From a virus, in the IMG/VR virus record IMGVR_UViG_3300032116_000108, positions 1 to 64,000 of that record: a stretch of 64,000 nucleotides of DNA, one strand, 5' to 3'. The position numbers were made by a program, and so were the translations under genes. The notes under the pieces are model-generated. The model was given only the letters and a program-made list of their open reading frames with translations, was not told the DNA's origin and made no database searches. Of this stretch, positions 1 through 64,000 are shown one piece after another. Position 1 is the stretch's first letter. The number at the start of each line of letters is the position of its first letter.

Positions 1-587
1 TTTGCCGCTTCAGGATTTTTGTATTTTAACTTTGATCTTGGGTTCCATGACCTTGACACAAAAAAGTTTAGGTCCCCTTTTTTATTAAATGACGGAACAA
101 TAATACGACCAGCATACTCACCTTCAACACAAAGACCAATATTATACTTATCTATTGTTTCTTGAGTTATACCTCTTTTTTTAAGGTAATTAAACGCCTC
201 TTTTCTTGGTACGTGTAATGGGTGTATTTCCTCAAACTTTTTATACTCTTTTGGTAATTCTAACTCTTTATATACTTTTTGTTTTTTTTCTACCTTATCC
301 GGTCTGATGAGGTTATAGGTTTTTTTGTCTTTTTTGGACCCAAATTGTTCAATTAATCTACCTAAATGTCCATGTGTATCGTGGGTTTCAGAACACGCCC
401 AACATTTATAGACGTGGTTAATATAATTTATTTCTAAATTTCCCTTACCGTCAGTTTTTGATAAACCTTTTATCTCATAGGAACAAACTGGACAGTCAAC
501 AGATATTTGACCACTATATTCATTTACGTTTTTCGGTTCACCAAAAATATTCTCGATAAGGTCAACTAATAGTGACTCTTCTTTCAT
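1..587 (-). CDS. DNA primase, DnaG/gp61-like (3' end outside window)
   Basis: This is the N-terminal 195 residues of a primase that makes RNA primers for lagging-strand synthesis with the phage helicase. The sequence shows a zinc ribbon of the CHC2/DnaG kind: a CPVC pair at C32/C35 and a CWAC pair at C62/C65. It is followed by a segment ending AGRIIVPSFNKKGDLNFF, which resembles the start of the DnaG catalytic core. The start is the ATG at 585-587, and no Shine-Dalgarno sequence precedes it. The gene follows the RuvC-like gene with a 34-nt gap and runs off the low-coordinate edge, so the TOPRIM active site cannot be seen. Zinc ribbon plus core make the family call strong; whether it is closer to gp61 or to bacterial DnaG cannot be decided here. 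Confidence 0.88.
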   Translation of the reverse strand, partial: MKEESLLVDLIENIFGEPKNVNEYSGQISVDCPVCSYEIKGLSKTDGKGNLEINYINHVYKCWACSETHDTHGHLGRLIEQFGSKKDKKTYNLIRPDKVEKKQKVYKELELPKEYKKFEEIHPLHVPRKEAFNYLKKRGITQETIDKYNIGLCVEGEYAGRIIVPSFNKKGDLNFFVSRSWNPRSKLKYKNPEAA

Positions 588-621
588 AAATAAAAGATAA
601 GAAATAAGGATGAATAGTCAA

Positions 622-1224
622 TTACCAGATGTTTTCTTGTTTCATATAACCTAAAACACACGTATAAGAATCGGCCATATCATAACACTCCTTTTTTAAT
701 GTGTTATTTTTTGTGTATAACCATGTGATTTGCGGTTCTTTGTCAGATACTCTTTTCCAAATTAATTCTTTTTTATCAACATCTTTTGGTAACCCTCCAA
801 ATAAAACGTATTTTCCTTTATCGTTTTGTTGGGTTAAATCAGGCCAAGCGAACTTTCTTGAGTTATATGTTGAAATATAAGATGGGACAATACCTAAAAT
901 ATCATAAATTGATTTTGTAATCATTGAGTTATATCTTAAAAGTGTTCCTACAGTCCAAACATTGTTAGAGTTTAATAGTGGTTCTTCAATAACAACGCTA
1001 GTAATACCTAAATTTTGGTATCCAGCTAATTTATCTTCAAACGCTTTAACTTTTAACAAAAGTTCTTGGATTTTATCATCAACTTTTGGTTTAATTACGG
1101 GTGAAAAGTGTGTTAGTTCTAATAACTCTTGTGATTTGATGTCAAATAAACTCCAACCTATAGTTTTAGTGGATATGTCTAACCCCAAAACTTTTGGTGA
1201 GTTTTTTAAATCTGTTTTTGCCAT
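622..1224 (-). CDS. RuvC-like Holliday junction resolvase / RNase H-fold nuclease
   Basis: This 200-aa protein has the residue pattern of the RuvC family, which cleaves four-way DNA junctions with two metal ions. The first strand is LGLDISTKTIGWS with catalytic-type D16. A second acidic pair follows in SVVIEEPLL (E80/E81). A C-terminal DxxD lies in CYDMADSYTC (D182, D185), matching the spacing of the last two RuvC aspartates. Length is close to the usual 160-200 aa. T4 itself uses endonuclease VII for this job, so this is a replacement by an unrelated fold, likely serving to resolve recombination branches before packaging. It lies between a fibre-type protein and the primase. Another RNase H-fold nuclease role is possible. 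Confidence 0.75.
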   Translation of the reverse strand: MAKTDLKNSPKVLGLDISTKTIGWSLFDIKSQELLELTHFSPVIKPKVDDKIQELLLKVKAFEDKLAGYQNLGITSVVIEEPLLNSNNVWTVGTLLRYNSMITKSIYDILGIVPSYISTYNSRKFAWPDLTQQNDKGKYVLFGGLPKDVDKKELIWKRVSDKEPQITWLYTKNNTLKKECYDMADSYTCVLGYMKQENIW

Positions 1225-1230
1225 AAAATT

Positions 1231-3423
1231 TTAAAAATCTAGTTTAACCGGATACTGTTGGATCCCTTGTCTTTTTTGTGGGGATTGTATCTTAGAAACA
1301 ACCATAAGTTCTTTTTCGGCATTGTAAAGTCCAACCTCTGTTATGTATGGTGGTGTTACATTATCCCATGTTGGGTTTGTTGATTTTAAAAACTGTGTTT
1401 GACCTAAATTACATAGGAAATTCATGACATATATGGTTGCGGTAATATCTGTTTGAATGTTACCAAAAAAGTAATACTCTCCTCCGAAATTCATGGTCAA
1501 ACCTGTTTGATTTACAACAGGAAGATTAATATAATCACTTAAATCATAAGAAATACCATTATCATACATATCTTTTGTGATTTGTATGGTTGTGCCCGTT
1601 AAACCACTAAGAGTTATAAAACCATTTGTTGTTTTAGCAGATAATTGTTCCATAACATCTATTTCAACCCAAGAAGTACTTAACGGTCTTGTTTGTCCTG
1701 AAGCCACTTTTTGAGCAATAACTTTCATTTCATTTGCCGTAAAACCTGTAGGTATTGTATTATTATTAGATATCAAAAACGGAAACTCGTTTCCAAATTT
1801 TAAAAATACATTATAAGTTGTTTGTGATGGATCGATAAGTGTTGGTGTTACTTGAGTATAATAATTGCAATGTAATGAGTTTGTAAATGCTGAGTTGTTA
1901 AACCTATAAGTTACAAATAAACTTTCTGTATTTGCACTTATTAACCCTTCGTCTTGACCTAATATACCATCACAAGCGTTAGGAATAATTGTCCCTACTT
2001 TTGGTGCGGGTAAAGTCCAAGATCTGTTTGATTTATTATTTAATGTTGCAACAATTTCTTCATCATCAAAAACAATCATTTTTAAATCAGGAAATACTTT
2101 ACCCACTCTATTAGGGTATCCATCAACATTTGCATGGGTATCCCATAAGTGATAGTATCTTATACCTGGTTTGTTAAAATCAGCACTTTTTAATGATTTA
2201 ATATAATAAGGGGTTAATAAATTAAGAGAAGAAAACCCATCAGGATCGGTATAAAAGTCTTCACCTATTGTTCCGTTTGGGTTTTTATGCCACATCAACC
2301 ATGGTATTGATATTTTTAAATTTCTTGCTTGTCCGGTATTTCCTGAATTTGCAACATCAAAAGGTTCTTGCGCAAATTTTTCTCCATAAAAATTATCTAT
2401 TGATTGGTTTGTGTAATGTACAATCGCAATTGCTTTTTGTTCTGAGGGTTTTACTGTTATTTTTTCGCCTAATGAATTATAAAAAAATGTACTACTTGTA
2501 TCTTTTTGGCCCGCATTTGTGTTATAACCTAAATATTCTTTTGTACCAACATAACCTGATGATTCATAATTTAAATAACCTTGTACTGTTGTTGGAAAAA
2601 CTCCCGCAGGGTTTTCTGTCCAAGGAATATTCATGTTCCAAACTTTTACATCTGTTTGTGAGACATCACAATTTGTTTCAAAATTAAATACGTTTGTTGC
2701 CCAATATGGTTCTGGAGTAATAGAATCATATAAATCGGTCATTCCTGAAGGATAAAATACAACTCTACTCTGACCTGAATAACTCATATTTAAAAAATCA
2801 GGTAATTGTCTATCCAATTCTATTGTAACTGTGGTTGCTGATGATGTGTCACCAGTAATATTAATTACTTTATAAGTGAATATAGAAGAATTACCACTCA
2901 AAGGGGTTACTGAGTTTGTACTAAATAAAGTTACAAACATACCAGGGGTTACAACTCCGGATACGGATACATTAATAGTATTTGCCGATATTGTGATTAC
3001 AGTTCCTGAAGATAGGTCACTATTTAAAATAACAAAATTTGGATTTACAGTATATGCCGAACTAGTGTATAGTGTGGATCCTGTAAAAAACCCTCTTGGC
3101 GCCGCAGAATTAAATATGTCATCAACAAAAGACGCATCATATGGTATACCGTATGTTGATCCTGAATTCGCATCAACAAAAATTGGGTATTTTATGTTCA
3201 TTTTGTTAAATTCAGGAACAGGTGTAAGATTTTGTGAATTGTATTGTGGTCTTAAAACATTAAATGAGTTTATTACATTTTCACCATTAAAATTATAACA
3301 AACCTCACTATCACCTACTTGAAAATAAGATACATTAAAATTACCCTGAGATAGTCTTCTTCTTCCCGCATCAGTAAGAATTGTGTTAATTAAACCATCT
3401 GTTGTTTTATTTATATAAGACAT
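1231..3423 (-). CDS. Tail/fibre-associated structural protein
   Basis: This 730-aa protein begins MSYINKTTDGLINTILTD followed by AGRRRLSQGNF and FQVGDSEVCYN. I recognise this N-terminal type (a short helix, then a phrase about a 'GDSE' turn) from virion proteins of environmental myophages, but no function is established to my knowledge. The rest is beta-rich, Asn/Thr/Gly-rich and free of Cys pairs or membrane segments, as expected of a tail appendage. It is the last gene of the adhesion region before the nuclease and primase genes. An exact TATTTATA box (minus sense) sits only 4 nt before the ATG. It could anchor or terminate the neighbouring fibres. Confidence 0.55.
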   Translation of the reverse strand: MSYINKTTDGLINTILTDAGRRRLSQGNFNVSYFQVGDSEVCYNFNGENVINSFNVLRPQYNSQNLTPVPEFNKMNIKYPIFVDANSGSTYGIPYDASFVDDIFNSAAPRGFFTGSTLYTSSAYTVNPNFVILNSDLSSGTVITISANTINVSVSGVVTPGMFVTLFSTNSVTPLSGNSSIFTYKVINITGDTSSATTVTIELDRQLPDFLNMSYSGQSRVVFYPSGMTDLYDSITPEPYWATNVFNFETNCDVSQTDVKVWNMNIPWTENPAGVFPTTVQGYLNYESSGYVGTKEYLGYNTNAGQKDTSSTFFYNSLGEKITVKPSEQKAIAIVHYTNQSIDNFYGEKFAQEPFDVANSGNTGQARNLKISIPWLMWHKNPNGTIGEDFYTDPDGFSSLNLLTPYYIKSLKSADFNKPGIRYYHLWDTHANVDGYPNRVGKVFPDLKMIVFDDEEIVATLNNKSNRSWTLPAPKVGTIIPNACDGILGQDEGLISANTESLFVTYRFNNSAFTNSLHCNYYTQVTPTLIDPSQTTYNVFLKFGNEFPFLISNNNTIPTGFTANEMKVIAQKVASGQTRPLSTSWVEIDVMEQLSAKTTNGFITLSGLTGTTIQITKDMYDNGISYDLSDYINLPVVNQTGLTMNFGGEYYFFGNIQTDITATIYVMNFLCNLGQTQFLKSTNPTWDNVTPPYITEVGLYNAEKELMVVSKIQSPQKRQGIQQYPVKLDF

Positions 3424-3427
3424 ATGT

Positions 3428-3435
3428 TATAAATA
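3428..3435 (-). promoter_or_regulatory. TATTTATA box before the 730-aa structural gene
   Basis: Exact 8-mer in minus-strand sense, ending 4 nt before the ATG at 3423. This is the closest spacing of the set; if it is a promoter the transcript would be nearly leaderless or would start inside the gene. Confidence 0.4.
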
Positions 3436-3455
3436 TCTATTTTATTTTTTTGTTA

Positions 3456-5108
3456 TTATCCTCCGATACCTCCACCACCGCTTGGTGCAACAGTTAATAG
3501 TCCTTCTTTATCTAATACATTTGTTATTGGGTTAGCAGGTATGTTTAAAGTTTCACAAACATTTTGATTAACTATAGTCGCATTAATCACCGAAAAACTA
3601 TCTCTAATAACTCCCTTTGTTGGACATACTGTAGAATTATTAGTTGTTATTTTTTTAAATATTTGACCTCCAACAGTACCCGGTCCTGTTATTTTTGCAG
3701 AATATGTTCTTGTTGTTGCGGTTACATTAAAATTAGTAAAATTAGTTGACCCAGCACAAAAAGTTGTTGTTGATGTATTAAAACTATTTGTAATTCCACT
3801 TGTTAAATATTGACCTCCTCCTGTTTGACCTGTTGTTGAAGAGTGTAATAATATTGGTGAACTTGTTGTATAAGTTCCTCCTGAAATATTTGTTGTGTGA
3901 ACAATATCAAACGTAATAGTTTTATTTGGCGGTAATGGTGGTTGAATACTAACTTGCCAATCAAATGTCGTTTGTTTATATGACGGAGCGTTGGTTATTG
4001 TTGGTGTTGATGGTATAAAATTTAATGTTATTTGATAATTTGCTACTGATGATTGTGCCGCAACATTAACAAGTTTACTTCCAATATTTCCAATAATGTC
4101 TTTAGCATAAACCGTATATGTGCCTGTATCTAAATTTAGAAAAAATGGTGATGTTTGATAATCTATAGGATTATTTGTTAATGAATATGTATATGGTGGT
4201 ATCCCTCCAATGACTGATGTTACCTGTATTAATCCATTATTAGAGTTTGCACAAGTAGCCGACGATTGTGAAGTATTTAATACAAGATTATCTTCGCAAA
4301 GTCCTTGAGTCACGTTTATTGTTCCACTTGCACCATTAAAATTCCATATACCTATCGGTGGGGACACGTTTGATTGTAAAACAGGTTGTCCTGCTAATGT
4401 CCATCCGGAAACCATCCATTGAAGTGATGTTGTGTTATAATAAATTGTTCTAGTTGTGCTTGTCCAAGAGGGATACCCATTTATGGTGTTAGCAGAATAA
4501 AATTGATATTGAGTATTAGTTGCCGTTATAACTGGTGGTAATGTTGGTGTTATTATATAAATTTTAGAGTTTAAACAAAGTGTTTCTGTATTTTCAATTT
4601 CAGGTGTAGTAGGAAAACATTCAGTACAATTATCAAAAGGCCCTGTTGTTGTTGTTGCGGTAAATTGATAATAAGTTTGTCCTGTATATAAAACTAATCC
4701 TTCGCTCACCCAACAACCTGTTTGAGACGCTAATGTCCATGTTTTTCCTGTCAATATTTGATTTTCTAAATCCGCAGTATAATACAAATGACTTTCAGGG
4801 TCATTGCAATCAAAAAATGATTCTATATAAAATGTTTCAAACCCGACCTCACAAGTTGTTGTTGCGGTAAAATCACCAAAATAGTCAGTAACAGTTGCAG
4901 TATATTCGCCAGGTGCTAAATTTGTTAGTGTTTGTAATTGTGAACCACCACCACCCCAAGATATGTAATAAGGTGGTGTACCACCACTTATAAATAATGT
5001 TATTGCACCATCAGTTGTAAATGGACTGTAAGCGTCTGTCACAATACACTCAACACCCAAAGGGTATAATGTTAAAATATCACAAGTATTTGCACTATAA
5101 TTTACCAT
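3456..5108 (-). CDS. SprB-repeat adhesin-like fibre protein
   Basis: This 550-aa protein carries at least two SprB-type Ig-like repeats. One, near residues 30-80, contains GGTPPYYISW and later LAPGEYTATVTDYFG. Another contains GGIPPYTYSLTNN followed by LDTGTYTVYAKDIIGN. SprB repeats are known from the large cell-surface gliding adhesin of flavobacteria; here they most likely build a receptor-binding fibre or tail decoration. No signal peptide is visible, in line with a virion protein. The C-terminus is glycine-rich (APSGGGGIGG). It is separated by 1 nt from the upstream 133-aa fibre gene, so the two are probably co-translated. Exact structural position is unknown. Confidence 0.65.
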   Translation of the reverse strand: MVNYSANTCDILTLYPLGVECIVTDAYSPFTTDGAITLFISGGTPPYYISWGGGGSQLQTLTNLAPGEYTATVTDYFGDFTATTTCEVGFETFYIESFFDCNDPESHLYYTADLENQILTGKTWTLASQTGCWVSEGLVLYTGQTYYQFTATTTTGPFDNCTECFPTTPEIENTETLCLNSKIYIITPTLPPVITATNTQYQFYSANTINGYPSWTSTTRTIYYNTTSLQWMVSGWTLAGQPVLQSNVSPPIGIWNFNGASGTINVTQGLCEDNLVLNTSQSSATCANSNNGLIQVTSVIGGIPPYTYSLTNNPIDYQTSPFFLNLDTGTYTVYAKDIIGNIGSKLVNVAAQSSVANYQITLNFIPSTPTITNAPSYKQTTFDWQVSIQPPLPPNKTITFDIVHTTNISGGTYTTSSPILLHSSTTGQTGGGQYLTSGITNSFNTSTTTFCAGSTNFTNFNVTATTRTYSAKITGPGTVGGQIFKKITTNNSTVCPTKGVIRDSFSVINATIVNQNVCETLNIPANPITNVLDKEGLLTVAPSGGGGIGG

Positions 5109-5109
5109 A

Positions 5110-5511
5110 TTAGAAAGTGGTTCCTGTAACTATAAACCAACCATTATTAGTTTTATAGTAAAAATTATCATCATCCCAAGAAAAACTACCAGGATCCCCA
5201 ATTGGGTCTGTAGAACCTGATGGGGTAAAACTTGAAGACAAAGTCATAGTAGTTGCACTAAATCCATTATTTACTGTTATACCTGAATTGATATTCACCT
5301 CCGATTCAAAGTTTATAGGTGAACATCCGTGTATGTTTGTAACATAAAGATTAGGTACACAATTACCTGACCAAAATAATTGCCCTAATTCTGCTTTATA
5401 AGAAGAACCCGCAGCGTTTTGTGATGGATCACCAGTATATACAATATGTATAAGTGTTGTTGGCGTTATTGCTGATTGTTGAGCCAATATTTTATCTGTT
5501 AGTTTTGCCAT
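5110..5511 (-). CDS. Short fibre protein (paralogue of the N-terminal module of the 645-aa SHAEG fibre)
   Basis: This 133-aa protein shares its N-terminal block with the fibre at 11539-13476. Both contain ITPTTLIHIV, then GDxSQN.AGSS.KAELGQL, and later LYVTNIHGCSPI. The middle, containing the SHAEG repeats in the long paralogue, is absent. The C-terminus (FSWDDDNFYYKTNNGWF) looks like a small beta domain. It may be a truncated fibre, or a connector using the same attachment module. It sits between a 94-aa protein and the SprB-repeat protein. The start at 5511 leaves 23 nt to the upstream gene, with a TATA-rich gap but no exact TATTTATA box. Confidence 0.65.
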   Translation of the reverse strand: MAKLTDKILAQQSAITPTTLIHIVYTGDPSQNAAGSSYKAELGQLFWSGNCVPNLYVTNIHGCSPINFESEVNINSGITVNNGFSATTMTLSSSFTPSGSTDPIGDPGSFSWDDDNFYYKTNNGWFIVTGTTF

Positions 5512-5534
5512 GTCTTTATATAATATATATAAGT

Positions 5535-5819
5535 TTATTGAAATTCATATGGTGTATCGTCCATGAATGTAAAAATTTCATCGTCCATAAATTCTTTAAA
5601 AGAACTACTTGTAAAACAATACTCACATTCATTATTGTCAATTACTTTTATTGTGTATGATGGGCTTTCCTCAAAAAAAGAAGGTAGAGTAAAATCATAC
5701 GGTAATGTACTAGTTGTTCCGATATATAAACAAGTTGCCGTTGATGTGCAATTATCACAAACCCATATATCAAGTGGAAATGTACCTGTTGTTGAATTTA
5801 ATGTTACAATTTGTGCCAT
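5535..5819 (-). CDS. 94-aa Cys-containing beta-domain protein, copy 1 of 3
   Basis: Unknown function. It is related to the two proteins at 13498-13785 and 13801-14088. All three have an N-terminal strand, then a CD..x..C motif (here VCDNCTSTATCLYIG), a hydrophobic middle and a second motif IDxx(G/E)C.Y (here VIDNNECEYCF). The spacing suggests one small Ig-like or SprB-like domain as a stand-alone protein. The C-terminal tail FMDDTPYEFQ resembles FMDGFGYIFQ of the copy at 13498. Each copy lies directly after a Pro-Thr-tract protein and before a fibre gene, so it is probably a minor fibre component or adaptor. Gap to the upstream gene is 1 nt, implying coupling. Confidence 0.6.
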   Translation of the reverse strand: MAQIVTLNSTTGTFPLDIWVCDNCTSTATCLYIGTTSTLPYDFTLPSFFEESPSYTIKVIDNNECEYCFTSSSFKEFMDDEIFTFMDDTPYEFQ

Positions 5820-5820
5820 A

Positions 5821-7437
5821 TTAACAATTTCCGTTTACGTTACAATATTCAGTTAATAGTCCTGTTGGGCTTACTTCAAATATTTTTGTACCATATTTTA
5901 TATATGTCACAAAAACAGGTGTTGTTAAATTTATATCTTCATACACATAAACACCACTAACTAATGATTGTCCGTCAGCATATATTGTTTGAGTTGTGCC
6001 TCCATTTGTAAGTTCACAAACAGGACAATTTAAGCTAAACTCACCTTTTACATTCCATGAAGTTACTGTTGGTGTTGGTGTTGGTGTTGGTAATAAACAT
6101 GATTCACATGATTTAAATACAGTGAAAGAAGTTCCTGTAAATACCTCTTGTTGTGACCATATAAATCCAGCAGGTGGTGTATAACCAACAAAGTTACCAA
6201 TATAGGTATAACAACTACCTGAAGAAGATTTTAAAACATCTCCAACATCCACAGTAGATCCTGGATATGTGTATTGAATGATCATACTGTTATTTGTACA
6301 AGATGTGAAAACAAATTGTGTCGATACAGGAAACGTTGGTGTTGGCGTTGGCGTCGGTGTTGGAGTTGGAGTCGGTGTTGGAGTCGGTGTTGGAGTAGGT
6401 GTCGGTGTTGGGGCAATACAAGACGTACATCCTGATATATAAATAGCTTGAACTGAATTTAAATAATTTGAAACGCTACCAAATATATCATTCTGGTATG
6501 TCACACATTTATAATTTCCATTAATAACCGCCAAAAATGTTGTTCCTGTTGTAACTCCTGATCCTGAAAAGGTTATTGGTCCTGTAACATAATAACTTAA
6601 ACCCGTATCACAGTCTACTAATTGTTTAACATTTGTACAATCAAATAAACCACTATCAACAACATACGTAACTGATGATAAAATTGGATACATAGTTGGT
6701 GTAGGTGTAGGTGTAGGTGTTGGTGGTGGTAAAGGTGATGGTGATCCTGATATTGAAATAGAAACCGTAAAACCTGAACATAGATTTGGCGTAGGGGTTG
6801 GGGTAGGTGTCGGAGTTGGCGTTGGTGTCGGGGTAGGCGTTGGTGTTGGTGTTGGTATTTCACATTCTAATAATATATCAAAATCCAACAATGAGCAAGG
6901 GTCTGAAGGTGTTGAACCTGAAGGGCAAAGTCCTGTATTTAGTATAGTTGAATCCAAATCGGGACACGTTTGTGTTGTTGGTTGTGATCCATAAAATAAG
7001 CAATTTCCAGTAAGTCCTGTTGATAAACACCATTTTGTGTTGTTATAAAACAAATACCCAGGATTCGTCCCTCCAGTCCAAAAAGGATAACCATTTTCAT
7101 GACCAGCAACATTATAATTACCTGTTATTGCGGTATATCCACTAAAATTAATCGATACACAAACTTCATTACTACAACAATCACCTGTGGCACATAAAGT
7201 ATCTGAACAGTCAGTTTGTAATGTGTATGTTCCATCTAAATTTGTAAAAGTTGTTGCAGTAAATCCAGAAGTAAATGCTGAAACTATGGTGTAGCACCCA
7301 TTTGGTACTACTGGATCACCAGAAAAATGATATGTTAATCCTGTAGTTGCGGTTCCACCCGTTGCAATCCATGCAACGTCATCTGTCACGTATTTGTAAG
7401 CACCATAACAACAACCTTGAAATCTTAAATCTGCCAT
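5821..7437 (-). CDS. Multi-domain fibre protein with four Pro-Thr tracts
   Basis: This 538-aa protein consists of small Cys-containing beta domains joined by alternating Pro-Thr tracts at about residues 193-217, 236-248, 341-368 and 448-457. The N-terminus contains many Cys (for example [12 protein letters not shown]). The tracts are expected to be extended linkers. Such Thr-rich linkers are typical O-glycosylation targets in other organisms, and two glycosyltransferase genes lie immediately upstream. No signal peptide or membrane segment is seen. An exact TATTTATA box lies 16 nt before the start, so it may open a transcription unit with the 94-aa protein and short fibre. A role in adhesion or fibre spacing is inference. 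Confidence 0.65.
6066..6092. repeat. Pro-Thr coding repeat, tract 4
   Basis: Short run of GGTGTT units (plus strand) encoding alternating Pro-Thr near the C-terminus of the 538-aa protein. Confidence 0.8.
6333..6413. repeat. Pro-Thr coding repeat, tract 3
   Basis: About 80 bases of GTTGGN hexamers encoding some 13 Pro-Thr pairs. Third codon positions vary freely (GGT, GGC, GGA, GTA, GTC), so the tract is kept at protein level and is not a fresh slippage product. Confidence 0.85.
6694..6730. repeat. Pro-Thr coding repeat, tract 2
   Basis: Short run of GGTGTA hexamers followed by GGTGGTGGT, encoding Pro-Pro-Pro then Pro-Thr pairs between two small domains. Confidence 0.8.
6786..6857. repeat. 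Pro-Thr coding repeat, tract 1
   Basis: About 72 bases of degenerate GGNGTN hexamers, the N-terminal-most tract of the 538-aa protein. Confidence 0.85.
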
Positions 7438-7453
7438 TTAAATTTTTATATTA

Positions 7454-7461
7454 TATAAATA
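7454..7461 (-). promoter_or_regulatory. TATTTATA box before the Pro-Thr fibre gene
   Basis: Exact match in minus sense, 16 nt from the ATG at 7437, followed by an A/T-only leader. Confidence 0.4.
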
Positions 7462-7475
7462 ATCTAACTTTTGTT

Positions 7476-8273
7476 TTATAAATCTAAATTTATCTCTTCA
7501 GGTTTATAATTATAAAAATGTTTATATGCGTGTAAAAAGGCAACGGTTGGTTGTTCCTCCATAGGTACTGACCATCCTGTCTTATCCCACCAATTTCCTA
7601 TGTTTTTTGAATCGTATTGTGCCCAATCTTCCCAAACACCGCTGGTATACCCAAAGAATTGAAATAAAAATGATAGGGTGGCGTCACACCATTCTATAGG
7701 TCTAGAATCTAATTTATATATACTATCCCAAGGAACCTCATTTAATTTATTATATATTTCAATAAATTTTTCTCTATTAAAAATTGTACCTCCACAGGCA
7801 CCATAACTCTGTAAAGATCCTAAATGACTCCAATGATGTCTTGATTCATCTGTGACATTAAATTTATTTTTTAAATATTTGTATAACTCTTCAGTATATA
7901 AAGGCCCGTTTGCGCCTGAAATATCAAATTTTGGTGGTTTAGTGATTTCAAATCTACACCAAACATCATCTTCATAGTGTATAACCCATTCAACGTTTTT
8001 TAATGTTGTTGTACATGCGTCGTATACTCTTTTTAACCAATCTAGTTGTCCATTTTCTTTTACAAAAACTCTCCCTGATGTTGGGTTATTAATTCCTTGT
8101 TGTTCTAACCAAACATAATCACAATTAAATTTTTTTGCGACGGGTTCAAGTAATTTTGATCCGTCCTCAAATAATGCAACAGGAATATTAGGGTATATTT
8201 TTCTTAATTGTTCTAATGCCTTGTAACACGCCACTAATTTATGTCCTGACTGATAAAAAACTCCTATATTCAT
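7476..8273 (-). CDS. Glycosyltransferase-like protein
   Basis: The 265-aa product begins MNIGVFYQSG and has a Rossmann-like N-terminus with alternating strands and helices (VALFEDGSK, CDYVWLEQQ). An acidic EDD motif sits in WVIHYEDDVW at residues 101-103, where GT-A transferases bind the metal and sugar nucleotide. A C-terminal stretch is rich in Trp and aromatic residues. I chose the ATG at 8271-8273 rather than one 27 nt upstream because it forms an ATGA overlap with the stop of the preceding transferase gene, the usual arrangement for coupled translation. The likely role is sugar transfer to a phage fibre or to a host glycan. The specific GT family is not certain. Confidence 0.65.
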   Translation of the reverse strand: MNIGVFYQSGHKLVACYKALEQLRKIYPNIPVALFEDGSKLLEPVAKKFNCDYVWLEQQGINNPTSGRVFVKENGQLDWLKRVYDACTTTLKNVEWVIHYEDDVWCRFEITKPPKFDISGANGPLYTEELYKYLKNKFNVTDESRHHWSHLGSLQSYGACGGTIFNREKFIEIYNKLNEVPWDSIYKLDSRPIEWCDATLSFLFQFFGYTSGVWEDWAQYDSKNIGNWWDKTGWSVPMEEQPTVAFLHAYKHFYNYKPEEINLDL

Positions 8274-9466
8274 AATAAAAAATCTTGTCTGTTTATCCAA
8301 TTATCCGTATTATCATAAACCCAATATACCCACTTATGTGGTTGGGAGAATGATTTGAAGTTTGCTATTATTTTTTCTTGGTAGTTAGTTATATCATTGC
8401 GGTAGATAACATTATTTTTGTCATCTTCAATACCAATATAAATAAATTTAAAGTTTTCGGTCATTGGGATTTCTAATTCCAAGTTATATTCTTTTTCTTC
8501 TTCTAAATACCACTCAGATGAATCATTAATTGGTGGATTAGTTCCTTTTAAAGTTTCTTGATGTAATTTTCTATTTTTAAAGTTTATTCCGGTATATTCT
8601 TCATATTCTTTATGTGTTCTAACACTTCCTAAACCATATACACCTAAATCTATATTATTATCTTCTTCTTGTAACATGTGTCGTAATCTTCGTTTGGATT
8701 CGTTATCCATCTCCCACCATTGTTTTTCAACAACACCATTATTTTTATTTTCTTGGTTAAAATCTGTCCAATGTTTTGTTCTACCTTCTCTTGTATATTC
8801 ATGCCACACAACTGTTTTATGAGGATGAAATAGATCATAACCTAAAGTATATGAACGAATTGATAAACTAATTTCATCTCCAGCAAAATAAATGTTTGGG
8901 TCATATTTGTATTCTTCACAATGTTTTCCTAGTGTAAAAAAGAAATGTCCACTAACAAATCTTGCAGGTATTGGTTTATCTAACATTTCCCAATTTGGTA
9001 TTCCGTTTGGTCTAAACATTATGGTTCCACTTTCTGTGAAATTTGTAGCAACCATTTTATATGGTTCAACATTTAATAACTCATTATCACTTGGTCTATA
9101 CATTCCAGCATATGATGTGATAATAGGTTTTTTTGAATCAACCATATTCATCATATTAATTAATTCTTCATCCCAATCTTGTAGAAATCTATGATGTGAA
9201 TCTAATTGGAGTGTATATTCTTCTCCTTTCCAAAGTTTTTGTATTTCTGAACGAGCCCAACATAAACCCTTACTTTCTGACCAATTGTATTCTAAAATTC
9301 TAAACCTATCATCGGTGTAAAATTCTTCTAAGGTTTCTGTTTCGTCTTTTTGCCAACATATACCAAAAGTTAAATTTTCAGGGTATTTCGCCTTATTAAT
9401 ACAATCTCTAATTGTTGGTAAAAGTTCTGGGTCTCTATATGATGCGATTTGAACAAATATTTTCAT
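8270..9466 (-). CDS. GlcNAc-transferase-family glycosyltransferase
   Basis: This 398-aa protein closely follows the pattern of the 'glycosyltransferase (GlcNAc)' family (PF11397), whose characterised member adds GlcNAc to hydroxyproline on Dictyostelium Skp1. Visible matches are IFVQIASYRDPELLPTIRD at the start, a KAKYPENLTFGICWQ segment, the SKGLCWARS segment and the DSH motif in LQLDSHHRF (D89-S90-H91), which replaces the DxD of other GT-A enzymes. The C-terminal 100 residues form a second domain with no obvious family. It overlaps the next transferase by ATGA and lies between two groups of Pro/Thr-rich fibre genes. Modification of the phage's own fibres is an attractive inference; modification of a host surface sugar is the alternative. 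Confidence 0.8.
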   Translation of the reverse strand: MKIFVQIASYRDPELLPTIRDCINKAKYPENLTFGICWQKDETETLEEFYTDDRFRILEYNWSESKGLCWARSEIQKLWKGEEYTLQLDSHHRFLQDWDEELINMMNMVDSKKPIITSYAGMYRPSDNELLNVEPYKMVATNFTESGTIMFRPNGIPNWEMLDKPIPARFVSGHFFFTLGKHCEEYKYDPNIYFAGDEISLSIRSYTLGYDLFHPHKTVVWHEYTREGRTKHWTDFNQENKNNGVVEKQWWEMDNESKRRLRHMLQEEDNNIDLGVYGLGSVRTHKEYEEYTGINFKNRKLHQETLKGTNPPINDSSEWYLEEEKEYNLELEIPMTENFKFIYIGIEDDKNNVIYRNDITNYQEKIIANFKSFSQPHKWVYWVYDNTDNWINRQDFLL

Positions 9467-9502
9467 ATAAGAATGTTATGAAAATATAAAAATAAATGAA
9501 TA

Positions 9503-9730
9503 TTATTGTTTGTTATTTGTTCTTATTTCAGTAGTTCTCATACCATTTTCAAAAATGGTATACGTAATTTCATCTAAAGTGTATTCAAAATCAAATTTCA
9601 ATTCTTCTATTTTAGTGTAACATTCTTCAATAGTGTTTCCGTCAAAAATATAATTTTTAGTTAAAGTTATATCTGAAGTTTCAAACAAACTAAATATTTC
9701 TGTGTCATTATATATTAATCTCCAAACCAT
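9503..9730 (-). CDS. Hypothetical 75-aa protein
   Basis: Not recognised. The product is acidic and alternates short beta-strand-like stretches (YIFDGNTIEE, TYTIFENGM) with one helix-like segment. The longest reading frame starts at 9751 and would overlap the previous gene. I prefer the ATG at 9728-9730, just 2 nt after that gene's TAA, giving MVWRLIYND as N-terminus. It is placed between the repeat protein and the glycosyltransferases. Confidence 0.55.
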   Translation of the reverse strand: MVWRLIYNDTEIFSLFETSDITLTKNYIFDGNTIEECYTKIEELKFDFEYTLDEITYTIFENGMRTTEIRTNNKQ

Positions 9731-9732
9731 AG

Positions 9733-11535
9733 TTAATAAGTTATTGTCCAATTTTGAGGTGATCCCGTTAAAAAGGAAACCGCAGCCAACCCGTTGTATC
9801 CACCACTAGAACTGTCCGGATCTGCATTTGTTCCCCCAATGTTTAAATCTATACTATCCCAACCTGTTAAGTTATATGTTGCATTACCACTAAAATCAAC
9901 AAGAATTTGATTAACCTCAGAGGCGGTCATATTATTATCTTGTAATCTTATTCTTACACCATCAGTAAGTGTTGCTCCCGATAATGGTTTAAAATCAACA
10001 TAACCTAAATCACAACCATAAAAACCTAAAGAACTTGTTACTAATCCGGTACCACCATTTGAGAATGTAGACACAGAAACGGGTAATAAAACGTTAGTCA
10101 TCCCTGTATTTAAATATAACGACACCCTACCACCTAATCCTGTCAACATAGACATGTCGTGCGTTCCTTGTAAATCCACTCCTTGAGCTAAATATGATGT
10201 TATGGTATTTACTGAAGGTCCATGCGTGATACCTGTAAGATTATTATTTCCTGTTACAAAAAAAGTTGTTGACAGTCCTGTTATTCCCGACATATTTAAA
10301 TTACCTGTCAGGTTACAACCATCAAAACGCATATATGTGGTTGACGGTCCTATATTAATATGAGTGTTTCCACTAGAACTAAAAGTAATTCCTGTTAAAT
10401 TAGGATTGTTTGCAACACTAAAAGACCCACCTAATATATCAGACACAGTACTTAAATCTAAATTACCCGTAAGGTTGCAATTAAAAATTTTAAATTCATT
10501 AAAATTGTTTGAAGTACCCGTCATGTCAAACGTTACTCCGGTTAGTAATGAATTATCTTGTAATTCCAATACATTATTCATTTTTTTAAATATACTTAAA
10601 TCAAGGTTTCCTGTTAGATTGTTATTATTAAAAGCCATAAGCCCACAACCATATGTTATAATATTATTTGGTCCTGAAGAAATCGCAGAATAACTTGGAA
10701 AAGTTATACCTGTTATATTATTATTTCCAAAACTAATATAAGTTGGAAAACCAGAAAGTGGTGATAAATCTAAATTCCCTTGGATATTACAACTAAACCC
10801 ATATATTAATGGGTTAGATACTGATGCAAAATTTTTGTTTGCAGGAATACTTGGAAATGTTACTCCAGTTAAATTTGGATTACTATTGAAAACAAATGAG
10901 TACCTATTTTGTAATCTAAATAAATTAGTTAAGTCTAAATTACCTGTAAGATTATTATTATCAAGATTATGAAGCCTACCTAAACTAGTCACATTAACAG
11001 GAAAAGTTATTGCTGTAAGTGATTTGTTATCGTAAATATCTAAATCTTGATACCTTTGAAAGATACTAATATCTAAATCTTTAACTCCTGTGTTTTGTAA
11101 TGTATATTGAAACATGGAGTAATTTGAATCAGTAACCCCTTTCCATGTGGTCGGACTAGTAATTGCGGTTAATCCTGGTGAATTAATTATCGAAAACACT
11201 GTCTCTTGTTCTGACCAATCTGAAAAGTCCAAACCACCTATCAAACCACCACCAAATAAGGTGTAACCTATTTGGTTTTTACGGTACGTTTTTATTTGTG
11301 CCACTTTTTCTCCGGCAGTTAAACCTGTAATTGAGTATGGTCGTGTAGTTCCTGTCCCTCCACCACTTCTAGTGACTCCACTGTACGATGTGGGATACCC
11401 ACTAATACCAACTAACGCCCTCTTTATTGTCCCATCATCGGCAAAATAATGAGTAAAATTAAACGTTGTCCCCGTAAACCTAACATTAACTATGTCCTGA
11501 GATTTGTTTGTAGAAAAAAATGCAGCTCCTTTCAT
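9733..11535 (-). CDS. Leucine-rich-repeat-like fibre protein
   Basis: This 600-aa protein is dominated, from about residue 140 to 520, by a repeat whose two half-units read NNLTGNLDLS and NPNLTGITF. At least six full repeats of roughly 45-50 residues can be read. Regular placing of Leu, Asn and Ile fits a solenoid of the leucine-rich-repeat kind with Asn ladders. Such solenoids typically bind proteins or glycans, so a receptor-binding or fibre-tip role is plausible. The first 130 residues (MKGAAFFSTNKSQDIVNV) form a separate N-terminal domain, probably for attachment. Only 3 nt separate it from the SHAEG fibre gene, suggesting the pair acts together. Confidence 0.65.
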   Translation of the reverse strand: MKGAAFFSTNKSQDIVNVRFTGTTFNFTHYFADDGTIKRALVGISGYPTSYSGVTRSGGGTGTTRPYSITGLTAGEKVAQIKTYRKNQIGYTLFGGGLIGGLDFSDWSEQETVFSIINSPGLTAITSPTTWKGVTDSNYSMFQYTLQNTGVKDLDISIFQRYQDLDIYDNKSLTAITFPVNVTSLGRLHNLDNNNLTGNLDLTNLFRLQNRYSFVFNSNPNLTGVTFPSIPANKNFASVSNPLIYGFSCNIQGNLDLSPLSGFPTYISFGNNNITGITFPSYSAISSGPNNIITYGCGLMAFNNNNLTGNLDLSIFKKMNNVLELQDNSLLTGVTFDMTGTSNNFNEFKIFNCNLTGNLDLSTVSDILGGSFSVANNPNLTGITFSSSGNTHINIGPSTTYMRFDGCNLTGNLNMSGITGLSTTFFVTGNNNLTGITHGPSVNTITSYLAQGVDLQGTHDMSMLTGLGGRVSLYLNTGMTNVLLPVSVSTFSNGGTGLVTSSLGFYGCDLGYVDFKPLSGATLTDGVRIRLQDNNMTASEVNQILVDFSGNATYNLTGWDSIDLNIGGTNADPDSSSGGYNGLAAVSFLTGSPQNWTITY

Positions 11536-11538
11536 ATG

Positions 11539-13476
11539 TTAATTATAATCATTACCAACTGTCCAATAAAGAATATTACCATCATAAACACATGATAGTA
11601 TGTCTACAGCATTAGGGTTACTTGTTAAGTAAATTAAACCACCACCACCACTAGAAACTTTATGTCTTCCTGAACCTGATGTTCCATTTATTGTTCCTAA
11701 CGTGATGGCCCTACTACCACTACTGTTTTGTGTTAAAATAATTGTAGCATACTCACCATTTCTTATATTAGATACATTAAGTGTTGTTGTTGCTGCAGTT
11801 AAAGTTGCGGTATAATTGTTACTAACGCCAGAAACGTTCCAATTAATAGTAGATGCAGTTCCAGGATTAAAAAATGGTGGTACAGGTAAGTTTAAATATG
11901 TTGTTGCTGATATCGTATTTGCAGTTAATCCACCACTAACATTTAAATTTCCTGTAATATCAACTTGATTTCCTCCGGCAAAGAGTAAATTACTTCTATT
12001 TAAATCACTTGTTCCGTTACCTATAATTAATGCACCTGAAGTTGTGTCAGCAGTTAAGTTCCATTTACCTGTTGCGTGTTGGTAAGTTCCTGACGCGTAT
12101 GTTCCTTGTCCTTCTGTATGCGAACCAAAACCAAAAGCATATGTTTCGTCACCTTCAGCATGAGATGCAATTCCAAAAGCCGTTGTTTTTACTCCTTCCG
12201 CATGAGACGATCTTCCAAGTGCGGTTCCACCACTAACATATGTAGGGTGAAGAAAATATCCACCTTCAGCATGAGAACCCTTACCATCGGCTAATGTCCC
12301 ATAACCTTCGGCATGTGAAAAATCACCACTAGCAATAGTTTGATTACCTTCAGCATGTGACCATTGTCCCGTCGCTAAAGTAGACGAACCTTCAACGTGT
12401 GACCAATCACCTTGTGAAATCGTATTTTGTCCTTCAGCATGTGATGATTGACCTATTGCCTGTGTTAGTTGTCCCTCAGCATGTGAATAAGATCCTCCGG
12501 CATTCGTTAACCACCCTTCTGAGTGTGATGAAATTCCAGAAGAAATTGTACTTTCACCTTCAGCGTGTGAACCCATACCAATTGCAGTACCACCTGAAAA
12601 CGGACCACCATCTATATACCCACCTTCAGCATGTGAACCCCAACCTAACGCAACACTATAAACACCCTCTGAGTGTGATGAGACTCCAGACGCGATAGTT
12701 AATGTTCCTTCTGCGTGAGATCCCCAAGCAAGCGCTTTACCTCCTGGTGCAAAATTAGCACCATTATAATAACCCCCTTCGGCATGTGAACCCCACTCAG
12801 CAGCAACCGTTTGTATTCCTTCTGCCTTTGAGATATTTCCCGATGCTACTGTCCCAAAACCTTCAGCATGTGAATAAGGCCCCGAAGCCAGTGTTTGTAC
12901 ACCAACGGCAAAGGAATAATCAGTAGTTGCGGATGTTTCAAAACCAAAAGAAAAAGAAGTTAAGCCTGATACCGTACTACCTGTTGATCTTATTGAGTCA
13001 TATATTGTTATTGGTGAACATCCGTGAATATTCGTGACATATAAATCAGCTATACAATTTCCTGATCCTCCCGTGAATGTTGTTCCTGAAGCGGTAATTC
13101 CTGTAACTTGGAATGTGTTATTTTGATTATTTGTAAAAGTTAAAGTATCTATTAAAAACGTCCCTCCTGTTACAAAAGTGTCTCCTGTAATTTGTACACC
13201 ATTAACAAATAAAGTACTAGCAGACATTGTATTTGCAGTTAATCCATTTGTAAAATTAGTAGCACCTGATACAGTTCCACCACTTAATGGTAAGTAGTCA
13301 CCTGAAACCGATCCCCCACTAAATAACCCGGCAAGTTGTCCTAACTCCGCCTTAAATGATGATCCAGCAGAATTTTGTGAAGTATCACCTGTTGTTACAA
13401 TATGAATAAGTGTCGTCGGAGTTATTGCCGACGCTTGTGCTAATGTTCTGTCCGTTAATAATTGATATGTTGGCAT
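11539..13476 (-). CDS. Trimeric-adhesin-like tail fibre with 18 SHAEG head repeats
   Basis: This 645-aa protein has an N-terminal module (ITPTTLIHIV, AELGQL, LYVTNIHGCSPI) shared with the 133-aa protein at 5110-5511. From about residue 202 to 465 it contains 18 copies of SHAEG-type motifs (SHAEG, SHSEG, SHVEG, SHTEG, ending QHATG) at spacings of about 14-23 residues. These are the head repeats of YadA-like trimeric autotransporters, a left-handed trimeric beta-roll that is also found in phage fibres. The C-terminal part (residues 520-645) is a beta-rich domain ending LYWTVGNDYN, likely the tip. Trimeric fibre function is therefore well supported; the receptor is unknown. Confidence 0.8.
   Translation of the reverse strand: MPTYQLLTDRTLAQASAITPTTLIHIVTTGDTSQNSAGSSFKAELGQLAGLFSGGSVSGDYLPLSGGTVSGATNFTNGLTANTMSASTLFVNGVQITGDTFVTGGTFLIDTLTFTNNQNNTFQVTGITASGTTFTGGSGNCIADLYVTNIHGCSPITIYDSIRSTGSTVSGLTSFSFGFETSATTDYSFAVGVQTLASGPYSHAEGFGTVASGNISKAEGIQTVAAEWGSHAEGGYYNGANFAPGGKALAWGSHAEGTLTIASGVSSHSEGVYSVALGWGSHAEGGYIDGGPFSGGTAIGMGSHAEGESTISSGISSHSEGWLTNAGGSYSHAEGQLTQAIGQSSHAEGQNTISQGDWSHVEGSSTLATGQWSHAEGNQTIASGDFSHAEGYGTLADGKGSHAEGGYFLHPTYVSGGTALGRSSHAEGVKTTAFGIASHAEGDETYAFGFGSHTEGQGTYASGTYQHATGKWNLTADTTSGALIIGNGTSDLNRSNLLFAGGNQVDITGNLNVSGGLTANTISATTYLNLPVPPFFNPGTASTINWNVSGVSNNYTATLTAATTTLNVSNIRNGEYATIILTQNSSGSRAITLGTINGTSGSGRHKVSSGGGGLIYLTSNPNAVDILSCVYDGNILYWTVGNDYN
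12070..12875. repeat. SHAEG head-repeat coding region
   Basis: Eighteen imperfect copies of a motif translated as S-H-A-E-G with variable 9-18 residue spacers. DNA copies share the plus-strand word CTTCAGCATG or close variants, which makes intragenic recombination possible. Confidence 0.8.
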
Positions 13477-13485
13477 ACTTTATTA

Positions 13486-13493
13486 TATAAATA
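13486..13493 (-). promoter_or_regulatory. TATTTATA box before the SHAEG fibre gene
   Basis: Exact match in minus sense, 9 nt from the ATG at 13476. Confidence 0.4.
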
Positions 13494-13497
13494 TTAT

Positions 13498-13785
13498 TTA
13501 TTGAAAAATATACCCAAACCCGTCCATAAAATTAAAGTATATATCATCTTGGAAAGATTTTTGACCTAAGCAGTTTATGATTGTTGAGTAAATACAACCG
13601 TTAGTATCGACTATTCTTAAATAAAGAAAATTTTCATTTGGGAAATAGTTTTCAGTGTTTATAACCACAGTTGCTGGTATATATGTTAATCCTGAAATAT
13701 AAAAACACCCTGTATTTGTTGGGTCACAAAGAAAAATATCTAAAGGCTCTAAAGTTCCTGTTTCTCCAGTAATATTAATTATCAT
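13498..13785 (-). CDS. 95-aa Cys-containing beta-domain protein, copy 2 of 3
   Basis: Function unknown. It matches the proteins at 5535-5819 and 13801-14088 in the order LDIFLCDPTNTGCFYISG, a hydrophobic centre and IVDTNGCIYS. The tail FMDGFGYIFQ parallels that of the copy at 5535. The upstream leader contains AATAAATA on the plus strand (13789-13796), a one-base variant of the recurrent box. Its place directly ahead of the SHAEG fibre gene mirrors the copy at 5535 ahead of the short fibre. Confidence 0.6.
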   Translation of the reverse strand: MIINITGETGTLEPLDIFLCDPTNTGCFYISGLTYIPATVVINTENYFPNENFLYLRIVDTNGCIYSTIINCLGQKSFQDDIYFNFMDGFGYIFQ

Positions 13786-13800
13786 ATTAATAAATATCGG

Positions 13801-14088
13801 TTAAAACCAAACTATTGAGTCTCCTCCTTCAGTTTCTAAAATGTCTCCTAATTCTGTTAATATAAAATAACTTTCTTCATCACAAGTTAATATCTTAAAG
13901 TAAATACAACCCGTACTATCAACCGTTTTAACCATAATAGTAGTAGCTGTTTGTAAAAGAGCAGGTAAAACATAAGTACCTGTTGTTGTACCTAAAAATG
14001 TACAATTATTACCAAATTCATCACAAGCAAATAATGAAACGGGTGGTGTACCTCCTGAAATGTTTAATATGTCTATTGAGTATGGCAT
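13801..14088 (-). CDS. 95-aa Cys-containing beta-domain protein, copy 3 of 3
   Basis: Third member of the small family: GTPPVSLFACDEFGNNC, then TTIMVKTVDSTGCIY. The opening GGTPPVSLF is very close to the first strand of an SprB repeat (GGTPPY), which suggests the family consists of single SprB-like domains. The C-terminus diverges (ETEGGDSIVWF). It lies 3 nt after the large SprB/Pro-Thr protein and 15 nt before copy 2, so tandem duplication produced this pair. Confidence 0.6.
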   Translation of the reverse strand: MPYSIDILNISGGTPPVSLFACDEFGNNCTFLGTTTGTYVLPALLQTATTIMVKTVDSTGCIYFKILTCDEESYFILTELGDILETEGGDSIVWF

Positions 14089-14091
14089 ATT

Positions 14092-16875
14092 TTAACAAGG
14101 GTATGGTTGGCTTATTACTTTTCCTGTTCCATCTATTTGTACAATTATTCTTGTACCGACTATTGGACAATCATTAGATAAGAACATCCTACCAAAACCA
14201 CCACCTGATGGTCCAAAATTTGTTGCCAATCCTCCAATATTTTGTGTAAGTGCAGCATTCGCATAAATTATATCATTTTGGGATATTGTCGCTCCTGTAG
14301 TATAAAAAGTAAATGTTGTACAGTTAGTTGTGGTACAGTAAGTATTAACACCACTCGGATATGTCTGACCATTTGTGAACCACATAAATGATGGTGGAGG
14401 TACAGGTGTTGCGGTTGGTGTTGGCGTAGGTGTTGGCGTAGGTGTTGGCGTAGGTGTTGGTGTAGGTGTTGGCGTAGGTGTTGGTGTAGGTGTTGGTGTA
14501 ATAGTCACAGTTGGTGTAGGCGTTACCGGTTCATAACAACTAATGTCGTATGTTATTGCTAACTCTAATTTAAAATCGGTTTCTCCTAAACTATCAACAC
14601 CATCGGTACATGTTGATTTTATTTGAAGTGTGTTATTAAACAAATCAACGTCATAATCACTTATTTCAGGTATCGATGATAAAATTGTTTCAATTGCGGT
14701 TTTCCATGATTCATCGTTTGGTGCGGTTAATGTTTGTGTATATGAAACACCACTAATAGTAATAATACAATCTAAAGAAACAGTGTTTAATATGCAATTT
14801 GTATAACCACTACTCAGATCCAAATACCCTTCACTAAGCATTTCACTTATACCTCTTTTTGTGTTTGATGTTGTTATAAAGTTAGATGAACATATTTCAT
14901 AAACAACATAATTTGAAACAACACTTGGACTAACTCCTGGTGGTAGTCCTGGGTTATTAGAATCACTTATAATTTCAAAAGATAATTGATTTGTACACCC
15001 ACTACTATCGGTAACTAAAACAGAATATGACCCACCACTTAAACCTGTTGCAGTACTACCTGTTGTTCCCGCAGGTACGTTATCACTCCAAGTGTATGTA
15101 AACGTAGGTTCTCCTTCAAATATAAAAACAGTCGCAGACCCATCATTTCCATTAATTAAATTTGTGGTTGTTACAAAACTATTTAAATTACCACCCGGTA
15201 CTATTGTGAAGTTTCTTGTTACAGAACAATCGTCAGAATCAATTACTTGTAATGTATAATTACCTGCAGTTAAATTATTAAAGGTAGTTGACGTGAATGG
15301 GCTATCAATATCAGATTGACCATCACTTAATACATAATCTAAATTAATAATAGGAGTGTTCCAACCAGTAAAACCTGTACCCACATTTATAGCAACTTTT
15401 CCATTACCTGAATTACATGTGTCCCCCGTAACACTTAATGATACATTAAACTTATCAACCGATTGTATTAAAACCGTATCTGTGTAATTACAAGAACTAG
15501 ATTGTCCTGATATTGTTAATAAGTAATTATCGGGAGATAAATTATTAAAAGTCGCAGTATTTGATTGTAAATTTTGTGAATAAAATGTTCCGTTTGTTAA
15601 TCCTGAAAGACTATAAAATACAGAACCGTTTGCTCCTTGTATTGTTGTAGTTAAAGAACCTGAATTTTGATTACATTGACTATTTGTAATTGTGTTCCCA
15701 ACAAATGTGAACCCAAATGGTACTCCAATACTTACGTTTGTTGTTATAGAACAAAAGTTAGCATCTCTAATAAAAACAGTATAATTACCCGAAGGCATAT
15801 TAGATAAAGTAAAGGTATCAGACAAAGTATAACCAACTTGGTTTGTATTTGCAGAGTAATAATAAGGTCCCGTACCTCCAGAAATATTTACGGTTATACT
15901 ACCATCTGAAGAAAAACAACCTGTCGGATTAACTGATGTTGATCCAACAATCCCTAAAGGAAGTGCTGCTCCGATTGTTTCTGTTTGTGTTGATTGGCAC
16001 CCGTAATAATCAGTAACCGTTACACTATATGTTCCTTCTGTTAGTCCTGTCGCTAATTGACCTGTTTGACCGTCAGACCACTGAATGGTAAAAGGACCAT
16101 TTCCCGTTAAGCCAGTTACCGCCAACTTACCTGTATTAATTACACATGTAGAAGTGTTAACTTTCCAAATTCCGTATTCGATTGGGGTACTAGCACTAAT
16201 CACTACATTTTCAGTATTGGCGGTGGTCAGTCCATAATCATAAACAACCGCATTATAAATTCCTGAACTCAATCCATTAATTAAATAAGGTAATGTGTTT
16301 GTTTGGTATAACGAATAATAAATCCCGTTTTTATAAAGTATTATATTATATGGAGATGAGTTTGATGTTGCATTTATATAAAATGATCCGTCATTATCAC
16401 CACAAGTAGTTCCTGAAACACTATCTATTGTAGTTTCAAAACATTGTGATATATTAACGTTAAAATAAAGTTCATTATTTTGTGGTGCTAATGAGTCATT
16501 TATCCTAAAAACGTATGTACTAGCACTTAAACCTGTATATGAAAATAAACTCGAACTAGTTTGTACAGGTATTGTGCCTGGTTGTGTGTTAGTAATGGTA
16601 TACGGTGGTGTACCACCTAAAACTTGTGCAGAAATAGTACCTCCACTTACATTATCACAAGTACCCGTTACTCCATATAAATAACTAATAGGTCCTTGAT
16701 TACAGTTTAATGAACAAGTCGCACCACTATCAATGATTAAACCAACAGTACTAGCGGTGTATGTTTGATCAACACAAACAGAAACATCTGCAAATGCAAA
16801 CCCTTGTTGAGCATTACCACAAGAGTCCACATAACTATAATAACCACCTAACGTTTTACCCGATATTCCCGCCAT
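14092..16875 (-). CDS. Large SprB-repeat fibre protein with Pro-Thr tract
   Basis: The 927-aa product contains a string of SprB-like repeats. Clear ones include GGTPPYTITNTQ..., a unit with NGPFTIQWSDGQ ... TEGTYSVTVTDYYGC, one with GGTGPYYYSANT ... PSGNYTVFIRD, and one with LSGGSYSVLVTDSSGC. A Pro-Thr tract follows at about residues 783-824, and then a C-terminal Cys-containing domain. The longest frame starts at 16884; the ATG at 16873-16875 is preferred because it overlaps the upstream stop as TAATG and gives MAGISGKTLGG. SprB repeats are known from flavobacterial gliding adhesins; a receptor-facing fibre is likely. There is no signal peptide. Confidence 0.7.
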   Translation of the reverse strand: MAGISGKTLGGYYSYVDSCGNAQQGFAFADVSVCVDQTYTASTVGLIIDSGATCSLNCNQGPISYLYGVTGTCDNVSGGTISAQVLGGTPPYTITNTQPGTIPVQTSSSLFSYTGLSASTYVFRINDSLAPQNNELYFNVNISQCFETTIDSVSGTTCGDNDGSFYINATSNSSPYNIILYKNGIYYSLYQTNTLPYLINGLSSGIYNAVVYDYGLTTANTENVVISASTPIEYGIWKVNTSTCVINTGKLAVTGLTGNGPFTIQWSDGQTGQLATGLTEGTYSVTVTDYYGCQSTQTETIGAALPLGIVGSTSVNPTGCFSSDGSITVNISGGTGPYYYSANTNQVGYTLSDTFTLSNMPSGNYTVFIRDANFCSITTNVSIGVPFGFTFVGNTITNSQCNQNSGSLTTTIQGANGSVFYSLSGLTNGTFYSQNLQSNTATFNNLSPDNYLLTISGQSSSCNYTDTVLIQSVDKFNVSLSVTGDTCNSGNGKVAINVGTGFTGWNTPIINLDYVLSDGQSDIDSPFTSTTFNNLTAGNYTLQVIDSDDCSVTRNFTIVPGGNLNSFVTTTNLINGNDGSATVFIFEGEPTFTYTWSDNVPAGTTGSTATGLSGGSYSVLVTDSSGCTNQLSFEIISDSNNPGLPPGVSPSVVSNYVVYEICSSNFITTSNTKRGISEMLSEGYLDLSSGYTNCILNTVSLDCIITISGVSYTQTLTAPNDESWKTAIETILSSIPEISDYDVDLFNNTLQIKSTCTDGVDSLGETDFKLELAITYDISCYEPVTPTPTVTITPTPTPTPTPTPTPTPTPTPTPTPTPTPTATPVPPPSFMWFTNGQTYPSGVNTYCTTTNCTTFTFYTTGATISQNDIIYANAALTQNIGGLATNFGPSGGGFGRMFLSNDCPIVGTRIIVQIDGTGKVISQPYPC
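14404..14526. repeat. Pro-Thr coding repeat, near-perfect 12-mer array
   Basis: The plus strand carries tandem GGTGTTGGCGTA / GGTGTTGGTGTA units, much more regular than the tracts at 6333-6857. This regularity indicates recent expansion and potential length variability. Confidence 0.85.
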
Positions 16876-19865
16876 TATCCACAATTAATTTGTACGTCCA
16901 AACCAATATATAATTTGATTTGTTTATTATTGAAATCATCATAACAACTAGAATTACTTATTATAAGATTTCCTCCCGATAAATAGTAATTTAAACCGTC
17001 TTGGTATAATAATTCTAATTTATCGTCGATTGCATTTATTATATCATAATAAGTTAAAGGTAAACCTGTAGTTAAATTTGAGGCATTTTGACCATATCCT
17101 GTATAAAATTTTTCCAATATTAAACTTTGCTCAGTATTTGTCAAAATATCTTTTAATCTTAAATCAACATACCAATCAGACAAGATCGTATTAAAATTAC
17201 ATTGGTTTGTTGTATAACCACTACTTGTTATTAATTGGTTTATTTTATTATTTAATACAGTTGCCGGATTAAAACTCGGTATATTACATGTTGTTGTTTG
17301 ATCAATACAATCATACGTAAATGGCTCTCCATTATATTCACATGGAGGACATATACTTTCAATAAATGAACACCCTCTTTGTCTTCTCCAAACTACTTTT
17401 TGTCTGTGAAATGCCGAATTATCCATTTTTTGTCCCGTCATCCACAACGCTGTTGCAGGAACAAATTGTTCCACAAGTCTAACCCAATAATCACCTAACC
17501 CAAGTGTATAATCTATCATTTTTTGATAAGTGTAATTATTTGTTGGTATATTTACAGTTTGTTGTGATTGAAGATATTTCCAAAAAATAGACTGTAGAGT
17601 TGGATACCCTCCTGTTTTACCATCAGATATTGTTTGTCTATTTCTAACATTAATCATGTTATTATAAAAAGTTTGAGCAAACTCAAAAAATGTTTTTTCT
17701 TTTGGTTTTGGGTTTATAACTGTCCAATCGTTTAAACCTGGTGATGGATAATTACCGGACAACCCACTATTCGGTATAGGGTAATTATATTGTACTGAAG
17801 TATTCCATACATCGTATGTCAATCCTTGTCCCATATTTAAATATAACTCCATGTTTTTACTATTTATAACTAACCTATCATCACTAGTTTCATAAAGTGT
17901 CGATCCAAGACCATTAGTATATTTTCGTCTACCAACCTCATCTTTTCTCCAAGATTTTTTGTTATCAATAGTCCTATATAAATTATATCCAAGTTCCATA
18001 TATGGAAAATTTTCAAACCTATCTAAATATTCTTTTCCATATGTAAATGGAGCCAGTTTAGTCCTAACAATAGATGGTGTTACCGTAAAATTAGATAACT
18101 CAAAATCAACCACTTCCTGAGATCTATGTTGTGGTGTTACTTCAAACCAACCAGATCCTTTTTGGAAATAATAATCTGCAGTAAAAATAGGAACTTCGGG
18201 GTAACCCGTAATTAAATTTATTGGGTAATCTGTTTCATCTATTATGGTACTTTGTATAAACCCGTCAGTAGTAAACGCAGTGTATTTTACACCTCTAATT
18301 TTAAAAGTGTTGTTTGAATCTAAAGAAGGTCTTGTAAAAAACTTAGTACCTCCAGAAATTGTCGCATATTGGGAATCAAAATCTTCAATAGGGATTCTAC
18401 TATCGGCCAAATAAATGTACTCGTTAAATTCTATTAATTGTTCGGGAGCACCAATAAATCTTAAAATATATTCAATTGATTTTCTAGTACCTTTAGATCT
18501 AAAAAGATATGAAGCATTTAAAATTAAATTTCTATAAAACTGGTAGTTTAATTCTTGTGGTGTTTTTTGAACGGCCTGTCCCGAATAAATTTGTTCTTTT
18601 GATGTTGTAAAAATAGAATTCATTAAATCATCGTTAGTTATTGGTGTTGTTTTAGTATCAAACCCTAAAGTGTTTGCTAAATTCACTAACAACTGTGAGG
18701 GTATATCGTTACTCACTTTATAATTAACCGATGTCATATACGCTAAAGAATCAATAAACTTTTTTGTTTCATCAAAACTTCTTCCGTATAACTGTAATAC
18801 TTTTTCTACTTTTTGATCGTTAGTATCAAATTCTTTTATAGATCCTGAAGTTAAAAATCTACTTATTAAATTGGTTCTGTAGCTATCAATATTTTCCGTT
18901 ATATTACTTAAATCTTGTAAGTATGTCTCAAAATTATTGCTGAATATATCTAAATTCCAAAGTCCGTCTAACCCCCATGATAATTTTTGTGAATACATAG
19001 TTAACTCTCCGTTATCATCATATTCAGGATATTCGTAAACAGAAGTATATAATGGAAAACTTTGTCTATTAAGAATATATTTTTCAACATAATCAAAATT
19101 TGTATTAAATATTTCTTCTGTTTTTTCATCATTTGGTTTTATGATTAAAGTATCCGTTGTTGCGGTTTGTGAAGAAAAGGGGTTACCTTCAACAATAAAA
19201 CTTAAAGTTCCCGCACTTATAAATGTCGATGGTGTAAAATCAAGTACCTTATATTGTGTGTTTAAATTTGAAACGTATAAAGAGAATTTTGTATAATTTA
19301 CTTTAAGATTTCTATATTCACTAACTTTTATTGGTCTTGTTGCTAGATTCGATGTTGCGTTTATAGAGTAATCAATATCGAATGGGTTTTTTATTAATGA
19401 AATGTTTATATCAAAACTAGTTTCATTTTCAATACTATCGTATTGTATATTAAAAGCGGTGTTTCCCGTAAACTGTGAAAAATTTTTAAAATCTACTTGT
19501 AATGCTGCGGGAAAATTACTTATAATTTTTGTAATAGATGAAGAAATTCTTTTACTAAAAGACCCATATAGTGAAAAACTAGTTACTTGTGATAAATCAA
19601 AGTTTGGTACTACTTGAAAGTTCTTTTCAACAAGTAATTTGCTTTGCTCTATATTATCAATTTTTAATGTTTCAAGGGTGTATGGTTGTGAAAAAACCCC
19701 AAGAGAAAAACTTCTATTTACTTTTTCAAAAGATGATGTTGTAAATTGAAAATTACCTTGGGTTAATCCTCCGCCATCCACGACTTGAAATCCGACTAAA
19801 TTGTCGGAAAAAGTTGCAGAACCTGTGGCTGCAATTGGTGGACATAAAAATTTAGTTTTAGCCAT
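16875..19865 (-). CDS. Large baseplate/tail protein
   Basis: This 996-aa protein is not assigned with certainty. Around residues 440-495 it has YRNLILNASYLFRSKGTR followed by KSIEYILRFIGAPEQLIEF. Similar 'KGTRKAIEFLLRFIG' segments occur in baseplate proteins at the tail-fibre attachment level (P2 gpI-like and large T4-like wedge proteins). The N-terminal 300 residues are beta-rich. The C-terminus contains paired Cys (SICPPCEY, DCIDQTTTC). The stop overlaps the next start as TAATG at both ends of the gene, so it is translated as part of a coupled run. A wedge or fibre-attachment role is inferred from motif and position. Confidence 0.55.
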   Translation of the reverse strand: MAKTKFLCPPIAATGSATFSDNLVGFQVVDGGGLTQGNFQFTTSSFEKVNRSFSLGVFSQPYTLETLKIDNIEQSKLLVEKNFQVVPNFDLSQVTSFSLYGSFSKRISSSITKIISNFPAALQVDFKNFSQFTGNTAFNIQYDSIENETSFDINISLIKNPFDIDYSINATSNLATRPIKVSEYRNLKVNYTKFSLYVSNLNTQYKVLDFTPSTFISAGTLSFIVEGNPFSSQTATTDTLIIKPNDEKTEEIFNTNFDYVEKYILNRQSFPLYTSVYEYPEYDDNGELTMYSQKLSWGLDGLWNLDIFSNNFETYLQDLSNITENIDSYRTNLISRFLTSGSIKEFDTNDQKVEKVLQLYGRSFDETKKFIDSLAYMTSVNYKVSNDIPSQLLVNLANTLGFDTKTTPITNDDLMNSIFTTSKEQIYSGQAVQKTPQELNYQFYRNLILNASYLFRSKGTRKSIEYILRFIGAPEQLIEFNEYIYLADSRIPIEDFDSQYATISGGTKFFTRPSLDSNNTFKIRGVKYTAFTTDGFIQSTIIDETDYPINLITGYPEVPIFTADYYFQKGSGWFEVTPQHRSQEVVDFELSNFTVTPSIVRTKLAPFTYGKEYLDRFENFPYMELGYNLYRTIDNKKSWRKDEVGRRKYTNGLGSTLYETSDDRLVINSKNMELYLNMGQGLTYDVWNTSVQYNYPIPNSGLSGNYPSPGLNDWTVINPKPKEKTFFEFAQTFYNNMINVRNRQTISDGKTGGYPTLQSIFWKYLQSQQTVNIPTNNYTYQKMIDYTLGLGDYWVRLVEQFVPATALWMTGQKMDNSAFHRQKVVWRRQRGCSFIESICPPCEYNGEPFTYDCIDQTTTCNIPSFNPATVLNNKINQLITSSGYTTNQCNFNTILSDWYVDLRLKDILTNTEQSLILEKFYTGYGQNASNLTTGLPLTYYDIINAIDDKLELLYQDGLNYYLSGGNLIISNSSCYDDFNNKQIKLYIGLDVQINCG

Positions 19866-20773
19866 TAAGTAATTATATTTGTAAAGTTTTTAGTAAAATC
19901 AATATTACTACCTCTATCTTGTCTAACTTCGTATAGTAATTCGTTGAAATTATCCCTAACTTCAAATAAGTTATATTGTTTATATATGTTTCCTGCCCTA
20001 TCATATAAAGTATAAATCCCGTCATCGATACTTTTAGTTTGATTACCATAAAGAGCAATACCTAAAGTATCTAAGTCATACTCTCCTATTTCTATATCTA
20101 CAGATATTGGATTGAAAAAAGTATTTGTTATAATAATATTTTGATTGGGTTGTCCTATAAATGGGGTTGCGTTTGGTTTATTTGTAGGTGAAGATGATGG
20201 TGATAACGTACAAAATATTAAATTACTACCCGTTTCAACATATCTATATCTTAAAGTTTTTTGAGAACTATTAACCTGATCTGTTAGTGTCGGTTCACAA
20301 AAAAATGAAGATGTTATAATTCTAAAAAAGTTAGGAATTTTACTTCCGTCATTATTCAAATATTCTACTCTGTAACCAACAAGTCCTTGATTAACGAATT
20401 TGTTTCTAAAATTTTGAGGTACATTACTTATATCCACTATAATCCCTTTAACGTTTGGTAAGGCGGATAGAGTACCACAATCGCTAATTCTCGTTCTTAT
20501 TTGTGCAGGTCTTAAATAAACCGTGTAAACACCTATCGCGTTAAACTCTTCTGCTGGTAGTTTTAAATTATATAAACCACCTAACACTTCAATATTAGTA
20601 TTACCACCTGTGTTTCCATTATGGAAATAAGGTGTTAAAATTTGTGTTGAGTTTAATTTTTTAAGCGTAAAGTTTGCTGTAACATCTCTAGACGGAGTAT
20701 AATGTAAAATTATCTCTACGTCTGCTGGTGAAACGTCTGCGGGTCTTATTGTACCATATGAACCAAGTGCCAT
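19865..20773 (-). CDS. Hypothetical tail/baseplate protein, 302 aa
   Basis: Not recognised. It begins MALGSYGTIRPADVSPADVE and is beta-rich with a few isolated Cys and a Ser/Pro-rich loop (LSPSSSPTNKPN). There is no membrane segment. It starts a coupled run with the 996-aa protein (TAATG at 19865) and has an exact TATTTATA box 12 nt upstream. Its size and location between baseplate-type proteins suggest a structural wedge component. Confidence 0.5.
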   Translation of the reverse strand: MALGSYGTIRPADVSPADVEIILHYTPSRDVTANFTLKKLNSTQILTPYFHNGNTGGNTNIEVLGGLYNLKLPAEEFNAIGVYTVYLRPAQIRTRISDCGTLSALPNVKGIIVDISNVPQNFRNKFVNQGLVGYRVEYLNNDGSKIPNFFRIITSSFFCEPTLTDQVNSSQKTLRYRYVETGSNLIFCTLSPSSSPTNKPNATPFIGQPNQNIIITNTFFNPISVDIEIGEYDLDTLGIALYGNQTKSIDDGIYTLYDRAGNIYKQYNLFEVRDNFNELLYEVRQDRGSNIDFTKNFTNIIT

Positions 20774-20785
20774 ATTTTTTTTATT

Positions 20786-20793
20786 TATAAATA
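20786..20793 (-). promoter_or_regulatory. TATTTATA box before the 302-aa gene
   Basis: Exact match in minus sense, 12 nt from the ATG at 20773. Confidence 0.4.
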
Positions 20794-20809
20794 GTTTATG
20801 TCCCTTTTT

Positions 20810-21892
20810 TTAGGTGGTGTTAATTTTAAAAAAACCATAACCATACCTTTGTAAATCCCCTACATTATCCACCTCACCAAGTCTTTGTGTGTATTCAAAA
20901 GGAGAGTATTTACCTCTTTCTACAAAAACGTCTGTCTGAACTTCAGGCGCCATAACAAAATCTAAAAGTAATTCGTCTTTTGTTAATCCAGATGATGCTA
21001 AATCATTAATAGTAAACCCTGATGACTCAAAAGAAAAGAAAGTCGTCCCACTAAAATAATCTATATAGTGTATTCCATCGATAGTGTATGCTATATAATC
21101 AGCCTCAATTTCATCAACAACACCAATACTATTATCACTTATTTGTACAAAAAAACCAGGAATGTATTCTTGTGGTCCCCATAACCTAAGAAGTCTCAAC
21201 TTAGATTTTGTCTTACCTACAATATTAAAAGGTACTTGTGTGTAGTTACTTGATACATGATATTGAGCATCATTAACAGAATCACCTGTAAAAATGTAGT
21301 TATATGAAATTGGTATCCCTGACCAAGACCCACCTTGTTGTGTAAAAAAAACTTCACCTAATTGGTTATCTATGGTTACTCCCGTAAATGGTAAAAAGAC
21401 TGGTTTTTGAATAGTTGTTAACCCAAAAGGATTTAATTGTGATAATGTAATAATATAATTACCTGGTGAGTTTTGATACGTGTGTGATTGTTGCCCATTA
21501 CTTGTAGATAATTGCCCTGATACGGATCCGTCTCCCCAATCTATTGTGTAATTAGCTAACTGCAAGTAACTGTTGAACACAAAAGAACTTGAATTATAAA
21601 CGGTTACAGTATACGGGTTTTGACTATTACCTGAAATGACAAAATTTCCAACAATATCTTTTTGATCAATAAAACCACTAAACTCAGAATAATAACCAAT
21701 ATCATTATATGACTGATTTAAAATAATAGGTATAGTTAAACCAGTTAAATATGAATTACCATTAGTTCCTCCACTAACTATTTCAGTCATAGATGAATAA
21801 ACCCCAAAATCTACTCCATTATATGTTTCTTCAAAAATATCAGTTTTAAGAAACTCAGGACTAATTCTATATTTTAAAAAACTATTAGACAT
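20810..21892 (-). CDS. PKD-domain structural protein
   Basis: This 360-aa protein contains a PKD-type Ig fold at about residues 110-170: NYTIDWGDGSVSGQL followed by SHTYQNSPGNYIITL. The W-GDG turn and H-x-Y strand are the hallmark of PKD domains, common in surface proteins of Bacteroidota and in phage tails. The regions on both sides are beta-rich without known families. The gene overlaps the 297-aa gene upstream by TAATG at 21892, so it is translated together with the following baseplate-type genes. Probably a minor tail component. Confidence 0.6.
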   Translation of the reverse strand: MSNSFLKYRISPEFLKTDIFEETYNGVDFGVYSSMTEIVSGGTNGNSYLTGLTIPIILNQSYNDIGYYSEFSGFIDQKDIVGNFVISGNSQNPYTVTVYNSSSFVFNSYLQLANYTIDWGDGSVSGQLSTSNGQQSHTYQNSPGNYIITLSQLNPFGLTTIQKPVFLPFTGVTIDNQLGEVFFTQQGGSWSGIPISYNYIFTGDSVNDAQYHVSSNYTQVPFNIVGKTKSKLRLLRLWGPQEYIPGFFVQISDNSIGVVDEIEADYIAYTIDGIHYIDYFSGTTFFSFESSGFTINDLASSGLTKDELLLDFVMAPEVQTDVFVERGKYSPFEYTQRLGEVDNVGDLQRYGYGFFKINTT

Positions 21893-22785
21893 TATGGGTT
21901 AACGTATTCATACCATTTTATGGGTTCGTTAGTAGTTCCAACCCTTATTGTTGTGTTATTGTTTTCTTGAAAAACAACGTACTCATTTGTGTCGTAATCC
22001 AATTTATATTTCAAATAGAAATATATTTCTTGTTCCAAGTTTAACATGTTTATCCCTGAAAAATCGGACTGTGGTTTATTTATCATTCTTATAAATTCAC
22101 CTTTTTTTGCGTTAAAGAATTTTACTGAACAATATATTTCATTTGTAAGTAAGTAATCTTTATTTTTTAACCAGTATAAAAAATAACCCTCCTTATCTTT
22201 TCCTATTGAATCTAAAATAAATTTTGGTTTTTTTACTTCAACATTTGTTTGATTAGCCACGGGACCTATTGTGCCCGGTTCTTTAAGTCCTTGTTGTGTT
22301 GGTATAATAACGGTAAATAATAACAATTGATTTTGTGAATTATTTGTATCATAAAAATCTAATTTAAAAAAACTACCCTTAAATGAATTAGCAAAATAAT
22401 ATATTTCGGCATCTGTAAAACTGGCATTTTCATAATCTGTTGCCCAATTGTTAATAGTAGAAGCAGTGACATTTGTTAAAAAATCAAAAAAGTAAAACTC
22501 ATAATTTATAGAAGTTTCTATATTTGGTACGGTTACCGGTAATGTTACTTGTACACCTGATGGTAAAGTTGTTGTTATAACACTACTAATTAATTGGGTA
22601 TAAGCCGAATGTGAAAACTTAGTAGTGTCTAAATCAACTATGGGATTAATTAACTTATTTTTTATTTCTGTTTCATATTTTTGTATGGCATTATCTCTAC
22701 CCTCAAAATCGAAATTCATATCAATAGGGATATTAATATATTTACTATTACTTGATATTGAAAATCTATAATTACTCACACCCAT
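21892..22785 (-). CDS. Hypothetical tail protein, 297 aa
   Basis: Not recognised. The N-terminus MGVSNYRFSISSNSKYINIP leads into an alpha/beta region, and the C-terminus reads EPIKWYEYVNP. It overlaps the upstream 569-aa gene by 14 nt and the downstream PKD gene by TAATG. Placement in this coupled series is the only functional hint. Confidence 0.5.
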   Translation of the reverse strand: MGVSNYRFSISSNSKYINIPIDMNFDFEGRDNAIQKYETEIKNKLINPIVDLDTTKFSHSAYTQLISSVITTTLPSGVQVTLPVTVPNIETSINYEFYFFDFLTNVTASTINNWATDYENASFTDAEIYYFANSFKGSFFKLDFYDTNNSQNQLLLFTVIIPTQQGLKEPGTIGPVANQTNVEVKKPKFILDSIGKDKEGYFLYWLKNKDYLLTNEIYCSVKFFNAKKGEFIRMINKPQSDFSGINMLNLEQEIYFYLKYKLDYDTNEYVVFQENNNTTIRVGTTNEPIKWYEYVNP

Positions 22786-24481
22786 CTACTTCTATTGGAT
22801 TTATTAGTATTGTATCAATTGTTTCAGTGTTTCTAAATACAGGGTGATGTAAAAATACTATATTTTTATATGGATAATGTGCCCCATTTACAAACGGTAC
22901 ATTCAATCCGTTTCCATCATTATCAATAAACCCATAATCATAGATATCTCTCCATATGAATTTCTCAAAATAGTTAGAGTAATAAGCATAAAATGGAGCG
23001 TTGTCAATCTCATCTATACCTGATCTTTCTTGGTAATCACTAAAAACCCTTACAGGTACACTATAATGTGGTTTATATAAGTAACCTGAAGGATATTGTG
23101 GGGCATTTATTGTTTGGTCATCTAAAAAAATATTAGGATTATAAGAGTATTTGTGATATATAGGTGAAAGTATTTTTTCTATTTGTTCAATATTATTATA
23201 TTCGCAAAAATCACCTTTTATCACATCCCCATCATTTAAAAGTTTGTTATAGTAAAATGTTTGGTTGGACCTATTATATGAATCAACAAAAATGTTATCT
23301 TTATTATCTGTTGAGTTATGATTCCACCAATTATCATAAGAGTCTTTTGAAAAGTTAAACTCCCATCCAACATCAATTGCCCTTGTTCCGTTACCGCTAG
23401 GTTGGTTAAACCAACCCATATATCCTCTATTAACTATAGTAATAAACAATTCAGTAATTGGCCTACCATTACAATCGAGTAAATTCTCAATATCTATGTC
23501 CGAATTTACAGAAAACCCATAAGTTTGAGACCCGTCTTTTACTGAAATTCTTTGAACACTATTTGGTGTTAGACCTGAAAATTCTAATTTTTTCTTTATT
23601 GGAAATGGGTTATTTTCATACCCACTATTAACTAAAAAAATGTCTTTTGGTGTTTTTAAAATCTTATGAAGTCTAACATAATAGTTAGATGTTGTTTCTG
23701 CAATATTAGAAATATCTGTCACTCTTTTAAAGTTGCCAACTCTTCCTGATACAATATCACTTGTATTAAATTTTAAATTGTATATTGCAAATACTCTTTT
23801 TTCTGATCTATAAGTTCCGTCACCTAAAGAATATACACTATATAAATCTTTATTGTTAATTGATATATTTAATTTAACGTAATCATTTTCTTTCAAATTG
23901 TGATCGGTGGCACAGTAAAAGAAAACTAATGATTTTCCATCTATGGTTCCTGTATCTATAACAAAAGGTATCCCTTCACTTACTGAAAATGTGTTATTTA
24001 CACCAAACTTTTCACTATAATATGTCATAGTTTGAGCGGTAGTACTACTATACGCATAACTAGTATAAACACCCCAATTATATGTTGTTGCACTTTTAGA
24101 AACAAAATCAATATGTGAAGTAACTGCTAAATTTCTTATAAAAGAAAACTCATCATATTGAGGATATCCTTTCCATACATTAGTATTTACTGAATTTGCT
24201 GGATCTAAATAATATAAATTATTTTTAAACGGCGCATAATTAGTTTTTCCTGAAATTGAGTTATCAAATATGTTTATAATTTTACCACTTATTCTAAATA
24301 TAGATGAGTTTTGTCTTTCAAAATCAAAAATTTGTGGTAAATCTACAAGTGTACTTCTATCTCCTTGGACATAGTTTCTGTAATTACTTTGTAGGTTTAA
24401 AGGTATTTGTTGTGGAGTTATTGTACTACCGGCAAATCTTTTATTACCTAAAATGTATGATATTTTTTTTTCTCCACTCAT
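22772..24481 (-). CDS. Hypothetical tail protein, 569 aa
   Basis: Not recognised. The product is aromatic-rich (many Tyr, Phe and Asn) and beta-rich, with no membrane segment or Cys pairs. It begins MSGEKKISYILGNKRFAG. Its start overlaps the stop of the 2101-aa tail protein as TAATG. Genes of this size between a giant tail protein and PKD or SprB proteins are likely baseplate periphery or fibre-connector proteins. Confidence 0.5.
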   Translation of the reverse strand: MSGEKKISYILGNKRFAGSTITPQQIPLNLQSNYRNYVQGDRSTLVDLPQIFDFERQNSSIFRISGKIINIFDNSISGKTNYAPFKNNLYYLDPANSVNTNVWKGYPQYDEFSFIRNLAVTSHIDFVSKSATTYNWGVYTSYAYSSTTAQTMTYYSEKFGVNNTFSVSEGIPFVIDTGTIDGKSLVFFYCATDHNLKENDYVKLNISINNKDLYSVYSLGDGTYRSEKRVFAIYNLKFNTSDIVSGRVGNFKRVTDISNIAETTSNYYVRLHKILKTPKDIFLVNSGYENNPFPIKKKLEFSGLTPNSVQRISVKDGSQTYGFSVNSDIDIENLLDCNGRPITELFITIVNRGYMGWFNQPSGNGTRAIDVGWEFNFSKDSYDNWWNHNSTDNKDNIFVDSYNRSNQTFYYNKLLNDGDVIKGDFCEYNNIEQIEKILSPIYHKYSYNPNIFLDDQTINAPQYPSGYLYKPHYSVPVRVFSDYQERSGIDEIDNAPFYAYYSNYFEKFIWRDIYDYGFIDNDGNGLNVPFVNGAHYPYKNIVFLHHPVFRNTETIDTILINPIEVDGCE

Positions 24482-27400
24482 TACTCTTGACCTACTATAT
24501 ATTTTGATATGTACCTGTTCATTGCACTTTTTCCTTTATTTAAACCAAAATAAAAATGATAAGGGGCGCCAACAATAAAAGAATCAGTCGCTTGATTTTG
24601 CGAAGGTACCGGTGTTGGTTGTCCGTTATTATCATAGTTTATAATGTATCCGGTATTATTACCGTTAGTTGCTTGAAAATATGGTATCCCGTTAAATGAC
24701 ATTGTTTGGTAATTTACCGAATATAAATTATTAGTTGTTTGTAAATCAGTATTCCAATCATTTAATTCGGATCCAAATATTGTTGGTGCGGGTTGTGGGT
24801 CGCTGGGTGTTGATGCTTGTGGGTCAACTTTTCTCCATTTGTAAAAAGGTACTTCTTGTGTTTTTGGATAAGGTATTAATTGTTGTACATTTCCAAAAGT
24901 ATTAATTCCAGGGGTAAGAAGTATCCTATTTTCAGTATTAGCACTAAAGAAAATTCCAATTAATGCACTTCCTTGAGAATCTAAATATATATCAAAATCA
25001 TCATAAAATTGATCATTAAATGGTACTATACCGTACTCTGAATTTATACTGAATAATTGTGCTAAATCTCCGTCTATTCTATTTTCACTTCTACTAAATA
25101 TAGTATTAATTGAAGCATCTCCAGACCCTATAAGCCTTTGTCCGTTAGTTGAACTAAGTAATCTTGATAAAATAAAAAATAAAAGTATATCTGAAGTTTC
25201 ATTAAATGATGTGGATTTTATAGTTTCTATTAAATAACCTTCAAGTTCAGGATTAAAACATATTTCTTTCGCAAATTGATCTCTAGCCCCTAAATCCATT
25301 ATTGTTGTTGGGAAATGGATATTTCTTTTATTCATTCCTTTAAACTTAGGTTCAGCATCAACCCATGTTATTGTTGTGGTGTCAAAATATTTAGGTTTTT
25401 GACCTATGAAACCATTTGTTATATTATATGGTGTTGCCCTATAGAAATAACCGTTATAGTCTTCGTTGTAGTAAACAGGCCCCTGATCGCTGTAAAAAGT
25501 ATCTTTTGATCCGCAGTGTATTCTTTTTGTTGGGTTTCCTTGTATATCAAATATTGTTTGTTTTTTTATTGGAAACATGTATAGACTTCCGTTGACCCAA
25601 TTATTTTGAAATACGTGACTTATAACTCCTCTACATGCTGCGTATGTGAATCTGAATCTAGCCTTCCATTCGGCAAAAAAATTAATGTCTTTTTTAATAC
25701 TCTCAACTTTAAAAAATGGTTCTTGTACGAAATAATAACAACCACCAATCACTCTTTGTGTTGATAAACTTGTATCTTCATTTGTTAGACATGGGTCTGA
25801 AACAGAAAAAGAGGTTCCTTGTCCAACATAACAATCAAGTGGCTTTAAACCCTCACAGGTTAAAGTATTAAGAATCGCATCATTAACTTGACTTGAGTTA
25901 TCATCAGCAAAATCTTGAAAATTATTAGTAGTATCTGTTTGTTGATTTATTTGGTAAGTAAGACCTTCTAAAATTCCTTGATCTGAAATTCTATATATTG
26001 CAAAATTATCATTTAAGAAAAGTGAATAAGAAGTGTTTCCATTAACTTCTGTCGTAGTCGATGTTGGTAATCTGTCGCTTCTAAATACTAATCTAGTTTT
26101 ATTTGTCATTATAGTGTCTGTCAAATAGTCCATATGATATGCCGGCGAAAATATTCTCACAAATGTTAGGGGATCGACTAAATTAACCCTTTCTCCTGGG
26201 CTTTTTGTTGATGCCAAAAAAGTGGATCCTTCAACAATACCTTGTTTAAAAACAGGTGTACCATTGTTAGGGTCGGTATAGATTGGTCCCACGTTATCTG
26301 GAGGATCTCCTTGTGTCCATTGAACCCCTATGGTATTACTACCTTGTGTCCATTGATAACTAACCAAAGTCTCTCTTCCTAATCCATTTGTAAAGTCCCC
26401 AATATTATATATATCATTAGGAAATGCGACGTGTGAAACTCTAGATTTATCAGTAGAGTTATAATATTTTAATGAATTATTTGTAAATGCGCTCCAAGGT
26501 TGTGTTATGTTAAAATTATTATACGGTCTGTGGTACAAAACAGGGTTTGTATTATTTATAACATCGTGACTTTCAGGCGTGATTCCACCTGTATACCATT
26601 GTGAGTTTGAAATTCCTTGTTCTTGCCATGCCAAATTTGTTGTTGATGGTCCCGTTAATCCTTGTTGCCATTGTGGAAAATTTGGTTGTACGGGTATATT
26701 CAAATAATAGTCTCCTTTTATTTTTAAAGTACTACCTATTAAAGGAGATAAATCATATTCGATTGTTTGTTTTTGTGTGTATGGATCAACCCCTCTAGTT
26801 AATATTAAAATTTCTTTATTATAGAAATTTTCAAAAAAGAATTTTGGGTAAGCATTAAATCCTGAGGCAACATTTCTCCAATAACTTAAAGGATCGGCGT
26901 TTGATATAGTTCCTGTTTCTGATAAACTTCCGTCTGTTCCTATTTTTGCAAAATTTAGTCTTTGGGTATTATTTGCACTATTGAAGCTAAAATTCCCACC
27001 AACATAATAACCTCCATTTGGATCTTCTTTTATTGTATTTACTGATGTTCCCCAATCATTTCCAGCATCGAAAGTGGGATCAATTGATCCGTCTTGATTA
27101 ATTTTTAAAATGTTAGTCCTATCAAGTGCGGCAAAAACACCACCAATCAATATTTGATTATTACTATCAATTTCCACACTTCTTATTTCAGATAGTGCGG
27201 TAAAATCTTGTAAATTCTGTTGTAATTCTGTGAAAATATTAAATAAAGTATCCACAATACCTGTCGGTGTTATCCTTACTAATTTTTGTATATTTGAATC
27301 CCCTCTAAACTTCGTCATTTTACCTCCGACAAGTATATTGTCATTAGCATCTACTTTTACAATTTTTACTTCTCCCACAAACCCATTTGGTTCACCAGGA

Positions 27401-30400
27401 ATTAGTGTCGTCACATCAAAACTGGCGTCTATGGTACCATTAGTATTTAAAATAACTATGTTTTTATAGTTTGCGTTAGAATTCCAAGAATTAAAAGAAC
27501 CACCAACAACTATTCTCCCATCCGATAGTAAATCAATAGAATTAACATACCCACCACCATTCGCACCACCACCAACACCACCTAAATTAACACCAAAAGA
27601 TACGTCGTAGGTACCATCACTATTTAATCTTGCAAGACCGTATGGGGCATTAGCACCACCAAATTGTGAGAATATTCCACCTACTAAAATTTTACCATCA
27701 GGCTGAATTTTAATCGCCTTAACTTTACTACCTGAAGCGGTTCCAGCAAAAAATCCACTACTAGTGTTTGTTTTAAAAACTGTGTCATATAAACCAGTTG
27801 TACCATCTAATCTTATTATACCACCAAAGTTAAGAACACTATTATAAGTGGTAAACCAACCACCTACTAAAATTTTACCATCCGCCTGAACGGCAACCGC
27901 CTCTACAGGTAAATTAAAACCATTATTATAATTATTACCACCATTACCAGTATTAAATTGACTATTTAATGACCCATCTGTTTGATTAAGTTTTGCAATT
28001 CCTATTGTATATACATTTGGTGATGATCCAAAAGTATACTGAACAAACGCACCTCCTAATACCGGATTATTAGTACTATCAAATGCAATGGAATTTATAT
28101 AATCACTAAATTTACCACCAAAACTACCCGCAGTAAAATATCCATTACCCCACCTAAATTTAATTCCGTTTTCGTATATAAAATTTCTCAAAGGACCATA
28201 AGTAGAATAAAGGTCAACTGTTTGTTCTAATTGACCTAATGTCATTCCTGTAATGATTTGAAAATACTCTACCCCTGCAGGAAATTTATAATCTTTACTC
28301 TGTTCAGTTAATCTTAATTTTAATTGTGCAGTACCAATTTGTTGATTAGTTTTTATATATGTTTTATTTACGTTATTTAAACCATTTTGAATGTTATTTG
28401 TTGTTCCAGTTACTGATGTTGTTCCAAATTGGTTTAACGTAGAACCTGTTAAGTTTGGGTCGTTTATTAAATTTAAATCAGTGAATGTTAATAATTGTCC
28501 AGCACCACCTAATTGTTCTAAAGTACCTTCATCACATAAAAGAATCAAAGGTAAATCCGTAAAAGGTACTGATGGGTCTTCTAAATTTGTTTGTGGGTTG
28601 GTGTTTTTAACGGTAGTCGTAATATAAGTACCATCTTCAAAGTATGCTCCTCTTGAATTTAATTTATTTAATGATTGTGACCAATGTGGTGTGAATCCTA
28701 CTGCACCTATTTTACTATCTTGTTTTGGCCAAACGGCAATATTAGTTTTTGCGAACTTAGTATATGGTCCACTATAACCAGCGAAACCTTGATTTATTCC
28801 ATAATAAAATGATTGTTCGTCAGTTTCGCATGTTTGAAATGTTGAACAATAATTAGGTGAAATTAATTTTTGGTATTCTTGTAATTCTGTAAAAGTATAT
28901 TCGCCAACACTATTACTATCAATTAAAACACTATAATTAATTCTTTCTGATGTGTATACTGGGTCGGTTAAATCCCTATCCATTTCATATGTTTCACAAG
29001 TACAAGCCTCACAATCAGGATAACCCATCATAGGTAATGATAATCTAGGAAATGCCCTATCGTCTAACCTAATTGGGTTACTATCAGGACAATTTAATTC
29101 TGTTAAATTAAATTTTCTTCTAAGCCAATTTATTGCATTACAAATTGCAATTATGATAACAAATATTATATCAAAAATTAAATTTATTATTTTTCTTATT
29201 ATTGGATAAAATCTAGCAACAAAATGCCATATAATAATTATTATTGGAAATACAACCGTAAATAATGTTATTAATAAATTGAATACGAAAAATAAACTAT
29301 CAAAATTTCTAACTCCATCATTTACAGGAAACCTGTTTGTTGTCGTTGTACATGACCTATCGGTTATTTCTTTAATCCCTAAATGTCTACTTCTATTGAA
29401 ACCCCATTTCCACCTATCTAAAAAAGCAGATACTGTATAAACTCTATTAAAATTAAACTCAAAAAACCTATCTTCACAATTGATTGCTTCTTGAATCATT
29501 TGATTTCCTAGTGTTGTTCCTGTGTCTCCATATTCGTTCCAGTCTAAACTAAACGCATAACTTTGTTTTTGTAATAAGTCGTTTGCAGGTTTTTGTTCAG
29601 GAAATAAATTCCAACCATACTCTTTAATGTTTGGTATTAGATAATCGGGTCTTATTACATCGTCATTTGCTCCACCCTCATTTTGGTACACTACCCTAAA
29701 TCTATATTTTGCCTTTGTTGGTATTCCTACTGTTGGGTCGTTAGATAATACTTGTTCTCCAAATTCGTTTGTAGAAACAAAATCCAAATTCATTGGTAGT
29801 TCCACTAACCATGTTCCGTTATCATCAACTACGTTACCTCCTTCAGGTAATTGATACTGTTCTAAAACAGGGAGTCCGGCACTATCGTTATCTATTGTTT
29901 GTCTTATTGCTAAAATTTTAGCAGGTCCTGTAACTAAATCACAAAGATTACCAGTATCAAACTTAGGTTTACAATTAATACCCAAAGCGTCATCATCTGT
30001 TGCTGAAAATAATGATCCCATAAAAATTGATTGTGGTTCAATTACAATTCCTAAATCTCTTAAATCAAAATCTACTCTTGTGATACCGACATTACAAATA
30101 TCACCTTCACCCCAAAATGAAGCGACATCCACATCTTTTTTAGAGTTTATAATTTGAGGTAAGGCGTCTAAGTCTGAGGACGATCTAAATTGTGTTCCAG
30201 CAAATTGTGACTCAACACCCATACCCATTCTAATCAAATCTGAGGGTCTTTGGGAGAAGCACCCTATGTTAGATATGTCCATGTCCATGATAACCGTTTG
30301 TATTCCTAATGGAACACCGACTATCATAAAGTCTCCGCTGTCGTTAGTTCTTACGGTATATTTATAATATTTTTCATATACTTCTAATACTTCTTGTCTT

Positions 30401-30786
30401 GTTAACACATCTTCTCTACTAGGGAATGTACCTGTTGGTGTGTGTCCCCCGTATTCTTTTTCGTAAGGTAAGAGGTTATATCTATACCCGTCTTCGTTTT
30501 TTTGATCAACTCTTTTATATGGGTAAAGTGTTGATATTACAACATCATTCTCGTCTTCTTGGGTTAATGGGACAAAAACAGAAACGGCAACATTAGGTAC
30601 ACCATAACCACCGTTAGCTACAACTCTACCTGTTACCACACCGTAATCAGCACAAAATCTTGTATAAACATCTGATTGTTTTAGTTTTAAAGATAAAATC
30701 TCAATGAAATCGAAATCTTGTTCGATATTCATTCTTATATTTTTATCTTTCCCTGGTGTGGTTCTGAATCTATAACTTTTTCCCAT
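24481..30786 (-). CDS. Giant tail protein with seven-repeat beta-propeller and hydrophobic segment
   Basis: This 2101-aa protein has four visible parts. Residues 1-490 are mixed alpha/beta and contain an FCADYGVVTGRV stretch like a carboxypeptidase-regulatory-type Ig domain. Residues about 495-552 are strongly hydrophobic (LFTVVFPIIIIIWHFV and IINLIFDIIFVIIIAI), unusual in a virion protein. Residues about 890-1267 contain seven delta-60-type repeats with the signature (V/I)xx(V/I)xxxxDGKILVGG, enough to close one seven-bladed propeller. The remainder is aromatic-rich and unassigned. It follows the gp6-like gene, so it probably belongs to the baseplate or its fibres. The AATAAATA-like variant GATAAATA (30800-30807) lies upstream. 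Confidence 0.6.
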   Translation of the reverse strand: MGKSYRFRTTPGKDKNIRMNIEQDFDFIEILSLKLKQSDVYTRFCADYGVVTGRVVANGGYGVPNVAVSVFVPLTQEDENDVVISTLYPYKRVDQKNEDGYRYNLLPYEKEYGGHTPTGTFPSREDVLTRQEVLEVYEKYYKYTVRTNDSGDFMIVGVPLGIQTVIMDMDISNIGCFSQRPSDLIRMGMGVESQFAGTQFRSSSDLDALPQIINSKKDVDVASFWGEGDICNVGITRVDFDLRDLGIVIEPQSIFMGSLFSATDDDALGINCKPKFDTGNLCDLVTGPAKILAIRQTIDNDSAGLPVLEQYQLPEGGNVVDDNGTWLVELPMNLDFVSTNEFGEQVLSNDPTVGIPTKAKYRFRVVYQNEGGANDDVIRPDYLIPNIKEYGWNLFPEQKPANDLLQKQSYAFSLDWNEYGDTGTTLGNQMIQEAINCEDRFFEFNFNRVYTVSAFLDRWKWGFNRSRHLGIKEITDRSCTTTTNRFPVNDGVRNFDSLFFVFNLLITLFTVVFPIIIIIWHFVARFYPIIRKIINLIFDIIFVIIIAICNAINWLRRKFNLTELNCPDSNPIRLDDRAFPRLSLPMMGYPDCEACTCETYEMDRDLTDPVYTSERINYSVLIDSNSVGEYTFTELQEYQKLISPNYCSTFQTCETDEQSFYYGINQGFAGYSGPYTKFAKTNIAVWPKQDSKIGAVGFTPHWSQSLNKLNSRGAYFEDGTYITTTVKNTNPQTNLEDPSVPFTDLPLILLCDEGTLEQLGGAGQLLTFTDLNLINDPNLTGSTLNQFGTTSVTGTTNNIQNGLNNVNKTYIKTNQQIGTAQLKLRLTEQSKDYKFPAGVEYFQIITGMTLGQLEQTVDLYSTYGPLRNFIYENGIKFRWGNGYFTAGSFGGKFSDYINSIAFDSTNNPVLGGAFVQYTFGSSPNVYTIGIAKLNQTDGSLNSQFNTGNGGNNYNNGFNLPVEAVAVQADGKILVGGWFTTYNSVLNFGGIIRLDGTTGLYDTVFKTNTSSGFFAGTASGSKVKAIKIQPDGKILVGGIFSQFGGANAPYGLARLNSDGTYDVSFGVNLGGVGGGANGGGYVNSIDLLSDGRIVVGGSFNSWNSNANYKNIVILNTNGTIDASFDVTTLIPGEPNGFVGEVKIVKVDANDNILVGGKMTKFRGDSNIQKLVRITPTGIVDTLFNIFTELQQNLQDFTALSEIRSVEIDSNNQILIGGVFAALDRTNILKINQDGSIDPTFDAGNDWGTSVNTIKEDPNGGYYVGGNFSFNSANNTQRLNFAKIGTDGSLSETGTISNADPLSYWRNVASGFNAYPKFFFENFYNKEILILTRGVDPYTQKQTIEYDLSPLIGSTLKIKGDYYLNIPVQPNFPQWQQGLTGPSTTNLAWQEQGISNSQWYTGGITPESHDVINNTNPVLYHRPYNNFNITQPWSAFTNNSLKYYNSTDKSRVSHVAFPNDIYNIGDFTNGLGRETLVSYQWTQGSNTIGVQWTQGDPPDNVGPIYTDPNNGTPVFKQGIVEGSTFLASTKSPGERVNLVDPLTFVRIFSPAYHMDYLTDTIMTNKTRLVFRSDRLPTSTTTEVNGNTSYSLFLNDNFAIYRISDQGILEGLTYQINQQTDTTNNFQDFADDNSSQVNDAILNTLTCEGLKPLDCYVGQGTSFSVSDPCLTNEDTSLSTQRVIGGCYYFVQEPFFKVESIKKDINFFAEWKARFRFTYAACRGVISHVFQNNWVNGSLYMFPIKKQTIFDIQGNPTKRIHCGSKDTFYSDQGPVYYNEDYNGYFYRATPYNITNGFIGQKPKYFDTTTITWVDAEPKFKGMNKRNIHFPTTIMDLGARDQFAKEICFNPELEGYLIETIKSTSFNETSDILLFFILSRLLSSTNGQRLIGSGDASINTIFSRSENRIDGDLAQLFSINSEYGIVPFNDQFYDDFDIYLDSQGSALIGIFFSANTENRILLTPGINTFGNVQQLIPYPKTQEVPFYKWRKVDPQASTPSDPQPAPTIFGSELNDWNTDLQTTNNLYSVNYQTMSFNGIPYFQATNGNNTGYIINYDNNGQPTPVPSQNQATDSFIVGAPYHFYFGLNKGKSAMNRYISKYIVGQE
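26985..28115. repeat. Seven delta-60-type repeats
   Basis: Encodes seven copies of about 50 residues, signatures VEAVAVQADGKILVGG, VKAIKIQPDGKILVGG, VNSIDLLSDGRIVVGG and four more degenerate ones. Confidence 0.75.
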
Positions 30787-30799
30787 TATTACCTTTGTT

Positions 30800-30844
30800 G
30801 ATAAATAGTTATTTTATCAATTTTAAGATAAGTCATAACTTATC
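30800..30844. other. Inverted repeats in the gp6/2101-aa intergenic gap
   Basis: The 70-nt gap holds GATAAGT-CATA-ACTTATC (30827-30844), a 7-bp stem 13 nt past the gp6-like stop, and a second GATAAA/TTTATC pair (30800-30818). It could be a weak terminator, a processing site or a regulator site; there is no strong T-run. Confidence 0.35.
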
Positions 30845-30856
30845 AAAATAAATAAT

Positions 30857-32695
30857 TTAACCAAAGTCAACGGTACTTAGATTTAAGACACTTACTTTAA
30901 TGTCCTTATTAGGGAATCTTATTTGATATATTTGGTCAGGTTCTGCAAATATCGTATTATTAATTAGTCGTATCTGTTTTGTTGTTGTGTTCACATAACT
31001 TTGTGAAGTTTCTGATGATGAGTATTGACCTCCAACTTTATTATAGACTTTAACTTCACTTAATGTATTAACACCAGCAATATCTTGTATTTGTTTATTA
31101 AGGTCAGATATATTAACATTCTGACCCAAATCTCTATTTGCTGGATTCATGAAGTTTGAAGTTGTATTAATAATTTCAGTTATTACTTGAGATTGGCTAC
31201 CAGGTGAATCTAAAACTACAAAAAATTCAAACTCTAAATCAATAACTTTTGCAACTTCTACGGAAATATAATCATTAATCATTCTATATCTTGATAAATA
31301 AGTTGCCAAATTTGAGATCAAGTTATTAGAAACCGTTTGTGTTAATGCCCCTGAAACATCATACGATAAAACTTTAACCGATATTTTATTATTAAATTCA
31401 CTTATTTGAACCTTTGCAGGTGCACCAAATTTTCCAGGCATTGTCTCTATAAGAGATTTATAATCATTAATTGTTACAGCCCTTCTTTGTGCCGCAAAAT
31501 TAAATGAAACCATATTTCTTACTTCATTAACGCTAGGTTGATTTGCCCCTCCTATTGCTGCCGTAATATTATTTACAGTTAATGACTGGACAACATTAGT
31601 ATTGTCTTGTTGTGACGGACCATTAACACTAAAATCTATTTGACCTAATTGATTTATCGCACCAACACCAATATTGGACGATAAACCACCACCAATTCTA
31701 TATTGTATAAACAATGTTGTGTTTGGTATAACGGTTAAACCTAAACCAATATTATTTTGATAATTCGCTAAGTTTAATTTTATACCTGTATTTGTAAAAT
31801 TGTTTAATTGTTGTTCAGGTGTTGTTGTTCCTCCACCAAATTGTAACTTTAAAAACCCTTCAGGTGTATATTCAGTTATAAATCTATTTTGAGTTTTTAT
31901 ATATTTCCCTACTTTTACACCAGCGTTATCTGTTGGTTTTGTTGGGTCTTCTACAAATATTGTGTCTTCAACTAAAGAATCGACTTCATACCATCTATTT
32001 GTTGATGTCGAAAACTCGGCAAATGTTGGTGTTGTTTGGTATTGTGTTCCGTCTTTTTGTATTACTGAAGTTACCCCTAAAACATTTCTTTCAGGTAAGA
32101 AAAAATTAAAAAAGGGAACAACATCTTGTGGGTTAATTACTTTTTTAAATACTTTTGTGGCCCCATTTACTACCACTTCTTGTTTAGTAATGACATAACT
32201 TGATAACTTATTATCTTGATCAAATATAGGTCTAACTGTTCTATTGATAAAACCTTCATTATTAAATTGAGTGGAAAAATCAACGTCGTTAACTAATTCA
32301 AAGATCTGTCCTCCTCCTTGAAACTGGGATCCTGCCCTTAAAATACCTAAATATCTTGAATCAGGGGAATCACCAAATGGTCGTACTGTTATTGAAATAT
32401 TAACAATCGCAACCGATGGTCTGTATCCCGGAATTTTAAGTCCGTAGGTTCTAGCAATATTAAATACTGAAGATCTTTGTTGTGCAAACTGTAATACTGT
32501 TTCTTGAACACTTCTATCAATATGATAATGTAAGTTGTCACCTATCGCAGCATTTAAATCCATGAACACAGAAAAAAGAGATGCGTCATTAAAATTTTGT
32601 ATTAACTCAGGGTAATACTGTTGTGTATAATTTAATAAGTCTTCTCTTAAACTTACAAAATCTCTGTTTGTGTATGAAATTTTATTATTTGCCAT
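30857..32695 (-). CDS. Baseplate wedge protein, T4 gp6-like (baseplate J family)
   Basis: This 612-aa protein resembles T4 gp6, the wedge protein that forms the inner baseplate ring. The N-terminus ISYTNRDFVSLREDLLNYTQ, the acidic-helix segment LFSVFMDLNAAIGDNLHYHI and the Arg-rich stretch QRSSVFNIARTYGLKIPGYRP are typical of gp6/baseplate J proteins. The central AVTINDYKSLIETMPGKFG and its neighbourhood match the conserved 'R(A)VT..DYk.l' element of baseplate J. Length is close to T4 gp6 (660 aa). It is 6 nt downstream of gp25, as in many T4-like genomes. Confidence is high for the family. Confidence 0.88.
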   Translation of the reverse strand: MANNKISYTNRDFVSLREDLLNYTQQYYPELIQNFNDASLFSVFMDLNAAIGDNLHYHIDRSVQETVLQFAQQRSSVFNIARTYGLKIPGYRPSVAIVNISITVRPFGDSPDSRYLGILRAGSQFQGGGQIFELVNDVDFSTQFNNEGFINRTVRPIFDQDNKLSSYVITKQEVVVNGATKVFKKVINPQDVVPFFNFFLPERNVLGVTSVIQKDGTQYQTTPTFAEFSTSTNRWYEVDSLVEDTIFVEDPTKPTDNAGVKVGKYIKTQNRFITEYTPEGFLKLQFGGGTTTPEQQLNNFTNTGIKLNLANYQNNIGLGLTVIPNTTLFIQYRIGGGLSSNIGVGAINQLGQIDFSVNGPSQQDNTNVVQSLTVNNITAAIGGANQPSVNEVRNMVSFNFAAQRRAVTINDYKSLIETMPGKFGAPAKVQISEFNNKISVKVLSYDVSGALTQTVSNNLISNLATYLSRYRMINDYISVEVAKVIDLEFEFFVVLDSPGSQSQVITEIINTTSNFMNPANRDLGQNVNISDLNKQIQDIAGVNTLSEVKVYNKVGGQYSSSETSQSYVNTTTKQIRLINNTIFAEPDQIYQIRFPNKDIKVSVLNLSTVDFG

Positions 32696-32701
32696 ATAAC
32701 A

Positions 32702-33163
32702 TTAAATATTAATTATTACAAATTCTCTAGAACCAAATGGGTTACTTTCATTTGTGTACTCTATTTTAACTTTTGCCGTGTATTCTTCGGTATTTGCACC
32801 AGGTAATCTGTAAATCTCGTCGTTAAATTCTTGTGATTCAATTCTTTCGATGCTATTTTCATCTTTAATATACGGTTCTATTGATATGTTTTGTATAGTT
32901 AAATTTGGAATGTATTCAGAAACGCTTTGTTGTATTTCATTTTTAATGGCTTCAAAAGTTTCCCCGTCAAGTGGTTCAAAAATATACTCATAGAGTCTTG
33001 TACCAAAATCAGGTAGGTAATACCTATAACCTTTTCTTGTTAATAATAAATGAATCAAATTACTTCTTATTTCCTCATCCGTTTGTTCTGATAATGAAAG
33101 ATATTTTCCTGTTATACTTTGTCTAAAAGGAAAATTTATACCGTATGTTATACCATTTGCCAT
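32702..33163 (-). CDS. Baseplate wedge protein, T4 gp25-like (GPW/gp25 family)
   Basis: The 153-aa product belongs to the GPW/gp25 family, which nucleates the tail sheath at the baseplate. Visible family features are FPFRQSITGKYLSLSEQTDE, the helix IRSNLIHLLLTRKGYRYYLP, DFGTRLYEYIFEPLD and a following amphipathic helix. The longest frame starts at 33181 (MLYLLY...), but the ATG at 33161-33163 (MANGITYG) gives the normal N-terminus and has an AATAAATA-type element 5 nt upstream. The gene precedes gp6 in the same orientation, which is a known T4-type neighbourhood. Confidence 0.88.
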   Translation of the reverse strand: MANGITYGINFPFRQSITGKYLSLSEQTDEEIRSNLIHLLLTRKGYRYYLPDFGTRLYEYIFEPLDGETFEAIKNEIQQSVSEYIPNLTIQNISIEPYIKDENSIERIESQEFNDEIYRLPGANTEEYTAKVKIEYTNESNPFGSREFVIINI

Positions 33164-33208
33164 ATATAATAAATATAACAAAACATAATTTGCATTATAT
33201 GGTAAAAA

Positions 33209-34291
33209 CTATTTTACTAAATTGTGTTTTGTTTTATCATGAACAAACTCATATTCTTTACTCATTGCACCAAATGTAACCTTATCCAAACTAATTGTTT
33301 TGATCCATGAAGGTAAAACAACATAATCTAAAGCCTTACAATTCATATTTGCGTTTTCTTCATTAATTAAATACCAATAAATCCAAACCAATTGCATTTT
33401 AGTAAATTGTTTTCCTGATTTATTAGTTATCCTATATTTGTTTATTGTTTTATCAAATTTAATTTCAGCTTGGAATGGGTTTAACCCAATGTCTGGTAAA
33501 TCTGTTTTTAATCCTAATGTGTCATTATTTGTTAAAATTTTACACATTAATATATTAGTATTATTTATTTTTACAGTTTTAGACCCATAGTATGATGAAT
33601 CCATACTAGTTCTATTTGATTCTGTTTGTTTAAATTTTTCATTAGCATCAAAAGGGGGGATTTGTTTTTCTTTTTTTTTAGTATTGAATTTTATTTTGAA
33701 TGTTGCTTGTTGTCCAGGTATTGGGTATAATTTAGTATCTCTTTTTTCGTCTATTTTACCTCCCGTATCCATGATTCTAGAATACGTTTGTACTATAACA
33801 TTACTAGATGGAAATTCTTTAATTAAAACATTTTTTAAAGAATTTGCCCTATTTTTTGCATACTCTAAATTTTTTTCTCTGTTTTTTTCACCTGATAGTC
33901 CTTCGTATTTATTTGTAACTTTTTCTATTTTAAAAGGATCATTCGCATCTGTATTTTTATAATCGGCATTCATCGGTCCGTCAACATAATTACTAGCACC
34001 ACCATAAACTGTAACATTTAACAAGTTAGTCATTTCTATCCCCTGTTTGTCTAAATCCTCTTTAATTTTTTGTATAGCATTATTAATAGTAATTTCACTT
34101 TTTGTAACATCAAAACTTATGAAACCATTAACCATATACTCGTTAGGGTTATCTTTAGAATTTGTTTTATTTAAAGTTATTAATGGTTTAGAAAAATCTA
34201 ACCCTTCTAATAATACCTGTTGTTTGTTAAATTTAACATACATTTCAAGTATATTTTTTTTTTCATTTTCACTTATAAATAATTTTTTCAT
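33209..34291 (-). CDS. OmpA-like-fold protein with N-terminal LxE|G leader
   Basis: The 360-aa protein begins MKKLFISENEKKNILEMY and then VKFNKQQVLLEGLD. Residues L27-L28-E29/G30 fit the (L/I)xE|(A/G/S) cleavage site of the T4 prohead protease, and the preceding helix resembles an internal-head targeting sequence. Residues about 90-200 show an OmpA-like pattern: VTVYGGASNYVDGP, then NLEYAKNRANSLKNVLIKEF. The C-terminal third is alpha/beta and unassigned. I start the gene at the ATG 34289-34291; the longer frame from 34324 adds only hydrophobic low-complexity residues. An AATAAATA-type element is 6 nt upstream. It may be an internal virion protein. Confidence 0.5.
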   Translation of the reverse strand: MKKLFISENEKKNILEMYVKFNKQQVLLEGLDFSKPLITLNKTNSKDNPNEYMVNGFISFDVTKSEITINNAIQKIKEDLDKQGIEMTNLLNVTVYGGASNYVDGPMNADYKNTDANDPFKIEKVTNKYEGLSGEKNREKNLEYAKNRANSLKNVLIKEFPSSNVIVQTYSRIMDTGGKIDEKRDTKLYPIPGQQATFKIKFNTKKKEKQIPPFDANEKFKQTESNRTSMDSSYYGSKTVKINNTNILMCKILTNNDTLGLKTDLPDIGLNPFQAEIKFDKTINKYRITNKSGKQFTKMQLVWIYWYLINEENANMNCKALDYVVLPSWIKTISLDKVTFGAMSKEYEFVHDKTKHNLVK

Positions 34292-34315
34292 ACATATAAT
34301 AAATATGTATATAAA

Positions 34316-34343
34316 AAAAATCACTAATTACTTAGTGATTTTT
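34316..34343 (-). terminator. Rho-independent terminator after the DUF5522 gene
   Basis: A 12-bp stem (AAAAATCACTAA/TTAGTGATTTTT) with a 4-nt loop is followed in minus sense by further T residues. It covers the stop codon of the DUF5522 gene. Confidence 0.8.
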
Positions 34344-34554
34344 CTTGTAGGTTTGTATTTCCTCTTTCATGTCTTGGTTCGTATGGACAATGTAAACATC
34401 CGTTACCACAACATTTACCACGTTTCATATGGTAATCTTCTGTCATGACCATTCTACCTTGACTATCATAATAAAACTCAGTTGGTTGAAGTTTTGGTCC
34501 AAACTCTCTAACATATTGTTGTTGTATCCAATCTTTTGATGCCCCTACATTCAT
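34324..34554 (-). CDS. DUF5522-like protein
   Basis: This 76-aa protein has the signature of the DUF5522 family: YYDSQGRMVMTEDYHMKRGK, then CCGNGCLHCPYEPRH. The four Cys and adjacent His residues would make a small metal-binding site. The family is found mostly in Bacteroidota chromosomes, next to unrelated housekeeping genes, and has no known function. Its presence in a phage suggests acquisition from the host. The stop codon lies inside a terminator hairpin. It follows the ribonucleotide reductase gene. Confidence 0.75.
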   Translation of the reverse strand: MNVGASKDWIQQQYVREFGPKLQPTEFYYDSQGRMVMTEDYHMKRGKCCGNGCLHCPYEPRHERGNTNLQEKSLSN

Positions 34555-34580
34555 TTTAGTTAGTTTTTCTTTGGTTATAA

Positions 34581-34610
34581 AACGCCAACAAAACTTGGTA
34601 TGTTAGCGTT
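34581..34610 (-). other. Hairpin between nrdJ and the DUF5522 gene
   Basis: Two 10-nt arms AACGCCAACA/TGTTAGCGTT pair with one wobble in minus sense around a 10-nt loop. There is no T-run after it, so it is more likely an mRNA-stabilising or processing stem than a terminator. Confidence 0.5.
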
Positions 34611-34639
34611 ATATCATTTCCCCATTGTACTTTCATGAC

Positions 34640-36508
34640 TTAGACAATTTCACATGCTCCACCGGCACACGCAGCTTCTCCTCGTAGGTCAGTGTTATCT
34701 TGTAACTCAATAACTTTTGTAAGATCAACATTTGATAGTGTTTTAACCAATCTTTCAAAATCTTCTTTCGTACAGTCTTCAAAAGGTGCTTGTGTATATG
34801 TTCCTCCGTTGTATGGTAATACTGAAAGTCCGTTATAAAAGTCTCTATTATTCCACATCCAATCACCAACTAATTCCCACTCATCTTCTTTAATTGAAAC
34901 GGTTGCCGATACGTTGTGAGTATTTTGTCCGTTTCTATGACCAGGTTTGATCCATTCTTGAGATACTTTTTTAACTCTCTCTAACATCTGAAATACTGAC
35001 TCATGTCTAACAATTGAACCTTCAGGTGCTCTTTGTGGAATAGTAATTACCGCAGTATCATGTGGTCTAAAGTATTCATCTTCAATCAACTCAGGGTGAT
35101 TAATTGCCAAGTATGAATAGATTGATTCGTTTTTACCAACACGGATTCTTCTTAGGTAATAATCATTATGCCAAGCGTGAATACCTGATGATGTCCCTAA
35201 TACTAAAGATGATGTTCCTGATGGTTTAACTGTTGTTGTTCTTGCAGATTTGTTAATTTTAATTAATGATGCAACTCTTTCGTTTTCTTCTTTAACTGCC
35301 TTAGCAGCCCTTTTCATGTCATAACCTAAAACAACACCTGAACCAATACCTGTCATACCAACACCGATAAGTGCGTCTTTTTCGGTTGTTCTTTTCCAAA
35401 TATCTCTCAAGTAGTGAAAGTCAGTGTATCCTGCCTGTAAAGTACCAATGAATGATGCCGCTTTAACTCTTTTATCAAAATCTTCTTGTGATTCAATATC
35501 TGAAGCATTTACCTCACATAAATTACAGAATTGGAATGGTCTTAGTGCGATTTCACAACAAGGGTTTGTTCCCCAATCTTTATCGTTAGATAGATAAATT
35601 CCTGGTTCCCCTGCTCCTGATAATTCAATACGTTTCCACAAATCCATAAAGAATTCTTTTGTAATTTTGTGACGAAGAAGTACCGCTGAGTTATTTGCTC
35701 TACCTCTTTGTGCGTTTTGTTCCCACCAATTTCCTGACTTACAAGAAATCATTTCTTCATCGTCAGCCGAAAATAATGAAATAAGTGCCGCTCGTCTGAT
35801 ACCACCTGCAAGTACCGCGTCTGCAATATGACAAACGATGTCGTGTGTTTCAATAGGTGTTAATCTTTCACCATCTTTTTTGTTATCCAAAACTTTAGTA
35901 ATGTGGTGGATACAATCTTTTAATGGTTGAGGTCCGGGAGCCTTACCTCCTGATGTTACAAGCATCGCACCTTTTTGTCTAATATCTGAAAAATCAAACA
36001 CAGGTGTTGATGATTTGTAACCTAAATACGATTCCATTAATACTTTAATGGCATCTGCCCATCCTTCAATAGAGTCACCAATAAGATAACGTCTCGTTCT
36101 TTCAGGGTTTGGTTTTTTTATTTCTGGTAGTTTTTCAACGTGGTGTTTTTGAACTGAGTATCCAACTCCTGTTCCACCTAAAAGTAAAAACATTGTTTCA
36201 GAAAATGCATCTACGTGATCGATTGGCATATATGCACAATTGTAGACTCTGTTTGGTGAGATTTCAATTGGTTTTCCACCAAATTGTAATGATCTCATAG
36301 ATGGTAAAACTTTTTTGTCATACACCATTTTATATACCTCTTCTATCTCATCTTTGATGTGGGGGTACTTACGTTGGTGCATCTCTTTGTTACGTGTTAC
36401 CAACTCTTCCCAAGTCTCTCTCCTGTTTAATTCAGGTTGAAACTTAGCGTATTTCATAAAGACAGTAATGTCACTTAATATTTTTTGCGAAATATCCATT
36501 TTATTCAA
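34640..36508 (-). CDS. nrdJ: Adenosylcobalamin-dependent (class II) ribonucleotide reductase
   Basis: This 622-aa protein reduces ribonucleotides to deoxyribonucleotides without a separate radical subunit. Family features are C91 in NRVYNCAYM (first active-site Cys), the active-site loop GTNPCCEIAL near residue 315 (N-x-C-x-E), a TGIGSG/PSGTSS nucleotide region and the C-terminal redox pair C614/C619 in ACAGGACEIV. Length fits the monomeric type. There is no nrdA/nrdB pair in the window. The enzyme would supply dNTPs for phage replication and does not need oxygen, but depends on host or imported B12. The ATG at 36499 is an alternative start. It sits between the helicase gene and the DUF5522 gene. 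Confidence 0.9.
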   Translation of the reverse strand: MNKMDISQKILSDITVFMKYAKFQPELNRRETWEELVTRNKEMHQRKYPHIKDEIEEVYKMVYDKKVLPSMRSLQFGGKPIEISPNRVYNCAYMPIDHVDAFSETMFLLLGGTGVGYSVQKHHVEKLPEIKKPNPERTRRYLIGDSIEGWADAIKVLMESYLGYKSSTPVFDFSDIRQKGAMLVTSGGKAPGPQPLKDCIHHITKVLDNKKDGERLTPIETHDIVCHIADAVLAGGIRRAALISLFSADDEEMISCKSGNWWEQNAQRGRANNSAVLLRHKITKEFFMDLWKRIELSGAGEPGIYLSNDKDWGTNPCCEIALRPFQFCNLCEVNASDIESQEDFDKRVKAASFIGTLQAGYTDFHYLRDIWKRTTEKDALIGVGMTGIGSGVVLGYDMKRAAKAVKEENERVASLIKINKSARTTTVKPSGTSSLVLGTSSGIHAWHNDYYLRRIRVGKNESIYSYLAINHPELIEDEYFRPHDTAVITIPQRAPEGSIVRHESVFQMLERVKKVSQEWIKPGHRNGQNTHNVSATVSIKEDEWELVGDWMWNNRDFYNGLSVLPYNGGTYTQAPFEDCTKEDFERLVKTLSNVDLTKVIELQDNTDLRGEAACAGGACEIV

Positions 36509-36523
36509 ATTTAATAATTTATT

Positions 36524-37906
36524 TTAAGATTCTTGTTGTTCTTTTTGTTTTTTTCTTTCTAACAGCTCCTTAATTCTGTTCCTATTCTTTTCTTCTTTTT
36601 GTTCCTCGTGGCCAAGGAATGTTACACTTTGTTCTGTATCTATCTCTAACATACCATTGTCAAACTTACAGTTCTCAAATATAATCCCATCTTTACCGAT
36701 CCTTGATTTTGTGATTGCGATTGTTGCCAAGTTCATTTCTTTTTGTTGTAATGATTTTGCGACCGTGATAATAACGTGTCCAACTTGTGCCTTTTTAATA
36801 GAACCACCCATTTGATCTGTTGTTACAACCTCTGATGATATTGAATTTCTGTTACCTTGTGTTGCTGTCCATCCCGCAATATCCAACTCGTGACACATTG
36901 CTTCAAATCCTCGCATTACCGATCCTTCACTCTTCCATTCATCACCTAACATCTTGTCTGGTACTACACAATCAATATAATCTAAAATAATCATATCAAC
37001 TTTTATCCCTTCGGCAATCATTTTTCTAACCTGATTTTTAATCTGATTCATAGTTACGGTATCAGATGCCAATTTTTTCATAATCAACTTATTTTTTCTT
37101 GTTGACTGAATTTCTTTGACTCTCTCAGTTACTTCTTTTCTATTTTCAGAAAGGTCGTCGGGGTGTATTCCTGTCCAAAGTGTAAAGTGTTTTCTTTGGA
37201 TAATTTTTGGGTTGTCTTCAAAAAATATCTGAAGAACGTTATACCCTAAGTTAAATGCGTGGTTAGCAATCTTTGTTGTGAACGTGGATTTACCAACACC
37301 GGTTGGTGCCAAAATAACACCGATTTCACCTTTAGCTAGACCACCTTTTAATAGGTTGTCAATACCAGGTACTCCAATTGGAATTGGGTGTCTATAATCG
37401 TCATCCAATACCTCATCAAGGTTAAAAAATACATCAGTAGTTCCCTTATCTACTTCACCAACTTGAAGTGCTCCCCTTACCATTTCTTCTAACTTATCAT
37501 AACTCTCGAAATCACCTTTATCGATGATTGATTGAGCCTTGGTCATTACTTTTTGGAGTTCTTGTTGTTTACAGAATTTAAGGGACTTTTCTTGAACAAA
37601 GATTGAGCCTTCGTCTGAGACGTTCTTAACCTGATCTAATGTGTCTAAAACGCTCTTTTGAGCCATCGGTGAACTAATTTCTGACTTAGTCAATTGTTCA
37701 AGGGTATCAAATGTCGGTGTATGCTCATATTTTGAATAATATTCTTTGATCATTTGACAAATAATCTTGAAATATTGGTTATCAAAATAATGAGGATCAA
37801 TAACTTCAATTATGGAATTAGAGAAATCTTTGTAAGTAATTATGTTATTTAGTAATTGAATTTGAAAAGTATTTCCTAAGTATCCGAAGTTCTTTTTGTC
37901 TGACAT
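36524..37906 (-). CDS. Replicative DNA helicase, DnaB/gp41-like
   Basis: This 460-aa protein unwinds DNA ahead of the fork. It has the RecA-type core: Walker A APTGVGKST at about residues 199-207, Walker B in VDMIILDYIDCV and a downstream TQGNRNS segment typical of DnaB and T4 gp41 helicases. The N-terminal 150 residues form the usual helical, primase-contacting domain. The C-terminus is a charged tail rich in Lys, Glu and Gln. The primase-like gene lies about 36 kb away in this window. An AATAAATA-type element lies 27 nt upstream. Confidence 0.88.
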   Translation of the reverse strand: MSDKKNFGYLGNTFQIQLLNNIITYKDFSNSIIEVIDPHYFDNQYFKIICQMIKEYYSKYEHTPTFDTLEQLTKSEISSPMAQKSVLDTLDQVKNVSDEGSIFVQEKSLKFCKQQELQKVMTKAQSIIDKGDFESYDKLEEMVRGALQVGEVDKGTTDVFFNLDEVLDDDYRHPIPIGVPGIDNLLKGGLAKGEIGVILAPTGVGKSTFTTKIANHAFNLGYNVLQIFFEDNPKIIQRKHFTLWTGIHPDDLSENRKEVTERVKEIQSTRKNKLIMKKLASDTVTMNQIKNQVRKMIAEGIKVDMIILDYIDCVVPDKMLGDEWKSEGSVMRGFEAMCHELDIAGWTATQGNRNSISSEVVTTDQMGGSIKKAQVGHVIITVAKSLQQKEMNLATIAITKSRIGKDGIIFENCKFDNGMLEIDTEQSVTFLGHEEQKEEKNRNRIKELLERKKQKEQQES

Positions 37907-37944
37907 ATTGTATAGATTTTTGTTCCTTGTTTTAATAAATATAG

Positions 37945-38397
37945 TTAAGCGAACGAATAATTAAGGTACTGATAAGATAAATTTTTCTCTGATAAAATGT
38001 CAGTTAACTCTCTTAAAATGTTTTTTATGTCTGGGCGTATATCCAGTGTATATCTTACCTTTGGCGGGTATAGTTTCGCGTCAATAATTCTATGACAAAT
38101 TGTCTTGTTTCCAACCTTTAAGATTATGTTAAATATCTCAGGTCCATCTGTGTTTGATGTTTCTAAAACGTTTGGGTCCTCTTCAATCTGGTATCTATTG
38201 TCTAACATATATACCATACACTTGTTTCTCAATTTTGTTTGAAGTGACTCAGATAGATACTTAATGTACTCATATAATTCAACTGAACTTTCAGCCTTTT
38301 CATGATATCCTTTTACATTAAAAAATCTTTGTACCACAAAATTGTTGTTAAGTGTAATCAGAAACTCAACCTTTGTTACATCATTCTGCTCTTTCAT
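37945..38397 (-). CDS. Hypothetical 150-aa protein in the replication operon
   Basis: Not recognised. It begins MKEQNDVTKVEFLITLNNNF and looks alpha/beta with a helical C-terminus (ILRELTDILSEKNLSYQYL). It is separated by 4 nt from the exonuclease gene and precedes the helicase gene, so a replication-accessory role such as a helicase loader is possible, but there is no sequence evidence for that. Confidence 0.5.
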   Translation of the reverse strand: MKEQNDVTKVEFLITLNNNFVVQRFFNVKGYHEKAESSVELYEYIKYLSESLQTKLRNKCMVYMLDNRYQIEEDPNVLETSNTDGPEIFNIILKVGNKTICHRIIDAKLYPPKVRYTLDIRPDIKNILRELTDILSEKNLSYQYLNYSFA

Positions 38398-38401
38398 AAT
38401 T

Positions 38402-39409
38402 TTACTTTTTTGTTTTAAACTTTGTTTTTTCTTTTCTTGTTAACTTTAAAAATGGTTTTAAAAAATATACCCACTGATCGTCACCTTTTGGTAGGTATTT
38501 AAATAATCCGTCGTCCATCATCATCCGAATTAGATTCTTATATCCTCTTCCGTCAGGATCCAATGACTCAGAGTAATAAGCTTGTACTAATTCTTTTCCT
38601 TCTTCACTAATTAGTGGTTCCGATAAATCCACAATCTTTTTATTGATTTCAAAAAACTCGTCACCAAATATACCTTCTTTTGTTTTACCCGTCAGTAAAT
38701 TTTTTAAAGCGGTATTATCTTTTTGTTCTTTTAGAAGTTCTTCACCTCTTGTTAAAATATCGGTAAAAGAAACTTCTCTTTCAAGTAGCTCAGGAAATAA
38801 TTTAACAATAGTCTTCTCACCTAAGTAGTATATTCCATCTATATTATCTGATTTGTCACCAGATATTATCTTAAATGTTTTTACGTTATAGTGTGGAATT
38901 TCTATTTCGTGTAGTTTGATCTTATCTCCGTTCTTATAATACTTTTTGGTGTTAGGTGAATAGATTGTAACATCTTCAGAGATAAGTTGTGTGAGGTCTC
39001 TATCTCCACTGAAAATTGTTTTATCTTCGTCTTTTGAAATTTTGCAATAATATGCGATGAGGTCATCGGCTTCAGAGTTTTCAAATTCAACTTGTCTAAC
39101 AAACATTTCTTCCAAGTATTCTTTTACTCTTTGTTTTTGTTTGTTAAATGATTGCTCTTTAAAATCTTCTGTAACCCCTTTTCGGTTAAGTTTGTATTTT
39201 GGGTAGATTAACCTTCTTTGTGAAGTACTTGTTTCTCCGTCCCAAAATACAACAACCTTGTTGAAGTTTTCGTCTTCTATGAACCTACGTAATGTGTTAA
39301 GGAAATGCCAAATACCTCCTACGTGCTCCGTACCGTTAAAGTAATCTTTAACTCCGTGAAATCCAATTTTTAATAAATTATTCCCGTCTACTAATAGGGT
39401 TTTTGTCAT
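38402..39409 (-). CDS. 5'-3' exonuclease / flap endonuclease (T4 Rnh-like)
   Basis: This 335-aa protein belongs to the FEN/5'-3' exonuclease family, which removes RNA primers. Acidic active-site clusters are visible in order: LLVDGNNLL, VVFWDGE, SEADDLIAYY and FSGDRDLTQLI, followed by the helix-three-turn-helix signal IISGDKSDNIDGI. Length equals that of T4 Rnh (305 aa) plus a short C-terminal extension. It lies between UvsX and the helicase in a replication operon. The assignment to the family is secure; whether the main activity is RNase H or flap cleavage cannot be told. Confidence 0.88.
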   Translation of the reverse strand: MTKTLLVDGNNLLKIGFHGVKDYFNGTEHVGGIWHFLNTLRRFIEDENFNKVVVFWDGETSTSQRRLIYPKYKLNRKGVTEDFKEQSFNKQKQRVKEYLEEMFVRQVEFENSEADDLIAYYCKISKDEDKTIFSGDRDLTQLISEDVTIYSPNTKKYYKNGDKIKLHEIEIPHYNVKTFKIISGDKSDNIDGIYYLGEKTIVKLFPELLEREVSFTDILTRGEELLKEQKDNTALKNLLTGKTKEGIFGDEFFEINKKIVDLSEPLISEEGKELVQAYYSESLDPDGRGYKNLIRMMMDDGLFKYLPKGDDQWVYFLKPFLKLTRKEKTKFKTKK

Positions 39410-39429
39410 TTCTGTAAATTACAGGGTTC

Positions 39430-40437
39430 TTACTCAACTTCTTCTTTTTCTGCCTTTAAATCAAAGTCACCATCAACACCGATGATTTCTTTCCAATACT
39501 CAGCATATTCTTTTTTGTATTGTTCGATGGATGCCTTTTCTTCAGACGCTTCTTTACCTGGTAAAAATCCATGTGGTGTTACAATTATTTTACCGTCCTC
39601 GAATCCAAGACCGTTGATGTGGTTTTTCATTACGGACACTTTTGTTCTTGATGCAAACTTAACAGTTCTTTTGTCTTTAGTTGCGGTAATCTTTGTTGTT
39701 CCTGCACCTTTTTGATTTCCAAATAAGAAAACTAAAGATGAGTTTAACCAAATTGCTTCACCACCTTTCGCCTTAATTTTTGGTTGACCAAATGGATTGT
39801 CAGGTAATTCTACCCAAGGCTGATTAACAATAATCAAAGTGTTTTCATATTTTGAATCCGCTTTACGAGACCCTGAAATACGTTGGTTGATTCCCATTCC
39901 AATCTTGTCGGCTAAAACACTTGCATTGTGTTGTTTACCACCCTTACCTTCATAAGTCATCTTACATGGTACAGATCCAACAGAATCCCACATAATACAT
40001 AGTGAATAGTCTAAATCGCCCTTTTCTTGTGCGTCTAACAAATCATTAATATAATCCGTAATTTGTTCAATGTAATCAAAGTTATTATTAAAGATATAAA
40101 AACCATCCCACTCTAATTCACCCGTTTCAGTATCAACAACCTCATCACATTCAAACCCCATTAGTTTAGCATGTTCAAAGGACCATTTTTGTTCCGTAAT
40201 AATGAACACAGGAAGTACACCTTTCTTTTGTGCGTCAACTGCCGTTTTAACTAAGGCGGTTGTTTTACCTGTATCACTATGACCTAAAAACATATTGATG
40301 TGTCCCATCGCAGGTCCCGGTAATCCAACAGCATCTAAGAATGGTTCACCTAAATCAAAGAATCTTTGTGGTTTATATTTTGCTGACGTAGAAAACTTTT
40401 TCTTTAATGAACTAAAATCATTCTTTTTAATTGCCAT
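39430..40437 (-). CDS. Recombinase, UvsX/RecA-like
   Basis: This 335-aa protein matches the phage UvsX class, which forms filaments on ssDNA for recombination-dependent replication. Visible are Walker A LGHSDTGKTT at residues 51-60, a hydrophobic Walker B strand SLCIMWDSVGS, and the L2-like region containing GGEAIWLNSSLVF. The C-terminus is acidic (VDGDFDLKAEKEEVE), as in many RecA-family proteins. Its start overlaps the upstream 97-aa gene by 11 nt, pointing to coupled translation. Together with the SSB-like and helicase genes it forms a T4-type replication-recombination set. Confidence 0.85.
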   Translation of the reverse strand: MAIKKNDFSSLKKKFSTSAKYKPQRFFDLGEPFLDAVGLPGPAMGHINMFLGHSDTGKTTALVKTAVDAQKKGVLPVFIITEQKWSFEHAKLMGFECDEVVDTETGELEWDGFYIFNNNFDYIEQITDYINDLLDAQEKGDLDYSLCIMWDSVGSVPCKMTYEGKGGKQHNASVLADKIGMGINQRISGSRKADSKYENTLIIVNQPWVELPDNPFGQPKIKAKGGEAIWLNSSLVFLFGNQKGAGTTKITATKDKRTVKFASRTKVSVMKNHINGLGFEDGKIIVTPHGFLPGKEASEEKASIEQYKKEYAEYWKEIIGVDGDFDLKAEKEEVE

Positions 40438-40720
40438 TTTCTTCTTTTTGTTCGTTTAATATTTTTAACATGTCTTCAGTGATTTCAAACTTCTCATCTC
40501 TTTTGACATTATACTTGTAAACTGTTTCTAACATTTCAAGTTTATCTTTTGCGTTTGTCATTTTTTCAACAAACTTATCCATTTCTTCTAAGTGTTGTGG
40601 GTGTTCTCCAATACCAACGGAATTATTGAAATAAATTAAAAGTGTTGCTTCGGCTTCAGCCATTTCTGACCTATATTTCAAGGTCAGGGCTTCATACATT
40701 TTTTGTGATATCTTATTCAT
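40427..40720 (-). CDS. Hypothetical 97-aa helical protein
   Basis: Not recognised. It is almost wholly helical, acidic, and ends ILNEQKEENGN. It lies between the SSB-like gene and uvsX and overlaps uvsX by 11 nt. Position suggests a mediator or accessory factor (T4 has UvsY, 137 aa, as a UvsX loader); similarity to UvsY is not visible by eye. Confidence 0.5.
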   Translation of the reverse strand: MNKISQKMYEALTLKYRSEMAEAEATLLIYFNNSVGIGEHPQHLEEMDKFVEKMTNAKDKLEMLETVYKYNVKRDEKFEITEDMLKILNEQKEENGN

Positions 40721-40732
40721 GTTTTAATAAAA

Positions 40733-41587
40733 TTAAAATGGTAATTCTTCTGATGGTTCATCATCCGCTTGTGGATCAACAATTGGTGTTTCTACTTTTG
40801 TTTCAGTTCCTCCACCAAGAGAAATTTCAGCCTCTTCTCCGTAAACATATTTTTTAAGTTCAGAACTCCACATTGGAGTCTCTCCTACTGCCACCGCTTC
40901 TAAATACTCAACAGGTTTTTTAGAGTAAACATCTTTCCAAGTAAGTTCATCTACTAACCATCCGTCCATGATTTCTTTATCTGTGTGTACAGGTGCCGGA
41001 TCATCATACATAATTGTTTGAACAACTGTGTATTCTTTTCCTTGTGGTGTTTTTGCTTTGATCAATTCAATAATCAAATCACGTCCTTTTTCAGAATCAG
41101 TTAAATCACCTTTTGCTTTCCAAATAGGTAAGATTTTATCTAACACACCTTCCTGTTTATAGTTGTGTTTGAATCTCCAAAACTTAACTCCGTCTTGTTC
41201 GTTATCACGATCAATAACTTTTACGATGTAGAATAAACGTGAACGGTATTGAGATGCCAAATCTTTATCTTCTTTTTTCCCTGTGGAGATAAGTTCATTA
41301 TAAACTTCCGTTAGTGGTGATCTTTCGTTGTCGTTTTTTTCAGGGTCATACAACTTAACCCATTGTCCATTAACTTGAATTTCGTGATACCAAACTTCTA
41401 CGAATGGTGAAGAACCATCTTTTGTTGGTAGGATACGAATTCTTCGTTGTGCAGATTTTTCGTTCTTTTGAAGAACGGCAGAAAAATACCTTTTCAATCT
41501 GTCTTCTTGTGAAATGTTTTGTTTTTGTGAACTCGGTGTTGAGTTCTTTTCGTACTGTGCAAGTACTGCATCAATTGAATTTGCCAT
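40733..41587 (-). CDS. Single-stranded DNA-binding protein, T4 gp32-like
   Basis: This 284-aa protein resembles gp32: a Lys/Arg-rich N-terminal arm (EDRLKRYFSAVLQKNEKSAQ), an OB-like core with many aromatic residues (VEVWYHEIQVNGQWVKLYD, FWRFKHNY) and a short acidic C-terminal tail ending ADDEPSEELPF, the site for partner proteins. T4 gp32 has a structural zinc held by His and three Cys; this protein has no Cys, so it lacks that zinc site. It is the first gene of the replication operon and has a good Bacteroidota-type promoter upstream. Family call rests on architecture and operon place. Confidence 0.75.
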   Translation of the reverse strand: MANSIDAVLAQYEKNSTPSSQKQNISQEDRLKRYFSAVLQKNEKSAQRRIRILPTKDGSSPFVEVWYHEIQVNGQWVKLYDPEKNDNERSPLTEVYNELISTGKKEDKDLASQYRSRLFYIVKVIDRDNEQDGVKFWRFKHNYKQEGVLDKILPIWKAKGDLTDSEKGRDLIIELIKAKTPQGKEYTVVQTIMYDDPAPVHTDKEIMDGWLVDELTWKDVYSKKPVEYLEAVAVGETPMWSSELKKYVYGEEAEISLGGGTETKVETPIVDPQADDEPSEELPF

Positions 41588-41624
41588 AGATTTTGTTTTT
41601 AATTTTTAACTCTTTTATCTATAA

Positions 41625-41655
41625 CAATTATAAGTGAATTTGGTAGAATGTCAAA
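41625..41655 (-). promoter_or_regulatory. Host-type promoter of the replication operon
   Basis: In minus sense TTTG (41652-41655), a 19-nt spacer and TATAATTG (41625-41632) match the Bacteroidota primary-sigma consensus TTTG-N19-TAnnTTTG with one mismatch. The same stretch also reads TTGACA-N16-TATAAT. It lies about 40 nt before the SSB start. Confidence 0.65.
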
Positions 41656-41660
41656 TAAAA

Positions 41661-41681
41661 AAGGGACCTTTTGGGTCCCTT
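41661..41681 (-). terminator. Rho-independent terminator after the acidic coiled-coil gene
   Basis: An 8-bp stem AAGGGACC/GGTCCCTT with 5-nt loop TTTTG is followed in minus sense by TTTTTTATTT. It separates the structural genes from the SSB promoter. Confidence 0.85.
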
Positions 41682-41687
41682 ATATTT

Positions 41688-42380
41688 TTACATTTCTTCT
41701 TCATCATCATAAATATTGAAGGTTTTTTTAATTTCTCCTGGTGAGAAATTTTCAACTTCGTCAGATGTTAAAATATATTCATTTTTTCCTGACTTTTCCA
41801 TATCTACTTTTTTATCATCAAAAAAATCGGTTAGTTTTTGATTATATGGGTAAGAGTCTAAAGATCTTAACATTAGTTTTTCTTCAGGTGTTTTATCTCT
41901 ATATCTATCAAATTTTTTCTCTAAGTTTTCAATTTTACTTAAAATTTGATCCATGCTTTGTAATTTAGATTGCAATTCGTCCAATTTAGAAATCATGTCG
42001 TCCATAAACCCATCCTGTTTATCTTTAATTTCTTGTTGTGTTGTAACTAAATCAGTGATGTCAATTTCTTCAGATTCCTCTTCACCCCCTTCAGCACCTT
42101 CGGTTTCAGCACCTACTTCTTCAACATCAGGATCGTTTGCAACATCTACAGGTTCAGGCACTTCAGTCCCTCCTGTTGGTGGTGCACCTGCGTCTCCACC
42201 AGGTGCCGGTGCCCCTGCATCTGCAGGTGGTGGCACATCACCAATAGGACCCTCTTCTCCACCTGGAGGTGCTGCAGGATCTGCCGGTGGTTCAGCCGGT
42301 GGTTCTTGTTCATTAAGAATATATCTGTTTATATTTTTAATTCTTTGTATTTCTTGTAAAATCTTTTTATCTACACTCAT
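41688..42380 (-). CDS. Acidic Pro-rich coiled-coil protein with LxE leader
   Basis: The 230-aa product has an N-terminal amphipathic helix (KKILQEIQRIKNINRYILNE), a Pro/Ala/Gly/Glu-rich low-complexity stretch of about 80 residues, a coiled coil (DDMISKLDELQSKLQSMDQI) and an acidic C-terminus ending DDEEEM. L22-N23-E24/Q25 resembles a T4 prohead-protease site. Such acidic, helical proteins can be prohead core or internal proteins, though this is inference. A longer frame begins at 42398 and would overlap the upstream stop by 8 nt; the ATG at 42378-42380 is more natural. It ends 6 nt before the terminator stem. Confidence 0.5.
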   Translation of the reverse strand: MSVDKKILQEIQRIKNINRYILNEQEPPAEPPADPAAPPGGEEGPIGDVPPPADAGAPAPGGDAGAPPTGGTEVPEPVDVANDPDVEEVGAETEGAEGGEEESEEIDITDLVTTQQEIKDKQDGFMDDMISKLDELQSKLQSMDQILSKIENLEKKFDRYRDKTPEEKLMLRSLDSYPYNQKLTDFFDDKKVDMEKSGKNEYILTSDEVENFSPGEIKKTFNIYDDEEEM

Positions 42381-42390
42381 TTTAATATTT

Positions 42391-42618
42391 TTAACCATTC
42401 AATAATGTTTTCACACCTGTTGGTGTTTCTACCTTTAATGTTCTATTTGTTTTAAGAGTATTGTCTACCCTCTCTATTAAACCATCTTTCATTCTAATGG
42501 TATAACAATCACCAGTATCCAAATCACAAACTTGTTTGTGGTCAGCATCTATTTGTTTTTCAGATAATCTAGTATCTTTTTTCAAATAATCATCTAATAA
42601 ATTTTTAATATTGCTCAT
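42391..42618 (-). CDS. Hypothetical 75-aa protein
   Basis: Not recognised. It has an N-terminal helix (MSNIKNLLDDYLKK) followed by four short strands, including CDLDTGDCYTIRMKDGLIER. The two Cys are six residues apart. It is a compact beta-meander by pattern and sits between the giant hub-like protein and the acidic protein. An exact TATTTATA box lies 12 nt upstream. Confidence 0.5.
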   Translation of the reverse strand: MSNIKNLLDDYLKKDTRLSEKQIDADHKQVCDLDTGDCYTIRMKDGLIERVDNTLKTNRTLKVETPTGVKTLLNG

Positions 42619-42630
42619 AGTTTTTTTTAT

Positions 42631-42638
42631 TATAAATA
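42631..42638 (-). promoter_or_regulatory. TATTTATA box before the 75-aa gene
   Basis: Exact match in minus sense, 12 nt from the ATG at 42618. Confidence 0.4.
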
Positions 42639-42648
42639 TATCGTTATT

Positions 42649-45600
42649 TTAAAATTTATCTATACATATAGACGCAAGAGAAAATAAGTAGGTTGCATAT
42701 TCAGGTGTTATTTCCGCCGATACAATTTTTTGTCTATAAAAATCAAATATATCTTGTCCTGTTCTTGTCCCTGTAAATAAAAACTTTGTGTCATATGCAA
42801 ATAAAAGTGCGGAGATTGCGGTAGAATACGCATCTTTATCACTTAAAGATGGGTTAGTTGTTTTTGCTGAATTTTTAATTGCTTCTATTATTGGCGCTGT
42901 GGATCCTAAAATACCATTTATTGTTTCTAACCCTCCATCTACATCATCAAAACTAAATAAGGGAACCGCTCCTTCAGGAAAACTAACACAAGTTAATTTA
43001 GATAATGCCGGGTTAGTTACATATAAATTGTTTGCAGATAAAAGAAATAAATTATTATTAATACATGAGACAATACCGTCATTTGTTAGTGTTGTTGCTT
43101 CAGCAGCACTTATTGGTTTATTATCAAATAAGTTTGTCGGCCTAGACATTAATAATAATAAAATTAATGCGTCAACATATTTTTCAGGTTGTTTATTTTT
43201 AATTTTCAACACTAATTCACCTATCGATATTGTGGTTATTGTATTATTAACATATGGTAATGTTTTATAATCATTAATTACTAATTTATCACACTCCTCC
43301 TCTGGTGAGGTTTTTGGTTCGTTACTTTGTTTTGATGGGTCTAAAATTGTTTCAACATCTTCTTGATATCTATTTTCATTATTTTCTTTTAAAATTTCTT
43401 TTTTGTATTTTTCTAAGTAATTTTTCTTAATAAATGTTGATATACTATCAACATCGGGTAGCGCATATTTAGGTATTCTAACACCATTAAATTTTGTTTC
43501 AAATGATGATTCATTAATTGTGTGTGTTACTTCTAAAATTTGATATGGTCCATAAAATAATGGAATATGTCTTAAATTAAAATACATTAATGGTTGTATC
43601 ATCGCATTACCCATACTAGTAACATCTATATTATAACTTAATGATTTATAATAAGAGTACATTGATTGTGTCTCTTGAGCGACTTTGTCTCCTGAAGATC
43701 CGCCAGCAAGTCTTTCATTAACCTTGAATGTGACTGCGGTTTGTTTACCTCCACCCATACCAACTGAAAACTTTTTAAACATGTTTTGATTTCTTATACC
43801 AAAATCAACATTAAAAGCAACAACTTTATTTGTTTTATAAAAATTAGTTTCGGGTGTTTGTGGTATACTTATTGGGCAATCTGCTGGATTTCTTATATCG
43901 AATGAATCATCACCATAAACAACATTTCTGTTATCATTCAATTGTGGATGTTCTGATGTTTTTCCAACATATAAAAATATAAATTTTTGTCTTGAATCTA
44001 AGTAATTAACGTTTCTAAAAGTTCCAAAAAGACTATTTGGTATATCAATGTCTGTTGGTTTATTATAGTTTTCAGCATCTAAAACTCCATTAAAATTTAT
44101 AAATGATGGTGTTGCGTAAAATAATGTAGTTCTATCTTCATCTAGTATGTGACCTATTACATCTGAAATGGTCATATTTTTTTCCATTTTCAAATATTTT
44201 GTAACATCTTCAAGAAAAAATTGTAATTGATCACCAATATCTGCGTTAGCGGTGTTCATAAAAAGAAAATCTTCAAATAATGGTCTTGTTAATAAATCAC
44301 TTCCAGCAGTCCATCTATTATTGAAAGTTTGTAGTTGTATGTATGTTGATAGTTTATTAATGTCTCCATTTACGTTTCCTTGATTACTATTTGTTTGTAA
44401 ACTAACTCCTGGTATTTTATCTCTCATATATTGAAACACTTGGTTTGTGAGATTTTTTTGTGTGTCTAAATTTTCTTGTAACAGGTTATCTATGTATGAA
44501 ATGAAGTTTGTTTTGTTATAGCTATTACCATTAGAAATTGCATAAAACTTTTGTAATGAATATCTTTTTATTAATTCCTCACATGTTTCTACATTTTCTT
44601 TTGTAAAATCAATATTCATATCTATAAAAAAGTCTGTAATTGTACTGCCAGTATTATTATATGAGATATAATCAGCATTACCAAAACCATTATAATTATG
44701 TAATTGTAAAGACTTCCAAGCATCTACATTTTTTTGACTCAAAGTTCTACTTGTTAAAAGAGCATTTGGTCCTGTTAAAATACCATCACCAGGTAACGTA
44801 CCTGGTACATATGGGTCAAATGTTATAGGTGATAAATTTTTTAATTCAGGTATAGTTGTTAAACTTGTAAATAATTTTCTGTTAAAATTTAATGGATTAC
44901 CATTTTTAAAAATAATAGGATTTTCTATCAAAAATTCCCTGAAAGTATTCGCATTATTTTTTTTCTGTGTGGTTGCTAAACTTAGTCCATCATTATTTTC
45001 TTGTATTTTTGTTAGTGGTGATGATGCATCATTTACTGAAAAAATAGATAACATTTGATCAAATAATTTTCTATTTTTTAATGAAGTTATACCACCTGAA
45101 GAAAAATAAGATGGGTCTTGTACATCATCTTCTAAAATTAAAACGTCTTTTGGTTCTGGATTTCTTTTACAAAAACCTAAAAATAATTCTTCAAATTTAT
45201 CCAATATTTCTTTTCTAAATGATTTAAAATAATAAAATAAACCATTACCTTCAAAAAGATCTTGGTATGGACTAAGATAAATATTATTTTCTAATATGTT
45301 TGATGTTTTTGAAAAATATCCATAGTTTGGTTGTCCCCATAATGTTCTAACAGAACCATTAAACAATTCCTTACTACTTAAAATTTCATAAGTTAATTTA
45401 TCATTTTTAAAAAATTCAAATTTTGCTTGGTTTAATGGTATACCTCCGTTTGACGGTATTAAAATGTGAATCTTATTTTGCGCATCTATATTGTATTTCT
45501 TATCAAATGTAAGATATGAAAAATATGGATTTAAAATAATACTTCTTTTTAAGTTATTAGGGTCTCCACCAAAAGGCATAAAGTATGATGCATCTTTATT

Positions 45601-48600
45601 TACTCCAATATTTAAAGTACCAGCAGTGTACGCATTTGTGAATTCACTTTCAGTATAACCTGTAAATAAATCTTTACCAGTAAAATAGTAATGTACATCT
45701 GAAATAAGTTTTGGATAAAATCCTGTATTAATAATATCAACATATTTAGTATTATCATTTGCGTCTATTTTTTTATACTGACAAATAAAATCTTGTGACC
45801 CTCCTGTATAATTTTTTATTTTATATATTTTTTCTAAATTTTGTGATAATGGATCATAATTTTTTGTAAAATCAAAATCATTAATGACACCATCTAAAAT
45901 ATCTTCTCCTGTCTCTATATATTTTTTATATCTATGATAAAATGATCCAATTTTTAAAATTTGTGAGTATTCATATTCATCTAATTTAGATATAATGTTA
46001 TCGGAAAATATAACATCAGTATAGTTAAAATCTTTGTCGTAAGTATAATAATATGATAAAGGACTACCATATGAGTTTAAGTACATATATCCTAACGCAA
46101 CATAAGCGGTTGTAGTGTTTCCTGATTTTTCTAATTCGACTCCTTTCTGTAACGCATTTACAAAATATGGTGTATTAATATTACTATTTATTTGTGTACT
46201 TGAAACATTTCCTGAATAGTTTGGTATGTCTCTATAGGTTTTTTCTGTAAAATTTAAGTTTTCTACTCCTTTTGAAAGATAATCTTTAAGTTCTATTAAA
46301 TTATTTATTGGGTTATTTGTTGTTGGGTTTACTAAGATATCTTTTTTACTGTTATTTACTATATAATCCATTCTATCATATGGTAAAATATTTGTATAAT
46401 AATCATTTTTTTTAAGTCTTGCTAAAACTTTAATATCATCTAAAAATGTTAATGACTTTTCATTAATAGTTGATTTAGATAAAAAATCGTCTTGCGCGTA
46501 ATCAAGTTGTTTTGTTTCTTCAACATACTGTTTAAATTTCGGCGCTAAAGGATCATTATTTTCTAAAGCCAAGGTATACCCATCAATACTTTTTTTACTA
46601 TATAATCCAAAACTATTTTCTGTTAAATTTTGTAAATAAGGTGTATTAAAAATACCTCTTTCTAAATTTAACCAATGATCTGCGGTTCCATTATTTGCTA
46701 ATGTTTTTAAATAATTAAAAGCGTTTTCATAGTTAAAATTTGTATTTTTTAATTTCTCTTGTACTGTAAAGTTTTCAGTTATTGCATTAATTATATTTTG
46801 TCCCTCTAAATGTGAAACAAAGGTATCCGCCTGTAGACTCTGTGGGTTAAATTGTTTTGCCAATATATTACTATAATTTGATAAAACGTATAACCTTTCA
46901 TATAACTCATACATTACACTTAATTCGGTAGTACTATTATATGGTTTGTTATTAAACGGAAATTCAAGAGCGTTTACTGTTGTAAAATTTTGTAAATTTT
47001 GTAAATTTTGATATACGTTTTGTTGCGACGAACTTGCTCTTCTTACTGTAGCATCTAAAAAGTTTTCAGTAAAATGTACTTCAGGCCATGTTGCATAATC
47101 AAATGCAAATGTTTTAGAAGCATATTTAGGATCCCCCAAATATCTAACAACAAAACTTTCCCTTCCATCTTGTAGTTTTTCTTGAACATAATATGTTGGC
47201 CAAGGATATACAACATTTTGTTCGTTTAATTTTCCTGTTGAGTAGTTTACAACATTTTTAGAATCAATTCCTGAAGATTTTTCAGCAGGTATTACGCTTT
47301 TTATTCTTAAAGGATCGTTTCTTTTATCCCAAGCCAATCTATGGGTTCTATCCATTAATCTATAAAATGTATCACATCCGGCAATTATTATTGCCATAAT
47401 ATTTCTAATGGTTGGTTTAAAACCTAATGTTCCGTCTACCTTTGTTACCCTATCTGATAATTCATTAGAAAATTTTGTTTCAATTTCTTGTTCTTTTGCG
47501 GTTAACTGTTGTTGGTAATTATTAATTCTATCTAAAAATCCACCAGGAAAAAGTGTTTGACTATTTGGGTCAGTGATTCCAAATTTCATATAGGTCGGTT
47601 CAGTACTTATTGGTTGGTTTGTTGTTGGGTCTAGTCTTGTTTCTGCGTTTTGTAAAACCAAAAATAATTGTACTTTAAAATCCGTTAGTTCCGCTTGGTC
47701 GGGTGTTCTACCATATCTAATTGTATATGTGTTAATAAAGTCTTTATCACTTAATTTATCTGGTGTTATTTTTACAAATAACTCGTCTTCAGAAAAAGAC
47801 ACAGGTATTTCAGATGGAAAACTCTTACCACCTATTGTGTAGAAACCACCAATACCGAAAGTTTTATTTTTTTGTAGTATTTCGACACTATTTTTTATTT
47901 CATTTTTTATAGCAGTTTCAATCTCATTTCTTTTTTCTAAAGGAATGGTTTGTTTAAAATCATAGTAAATTTGAGGTCCCTTACCATCATCATAAGATAT
48001 ATAATTAGTAGTGTCTAAATACCTACTTAATAAAACTGTATAATTTCTATCTTTAATTTCATTTAATTCTTCCCTAAAAGATTTAATATCATTTAGCGCA
48101 ATAAAGTCTTTTTTTTCAATACTTTGTTTTATTGAAGTTACAAAATCGTCAGTATTTTTTATAAATTGGTCTATTGTTAATCTTGGAAATCCTGGTGAAA
48201 TTAACTTTTTATTTTCATATTCTTGATATACTTGATTTAAAATTTGTCTACCTAAATAATCTACGTCTAAATTTTTTATAGAAGTATTAGAACCTCCAGG
48301 TGCATTGTTAGATGTTCCTCCTTTTGCAACAATTATTGGAAACATTTTAGGTGCTGTTTTAGCATATGTAAGAGATGTGTCTTGTAAAAGTGAAACTAAA
48401 TTTGATGTTAGTTTTATGTCTATATCAAAACTAGCCGTATCATCATTAAATTTAGCCGTAAAATCTGTCATGAACAAAGTGTATCTAATTGCCTTACCAT
48501 AAAACCCTTTTACTGTTAAATAAAATTGTGGATAAGGTAAATTAAAAAATGTAGAATATATTGAATTTTCTCCTTGCTCAAATAAAGTCTTACCCCCAAC

Positions 48601-49122
48601 ATCTGTTAATGCTATTTTAACATCAGGTACATAACCTCCAGGTCCCGCATTTGGTTTAACGGTAATGCTTATGGATTTAATACCTAACGCTTGCGTGTCT
48701 TCATAATTTCTAACATTTCTGAAAGCCCTAATTGTACCATCTTTTGTTTCAAATCTTTCCCCTGTTTGATTTGCACCTAGACCTTGTCTTGACCCTTTTC
48801 CTGTGAATTGATCTGACCAACTTGTGTCAAAAACTTTTTTCCCTTTTGGTTGTAGAAAATTTAATTTTTCAAACGAATCCGATTGTCCTTGTATTGTAGC
48901 AACTAAAGTATTTACAACAGGGCTATCAAAACTTTCCCCAACCGCCAATTTTGTTCTTGGTATTACTCTAGCCTCTAAATTTGCATAAAAAACTAAGTCT
49001 TCGTGTCTAACTAACCTATCTTGAACTTGATTTCCTATTAATACTTTATTAGGGTCGATTAGTATTATATTATCATAATCGGTTTCTATATAAATTTTTT
49101 CTTGCTGAAACTTATCTGCCAT
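42649..49122 (-). CDS. Giant baseplate hub-like structural protein
   Basis: The product is about 2157 aa. Residues 1-230 are beta-rich and contain LARTVIPR-like surface segments. Near the C-terminus (roughly residues 1830-1910) there is GNAMIQPLMYFNLRHIPLFYG, then PYQILEVTHTINESSFETKF, which resembles a conserved element of baseplate hub proteins (gp27/VgrG-like beta domain). I chose the ATG at 49120-49122 (MADKFQQEKI); the longer frame from 49173 would overlap the upstream gene by 62 nt. Size suggests a fusion of hub and spike functions, but the middle 1500 residues have no visible family. No lysozyme motif was seen. Confidence 0.55.
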   Translation of the reverse strand: MADKFQQEKIYIETDYDNIILIDPNKVLIGNQVQDRLVRHEDLVFYANLEARVIPRTKLAVGESFDSPVVNTLVATIQGQSDSFEKLNFLQPKGKKVFDTSWSDQFTGKGSRQGLGANQTGERFETKDGTIRAFRNVRNYEDTQALGIKSISITVKPNAGPGGYVPDVKIALTDVGGKTLFEQGENSIYSTFFNLPYPQFYLTVKGFYGKAIRYTLFMTDFTAKFNDDTASFDIDIKLTSNLVSLLQDTSLTYAKTAPKMFPIIVAKGGTSNNAPGGSNTSIKNLDVDYLGRQILNQVYQEYENKKLISPGFPRLTIDQFIKNTDDFVTSIKQSIEKKDFIALNDIKSFREELNEIKDRNYTVLLSRYLDTTNYISYDDGKGPQIYYDFKQTIPLEKRNEIETAIKNEIKNSVEILQKNKTFGIGGFYTIGGKSFPSEIPVSFSEDELFVKITPDKLSDKDFINTYTIRYGRTPDQAELTDFKVQLFLVLQNAETRLDPTTNQPISTEPTYMKFGITDPNSQTLFPGGFLDRINNYQQQLTAKEQEIETKFSNELSDRVTKVDGTLGFKPTIRNIMAIIIAGCDTFYRLMDRTHRLAWDKRNDPLRIKSVIPAEKSSGIDSKNVVNYSTGKLNEQNVVYPWPTYYVQEKLQDGRESFVVRYLGDPKYASKTFAFDYATWPEVHFTENFLDATVRRASSSQQNVYQNLQNLQNFTTVNALEFPFNNKPYNSTTELSVMYELYERLYVLSNYSNILAKQFNPQSLQADTFVSHLEGQNIINAITENFTVQEKLKNTNFNYENAFNYLKTLANNGTADHWLNLERGIFNTPYLQNLTENSFGLYSKKSIDGYTLALENNDPLAPKFKQYVEETKQLDYAQDDFLSKSTINEKSLTFLDDIKVLARLKKNDYYTNILPYDRMDYIVNNSKKDILVNPTTNNPINNLIELKDYLSKGVENLNFTEKTYRDIPNYSGNVSSTQINSNINTPYFVNALQKGVELEKSGNTTTAYVALGYMYLNSYGSPLSYYYTYDKDFNYTDVIFSDNIISKLDEYEYSQILKIGSFYHRYKKYIETGEDILDGVINDFDFTKNYDPLSQNLEKIYKIKNYTGGSQDFICQYKKIDANDNTKYVDIINTGFYPKLISDVHYYFTGKDLFTGYTESEFTNAYTAGTLNIGVNKDASYFMPFGGDPNNLKRSIILNPYFSYLTFDKKYNIDAQNKIHILIPSNGGIPLNQAKFEFFKNDKLTYEILSSKELFNGSVRTLWGQPNYGYFSKTSNILENNIYLSPYQDLFEGNGLFYYFKSFRKEILDKFEELFLGFCKRNPEPKDVLILEDDVQDPSYFSSGGITSLKNRKLFDQMLSIFSVNDASSPLTKIQENNDGLSLATTQKKNNANTFREFLIENPIIFKNGNPLNFNRKLFTSLTTIPELKNLSPITFDPYVPGTLPGDGILTGPNALLTSRTLSQKNVDAWKSLQLHNYNGFGNADYISYNNTGSTITDFFIDMNIDFTKENVETCEELIKRYSLQKFYAISNGNSYNKTNFISYIDNLLQENLDTQKNLTNQVFQYMRDKIPGVSLQTNSNQGNVNGDINKLSTYIQLQTFNNRWTAGSDLLTRPLFEDFLFMNTANADIGDQLQFFLEDVTKYLKMEKNMTISDVIGHILDEDRTTLFYATPSFINFNGVLDAENYNKPTDIDIPNSLFGTFRNVNYLDSRQKFIFLYVGKTSEHPQLNDNRNVVYGDDSFDIRNPADCPISIPQTPETNFYKTNKVVAFNVDFGIRNQNMFKKFSVGMGGGKQTAVTFKVNERLAGGSSGDKVAQETQSMYSYYKSLSYNIDVTSMGNAMIQPLMYFNLRHIPLFYGPYQILEVTHTINESSFETKFNGVRIPKYALPDVDSISTFIKKNYLEKYKKEILKENNENRYQEDVETILDPSKQSNEPKTSPEEECDKLVINDYKTLPYVNNTITTISIGELVLKIKNKQPEKYVDALILLLLMSRPTNLFDNKPISAAEATTLTNDGIVSCINNNLFLLSANNLYVTNPALSKLTCVSFPEGAVPLFSFDDVDGGLETINGILGSTAPIIEAIKNSAKTTNPSLSDKDAYSTAISALLFAYDTKFLFTGTRTGQDIFDFYRQKIVSAEITPEYATYLFSLASICIDKF

Positions 49123-49429
49123 AATAAAATATATATGTGTCCACAGCGTTTTTGTAGTCTTGTAGTGCAGCAATCAAAGGAAAAGGTACAATAATTGCCG
49201 ATCCGTCAGGAATGTTTTCCTCTAAACCACCAAAAGACGGATTTGCCTGTAAAATTAACCAACCGAAATATGGTGTACCATATTTTTCAAAACTAAGCTT
49301 ATCGAGTCTAGATTGATTTTTTCTATATATAAATTTTTGGTCTGATGGTCTAGGTGGTAAAGTAACAAACGGAACAACCGTCTGTCTTCCATCTATTAAA
49401 AAACTTCTATATCTATCATAATACTCCAT
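49112..49429 (-). CDS. Baseplate protein, gp53/LysM-like
   Basis: This 105-aa protein contains a LysM-like fold: FIYRKNQSRLDKLSFEKYGT, PYFGWLILQANPSFG and DGSAIIVPFP. The pattern 'Y.V...DtL..IA..fyG....W..I...N' followed by a 'G..l.iP' turn is that of tail protein X and T4 gp53 baseplate proteins, which use it as a structural and not a peptidoglycan-binding module. It lies between two giant baseplate proteins, 1 nt after the first, and its end overlaps the second by 11 nt. Confidence 0.65.
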   Translation of the reverse strand: MEYYDRYRSFLIDGRQTVVPFVTLPPRPSDQKFIYRKNQSRLDKLSFEKYGTPYFGWLILQANPSFGGLEENIPDGSAIIVPFPLIAALQDYKNAVDTYIFYYGR

Positions 49430-49430
49430 A

Positions 49431-52400
49431 TTATTTCATTTGTCTTTTTAAGTTAAAATAATCCCAAGTTGATTCAACATTTGACCAAATAGCTCTTAAA
49501 TTTTCATCATTTGGTGGTACAATTGGAACTTGTGATTCGTAAGTAAATTTTCTAAGCTTATCTCTATTATACGGTTTATAATTAAGTGCATTTTCTTCTC
49601 CAAAAAATCTTTTATACACCTCATCATTTGTGTATTTATCTTTGTAAGAAACCACTAATTTGTCAAAACTATTCTTTAATTTAGTGTATAATGTATTAAC
49701 TGGATTATTCGGATTGTAAACATTTGGTATATATAGATTTCCTTGAGGTCTAAATATAACTTTGAACCCTAAATTTTTAAATATGAAGTTTTTCCAATTT
49801 TCTTTTTGTACTGAACCATCAATAACTGAAATTATTTGATCAACAAAAAAATCGTAGTTACCTACTAATAAATCTCCCATAGTCATTGCAAATCTTCTAT
49901 CAAAAACCGAAACATCAGGAGCATCTTCATTATCTTCAATTTTGTTAACTAAATATAAATTGAATAAATAATCGCTATTATAAACATTTTTATCACCATT
50001 AGGGATTAATTGATAATTTTTTAGTATTTGATTAAAATCATTTAAGTCTGTTCTAATTTTTAAAAAATCGTTTTTCAACTCGTCGTAAGTGTTTGTTGCA
50101 CCAACACTTGATGCTTCAACTTCTGATGTTCCTGATATATTATAAATGTTAACACCACCTCTTTTATTTTCTCTACCGTCTATTTTGTTTGAAACAAAAT
50201 TAATTTTATCGGTTATTTTAATAAATTCTAATTGATTTTTTACTATGTCATTTGCAAATTTATCTAATTGTTGCTGATAAAGATTTTTTTGTTCGTCAAG
50301 TATTTCTTTAATTTTTCTTTTAATTTTCCTTATATCTTGATTTTTAAAATCTTTTTGGAACTCTAAACCCCCTAATATTGGTATTGTTTCATCATCAACA
50401 TCTTGGTTTGTTTTTTGAAAAAGGTCGTCTATTTTTTCTTGGTAATTAACTGGTTTTCCAATAATGTTAACCTTATTAGATGTATTACCACTTAAATAGT
50501 CAAATAAACCTTCAGAATATTTTCTATCTTTTGTTAAAATAATTAATCCTCCCCACCCTTTAACTATTATTGTATTTTGTATTGCCTGATTGAACCCATT
50601 AACCATGTCCGCAGTTTTATCAATCAATTGATTCATAACTTCTTTATAATTAATTCTACCTGAAATTAAATTTGTATTTATGTCCGCAAAACTTGATTCA
50701 ATTGTTCCGATAGTATCTCCAGCATCGTTTTGTCTTGGCCTATTAGGGTCTATGTCTCCTACCTCATCTTGTATACTTTTTAAAATTTCGTCATCTATTT
50801 CTTGTAAAAAGTTTTCAGTTTCATCCGCTCTATCATCATAAATTTCTGTATTAGCATAAAAGTTAAATGATAAACCATTTTGTAATTTAGCGATTGGTTC
50901 TGCTATTCCATGTCCACCAATAAAGTCAAAACTTAGTGTGACATTAGCCATCATTGGCTGAACTCCAATCCCTTCAGGATTCAAATCATATTTTAAATCA
51001 TCGTATTTTAATGAAATACTTCTAGGTACTATTTTAGTATGATAAAAATCTCCAATCCTTAAAACTAGAATTGGTGGGGAACCAAAAGCACTATTAAATG
51101 CGTCGTTATATTGTAAGGTAAACCCTCCTTGTCCGTTATCAACGGCGGTTGGTATTGTGTCTCCTGGTCTTACACACTGTTGTAAAAATGTAAGTCTAGC
51201 ATTTAAACCTTCAGGTGTTGTTGAATGGAATACTGGATGAAAATTTTTAAATTTACTTTTTATACCATCATAAACCATTGGTTGTTGTTCTTGAATCATA
51301 TCAAAATAGTTGCATTCAGTTAACAACTTTCTTAGTAGTCTTTTAGTTAAACCAGCCCTTAGTTTATTTGTTTTATCTTTAATTTGAGTAGTAACTACTT
51401 GTTGTTTTTTTATTTGTTCAGAAGGTGGTGTTGTGTTTTGGTCATCTTGACCTGCTTGTTCGTTTACTCCTGTACTTTCCGCAACATTATCAGTAGTTGC
51501 TTGGTCTTTTTTATTTTCTTCATTAGGTGTATCAATGTTCAAACCTGTTATTTTAACTCTTCTACATAACATAGCCTGTACAGAATATTTACCGTCATAA
51601 AAACCATCAACATTAAAATCTTTTTGACAATCAATATCTTTATATGTCGGTTCATCTATTGTTGCTACGTCTCCTTTAGCTTCTGATTTATAAGTTAAAT
51701 TACCGTTATCTAAATAAGTTTTAATTTTATCTCCACCAGATTCAAAATTTTTAATAAAATTTTCAACAGTTTTTAGTCTTCTTTCTGAAAGTGATTGATT
51801 ATCATTTCCGCTTGAATTTGCAGATGCCTCAATTTTAAAAAAAACTTTTTTACCTTGTTTCAAAGTAGATAATACTGCCGGTAAAAATTCTTTTTCTAAA
51901 GTTGTAAATTCTTTTTCACCAAAATCAAATACCCCTGATAATGAATCAACTCTAGCATCAACATATTCTGTATATGAAAAAGATTCGGTATTATTGGGTA
52001 ACGTGTCTATAAAATTATAATTACTAGATCCAGAACCCTTTCTACTATCATATTTAATTATTTTATCAGGAGCTTGTGATATTAATGGGGGGTCAACCGA
52101 TGGGTCTCCTAAATATAAATCTTTAGTGTCTTTACTATAAAGATTATCATAATAGGTTTTATAACTGTCTTCTGCTTTAAAATTGTCTTTTTTAGGTTGT
52201 GATTGTTCAAAAAGTAATATTATTTCTTTAAATTCTTCTTTTTGTAAAATATCTTCTTGCCCTTGGTTTTCATTATTATTTACTTGTCCTGTTTTATCTA
52301 TTTCCGTTGTTTTTGTTACTATAGGTTTTTGTATTGTTTCAAAATAGTCCCTATATTGTTCTACTGTTGATAATTCGTTTATTACTTCATAAACATCAGA

Positions 52401-55163
52401 TAGTGTGAACTCTCTATATTTTTTTAATAGGTCATAAATGTCGTATTTTAAGCATCCAGCAATAAACGAATCAACTATTCTCGTTACTTCACTATTATCT
52501 TTTACATTTTGTAGTTCTTTATCTAAAAGTAAATTCATAACAGATGAATGGTCAACAACCATAGACCAACTTATAGAACCTGTTCTTACCGTATTTTTAT
52601 ATGTTTTTATTGGTTCAACTCTACCTAAAAAAGTGTGGTCTTGCCAACTAGCGTTGGACCCTTCATCGAAGGATAAATTATAAGGTGGAAACCACATGAT
52701 TCTACCACCATTAGGTCCTATTTCACAAGCAGGTAAGTCCTCAACTCTGAAACCATTTCTATCCGATGTTCTCCAAGCTAAGTTTTCTAATGAAAACATA
52801 TATTTTTTTACCTTACCTTTATTATCCAAATTTGTCGATCCCTTACCTCTCATAGGTGCGATGTTCAAATTATATGTGTTATCTAATACAGAGTAGGTTG
52901 ATTTACCTCCACTTCTTATAAGGCCATCGGCCTTTTGTAACTCATTATATGTGTAGTAAGGTCTATCTTTTGTAAATAATCTACAATATTCATAACCCTT
53001 TACTTCGGATGGTTCACCGTTTGGTTTTTTAGAAGTCGGAGTTACATATCTGATAACTCTAGATCCTTTGGTTAATTCTATGTATCCATCATTAAAGACT
53101 TTAGAAACTTGATTAATCGCGTTACCTACGTGTTCTAATTTACGTGTAGATTTATTACCAGCATCTATTAATTTTTGTGTAATATCTAAAATAGAACCGT
53201 CAGTAAATGTAACGTTTGTGGATTTTGTTTTATCAAAGAATGGTTTAAATGCCGATGTCTCAAATAAACTATCGGTGTTAAATCTTGCTAAGATATTTTT
53301 TTTATTCGATGGTCCTACAAATGTTCCAGGTTCAATGTAATTATTTTTCGATATCCAAGTAAAACCCCCTTGTGGATCAACACTATCAAATAAATTTCTT
53401 GAGTTTAAACCAAAAAGAAAATCACTTATTCTACTACCTTCAAAATCTTTTCCTACTTCACCATAACTATAAACTGGACCATCCTGTGGTCTATTGTTTC
53501 TTCCTTTAGGTAAATCCACTTTAGGACTAACTAAATCTCTGATATAATTTTTAGTAATTCCAACATAAAAATTAGATTGTGGTGCCAATAAATTAGTGGC
53601 ACTTAAACCCGCAAATCTATAAGATGGTCTATATGTGTTATAAAATAATTGATCAAATAATAAACTTTTGGTTGCATCAGATGTATATGATAAAAACTTT
53701 TCAGACGCTTGGTCAATAAATAAGGAACTAATTTGTTGTGCTAAATTACCTACGGCACCAGCAACCGCACCAATAGGATTAAGGGCCGCTTGTGATAAAA
53801 AGTTTTTATTTGGGTAGTCGAAATATTCACCAGGTATTAACGAATATGGACTATAAAGTCCCGCAAGTCTTGCTGTAAAACTTAAAGCATTTGCAACAGA
53901 ATTTGGTCCTCCTGTTATTTTATAATTTTTTTGAACTATAGGTATATTATTTGTTACAATACCTAAAGCATCAAATGGGTCAGTATTTGGTCTAACCGAT
54001 GTTGTATTTGTTGCAGGATCAACTTCACCCGTAAAAAGGTTTGTCCTACCTACTGTTTGTTGTAATAATTCAAAAGCAACTCTTGCTTTAAATTCTTTTT
54101 GTAATTGTTTAGCCGCGAACTGAGCCAAAAGTGAATCTTGACTTAATGTTCCTTCAGATCCTGTTGGGTTTTCATTTTGAATAATATTTACAGGGTTATA
54201 CTCTGATGGTATAAAAGAGAAGGTAGTTTCGCTACTAACATATGGGGTGTTTATTGTTTCTTGTGCCAAATCTTCAACTGTAATTTCATCATAAGCACCG
54301 TCACCTGTGTTATATTTGTTTTTAATATACGCATAACTTTGTGATTGTTCTGTTGTTTTGTTCGGTTCAGATGAAAAATATTCATATTCTCCTTCATTAG
54401 TTTTTGTATTTTGATTTACATTTGGGTATTTTTCTTGATTTCCGTATCCATTTGGTAAATTTTCAGGACCATATTGGTTTAAAACATACGCCAATCTTCT
54501 TGATTGTTCTTTTGTTCTTTCTCGTTCAGAGGCGGTGTATTCGTATTCACCTTTATTTGCGTCAGTTTGTTTATTAATGTTAATAATAATTGTTTCACCA
54601 AAACCATTAACTTTACCCTCCGGCCCGTATTCATTTGCAAGGTATGAAATTATTTGTGATTGTTCTGTTGTTATGTTTGGTGCAGACGCAGTAAAACTAT
54701 ATTCTCCAAAATTACTTTCAGTACCCTTATTAACATTTATTATAATTGGTTCTCCAAATCCGAGTGATACATTTTCAGGATTAAATTTATTTAATACTCT
54801 AAGTAAATTTTCTTGTTGGTCTCCTTTTTGTTCTAATGAACTATTATTAGCAATTGATTGATTATATGCGTCGTATTCTCCAAAATTTGAAAATGCGTTT
54901 AAATTAGTGTTAATTGCTACCACTTCTCCAAATCCCCCTTTTTGTGAATACTTATTTAATCCAATTAACTCAGGTTCTTTTAATTCTTGATAGAAATTAA
55001 TTGGTGGGCTATCAATGATAGAATAATCAACAATTTGTATTTCACTAATAGGTAATTGTTCACTATAACTAAAATACCCTTCGACTTTATATGGTCTTAG
55101 GTTTCTTGTTATTAACTTTTTCCTAAAATTTTCTGTTGAATTAAATGATAGTGGGCTTTCCAT
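49431..55163 (-). CDS. Giant baseplate/tail protein with tandem repeats and an OmpA-like domain
   Basis: This 1910-aa protein has a 75-residue N-terminus, then four degenerate repeats of about 52-58 residues (residues about 77-290), each with GFGExIIINxN and GEYEY. Around residues 1070-1150 there is an OmpA-like peptidoglycan-binding pattern: VFFKIEASANSSGNDNQSL and LSERRLKTVENFI. A region near residue 1450 reads TLSFDFIGGHGIAEPIAKLQ, as in large tail proteins of environmental myophages. The C-terminal 400 residues are helical. It follows the tape-measure-like gene. An OmpA domain in a tail protein suggests contact with the cell wall during infection; this is inference. Confidence 0.55.
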   Translation of the reverse strand: MESPLSFNSTENFRKKLITRNLRPYKVEGYFSYSEQLPISEIQIVDYSIIDSPPINFYQELKEPELIGLNKYSQKGGFGEVVAINTNLNAFSNFGEYDAYNQSIANNSSLEQKGDQQENLLRVLNKFNPENVSLGFGEPIIINVNKGTESNFGEYSFTASAPNITTEQSQIISYLANEYGPEGKVNGFGETIIININKQTDANKGEYEYTASERERTKEQSRRLAYVLNQYGPENLPNGYGNQEKYPNVNQNTKTNEGEYEYFSSEPNKTTEQSQSYAYIKNKYNTGDGAYDEITVEDLAQETINTPYVSSETTFSFIPSEYNPVNIIQNENPTGSEGTLSQDSLLAQFAAKQLQKEFKARVAFELLQQTVGRTNLFTGEVDPATNTTSVRPNTDPFDALGIVTNNIPIVQKNYKITGGPNSVANALSFTARLAGLYSPYSLIPGEYFDYPNKNFLSQAALNPIGAVAGAVGNLAQQISSLFIDQASEKFLSYTSDATKSLLFDQLFYNTYRPSYRFAGLSATNLLAPQSNFYVGITKNYIRDLVSPKVDLPKGRNNRPQDGPVYSYGEVGKDFEGSRISDFLFGLNSRNLFDSVDPQGGFTWISKNNYIEPGTFVGPSNKKNILARFNTDSLFETSAFKPFFDKTKSTNVTFTDGSILDITQKLIDAGNKSTRKLEHVGNAINQVSKVFNDGYIELTKGSRVIRYVTPTSKKPNGEPSEVKGYEYCRLFTKDRPYYTYNELQKADGLIRSGGKSTYSVLDNTYNLNIAPMRGKGSTNLDNKGKVKKYMFSLENLAWRTSDRNGFRVEDLPACEIGPNGGRIMWFPPYNLSFDEGSNASWQDHTFLGRVEPIKTYKNTVRTGSISWSMVVDHSSVMNLLLDKELQNVKDNSEVTRIVDSFIAGCLKYDIYDLLKKYREFTLSDVYEVINELSTVEQYRDYFETIQKPIVTKTTEIDKTGQVNNNENQGQEDILQKEEFKEIILLFEQSQPKKDNFKAEDSYKTYYDNLYSKDTKDLYLGDPSVDPPLISQAPDKIIKYDSRKGSGSSNYNFIDTLPNNTESFSYTEYVDARVDSLSGVFDFGEKEFTTLEKEFLPAVLSTLKQGKKVFFKIEASANSSGNDNQSLSERRLKTVENFIKNFESGGDKIKTYLDNGNLTYKSEAKGDVATIDEPTYKDIDCQKDFNVDGFYDGKYSVQAMLCRRVKITGLNIDTPNEENKKDQATTDNVAESTGVNEQAGQDDQNTTPPSEQIKKQQVVTTQIKDKTNKLRAGLTKRLLRKLLTECNYFDMIQEQQPMVYDGIKSKFKNFHPVFHSTTPEGLNARLTFLQQCVRPGDTIPTAVDNGQGGFTLQYNDAFNSAFGSPPILVLRIGDFYHTKIVPRSISLKYDDLKYDLNPEGIGVQPMMANVTLSFDFIGGHGIAEPIAKLQNGLSFNFYANTEIYDDRADETENFLQEIDDEILKSIQDEVGDIDPNRPRQNDAGDTIGTIESSFADINTNLISGRINYKEVMNQLIDKTADMVNGFNQAIQNTIIVKGWGGLIILTKDRKYSEGLFDYLSGNTSNKVNIIGKPVNYQEKIDDLFQKTNQDVDDETIPILGGLEFQKDFKNQDIRKIKRKIKEILDEQKNLYQQQLDKFANDIVKNQLEFIKITDKINFVSNKIDGRENKRGGVNIYNISGTSEVEASSVGATNTYDELKNDFLKIRTDLNDFNQILKNYQLIPNGDKNVYNSDYLFNLYLVNKIEDNEDAPDVSVFDRRFAMTMGDLLVGNYDFFVDQIISVIDGSVQKENWKNFIFKNLGFKVIFRPQGNLYIPNVYNPNNPVNTLYTKLKNSFDKLVVSYKDKYTNDEVYKRFFGEENALNYKPYNRDKLRKFTYESQVPIVPPNDENLRAIWSNVESTWDYFNLKRQMK
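54290..54935. repeat. Four tandem GFGE...GEYEY repeats
   Basis: Encode four copies of about 55 residues near the N-terminus of the 1910-aa protein. Copies 2 to 4 share the phrase TTEQSQ or KEQSRR at the same position. Confidence 0.75.
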
Positions 55164-55179
55164 TAATATCTATTTTATA

Positions 55180-55187
55180 TATAAATA
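55180..55187 (-). promoter_or_regulatory. TATTTATA box before the 1910-aa gene
   Basis: Exact match in minus sense, 16 nt from the ATG at 55163. Confidence 0.4.
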
Positions 55188-55203
55188 GATTATTTTAAAT
55201 TTT

Positions 55204-57123
55204 TTAATAACCGAAGACACCTTTTTCTCCCATGATTTTTGGCATCTTAGAAAACTCTTCTCTAATTTTATCGGTTAATAATGTTGCGTTGTCTCCTTTT
55301 TCTAACATTTGTTTTAATGTGCCATCAACACCTTTAACTTCAATTACTATTGGGCTGAACTTAACTTCGGTGGTGTTATTTGTATTAACGGTAGTTTCTA
55401 CTTTTGCAAAAGTCTCACCCGGTGTTTTTGTTTGCATAGGTAGTGGTTTTGATGACATATCATTTAGTGCGTATGCGGTATCAAAACTTAGTTTTGCTTT
55501 ATTTAAAATCTCATTTAATCTTGGTGCTGCTAAAAAATCATCTTCTTTATCAAAAACCATTTTTGAAATGGTTCCTTTATCACCACTTATTAAGGTGTTA
55601 CTTTCAAACGGAGTTTCAGTTATCATATAATCTTTAGCAGTACCCGACCAACTTGTGTTTGCCATGTCCTGTTGCATTTTATCTTCTTCTGTTGCTGAAA
55701 CAGCTAAAATATCTTTAATATTTACACCACTAACAATTTTAGACATAAAATCACCCATTCCTACATTTTCTTGAATTCTAGCATAATATTCAGTAGATTC
55801 TTTCATGTTACTTTCTAAATTCTTCATGATTTTATTTTGTTCTGATGCATTCTGTGATAAAACTCCTTTATCACCAGTAAGAAGATAGTCATGTATTGCT
55901 CTAACATCTTTTGCTTGTTTTTCGGATATACTTAAATTTGACATCGCAATTCCTCTTTCATCCAACTTAGCCTTTTCCTGATACTCCTTTATGTTATTCA
56001 TTTGTGCAACCGTAGCGTTAGTTACATCTTCAATTTCACCTACTCCAGGTATGTTTAAACTAATTTTTCCATCTTTTATTTCTCCGACACTTTTTATTAA
56101 TTCTAATTGGTCTTTATCAAATTTGTTAGGCGTTAAACTATTAATTTTATCTTCAATAAATGATTGTTTTACTCTTTCTTGACCTATTTGCATTGCGGTG
56201 TCTAAATTACTACCCATTAATGTTGCTTGTTTTTCTAATCTCATTAATTCTGAAGGGCTTGGTGGTATGGGATTTCCGAGTTCGTCTAATTTAAATGCCG
56301 ATTCATATACTTTTAACATTTCATCCTGTAACCCTTGAGCATCATATTGTCCCATTCTCATAACTTCAAAGAAATTCCCTAACTTTCCTATTTCCCCACC
56401 ATACATTTGCATACCCTGAGATAATTTAACTGCTTGTTCAGGGTCCCATAATGTTTTAGCCAATTTAAGCGCACCGATACCATCAATACTAGTTCTTAAA
56501 CTAGCGGCTTCTGATGCCATTTGAGTTAAACCTTCAGAACTTAATCTAAATGTTTGTAGACTTTGTATATTTTTAGAGACATCATCAACAACTGTTTTTA
56601 CATCTAAACCTAATTTTTGAGCTTCATTAGTGATTTTTTGTATTTCTTTAAATGAATTTTCTTGAGAATTAAAAATTCTCATAAAAGTGGCCTCTGTTTT
56701 TATTAAGTCAGCAGTCGCCATACCCGTCGCTTTTGAATACTCGATTTGATCCATCAAGAGTCTCTGTGTTGGGACAACCGCCTTATTTAATGCACTACTT
56801 GTTTCACCAGCGGCGGTTGTTATTTCTGAAATATTGACACCTAACTGATCTAATCCCTCACCTAACTGCGTTGTTCCAACATAAGCGTCAGTAATATATT
56901 TTTGAAACGCATTACTGTTTATTACAACACCGTCTGTAATTTCTCTTTGTTTTTTTATTGTGGTGTCTTGTATTTCAACTAATCCCTTTACCGCATTTGA
57001 TAATGCGTTCTGTAAATATGTTGCTTCTTCTAGCGCGGTTTTTGCCTGTGAGGCACTAGAAAAAACACTCTTACCGGCAGCTCCGGCACCTAGATTAGTT
57101 GGTATAGTGTCTGATAAAAACAT
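55204..57123 (-). CDS. Tape-measure-like tail protein
   Basis: This 639-aa protein is helical with long stretches lacking Pro or Cys, for example QTKA-type coiled segments around residues 25-110 and a GAAGKSVFSS start. Length is close to the T4 gp29 tape measure (590 aa). Compared with siphophage tape measures it lacks obvious transmembrane helices. It lies between the gp26-type baseplate gene and the giant baseplate genes, the expected place. The C-terminus contains a beta segment VKFSPIVIEVKGVDG. A helical virion protein of another kind cannot be excluded. Confidence 0.5.
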   Translation of the reverse strand: MFLSDTIPTNLGAGAAGKSVFSSASQAKTALEEATYLQNALSNAVKGLVEIQDTTIKKQREITDGVVINSNAFQKYITDAYVGTTQLGEGLDQLGVNISEITTAAGETSSALNKAVVPTQRLLMDQIEYSKATGMATADLIKTEATFMRIFNSQENSFKEIQKITNEAQKLGLDVKTVVDDVSKNIQSLQTFRLSSEGLTQMASEAASLRTSIDGIGALKLAKTLWDPEQAVKLSQGMQMYGGEIGKLGNFFEVMRMGQYDAQGLQDEMLKVYESAFKLDELGNPIPPSPSELMRLEKQATLMGSNLDTAMQIGQERVKQSFIEDKINSLTPNKFDKDQLELIKSVGEIKDGKISLNIPGVGEIEDVTNATVAQMNNIKEYQEKAKLDERGIAMSNLSISEKQAKDVRAIHDYLLTGDKGVLSQNASEQNKIMKNLESNMKESTEYYARIQENVGMGDFMSKIVSGVNIKDILAVSATEEDKMQQDMANTSWSGTAKDYMITETPFESNTLISGDKGTISKMVFDKEDDFLAAPRLNEILNKAKLSFDTAYALNDMSSKPLPMQTKTPGETFAKVETTVNTNNTTEVKFSPIVIEVKGVDGTLKQMLEKGDNATLLTDKIREEFSKMPKIMGEKGVFGY

Positions 57124-57133
57124 AACTTTATTT

Positions 57134-57141
57134 TATAAATA
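57134..57141 (-). promoter_or_regulatory. TATTTATA box before the tape-measure-like gene
   Basis: Exact match in minus sense, 10 nt from the ATG at 57123. Confidence 0.4.
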
Positions 57142-57147
57142 GAGGAA

Positions 57148-57270
57148 TTATTTTTTTTCGTATTCAGTATACAACTTATCCATGAAATATCTTCTTTCAA
57201 AACTTGGCATAATTAAAATATCCGAATACGAAAAATTTCCGTATTTAGTAAGATAATAAAATTCGTCCAT
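57148..57270 (-). CDS. Small 40-aa protein after the gp26-type gene
   Basis: A complete short frame begins with ATG at 57268-57270 and reads MDEFYYLTKYGNFSYSDILI, then MPSFERRYFMDKLYTEYEKK. It fills the only sizeable gap between two tail genes and starts 13 nt after the gp26-type stop. The phrase 'YLtKYGgFSY.Div.MP..ERRYF' is familiar to me from small proteins beside the gp26-type gene in T4-like phages, where this position is used by tail-assembly factors. Function is unknown; the strongly patterned sequence makes coding very likely. Confidence 0.7.
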   Translation of the reverse strand: MDEFYYLTKYGNFSYSDILIMPSFERRYFMDKLYTEYEKK

Positions 57271-57283
57271 TAAATTTTTCTTA

Positions 57284-58039
57284 TTATTCAAAGAAAGGCC
57301 GAAAAAACTCCACCCCAAACGTAACATTCACAGTAACGTTTTCTCCTGACGGGGCTTGAACTTCTCTTACAAGGTTTAATTTAGGTTGGCATTCTTCCAT
57401 GAATCTTCTTAAACTTTTAGAATCAGATATTGGTAAATTTATAATAATTGATCCAATAAACCCCTTATCTTTATTTCCGTCAATATCTACTATTTGTGTT
57501 TCAAGTTTTTTTGTTACAACAGGTGCAATCATTCCTTTAGGGTATTTAGCTGTAAGATTGTCGATTTCTGTTTCTTCTCTCATATTTAACACCTTAAATC
57601 TTACCTTTTTTTGTGTTTTCGGTAATGTGTATATAAAAAGTCCATCTTCATCTGGAATATGTTTTAATTCTTGCATATCAACACTATCTAATATAATAGT
57701 AGTTTCAAATTCTATTTTAGTTTTAGGGTCCATTAGTTTAAACCTATAGTCGGGACCGAAAGCGGTATTTCTTAAAAATAATAGTATTGCTTGAACATCT
57801 CCAGGTAATAATAGTTCAACATCAAACCCATGTTCATAAATTTTATTTCTTAAAAGAGTTTTAATTAATTCAGCACCTGTCATGTTTTGAGACATAAGAA
57901 GGTTTTCATCTTGTGCGGTCAGATAACCAATTTTTAAAGATTCTTTTTTTGGTTTGTAAAAAATACCTCTTGATGGTAATTTAATTACGTCATGTGGTAA
58001 GTTAAAATTTTCTTGACCATATTTTAAAGCGTCGTCCAT
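57284..58039 (-). CDS. Baseplate protein of the T4 gp26 type
   Basis: This 251-aa protein matches the T4 baseplate family PF12322 pattern. The start contains LPHDVIKLPSRGIFY, then an IGYLTAQDENLL segment and AELIKTLLRNKI. T4 gp26 (208 aa) is a small protein of the hub assembly pathway. Its C-terminus is beta-rich and ends GVEFFRPFFE. It lies after the tail tube gene and ahead of a 40-aa gene and the tape-measure-like gene, an order seen in many T4-like phages. Exact function in assembly is not shown by the sequence. Confidence 0.7.
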   Translation of the reverse strand: MDDALKYGQENFNLPHDVIKLPSRGIFYKPKKESLKIGYLTAQDENLLMSQNMTGAELIKTLLRNKIYEHGFDVELLLPGDVQAILLFLRNTAFGPDYRFKLMDPKTKIEFETTIILDSVDMQELKHIPDEDGLFIYTLPKTQKKVRFKVLNMREETEIDNLTAKYPKGMIAPVVTKKLETQIVDIDGNKDKGFIGSIIINLPISDSKSLRRFMEECQPKLNLVREVQAPSGENVTVNVTFGVEFFRPFFE

Positions 58040-58086
58040 AGTTTTTTATTAAAAAAATAAAACAATCAAACTGTTTGTAAATAAAA

Positions 58087-58109
58087 AACCTCACTTTGTT
58101 AGTGAGGTT
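58087..58109 (-). terminator. Rho-independent terminator after the tail tube gene
   Basis: A 9-bp stem AACCTCACT/AGTGAGGTT with 5-nt loop TTGTT is followed in minus sense by TTTTTTATTTAC. It is 25 nt past the tail tube stop. Confidence 0.85.
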
Positions 58110-58133
58110 CATTATAAAATATTTAAAAGTTAA

Positions 58134-58622
58134 TTAATATACTAAAATACATCTGTCAGGTTGTAATTTCATATCAACTCCCATGATATCATCTCCACCG
58201 TAGTTTAGTGAACCAAAGTTTACGCTTGTAATTAAACAACCTTGTAGAATCCACTTTTCAACCGCCACACCTGTTGGGTCTAACAATTCTAAGTCAAGAT
58301 CTTTTTTATAACCGGCAGCATATCCCATACGACCCGTTACTGATTCTGCATGTAATCTAACCCATTCCATTGCCGCTTGTGCTGCCGAAGGTCCGATTGG
58401 GTCTCTTAATTTAACACCAATCTCACCCCATGAAAAGTTACTTGAAACGTAAGTTTGTGTGTTTAAGAATTTTATTTCTTTTTTTCCAATTGTTATTTGA
58501 GGTCTATTGGTAGTTTCAACATACCAAGAATTAATCCCCAAAGAAGATGGGAAAGTCAATATAAACCTATTTGCTCTTTTAGGTTCATACTGAAAAGGCA
58601 TTCTCATTAATAAATCAGCCAT
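58134..58622 (-). CDS. Tail tube protein, T4 gp19-like
   Basis: This 162-aa protein is a tail tube subunit: it stacks in hexamers inside the sheath and lines the DNA channel. The sequence shows the gp19 pattern FEPKRANRF-like start, the N-terminal strand RFILTF, a central PQITIGKKEIKFLN hairpin, DPIGPSAAQAAMEWVRLH helix and the C-terminal VDMKLQPDRCILVY. Length equals T4 gp19 (163 aa). It is followed by a terminator, so its transcript can be made in excess, as required for a major virion protein. An exact TATTTATA box lies 32 nt upstream. Confidence 0.85.
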   Translation of the reverse strand: MADLLMRMPFQYEPKRANRFILTFPSSLGINSWYVETTNRPQITIGKKEIKFLNTQTYVSSNFSWGEIGVKLRDPIGPSAAQAAMEWVRLHAESVTGRMGYAAGYKKDLDLELLDPTGVAVEKWILQGCLITSVNFGSLNYGGDDIMGVDMKLQPDRCILVY

Positions 58623-58654
58623 AGTTATTAGTTTAAATTGTTTTTATTTTTTAT

Positions 58655-58662
58655 TATAAATA
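58655..58662 (-). promoter_or_regulatory. TATTTATA box before the tail tube gene
   Basis: Exact match in minus sense, 32 nt from the ATG at 58622. The tube gene is bounded by this box and a terminator, forming a single-gene unit. Confidence 0.5.
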
Positions 58663-58728
58663 TTAGTTCGTTATTTTTTTTCTATTTACTTTAAATTATT
58701 TTTCAAATATTCTCTATATATAGAATTA

Positions 58729-59682
58729 CTAATCATATTTAGTTTTAGTTCCTCCTTTAGTTAAATATAAATTAACTGGACTTTTTTCATATTCTTTTTT
58801 CAAAAATTCAGAAGATGCTTGAATATTTCTTGGATCATCATCTGAAAAACCAATTGAAACGTTTCTAGAAACAAACTCTTCTATGTCTTGTGTTGGTTCG
58901 TTCATATTAACATCATTTTTAAATTTTGGAGAAATGTCTTCTAATTTTTTATTTGGGTTTTTATTTAAAATGTCTTGTACCAAATCTCTTGCTTGTTGTT
59001 TACAATAAATTATAAATTTTTGAAGTGCTTTATTTTTTTCTTCTTCAGGTGATGCTGCGCTGCCGGCACCAAAAGAAACTGGATGAAATTTACACATATC
59101 TAAGTAATCCATAATAAGTTCTTTATCATCATACTTTAAGTCTCTTACAGTTTCGAACATTCCTTGAGTTTGTAACCCCCTATATTTTTTTAGGTTCTCC
59201 ACTAAAACTTTAGAATTTATACCCAAATGATTTGATATAATATAATTTAAAACCGCCTCTTTTAATGTTTCAGGATTATGTCCTCTTGCTGTTATAATTG
59301 CAAAAATTGACCCCCCATTAATACATTCCACAAAGTCATTCCATGATGGTCCTGGACTTGCAATCATCGAGTCGATTATAAATCTTTTATCCCCTTCTGT
59401 TCTAAAATTTCTAAAGGGATTATTTGCATAACCAACAACAGTAGTTCCTTTATAATTAAAAGGTTCAACACCTATTTGGTGTCTGTGTTCAGCAAAATCT
59501 TCGGTTGACAGTCCAATCTCATCCTCATTTTCTGTTAAAACAATAATTTTAGTTGGCATAAATGCAATATTATCATCCCAATCAAACGCATAATAATTTA
59601 AATCTGGTCTCCCTTCTTCAGTAATACCTTCATTTAATCTTCGTTTATTAATCTCTCTATATATGTGTTTTCTAATATTCAT
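58729..59682 (-). CDS. HAD-superfamily phosphatase-like protein
   Basis: This 317-aa protein has HAD motifs in order: motif I FDWDDN with D34, D36 and D37; motif II IITARGH with T131; and an acidic motif IV GFSDDDPRN with D281-D283. This suggests a phosphatase or phosphotransferase. The N-terminus MNIRKHIYREINKRRLNEG contains L16-N17-E18/G19, matching a T4 prohead-protease cleavage site, so the enzyme might be packaged in the head. It lies between the sheath and tube genes and overlaps the 45-aa gene by TAATG. Substrate is unknown. Confidence 0.65.
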   Translation of the reverse strand: MNIRKHIYREINKRRLNEGITEEGRPDLNYYAFDWDDNIAFMPTKIIVLTENEDEIGLSTEDFAEHRHQIGVEPFNYKGTTVVGYANNPFRNFRTEGDKRFIIDSMIASPGPSWNDFVECINGGSIFAIITARGHNPETLKEAVLNYIISNHLGINSKVLVENLKKYRGLQTQGMFETVRDLKYDDKELIMDYLDMCKFHPVSFGAGSAASPEEEKNKALQKFIIYCKQQARDLVQDILNKNPNKKLEDISPKFKNDVNMNEPTQDIEEFVSRNVSIGFSDDDPRNIQASSEFLKKEYEKSPVNLYLTKGGTKTKYD

Positions 59683-59819
59683 TATTTTTTTACAATCAAA
59701 AGAAGTTTCTGAAGTTGTTCTTCAGTTATAATAATATTTTGTTTTTTTGATGAAAAAGTTTTTTCAGATCTTGAAAAATCATTAACAGTTTCTTTGATAA
59801 TTTTCTTTTCTATTTTCAT
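59682..59819 (-). CDS. Small 45-aa protein downstream of the tail sheath
   Basis: The start at the ATG 59817-59819 gives MKIEKKIIKETVNDF and the C-terminus IIITEEQLQKLLLIV. The ITEEQLQKLLLIV stretch resembles the ISENEKKNILEMY stretch at the N-terminus of the protein at 33209. It ends in a TAATG overlap with the HAD-like gene. A longer frame starts at 59867 but would run through the terminator-like hairpin after the sheath gene. Function unknown. Confidence 0.5.
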   Translation of the reverse strand: MKIEKKIIKETVNDFSRSEKTFSSKKQNIIITEEQLQKLLLIVKK

Positions 59820-59830
59820 ATACTTTTTTT

Positions 59831-59838
59831 TATAAATA
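59831..59838 (-). promoter_or_regulatory. TATTTATA box before the 45-aa gene
   Basis: Exact match in minus sense, 11 nt from the ATG at 59819; it sits right after a short hairpin following the sheath gene. Confidence 0.45.
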
Positions 59839-59842
59839 TATA

Positions 59843-59868
59843 AATGGGGAATATTTCTATCCCCCATT
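59843..59868 (-). terminator. Weak terminator-like hairpin after the tail sheath gene
   Basis: AATGGGG/CCCCATT arms (7 bp) with a 12-nt loop, followed in minus sense by TATATATTTATA. The T-run is interrupted, so termination would be partial. Confidence 0.5.
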
Positions 59869-59882
59869 AAATTTATTTTCTT

Positions 59883-62800
59883 TTATACGTCATCGAACGA
59901 TGCTCCTGTTGGTGTGATAACAAACTCTATGTCTATGTATTCTAACGCTCTTGTTGGTTTCAAGAAGATTTTACCCGTTAAAGTATTTGAATCCAAATCT
60001 TCAGGAGTATTAGAAACAGTAACTCTAAAGTCAATTAAACCTCTATCTCTTCTGATTGAATCCAAGATTGGGTTAACCGCATCTAAGAAATCTTGTCTCA
60101 CTTTGTCGTCATTTTGTTCAAATAACAATCTAACCGCAACCGCTGAAATTAACTTTCTTGCTTGTAGTAACAATCTTCTAACGTTAATTCTATCTAAAGC
60201 GGATTCTCTAATTTGTAAAGTTTTATTACCCCAAATAACCGTACCAACATCAGAGAAAGTAGCTATTGGATTAATTCTTCCTTTATATAGTGTATCTCTA
60301 TCTTCTTGAGTTAGTTTCTTTCTTGCTTTAATAGAGTTAACCAAACCTCTTGTGTAACCAGCCGATGCGAACCAAGGGAATGCAATATTATCGGTTAATG
60401 CTAAGTTTTTAGTTACCTCACCTGTTGGTGGAAGATAAATTTGAGTATTATTTACAGAATCTCTTGTCAAAATCCACGGATAGTAAGTTGCTGTGTAATT
60501 TGAATCAATTCCTGTATTCTCTAAATTATCTACCACTTCTTGTGGATAAATTAATCCTTCCGTTAAGTCACTGTATGAAGGTAAGAAAAGATTAAAGTCA
60601 GGTGTTGTACAAATGTAAATTGAGTCAGCCCTATCAGTTTCAACAACATCTATAGCGTTTTCAACAAGATTTGAATTATTAACATAATCAATTCCTGGTG
60701 TAACAAAAACGTTAATGTTAGTTGCTTCAGGATTTGCAAATGATGTTTGACCCCATAGATATGCATAATAGTCAGTATTTGCCCACACTTCTTGGTTAGG
60801 TCCTGTAATTTGTTTAAATGCCCCCCATCCTGTTGCTGTTGGGTATGTGGCAGACGCCGCAGCACCTTTTTTATAACCTGATTGACCTAATTGGAATCTA
60901 TCGGTATTGGTTCTACTTTCTCTGTATATATCCCAACCATCAAAACCGCCAGCGGCTAATAATGTAAATTTACGAGTATTTAATCTAAAATATGCATTAT
61001 CTGAATCCGTAGGTTCAGAGTTGAAAGAAGAAACCCCAACCTCAAAAGCCGAAGTATTAGCAGACATAAGTACATCAAACATAGTAACTATAGTTGCTCC
61101 ACTATCCATGTGGAAACCTTTTGTCTTGTAACCCCATTCTGATCCTGTAGTATCTACCGCAATATTTGAAGGTAATTGTTTTCCTTTATAATTAAAGAAG
61201 TCATAATCTATTCCTGTAATATTAGATATACCTAAATAAGCCCTTCTTGGATTTTCTCCATTTGAGATTACTGGATTATCTCCGCCCGCTGATGAACCAA
61301 ATGGTGGGTTATATATTACTTCACCAGGTGTTAAGTATTTAGTTTTATAAATAACAAAAGGAGGGGTTGCAGTTTGGTATTGTCTAGAAATATAACCCTC
61401 AAATCCACAAGGTAATGCATCGGTTGGGTACTCTTCACTTAACTCAACCATTATGTATTTAGAATTTAGTTGGTATTCTCCATTTGCGGTACCAACTTTG
61501 TTTGCCACAAAATTATTAAGATTAGGATCCATTGAACAATTTGTGAAACTTTCAATTACTCTAACGTTTTGATCATTATCATAAAAGTCTCTTACAAAAA
61601 TATCAAACGTTCCATTATTAAATGAAATATTCCCAATAGAAATCTTAACAAGTCTGTTAGAGGCATCTCCATCTGAAATAAGTTTGAATTTAAATAATTT
61701 ATAAACTTTGTTACCTCTTAATTCAGAAACAACAAATGGAGTTTCAGGTGTTTGGTATTGTTCTAAATAAAAACCTAAAGTGTCGTTATCTCCACTTCTT
61801 GCATCATCAATAGCGATAAAGTCACAATACAAACCTCTAACTTTACCGGCCCTATAACCTGATGTTAATAGACTACTGTAAGATTCCTCAACAAATAAAG
61901 GAACCTCATTTCTATCTTTAGCAAAATTAGACCTACCAAATATTTTAGAAATATATCTACTATCTGTTGAAAGGAGTGAAGTTTCAAAACTAAAAGTGTC
62001 ACTATCTTTTGTAATACCTGAAATAACAAATGTACCGTATGGGTCTTTAGTAATTCCTGAATAATTTCCTGAACATACCATAATTGCGTCACTTGTACCA
62101 CTAACTTCATAAACAGGACCATCATCTGTTGAATATGTTGATATACCTCTTGATCTTAAAGTTGCAACTACTAAATCGTCATAATCAGAATATGGTGTAC
62201 CTGAATAGAATGTTGCATATAATTTACAAGTACCTGTAAATTGTGAGGTAGTTGCGCCTGTGCCAATAGCATCAAGAGCAGCACCAAAACCAAAACCATA
62301 ATAACTTCCAACACTATTAGTTTTAGTATAATCAAATAATGAGTAATACCAAGGGTCGTTAACGTCCGAACTTAAATCTGCATTTGCTAAAATTACATTA
62401 TCAACACCAAAAGTTTCAGTTGTTGCAGAAACAGGAACTCCAAATAATGTAGTACCGGTTACTTGGTTAAACGTTCCTCCACTTACTGTTCCCCAAAATA
62501 CTGCGTTACCTACTGTTGCTCCACTACCACCACTTGCAAAATTATTAATTTTATTTGATAAGAAATTTATAAAATCTTGATTTAATGATGAAGTACCTCC
62601 ATTAAATGTTGTATAGTTGTTATAAAATATTGATGATAACAATGATGACGGGTTAGTTACTGTAACATTTGCACTTGAACCTGTTGTACCTGTGAAAGTT
62701 AATGTGTATGATGTGCTAACACCTGTTGCCGCTATTGTTGATGTATCGGGGTTTCCTATCGTTGTAATAGACCAAGATGGTCCCGCATCATAACCCGATA

Positions 62801-63095
62801 AACCAAGAACTCTTGTTACAAAAAGTTGGTTAGATTGTTGCAAATAAGATTTTGCAATATAAGATGTTTCATATTTAGGAATTTGAGTATTAACAAATTT
62901 TTCAGGGCTTGTGCCACCGAAATAAACTTGATACTCGTCAAAACTTGTAATGAAGATTGGTTCAAATGCCGGACCTTGTAGTGTTTCACCTACAATACCT
63001 AATGTTGTTACACCGACACTTTGAGCCACAAAAGTTAAATCTCTTTCTGATGTATAAACACCTGGAGATACAAATACTTTGTTAGTTGAAGCCAT
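59883..63095 (-). CDS. Tail sheath protein, T4 gp18-like
   Basis: This 1070-aa protein is the contractile sheath subunit. The N-terminal signature VFVSPGVYTSERDLTF with a following GIVGETLQGP matches gp18-type proteins. The C-terminal conserved core is also clear: LPPTGEVTKNLALTDN, a segment with APWF-like ASAGYTRGL, then INVRRLLLQARKLISAVAV and DFRVTVSNTPEDLDSN. T4 gp18 has 659 aa, so about 400 extra residues lie in the middle, most likely extra surface domains. Start is 137 nt from the plus-strand regulator. A TATTTATA box is 32 nt upstream. Confidence 0.9.
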   Translation of the reverse strand: MASTNKVFVSPGVYTSERDLTFVAQSVGVTTLGIVGETLQGPAFEPIFITSFDEYQVYFGGTSPEKFVNTQIPKYETSYIAKSYLQQSNQLFVTRVLGLSGYDAGPSWSITTIGNPDTSTIAATGVSTSYTLTFTGTTGSSANVTVTNPSSLLSSIFYNNYTTFNGGTSSLNQDFINFLSNKINNFASGGSGATVGNAVFWGTVSGGTFNQVTGTTLFGVPVSATTETFGVDNVILANADLSSDVNDPWYYSLFDYTKTNSVGSYYGFGFGAALDAIGTGATTSQFTGTCKLYATFYSGTPYSDYDDLVVATLRSRGISTYSTDDGPVYEVSGTSDAIMVCSGNYSGITKDPYGTFVISGITKDSDTFSFETSLLSTDSRYISKIFGRSNFAKDRNEVPLFVEESYSSLLTSGYRAGKVRGLYCDFIAIDDARSGDNDTLGFYLEQYQTPETPFVVSELRGNKVYKLFKFKLISDGDASNRLVKISIGNISFNNGTFDIFVRDFYDNDQNVRVIESFTNCSMDPNLNNFVANKVGTANGEYQLNSKYIMVELSEEYPTDALPCGFEGYISRQYQTATPPFVIYKTKYLTPGEVIYNPPFGSSAGGDNPVISNGENPRRAYLGISNITGIDYDFFNYKGKQLPSNIAVDTTGSEWGYKTKGFHMDSGATIVTMFDVLMSANTSAFEVGVSSFNSEPTDSDNAYFRLNTRKFTLLAAGGFDGWDIYRESRTNTDRFQLGQSGYKKGAAASATYPTATGWGAFKQITGPNQEVWANTDYYAYLWGQTSFANPEATNINVFVTPGIDYVNNSNLVENAIDVVETDRADSIYICTTPDFNLFLPSYSDLTEGLIYPQEVVDNLENTGIDSNYTATYYPWILTRDSVNNTQIYLPPTGEVTKNLALTDNIAFPWFASAGYTRGLVNSIKARKKLTQEDRDTLYKGRINPIATFSDVGTVIWGNKTLQIRESALDRINVRRLLLQARKLISAVAVRLLFEQNDDKVRQDFLDAVNPILDSIRRDRGLIDFRVTVSNTPEDLDSNTLTGKIFLKPTRALEYIDIEFVITPTGASFDDV

Positions 63096-63127
63096 TATTT
63101 TACTGTATTTTTAAATTTATTTTTTTA

Positions 63128-63135
63128 TATAAATA
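63128..63135 (-). promoter_or_regulatory. TATTTATA box before the tail sheath gene
   Basis: Exact match in minus sense, 32 nt from the sheath ATG, the same spacing as for the tail tube gene. Read on the plus strand it is TATAAATA, 96 nt ahead of the RHH gene. Confidence 0.5.
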
Positions 63136-63184
63136 CAATCATTTAAAGCAAAAAACACTTATAAAATGTAATTATTTAAGATGT

Positions 63185-63213
63185 GGCAGAAATAATTCTA
63201 CCTTTTTTCTGCC
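63185..63213. other. Inverted repeat upstream of the RHH gene
   Basis: GGCAGAAA and TTTCTGCC arms (8 bp) separated by 13 nt lie 18 nt before the RHH start. It could be the operator of the small regulator or a bidirectional terminator; I cannot decide from sequence. Confidence 0.45.
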
Positions 63214-63231
63214 CTAATTATTTACTTTATT

Positions 63232-63387
63232 ATGAAAAAAATTAAAAACATTAAAATTTCAGAAGAATCACATAAACTATTAAAAGAGTATTGTGAAAAA
63301 AAAGGATTTAAAGTATATAAGTTTTTAGAAAACTTAATTATAAAAAATTGCCAAAAAGAAAAAGACATTTACGGTGAAGATTTATAA
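63232..63387 (+). CDS. Ribbon-helix-helix (Arc/CopG-like) regulator, 51 aa
   Basis: The only plus-strand gene in the window. The 51-aa product begins MKKIKNIKISEESHKLLK, followed by EYCEKKGFKVYKFLENLIIK. This is the Arc/MetJ/CopG pattern: a short basic strand, then two helices separated by a GF turn, with hydrophobic spacing for dimerisation. A dimeric DNA-binding role is likely. It runs convergently into the structural gene on the other strand and overlaps its end by 6 nt. An 8-bp inverted repeat lies just upstream. It is below the length that most gene callers report. Confidence 0.65.
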   Translation: MKKIKNIKISEESHKLLKEYCEKKGFKVYKFLENLIIKNCQKEKDIYGEDL

Positions 63388-64000
63388 TAATTTTACAACT
63401 GTTTTAATAATAGATTCTTTTGTTATATCTTCTTTATAAACTACAATTTTTAAAACGTCTCCATTATTTACTTGTATTAGTGATAAGTTGTCCCCGTAAA
63501 AATTATTATTAATAAAAACAGAATAACCGTTAGCACAAGAATCAATAGCAGTAATTGTACCACCACTTGTGTTTGAAAAGTATGGTTGTGTTGATGATTT
63601 TACGCAAACAGTACCATAATTTCCAGATACTGTTGGTAGGGTAATGGTTGTACCTGAACAATTAGTATAGATTAAATTGTTATTTGTTATTGATGAGTAT
63701 TCTGCAGAAAAACAGTTAATAATATTTGTGGCACTATCAACTAAGATATCGGCATCGTACCTCATTACCTCAACCAATTCTGTATTTCCTGAAACAAATA
63801 AAAAATCTAAATCAAAATTATCGGGTCTTGGAGGTTCTATCTTTACTTTTCTACCTCTAGTTCTTGTATCTACTTCAAACATAGAAACTTGTCTAGATAT
63901 TGCAGGGGCAATTGTAAATTCTTCTTCATCTAATAAAAACCCCATAAGTGTTAGTTTATAGGTTTGAATATAATATTTTCTTTTTTCTATATCTTTTGCC
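63382..64000 (-). CDS. Virion structural protein, 5' end outside window
   Basis: The frame is open without a stop to the window edge, and the residues before the first ATG at 63945 (KDIEKRKYYIQTYKLTL) look coding and run smoothly into MGFLLDEEEFTIAPAISRQV. I therefore treat 63945 as an internal Met and the gene as partial; a start at 63945 would give 187 aa. The phrase 'F.L.G.LLDEEEF..APAISR' is familiar from neck-proximal structural proteins of environmental T4-like phages. The C-terminus is a beta domain with Thr/Asn-rich loops. It lies upstream of the sheath, where neck or sheath-terminator genes would be expected. Confidence 0.55.
   Translation of the reverse strand, partial: AKDIEKRKYYIQTYKLTLMGFLLDEEEFTIAPAISRQVSMFEVDTRTRGRKVKIEPPRPDNFDLDFLFVSGNTELVEVMRYDADILVDSATNIINCFSAEYSSITNNNLIYTNCSGTTITLPTVSGNYGTVCVKSSTQPYFSNTSGGTITAIDSCANGYSVFINNNFYGDNLSLIQVNNGDVLKIVVYKEDITKESIIKTVVKLL

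Follow-up and report, generated by a model that had tools for sequence, protein, structure and literature searches.

What does a regulator gene of some 50 codons control when it lies on the opposite strand beside the tail sheath gene of an uncultured phage? In tailed phages, virion genes are usually regarded as being under block-wise control from one class of late promoter. The 64,000-nt window analysed here, part of an 80,132-base IMG/VR virus contig, contains an ORF of this kind (translation, MKKIKNIKISEESHKLLKEYCEKKGFKVYKFLENLIIKNCQKEKDIYGEDL), which is easily overlooked at this length and in this orientation, and which the initial annotation described as a ribbon-helix-helix (RHH) regulator and as the only plus-strand gene. 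The latter description holds for the convincing genes of the window but not for the whole record, in which plus-strand blocks lie at 65187-69161 and 76247-80038. One further plus-strand ORF in the window (5563-5856, 97 aa) overlaps the end of the gene at 5821-7437, has no above-cut-off family match and is probably spurious.

By comparison with its relatives, the RHH gene is under purifying selection and is not a chance ORF, because the same frame recurs at the same place, the median dN/dS is 0.175 (below 1 in every one of the 942 usable pairs) and variation is greatest at codon position 3. The RHH protein as scan query gave 161 confirmed stretches, the best 80 of which were kept, and a scan with the sheath protein gave many relatives; in these scans, the frame lies on the opposite strand at the same place in all loci holding the upstream side except one (L047), and it is broken in two (L004 and L116). 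Scans that started from distant sheath proteins found the gene in all 69 loci of one set and in 65 of 66 of another. The sequences compared are metagenomic contigs, and the counts are of non-redundant regions rather than of independent events: the same two neighbours flank the gene in 191 of the 192 regions with readable flanks, among relatives whose sheath identity falls to about 60%, and the KN[LI]KI core is likewise kept in 191 of 192. This bears out the conservation at one position that had been suggested as a check on the gene. In long relatives the gene is single copy, bar one weak second match that lies outside the sheath locus (239561-239674 on the plus strand of the 281,269-base record G001, E 1.8e-7). 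A tblastn search with the RHH protein against 50,697 phage records gave no match, the RHH alignment, scanned against genomes of bacteria and archaea, picked up no relative, and we found no paper linking an RHH regulator with the tail sheath.

The assignment of the product as an Arc/CopG-type RHH protein, made from the sequence of the 51-aa frame alone, is supported by profile matches and by a structural model. The PHROG family phrog_582, named 'Arc-like repressor', matches all 63 diverse aligned members; the Pfam matches of the window's protein are to RHH families, all under their cut-offs; weak Pfam similarity to RepB-RCR_reg and ParG was also seen, and RHH-type profiles recur across the members in both collections. 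The AlphaFold monomer (mean pLDDT 78.7) has an extended N-terminal segment followed by helices at residues 11-24 and 28-40 and a less certain C-terminal tail; DSSP assigns no strand to the isolated monomer. In a Foldseek search, the top PDB match is P22 Arc (1b28, probability 0.98), followed by RHH proteins including ParG and CopG, with E-values above 0.1 owing to the very small size of the protein, and a second structural aligner returned mostly RHH proteins (best Z 5.8). The predicted beta-alpha-alpha monomer is thus accompanied by the sequence signature of the RHH class. Thirteen residues are invariant in the 63 members (K5, N6, K8, I9, H14, L17, C21, E33, I36, C40, D45, Y47 and G48), of which K5, N6 and K8 belong to the predicted DNA-facing strand; the invariance of H14, C21 and C40, and of D45, Y47 and G48 in the tail, is unusual.

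The neighbourhood is set out in Table 1. The product of the divergent gene matches phrog_23, tail sheath, with an E-value of 7e-54 and carries the Pfam sheath C-terminal domain, so that the initial identification of a sheath gene next door is backed by both collections; the gap between the RHH and sheath start codons is 136 nt, close to the 137 nt first given. The gene on the other side is indeed convergent, but its description as neck-type was not upheld, as its 409-aa product matched no family in Pfam or PHROG. The RHH ORF ends 6 nt into this gene; at most a few nucleotides are shared by the two, whose ends abut exactly in 96 of 146 loci, and the junction showed no terminator-like site. The adjacent co-transcribed toxin gene that marks a type II antitoxin of the RHH class is absent, both neighbours lying on the other strand in the relatives.

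Table 1. Features of the sheath-RHH region (positions are those of the window unless stated)
Feature	Position	Strand	Remarks
Tail sheath gene	59883..63095	-	1070 aa; divergent from RHH gene
Candidate sheath promoter box	63129..63135	-	TATTTAT on minus strand (ATAAATA on plus); 56 bp from heptad 1
TTTTTTG element	63149..63155	-	13 bp upstream of sheath box
Candidate RHH promoter box	63173..63178	+	TATTTA; 12 bp before heptad 1
Heptad array	63185..63213		GGCAGAA-ATAA-TTCTACC-TTTT-TTCTGCC
Heptad 1	63185..63191	-	GGCAGAA on plus strand (TTCTGCC on minus); inverted copy
Heptad 2	63196..63202	+	TTCTACC; 11 bp from heptad 1
Heptad 3	63207..63213	+	TTCTGCC; 11 bp from heptad 2
Second candidate RHH promoter box	63219..63224	+	TATTTA; after heptad 3
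RHH regulator gene	63232..63387	+	51 aa; C-terminal tail KDIYGE conserved
Convergent gene	63382..64000 (to 64611 in record)	-	409 aa; function unassigned

Between the two divergent genes, the initial annotation noted an 8-bp inverted repeat (GGCAGAAA/TTTCTGCC). The repeat is real but incomplete: its arms are the outer pair of an array of three heptads with the consensus TTCTRCC at an exact 11-bp period, the third copy standing exactly between them. Across 127 non-redundant regions each heptad follows this consensus, with heptad 1 inverted and the most variable, and 125 of them have TTTT as the linker from heptad 2 to heptad 3. The three-heptad pattern occurs once in the window at up to 3 mismatches and in none of 100 shuffles; an array score of at least 16 of 21 was reached in 186 of 192 regions, compared with 28 of 2,000 shuffles. 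In 11 long records, paired direct heptads with at most 1 mismatch are found nowhere but at this locus, and the absence of a second strong paired site in them speaks against a genome-wide regulon. An RNA hairpin was also rejected: the pairing of heptad 1 with heptads 2 and 3 does not exceed that in shuffles, and there is no RNA-type covariation, so that the array is read as a DNA rather than an RNA element. In one locus (L053) the middle heptad is also flipped, and one lineage (L199, L200 and L210) has kept the RHH gene but shows no recognizable heptads ahead of the sheath gene; its operator may have diverged. Regular subsites near the gene's own promoter, as in RHH operators, lie beside the RHH gene in nearly all relatives and are the putative binding sites of its product. 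Within 63150-63213, the spacing of an A6 tract and of the linkers between heptads, which consist of A and T only, is close to whole helical turns, so this region may be intrinsically curved.

Promoter-like boxes stand on both sides of the array. The ATAAATA core of the sheath box is invariant in the intergenic alignment, and the box preceded at 13 bp by TTTTTG was matched exactly 84 times in 1.69 Mb from relatives, every time at a sheath promoter. The sheath-gene box also occurs in relatives of Flavobacterium phage immuto (TATTTATA-type), despite which the stretches searched in that clade contained no RHH relative. On the RHH side, most regions have TATTTA 12-13 bp ahead of heptad 1 and 58 have it past heptad 3, the window carrying both placements. 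In the record and its relatives, coding-strand TATTTAT is found 10-24 or 35-49 nt before many starts, and within 45 nt of the start in 80 of 186 genes; two minus-strand examples are upstream of 55163 and 57123. Judged by this position, TATTTAT is probably a promoter class of this phage group. Late promoters of the T4 type have the form TATAAATA ahead of late genes, on the coding strand. Such a promoter directed at the RHH gene was considered for the invariant ATAAATA and dropped, as the enriched coding-strand motif is TATTTAT and not ATAAATA, and so was a MotA-box-like TTGCTTTA near the sheath box, as conservation ends beyond TTTTTTG.

The feature that ties the array to the sheath gene is its distance from the sheath box. 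In the 127 non-redundant regions, 56 bp separate the box from heptad 1 in 94 cases, 57 bp in 31, 55 bp in one and 67 bp in one, the last (L053) being a register effect; these distances rest on strict heptad scoring, as under orientation-free scoring some arrays are read one period (11 bp) out of register (46, 67 and 68). Over the same regions the flanking distances drift, from 28 to 55 between the sheath ATG and the box and from 9 to 34 between heptad 3 and the RHH core. On a sheath tree of 125 tips, the stretch of about 56 bp between box and heptad 1 underwent 6 length changes, compared with 69 for the roughly 40 bp to its left and 37 for the roughly 27 bp to its right. The spacing is 55-57 bp in 41 of the 42 regions that lack an RHH box before heptad 1, and therefore the RHH promoter alone is no explanation for it; a third set of loci again gave 56 or 57 wherever the array was recognizable. 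Because the spacing is fixed while the flanks drift, the array and the sheath promoter appear to evolve as one unit. The sole locus found without the RHH gene (L047) also lacks heptads 2 and 3 and has a shorter spacer, while the sheath box and CAAAAAAC are retained; this may be one natural case in which the spacing was lost together with the protein, on a 6.5-kb contig that is possibly misassembled.

Taken together, the array and the fixed 56/57-bp distance strongly suggest that the RHH protein controls itself, the sheath gene or both. We propose a local module, with about an even chance of being right, in which the RHH protein on the heptads combines autorepression with an action on the divergent sheath promoter. 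Dimers, as expected from the fold, would bind cooperatively, one per TTCTRCC heptad, and at one helical turn apart would be aligned along one face of the DNA. The bound protein would turn off its own promoter, because in most lineages the heptads begin 12-13 bp past the RHH TATTTA, at about the predicted transcription start. Assuming a start about 7 bp after each box, heptads 1 to 3 would be centred near +4, +15 and +26 of the RHH promoter and near -67, -78 and -89 of the sheath promoter. Centres near +4, +15 and +26 are a standard position for a repressor. Located some 65-90 bp ahead of the predicted sheath start, the same array would also act on the sheath promoter, where the RHH protein could contact polymerase or bend the DNA, and late sheath transcription would be set by the level of the RHH protein. 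We slightly favour activation of the sheath gene over its repression, because activators that contact RNA polymerase are positioned like this, upstream and within 1 bp of a fixed distance from a promoter box.

The proposal draws on these heptad positions and on known RHH systems. RelB dimers bind one helix face and require exact subsite spacing (PMC2812701). Omega, the RHH-type ParB protein of plasmid pSM19035, binds as dimers to non-palindromic heptads, direct and inverted, at promoter-overlapping sites (PMC9499535). However, Omega arrays consist of 7-10 heptads without gaps (7-bp period), whereas here three heptads lie at an 11-bp period with 4-bp linkers, and no ParA partner was seen beside the RHH gene. 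An Omega-type assignment, for which at least four contiguous 7-bp repeats and a ParA partner would be expected, does not fit a gene flanked by a sheath gene and a gene of unassigned function, and PF07764 matches only 4 of the 63 members. AmrZ of Pseudomonas aeruginosa, an RHH protein that both activates and represses (PMC3325190), is a precedent for the proposed dual action, but it is a cellular regulator of many genes and the likeness is one of fold. P22 Arc is the closest match in structure and in PHROG name, and is likewise a small single-domain RHH protein acting at repeated operator subsites. The protein studied here differs from Arc in being encoded among late virion genes beside the tail sheath, in its three heptads of mixed orientation, and in its invariant H14, C21 and C40 and conserved KDIYGE tail.

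Small phage RHH proteins often repress their own genes, and heptads 12-13 bp past the RHH box, as in most regions, are in the classic place for an autorepressor. The RHH protein might thus control its own gene only, with the sheath promoter as a bystander and the spacing a product of, for example, two divergent polymerase complexes. We consider this unlikely, in view of the sheath-box spacing that persists in all but one of the regions without an RHH box before heptad 1 and of the drift on both flanks; moreover, a dedicated self-only regulator has no evident purpose. A divergent regulator and its target sharing one operator form a common repressor layout, and the closest fold match, Arc, is a repressor, which would suit a bound RHH protein that also restrains the sheath promoter, delaying sheath synthesis until late or capping its amount. 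At its distance upstream of the predicted sheath start, however, the array would not block polymerase directly, so that looping or spreading would be needed, and repression of both genes seems rather improbable to us.

Two further readings were considered. The single strong array per long record and the weak RepB-RCR_reg and ParG similarities would be compatible with a genome-handling site (for partition, packaging or replication control) bound by the RHH protein in the manner of plasmid RHH-type ParB and parS, and RHH ParB proteins also bind promoter-overlapping sites (PMC9499535). We regard such a site as very unlikely, since no ParA-like neighbour is present among the adjacent genes inspected, since the three heptads are spaced whereas Omega needs at least four contiguous ones for full ParA activation (PMC9499535), and since the fixed link to the sheath box would have no role in it. 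The initial annotation also raised the possibility of an antisense source for the convergent gene. Transcripts of two genes that end against each other with no terminator-like site between them could overlap, and the plus-strand transcript might then regulate its neighbour, or the repeat might act as an RNA hairpin. The strong protein-level selection on the RHH gene, the heptads' lack of stem covariation and the flipped middle copy of L053 all speak against this; with genes that only abut or overlap by a few nucleotides and no conserved antisense element seen, an antisense or RNA role appears extremely improbable.

The local module is itself faced with several observations. The lineage that keeps the RHH gene without recognizable heptads counts against it, and the loss in L047 would make the module dispensable at least once, unless that contig is misassembled. 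In the 58 regions with TATTTA after heptad 3, the array would lie upstream of the RHH start, which weakens simple autorepression there, and another factor spanning the region could explain the 56/57-bp constraint. A more speculative extension, which we think quite unlikely to be correct, is a one-gene, one-target feedback controller, in which the three-heptad array, fixed relative to the sheath promoter, would be the chief operator of the RHH protein in the genome, and the invariant cysteines and histidine and the KDIYGE tail would sense some signal, perhaps a tail-assembly partner or polymerase, and so tune sheath synthesis to assembly.

Several relatives carry a second small opposite-strand gene, a lone bS21 gene opposite in strand to its neighbours (L324-L327, in records G009, G003, G011 and G002). 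In the available text of a report on bS21 phages (PMC9723584), opposite-strand bS21 marks phages whose predicted hosts are freshwater Bacteroidetes, and the tail sheath gene is among the most transcribed genes of these phages; the relatives just named share the bS21 arrangement, while that text does not mention an RHH gene. The host of this large uncultured phage group is, on such grounds, probably a member of the Bacteroidota. Across the group, the synthesis of one of the most abundant virion proteins appears to be under a conserved regulator dedicated to it, with an operator at a precise spacing, which would provide a small and testable system for investigating dosage control of a single structural protein in a phage.
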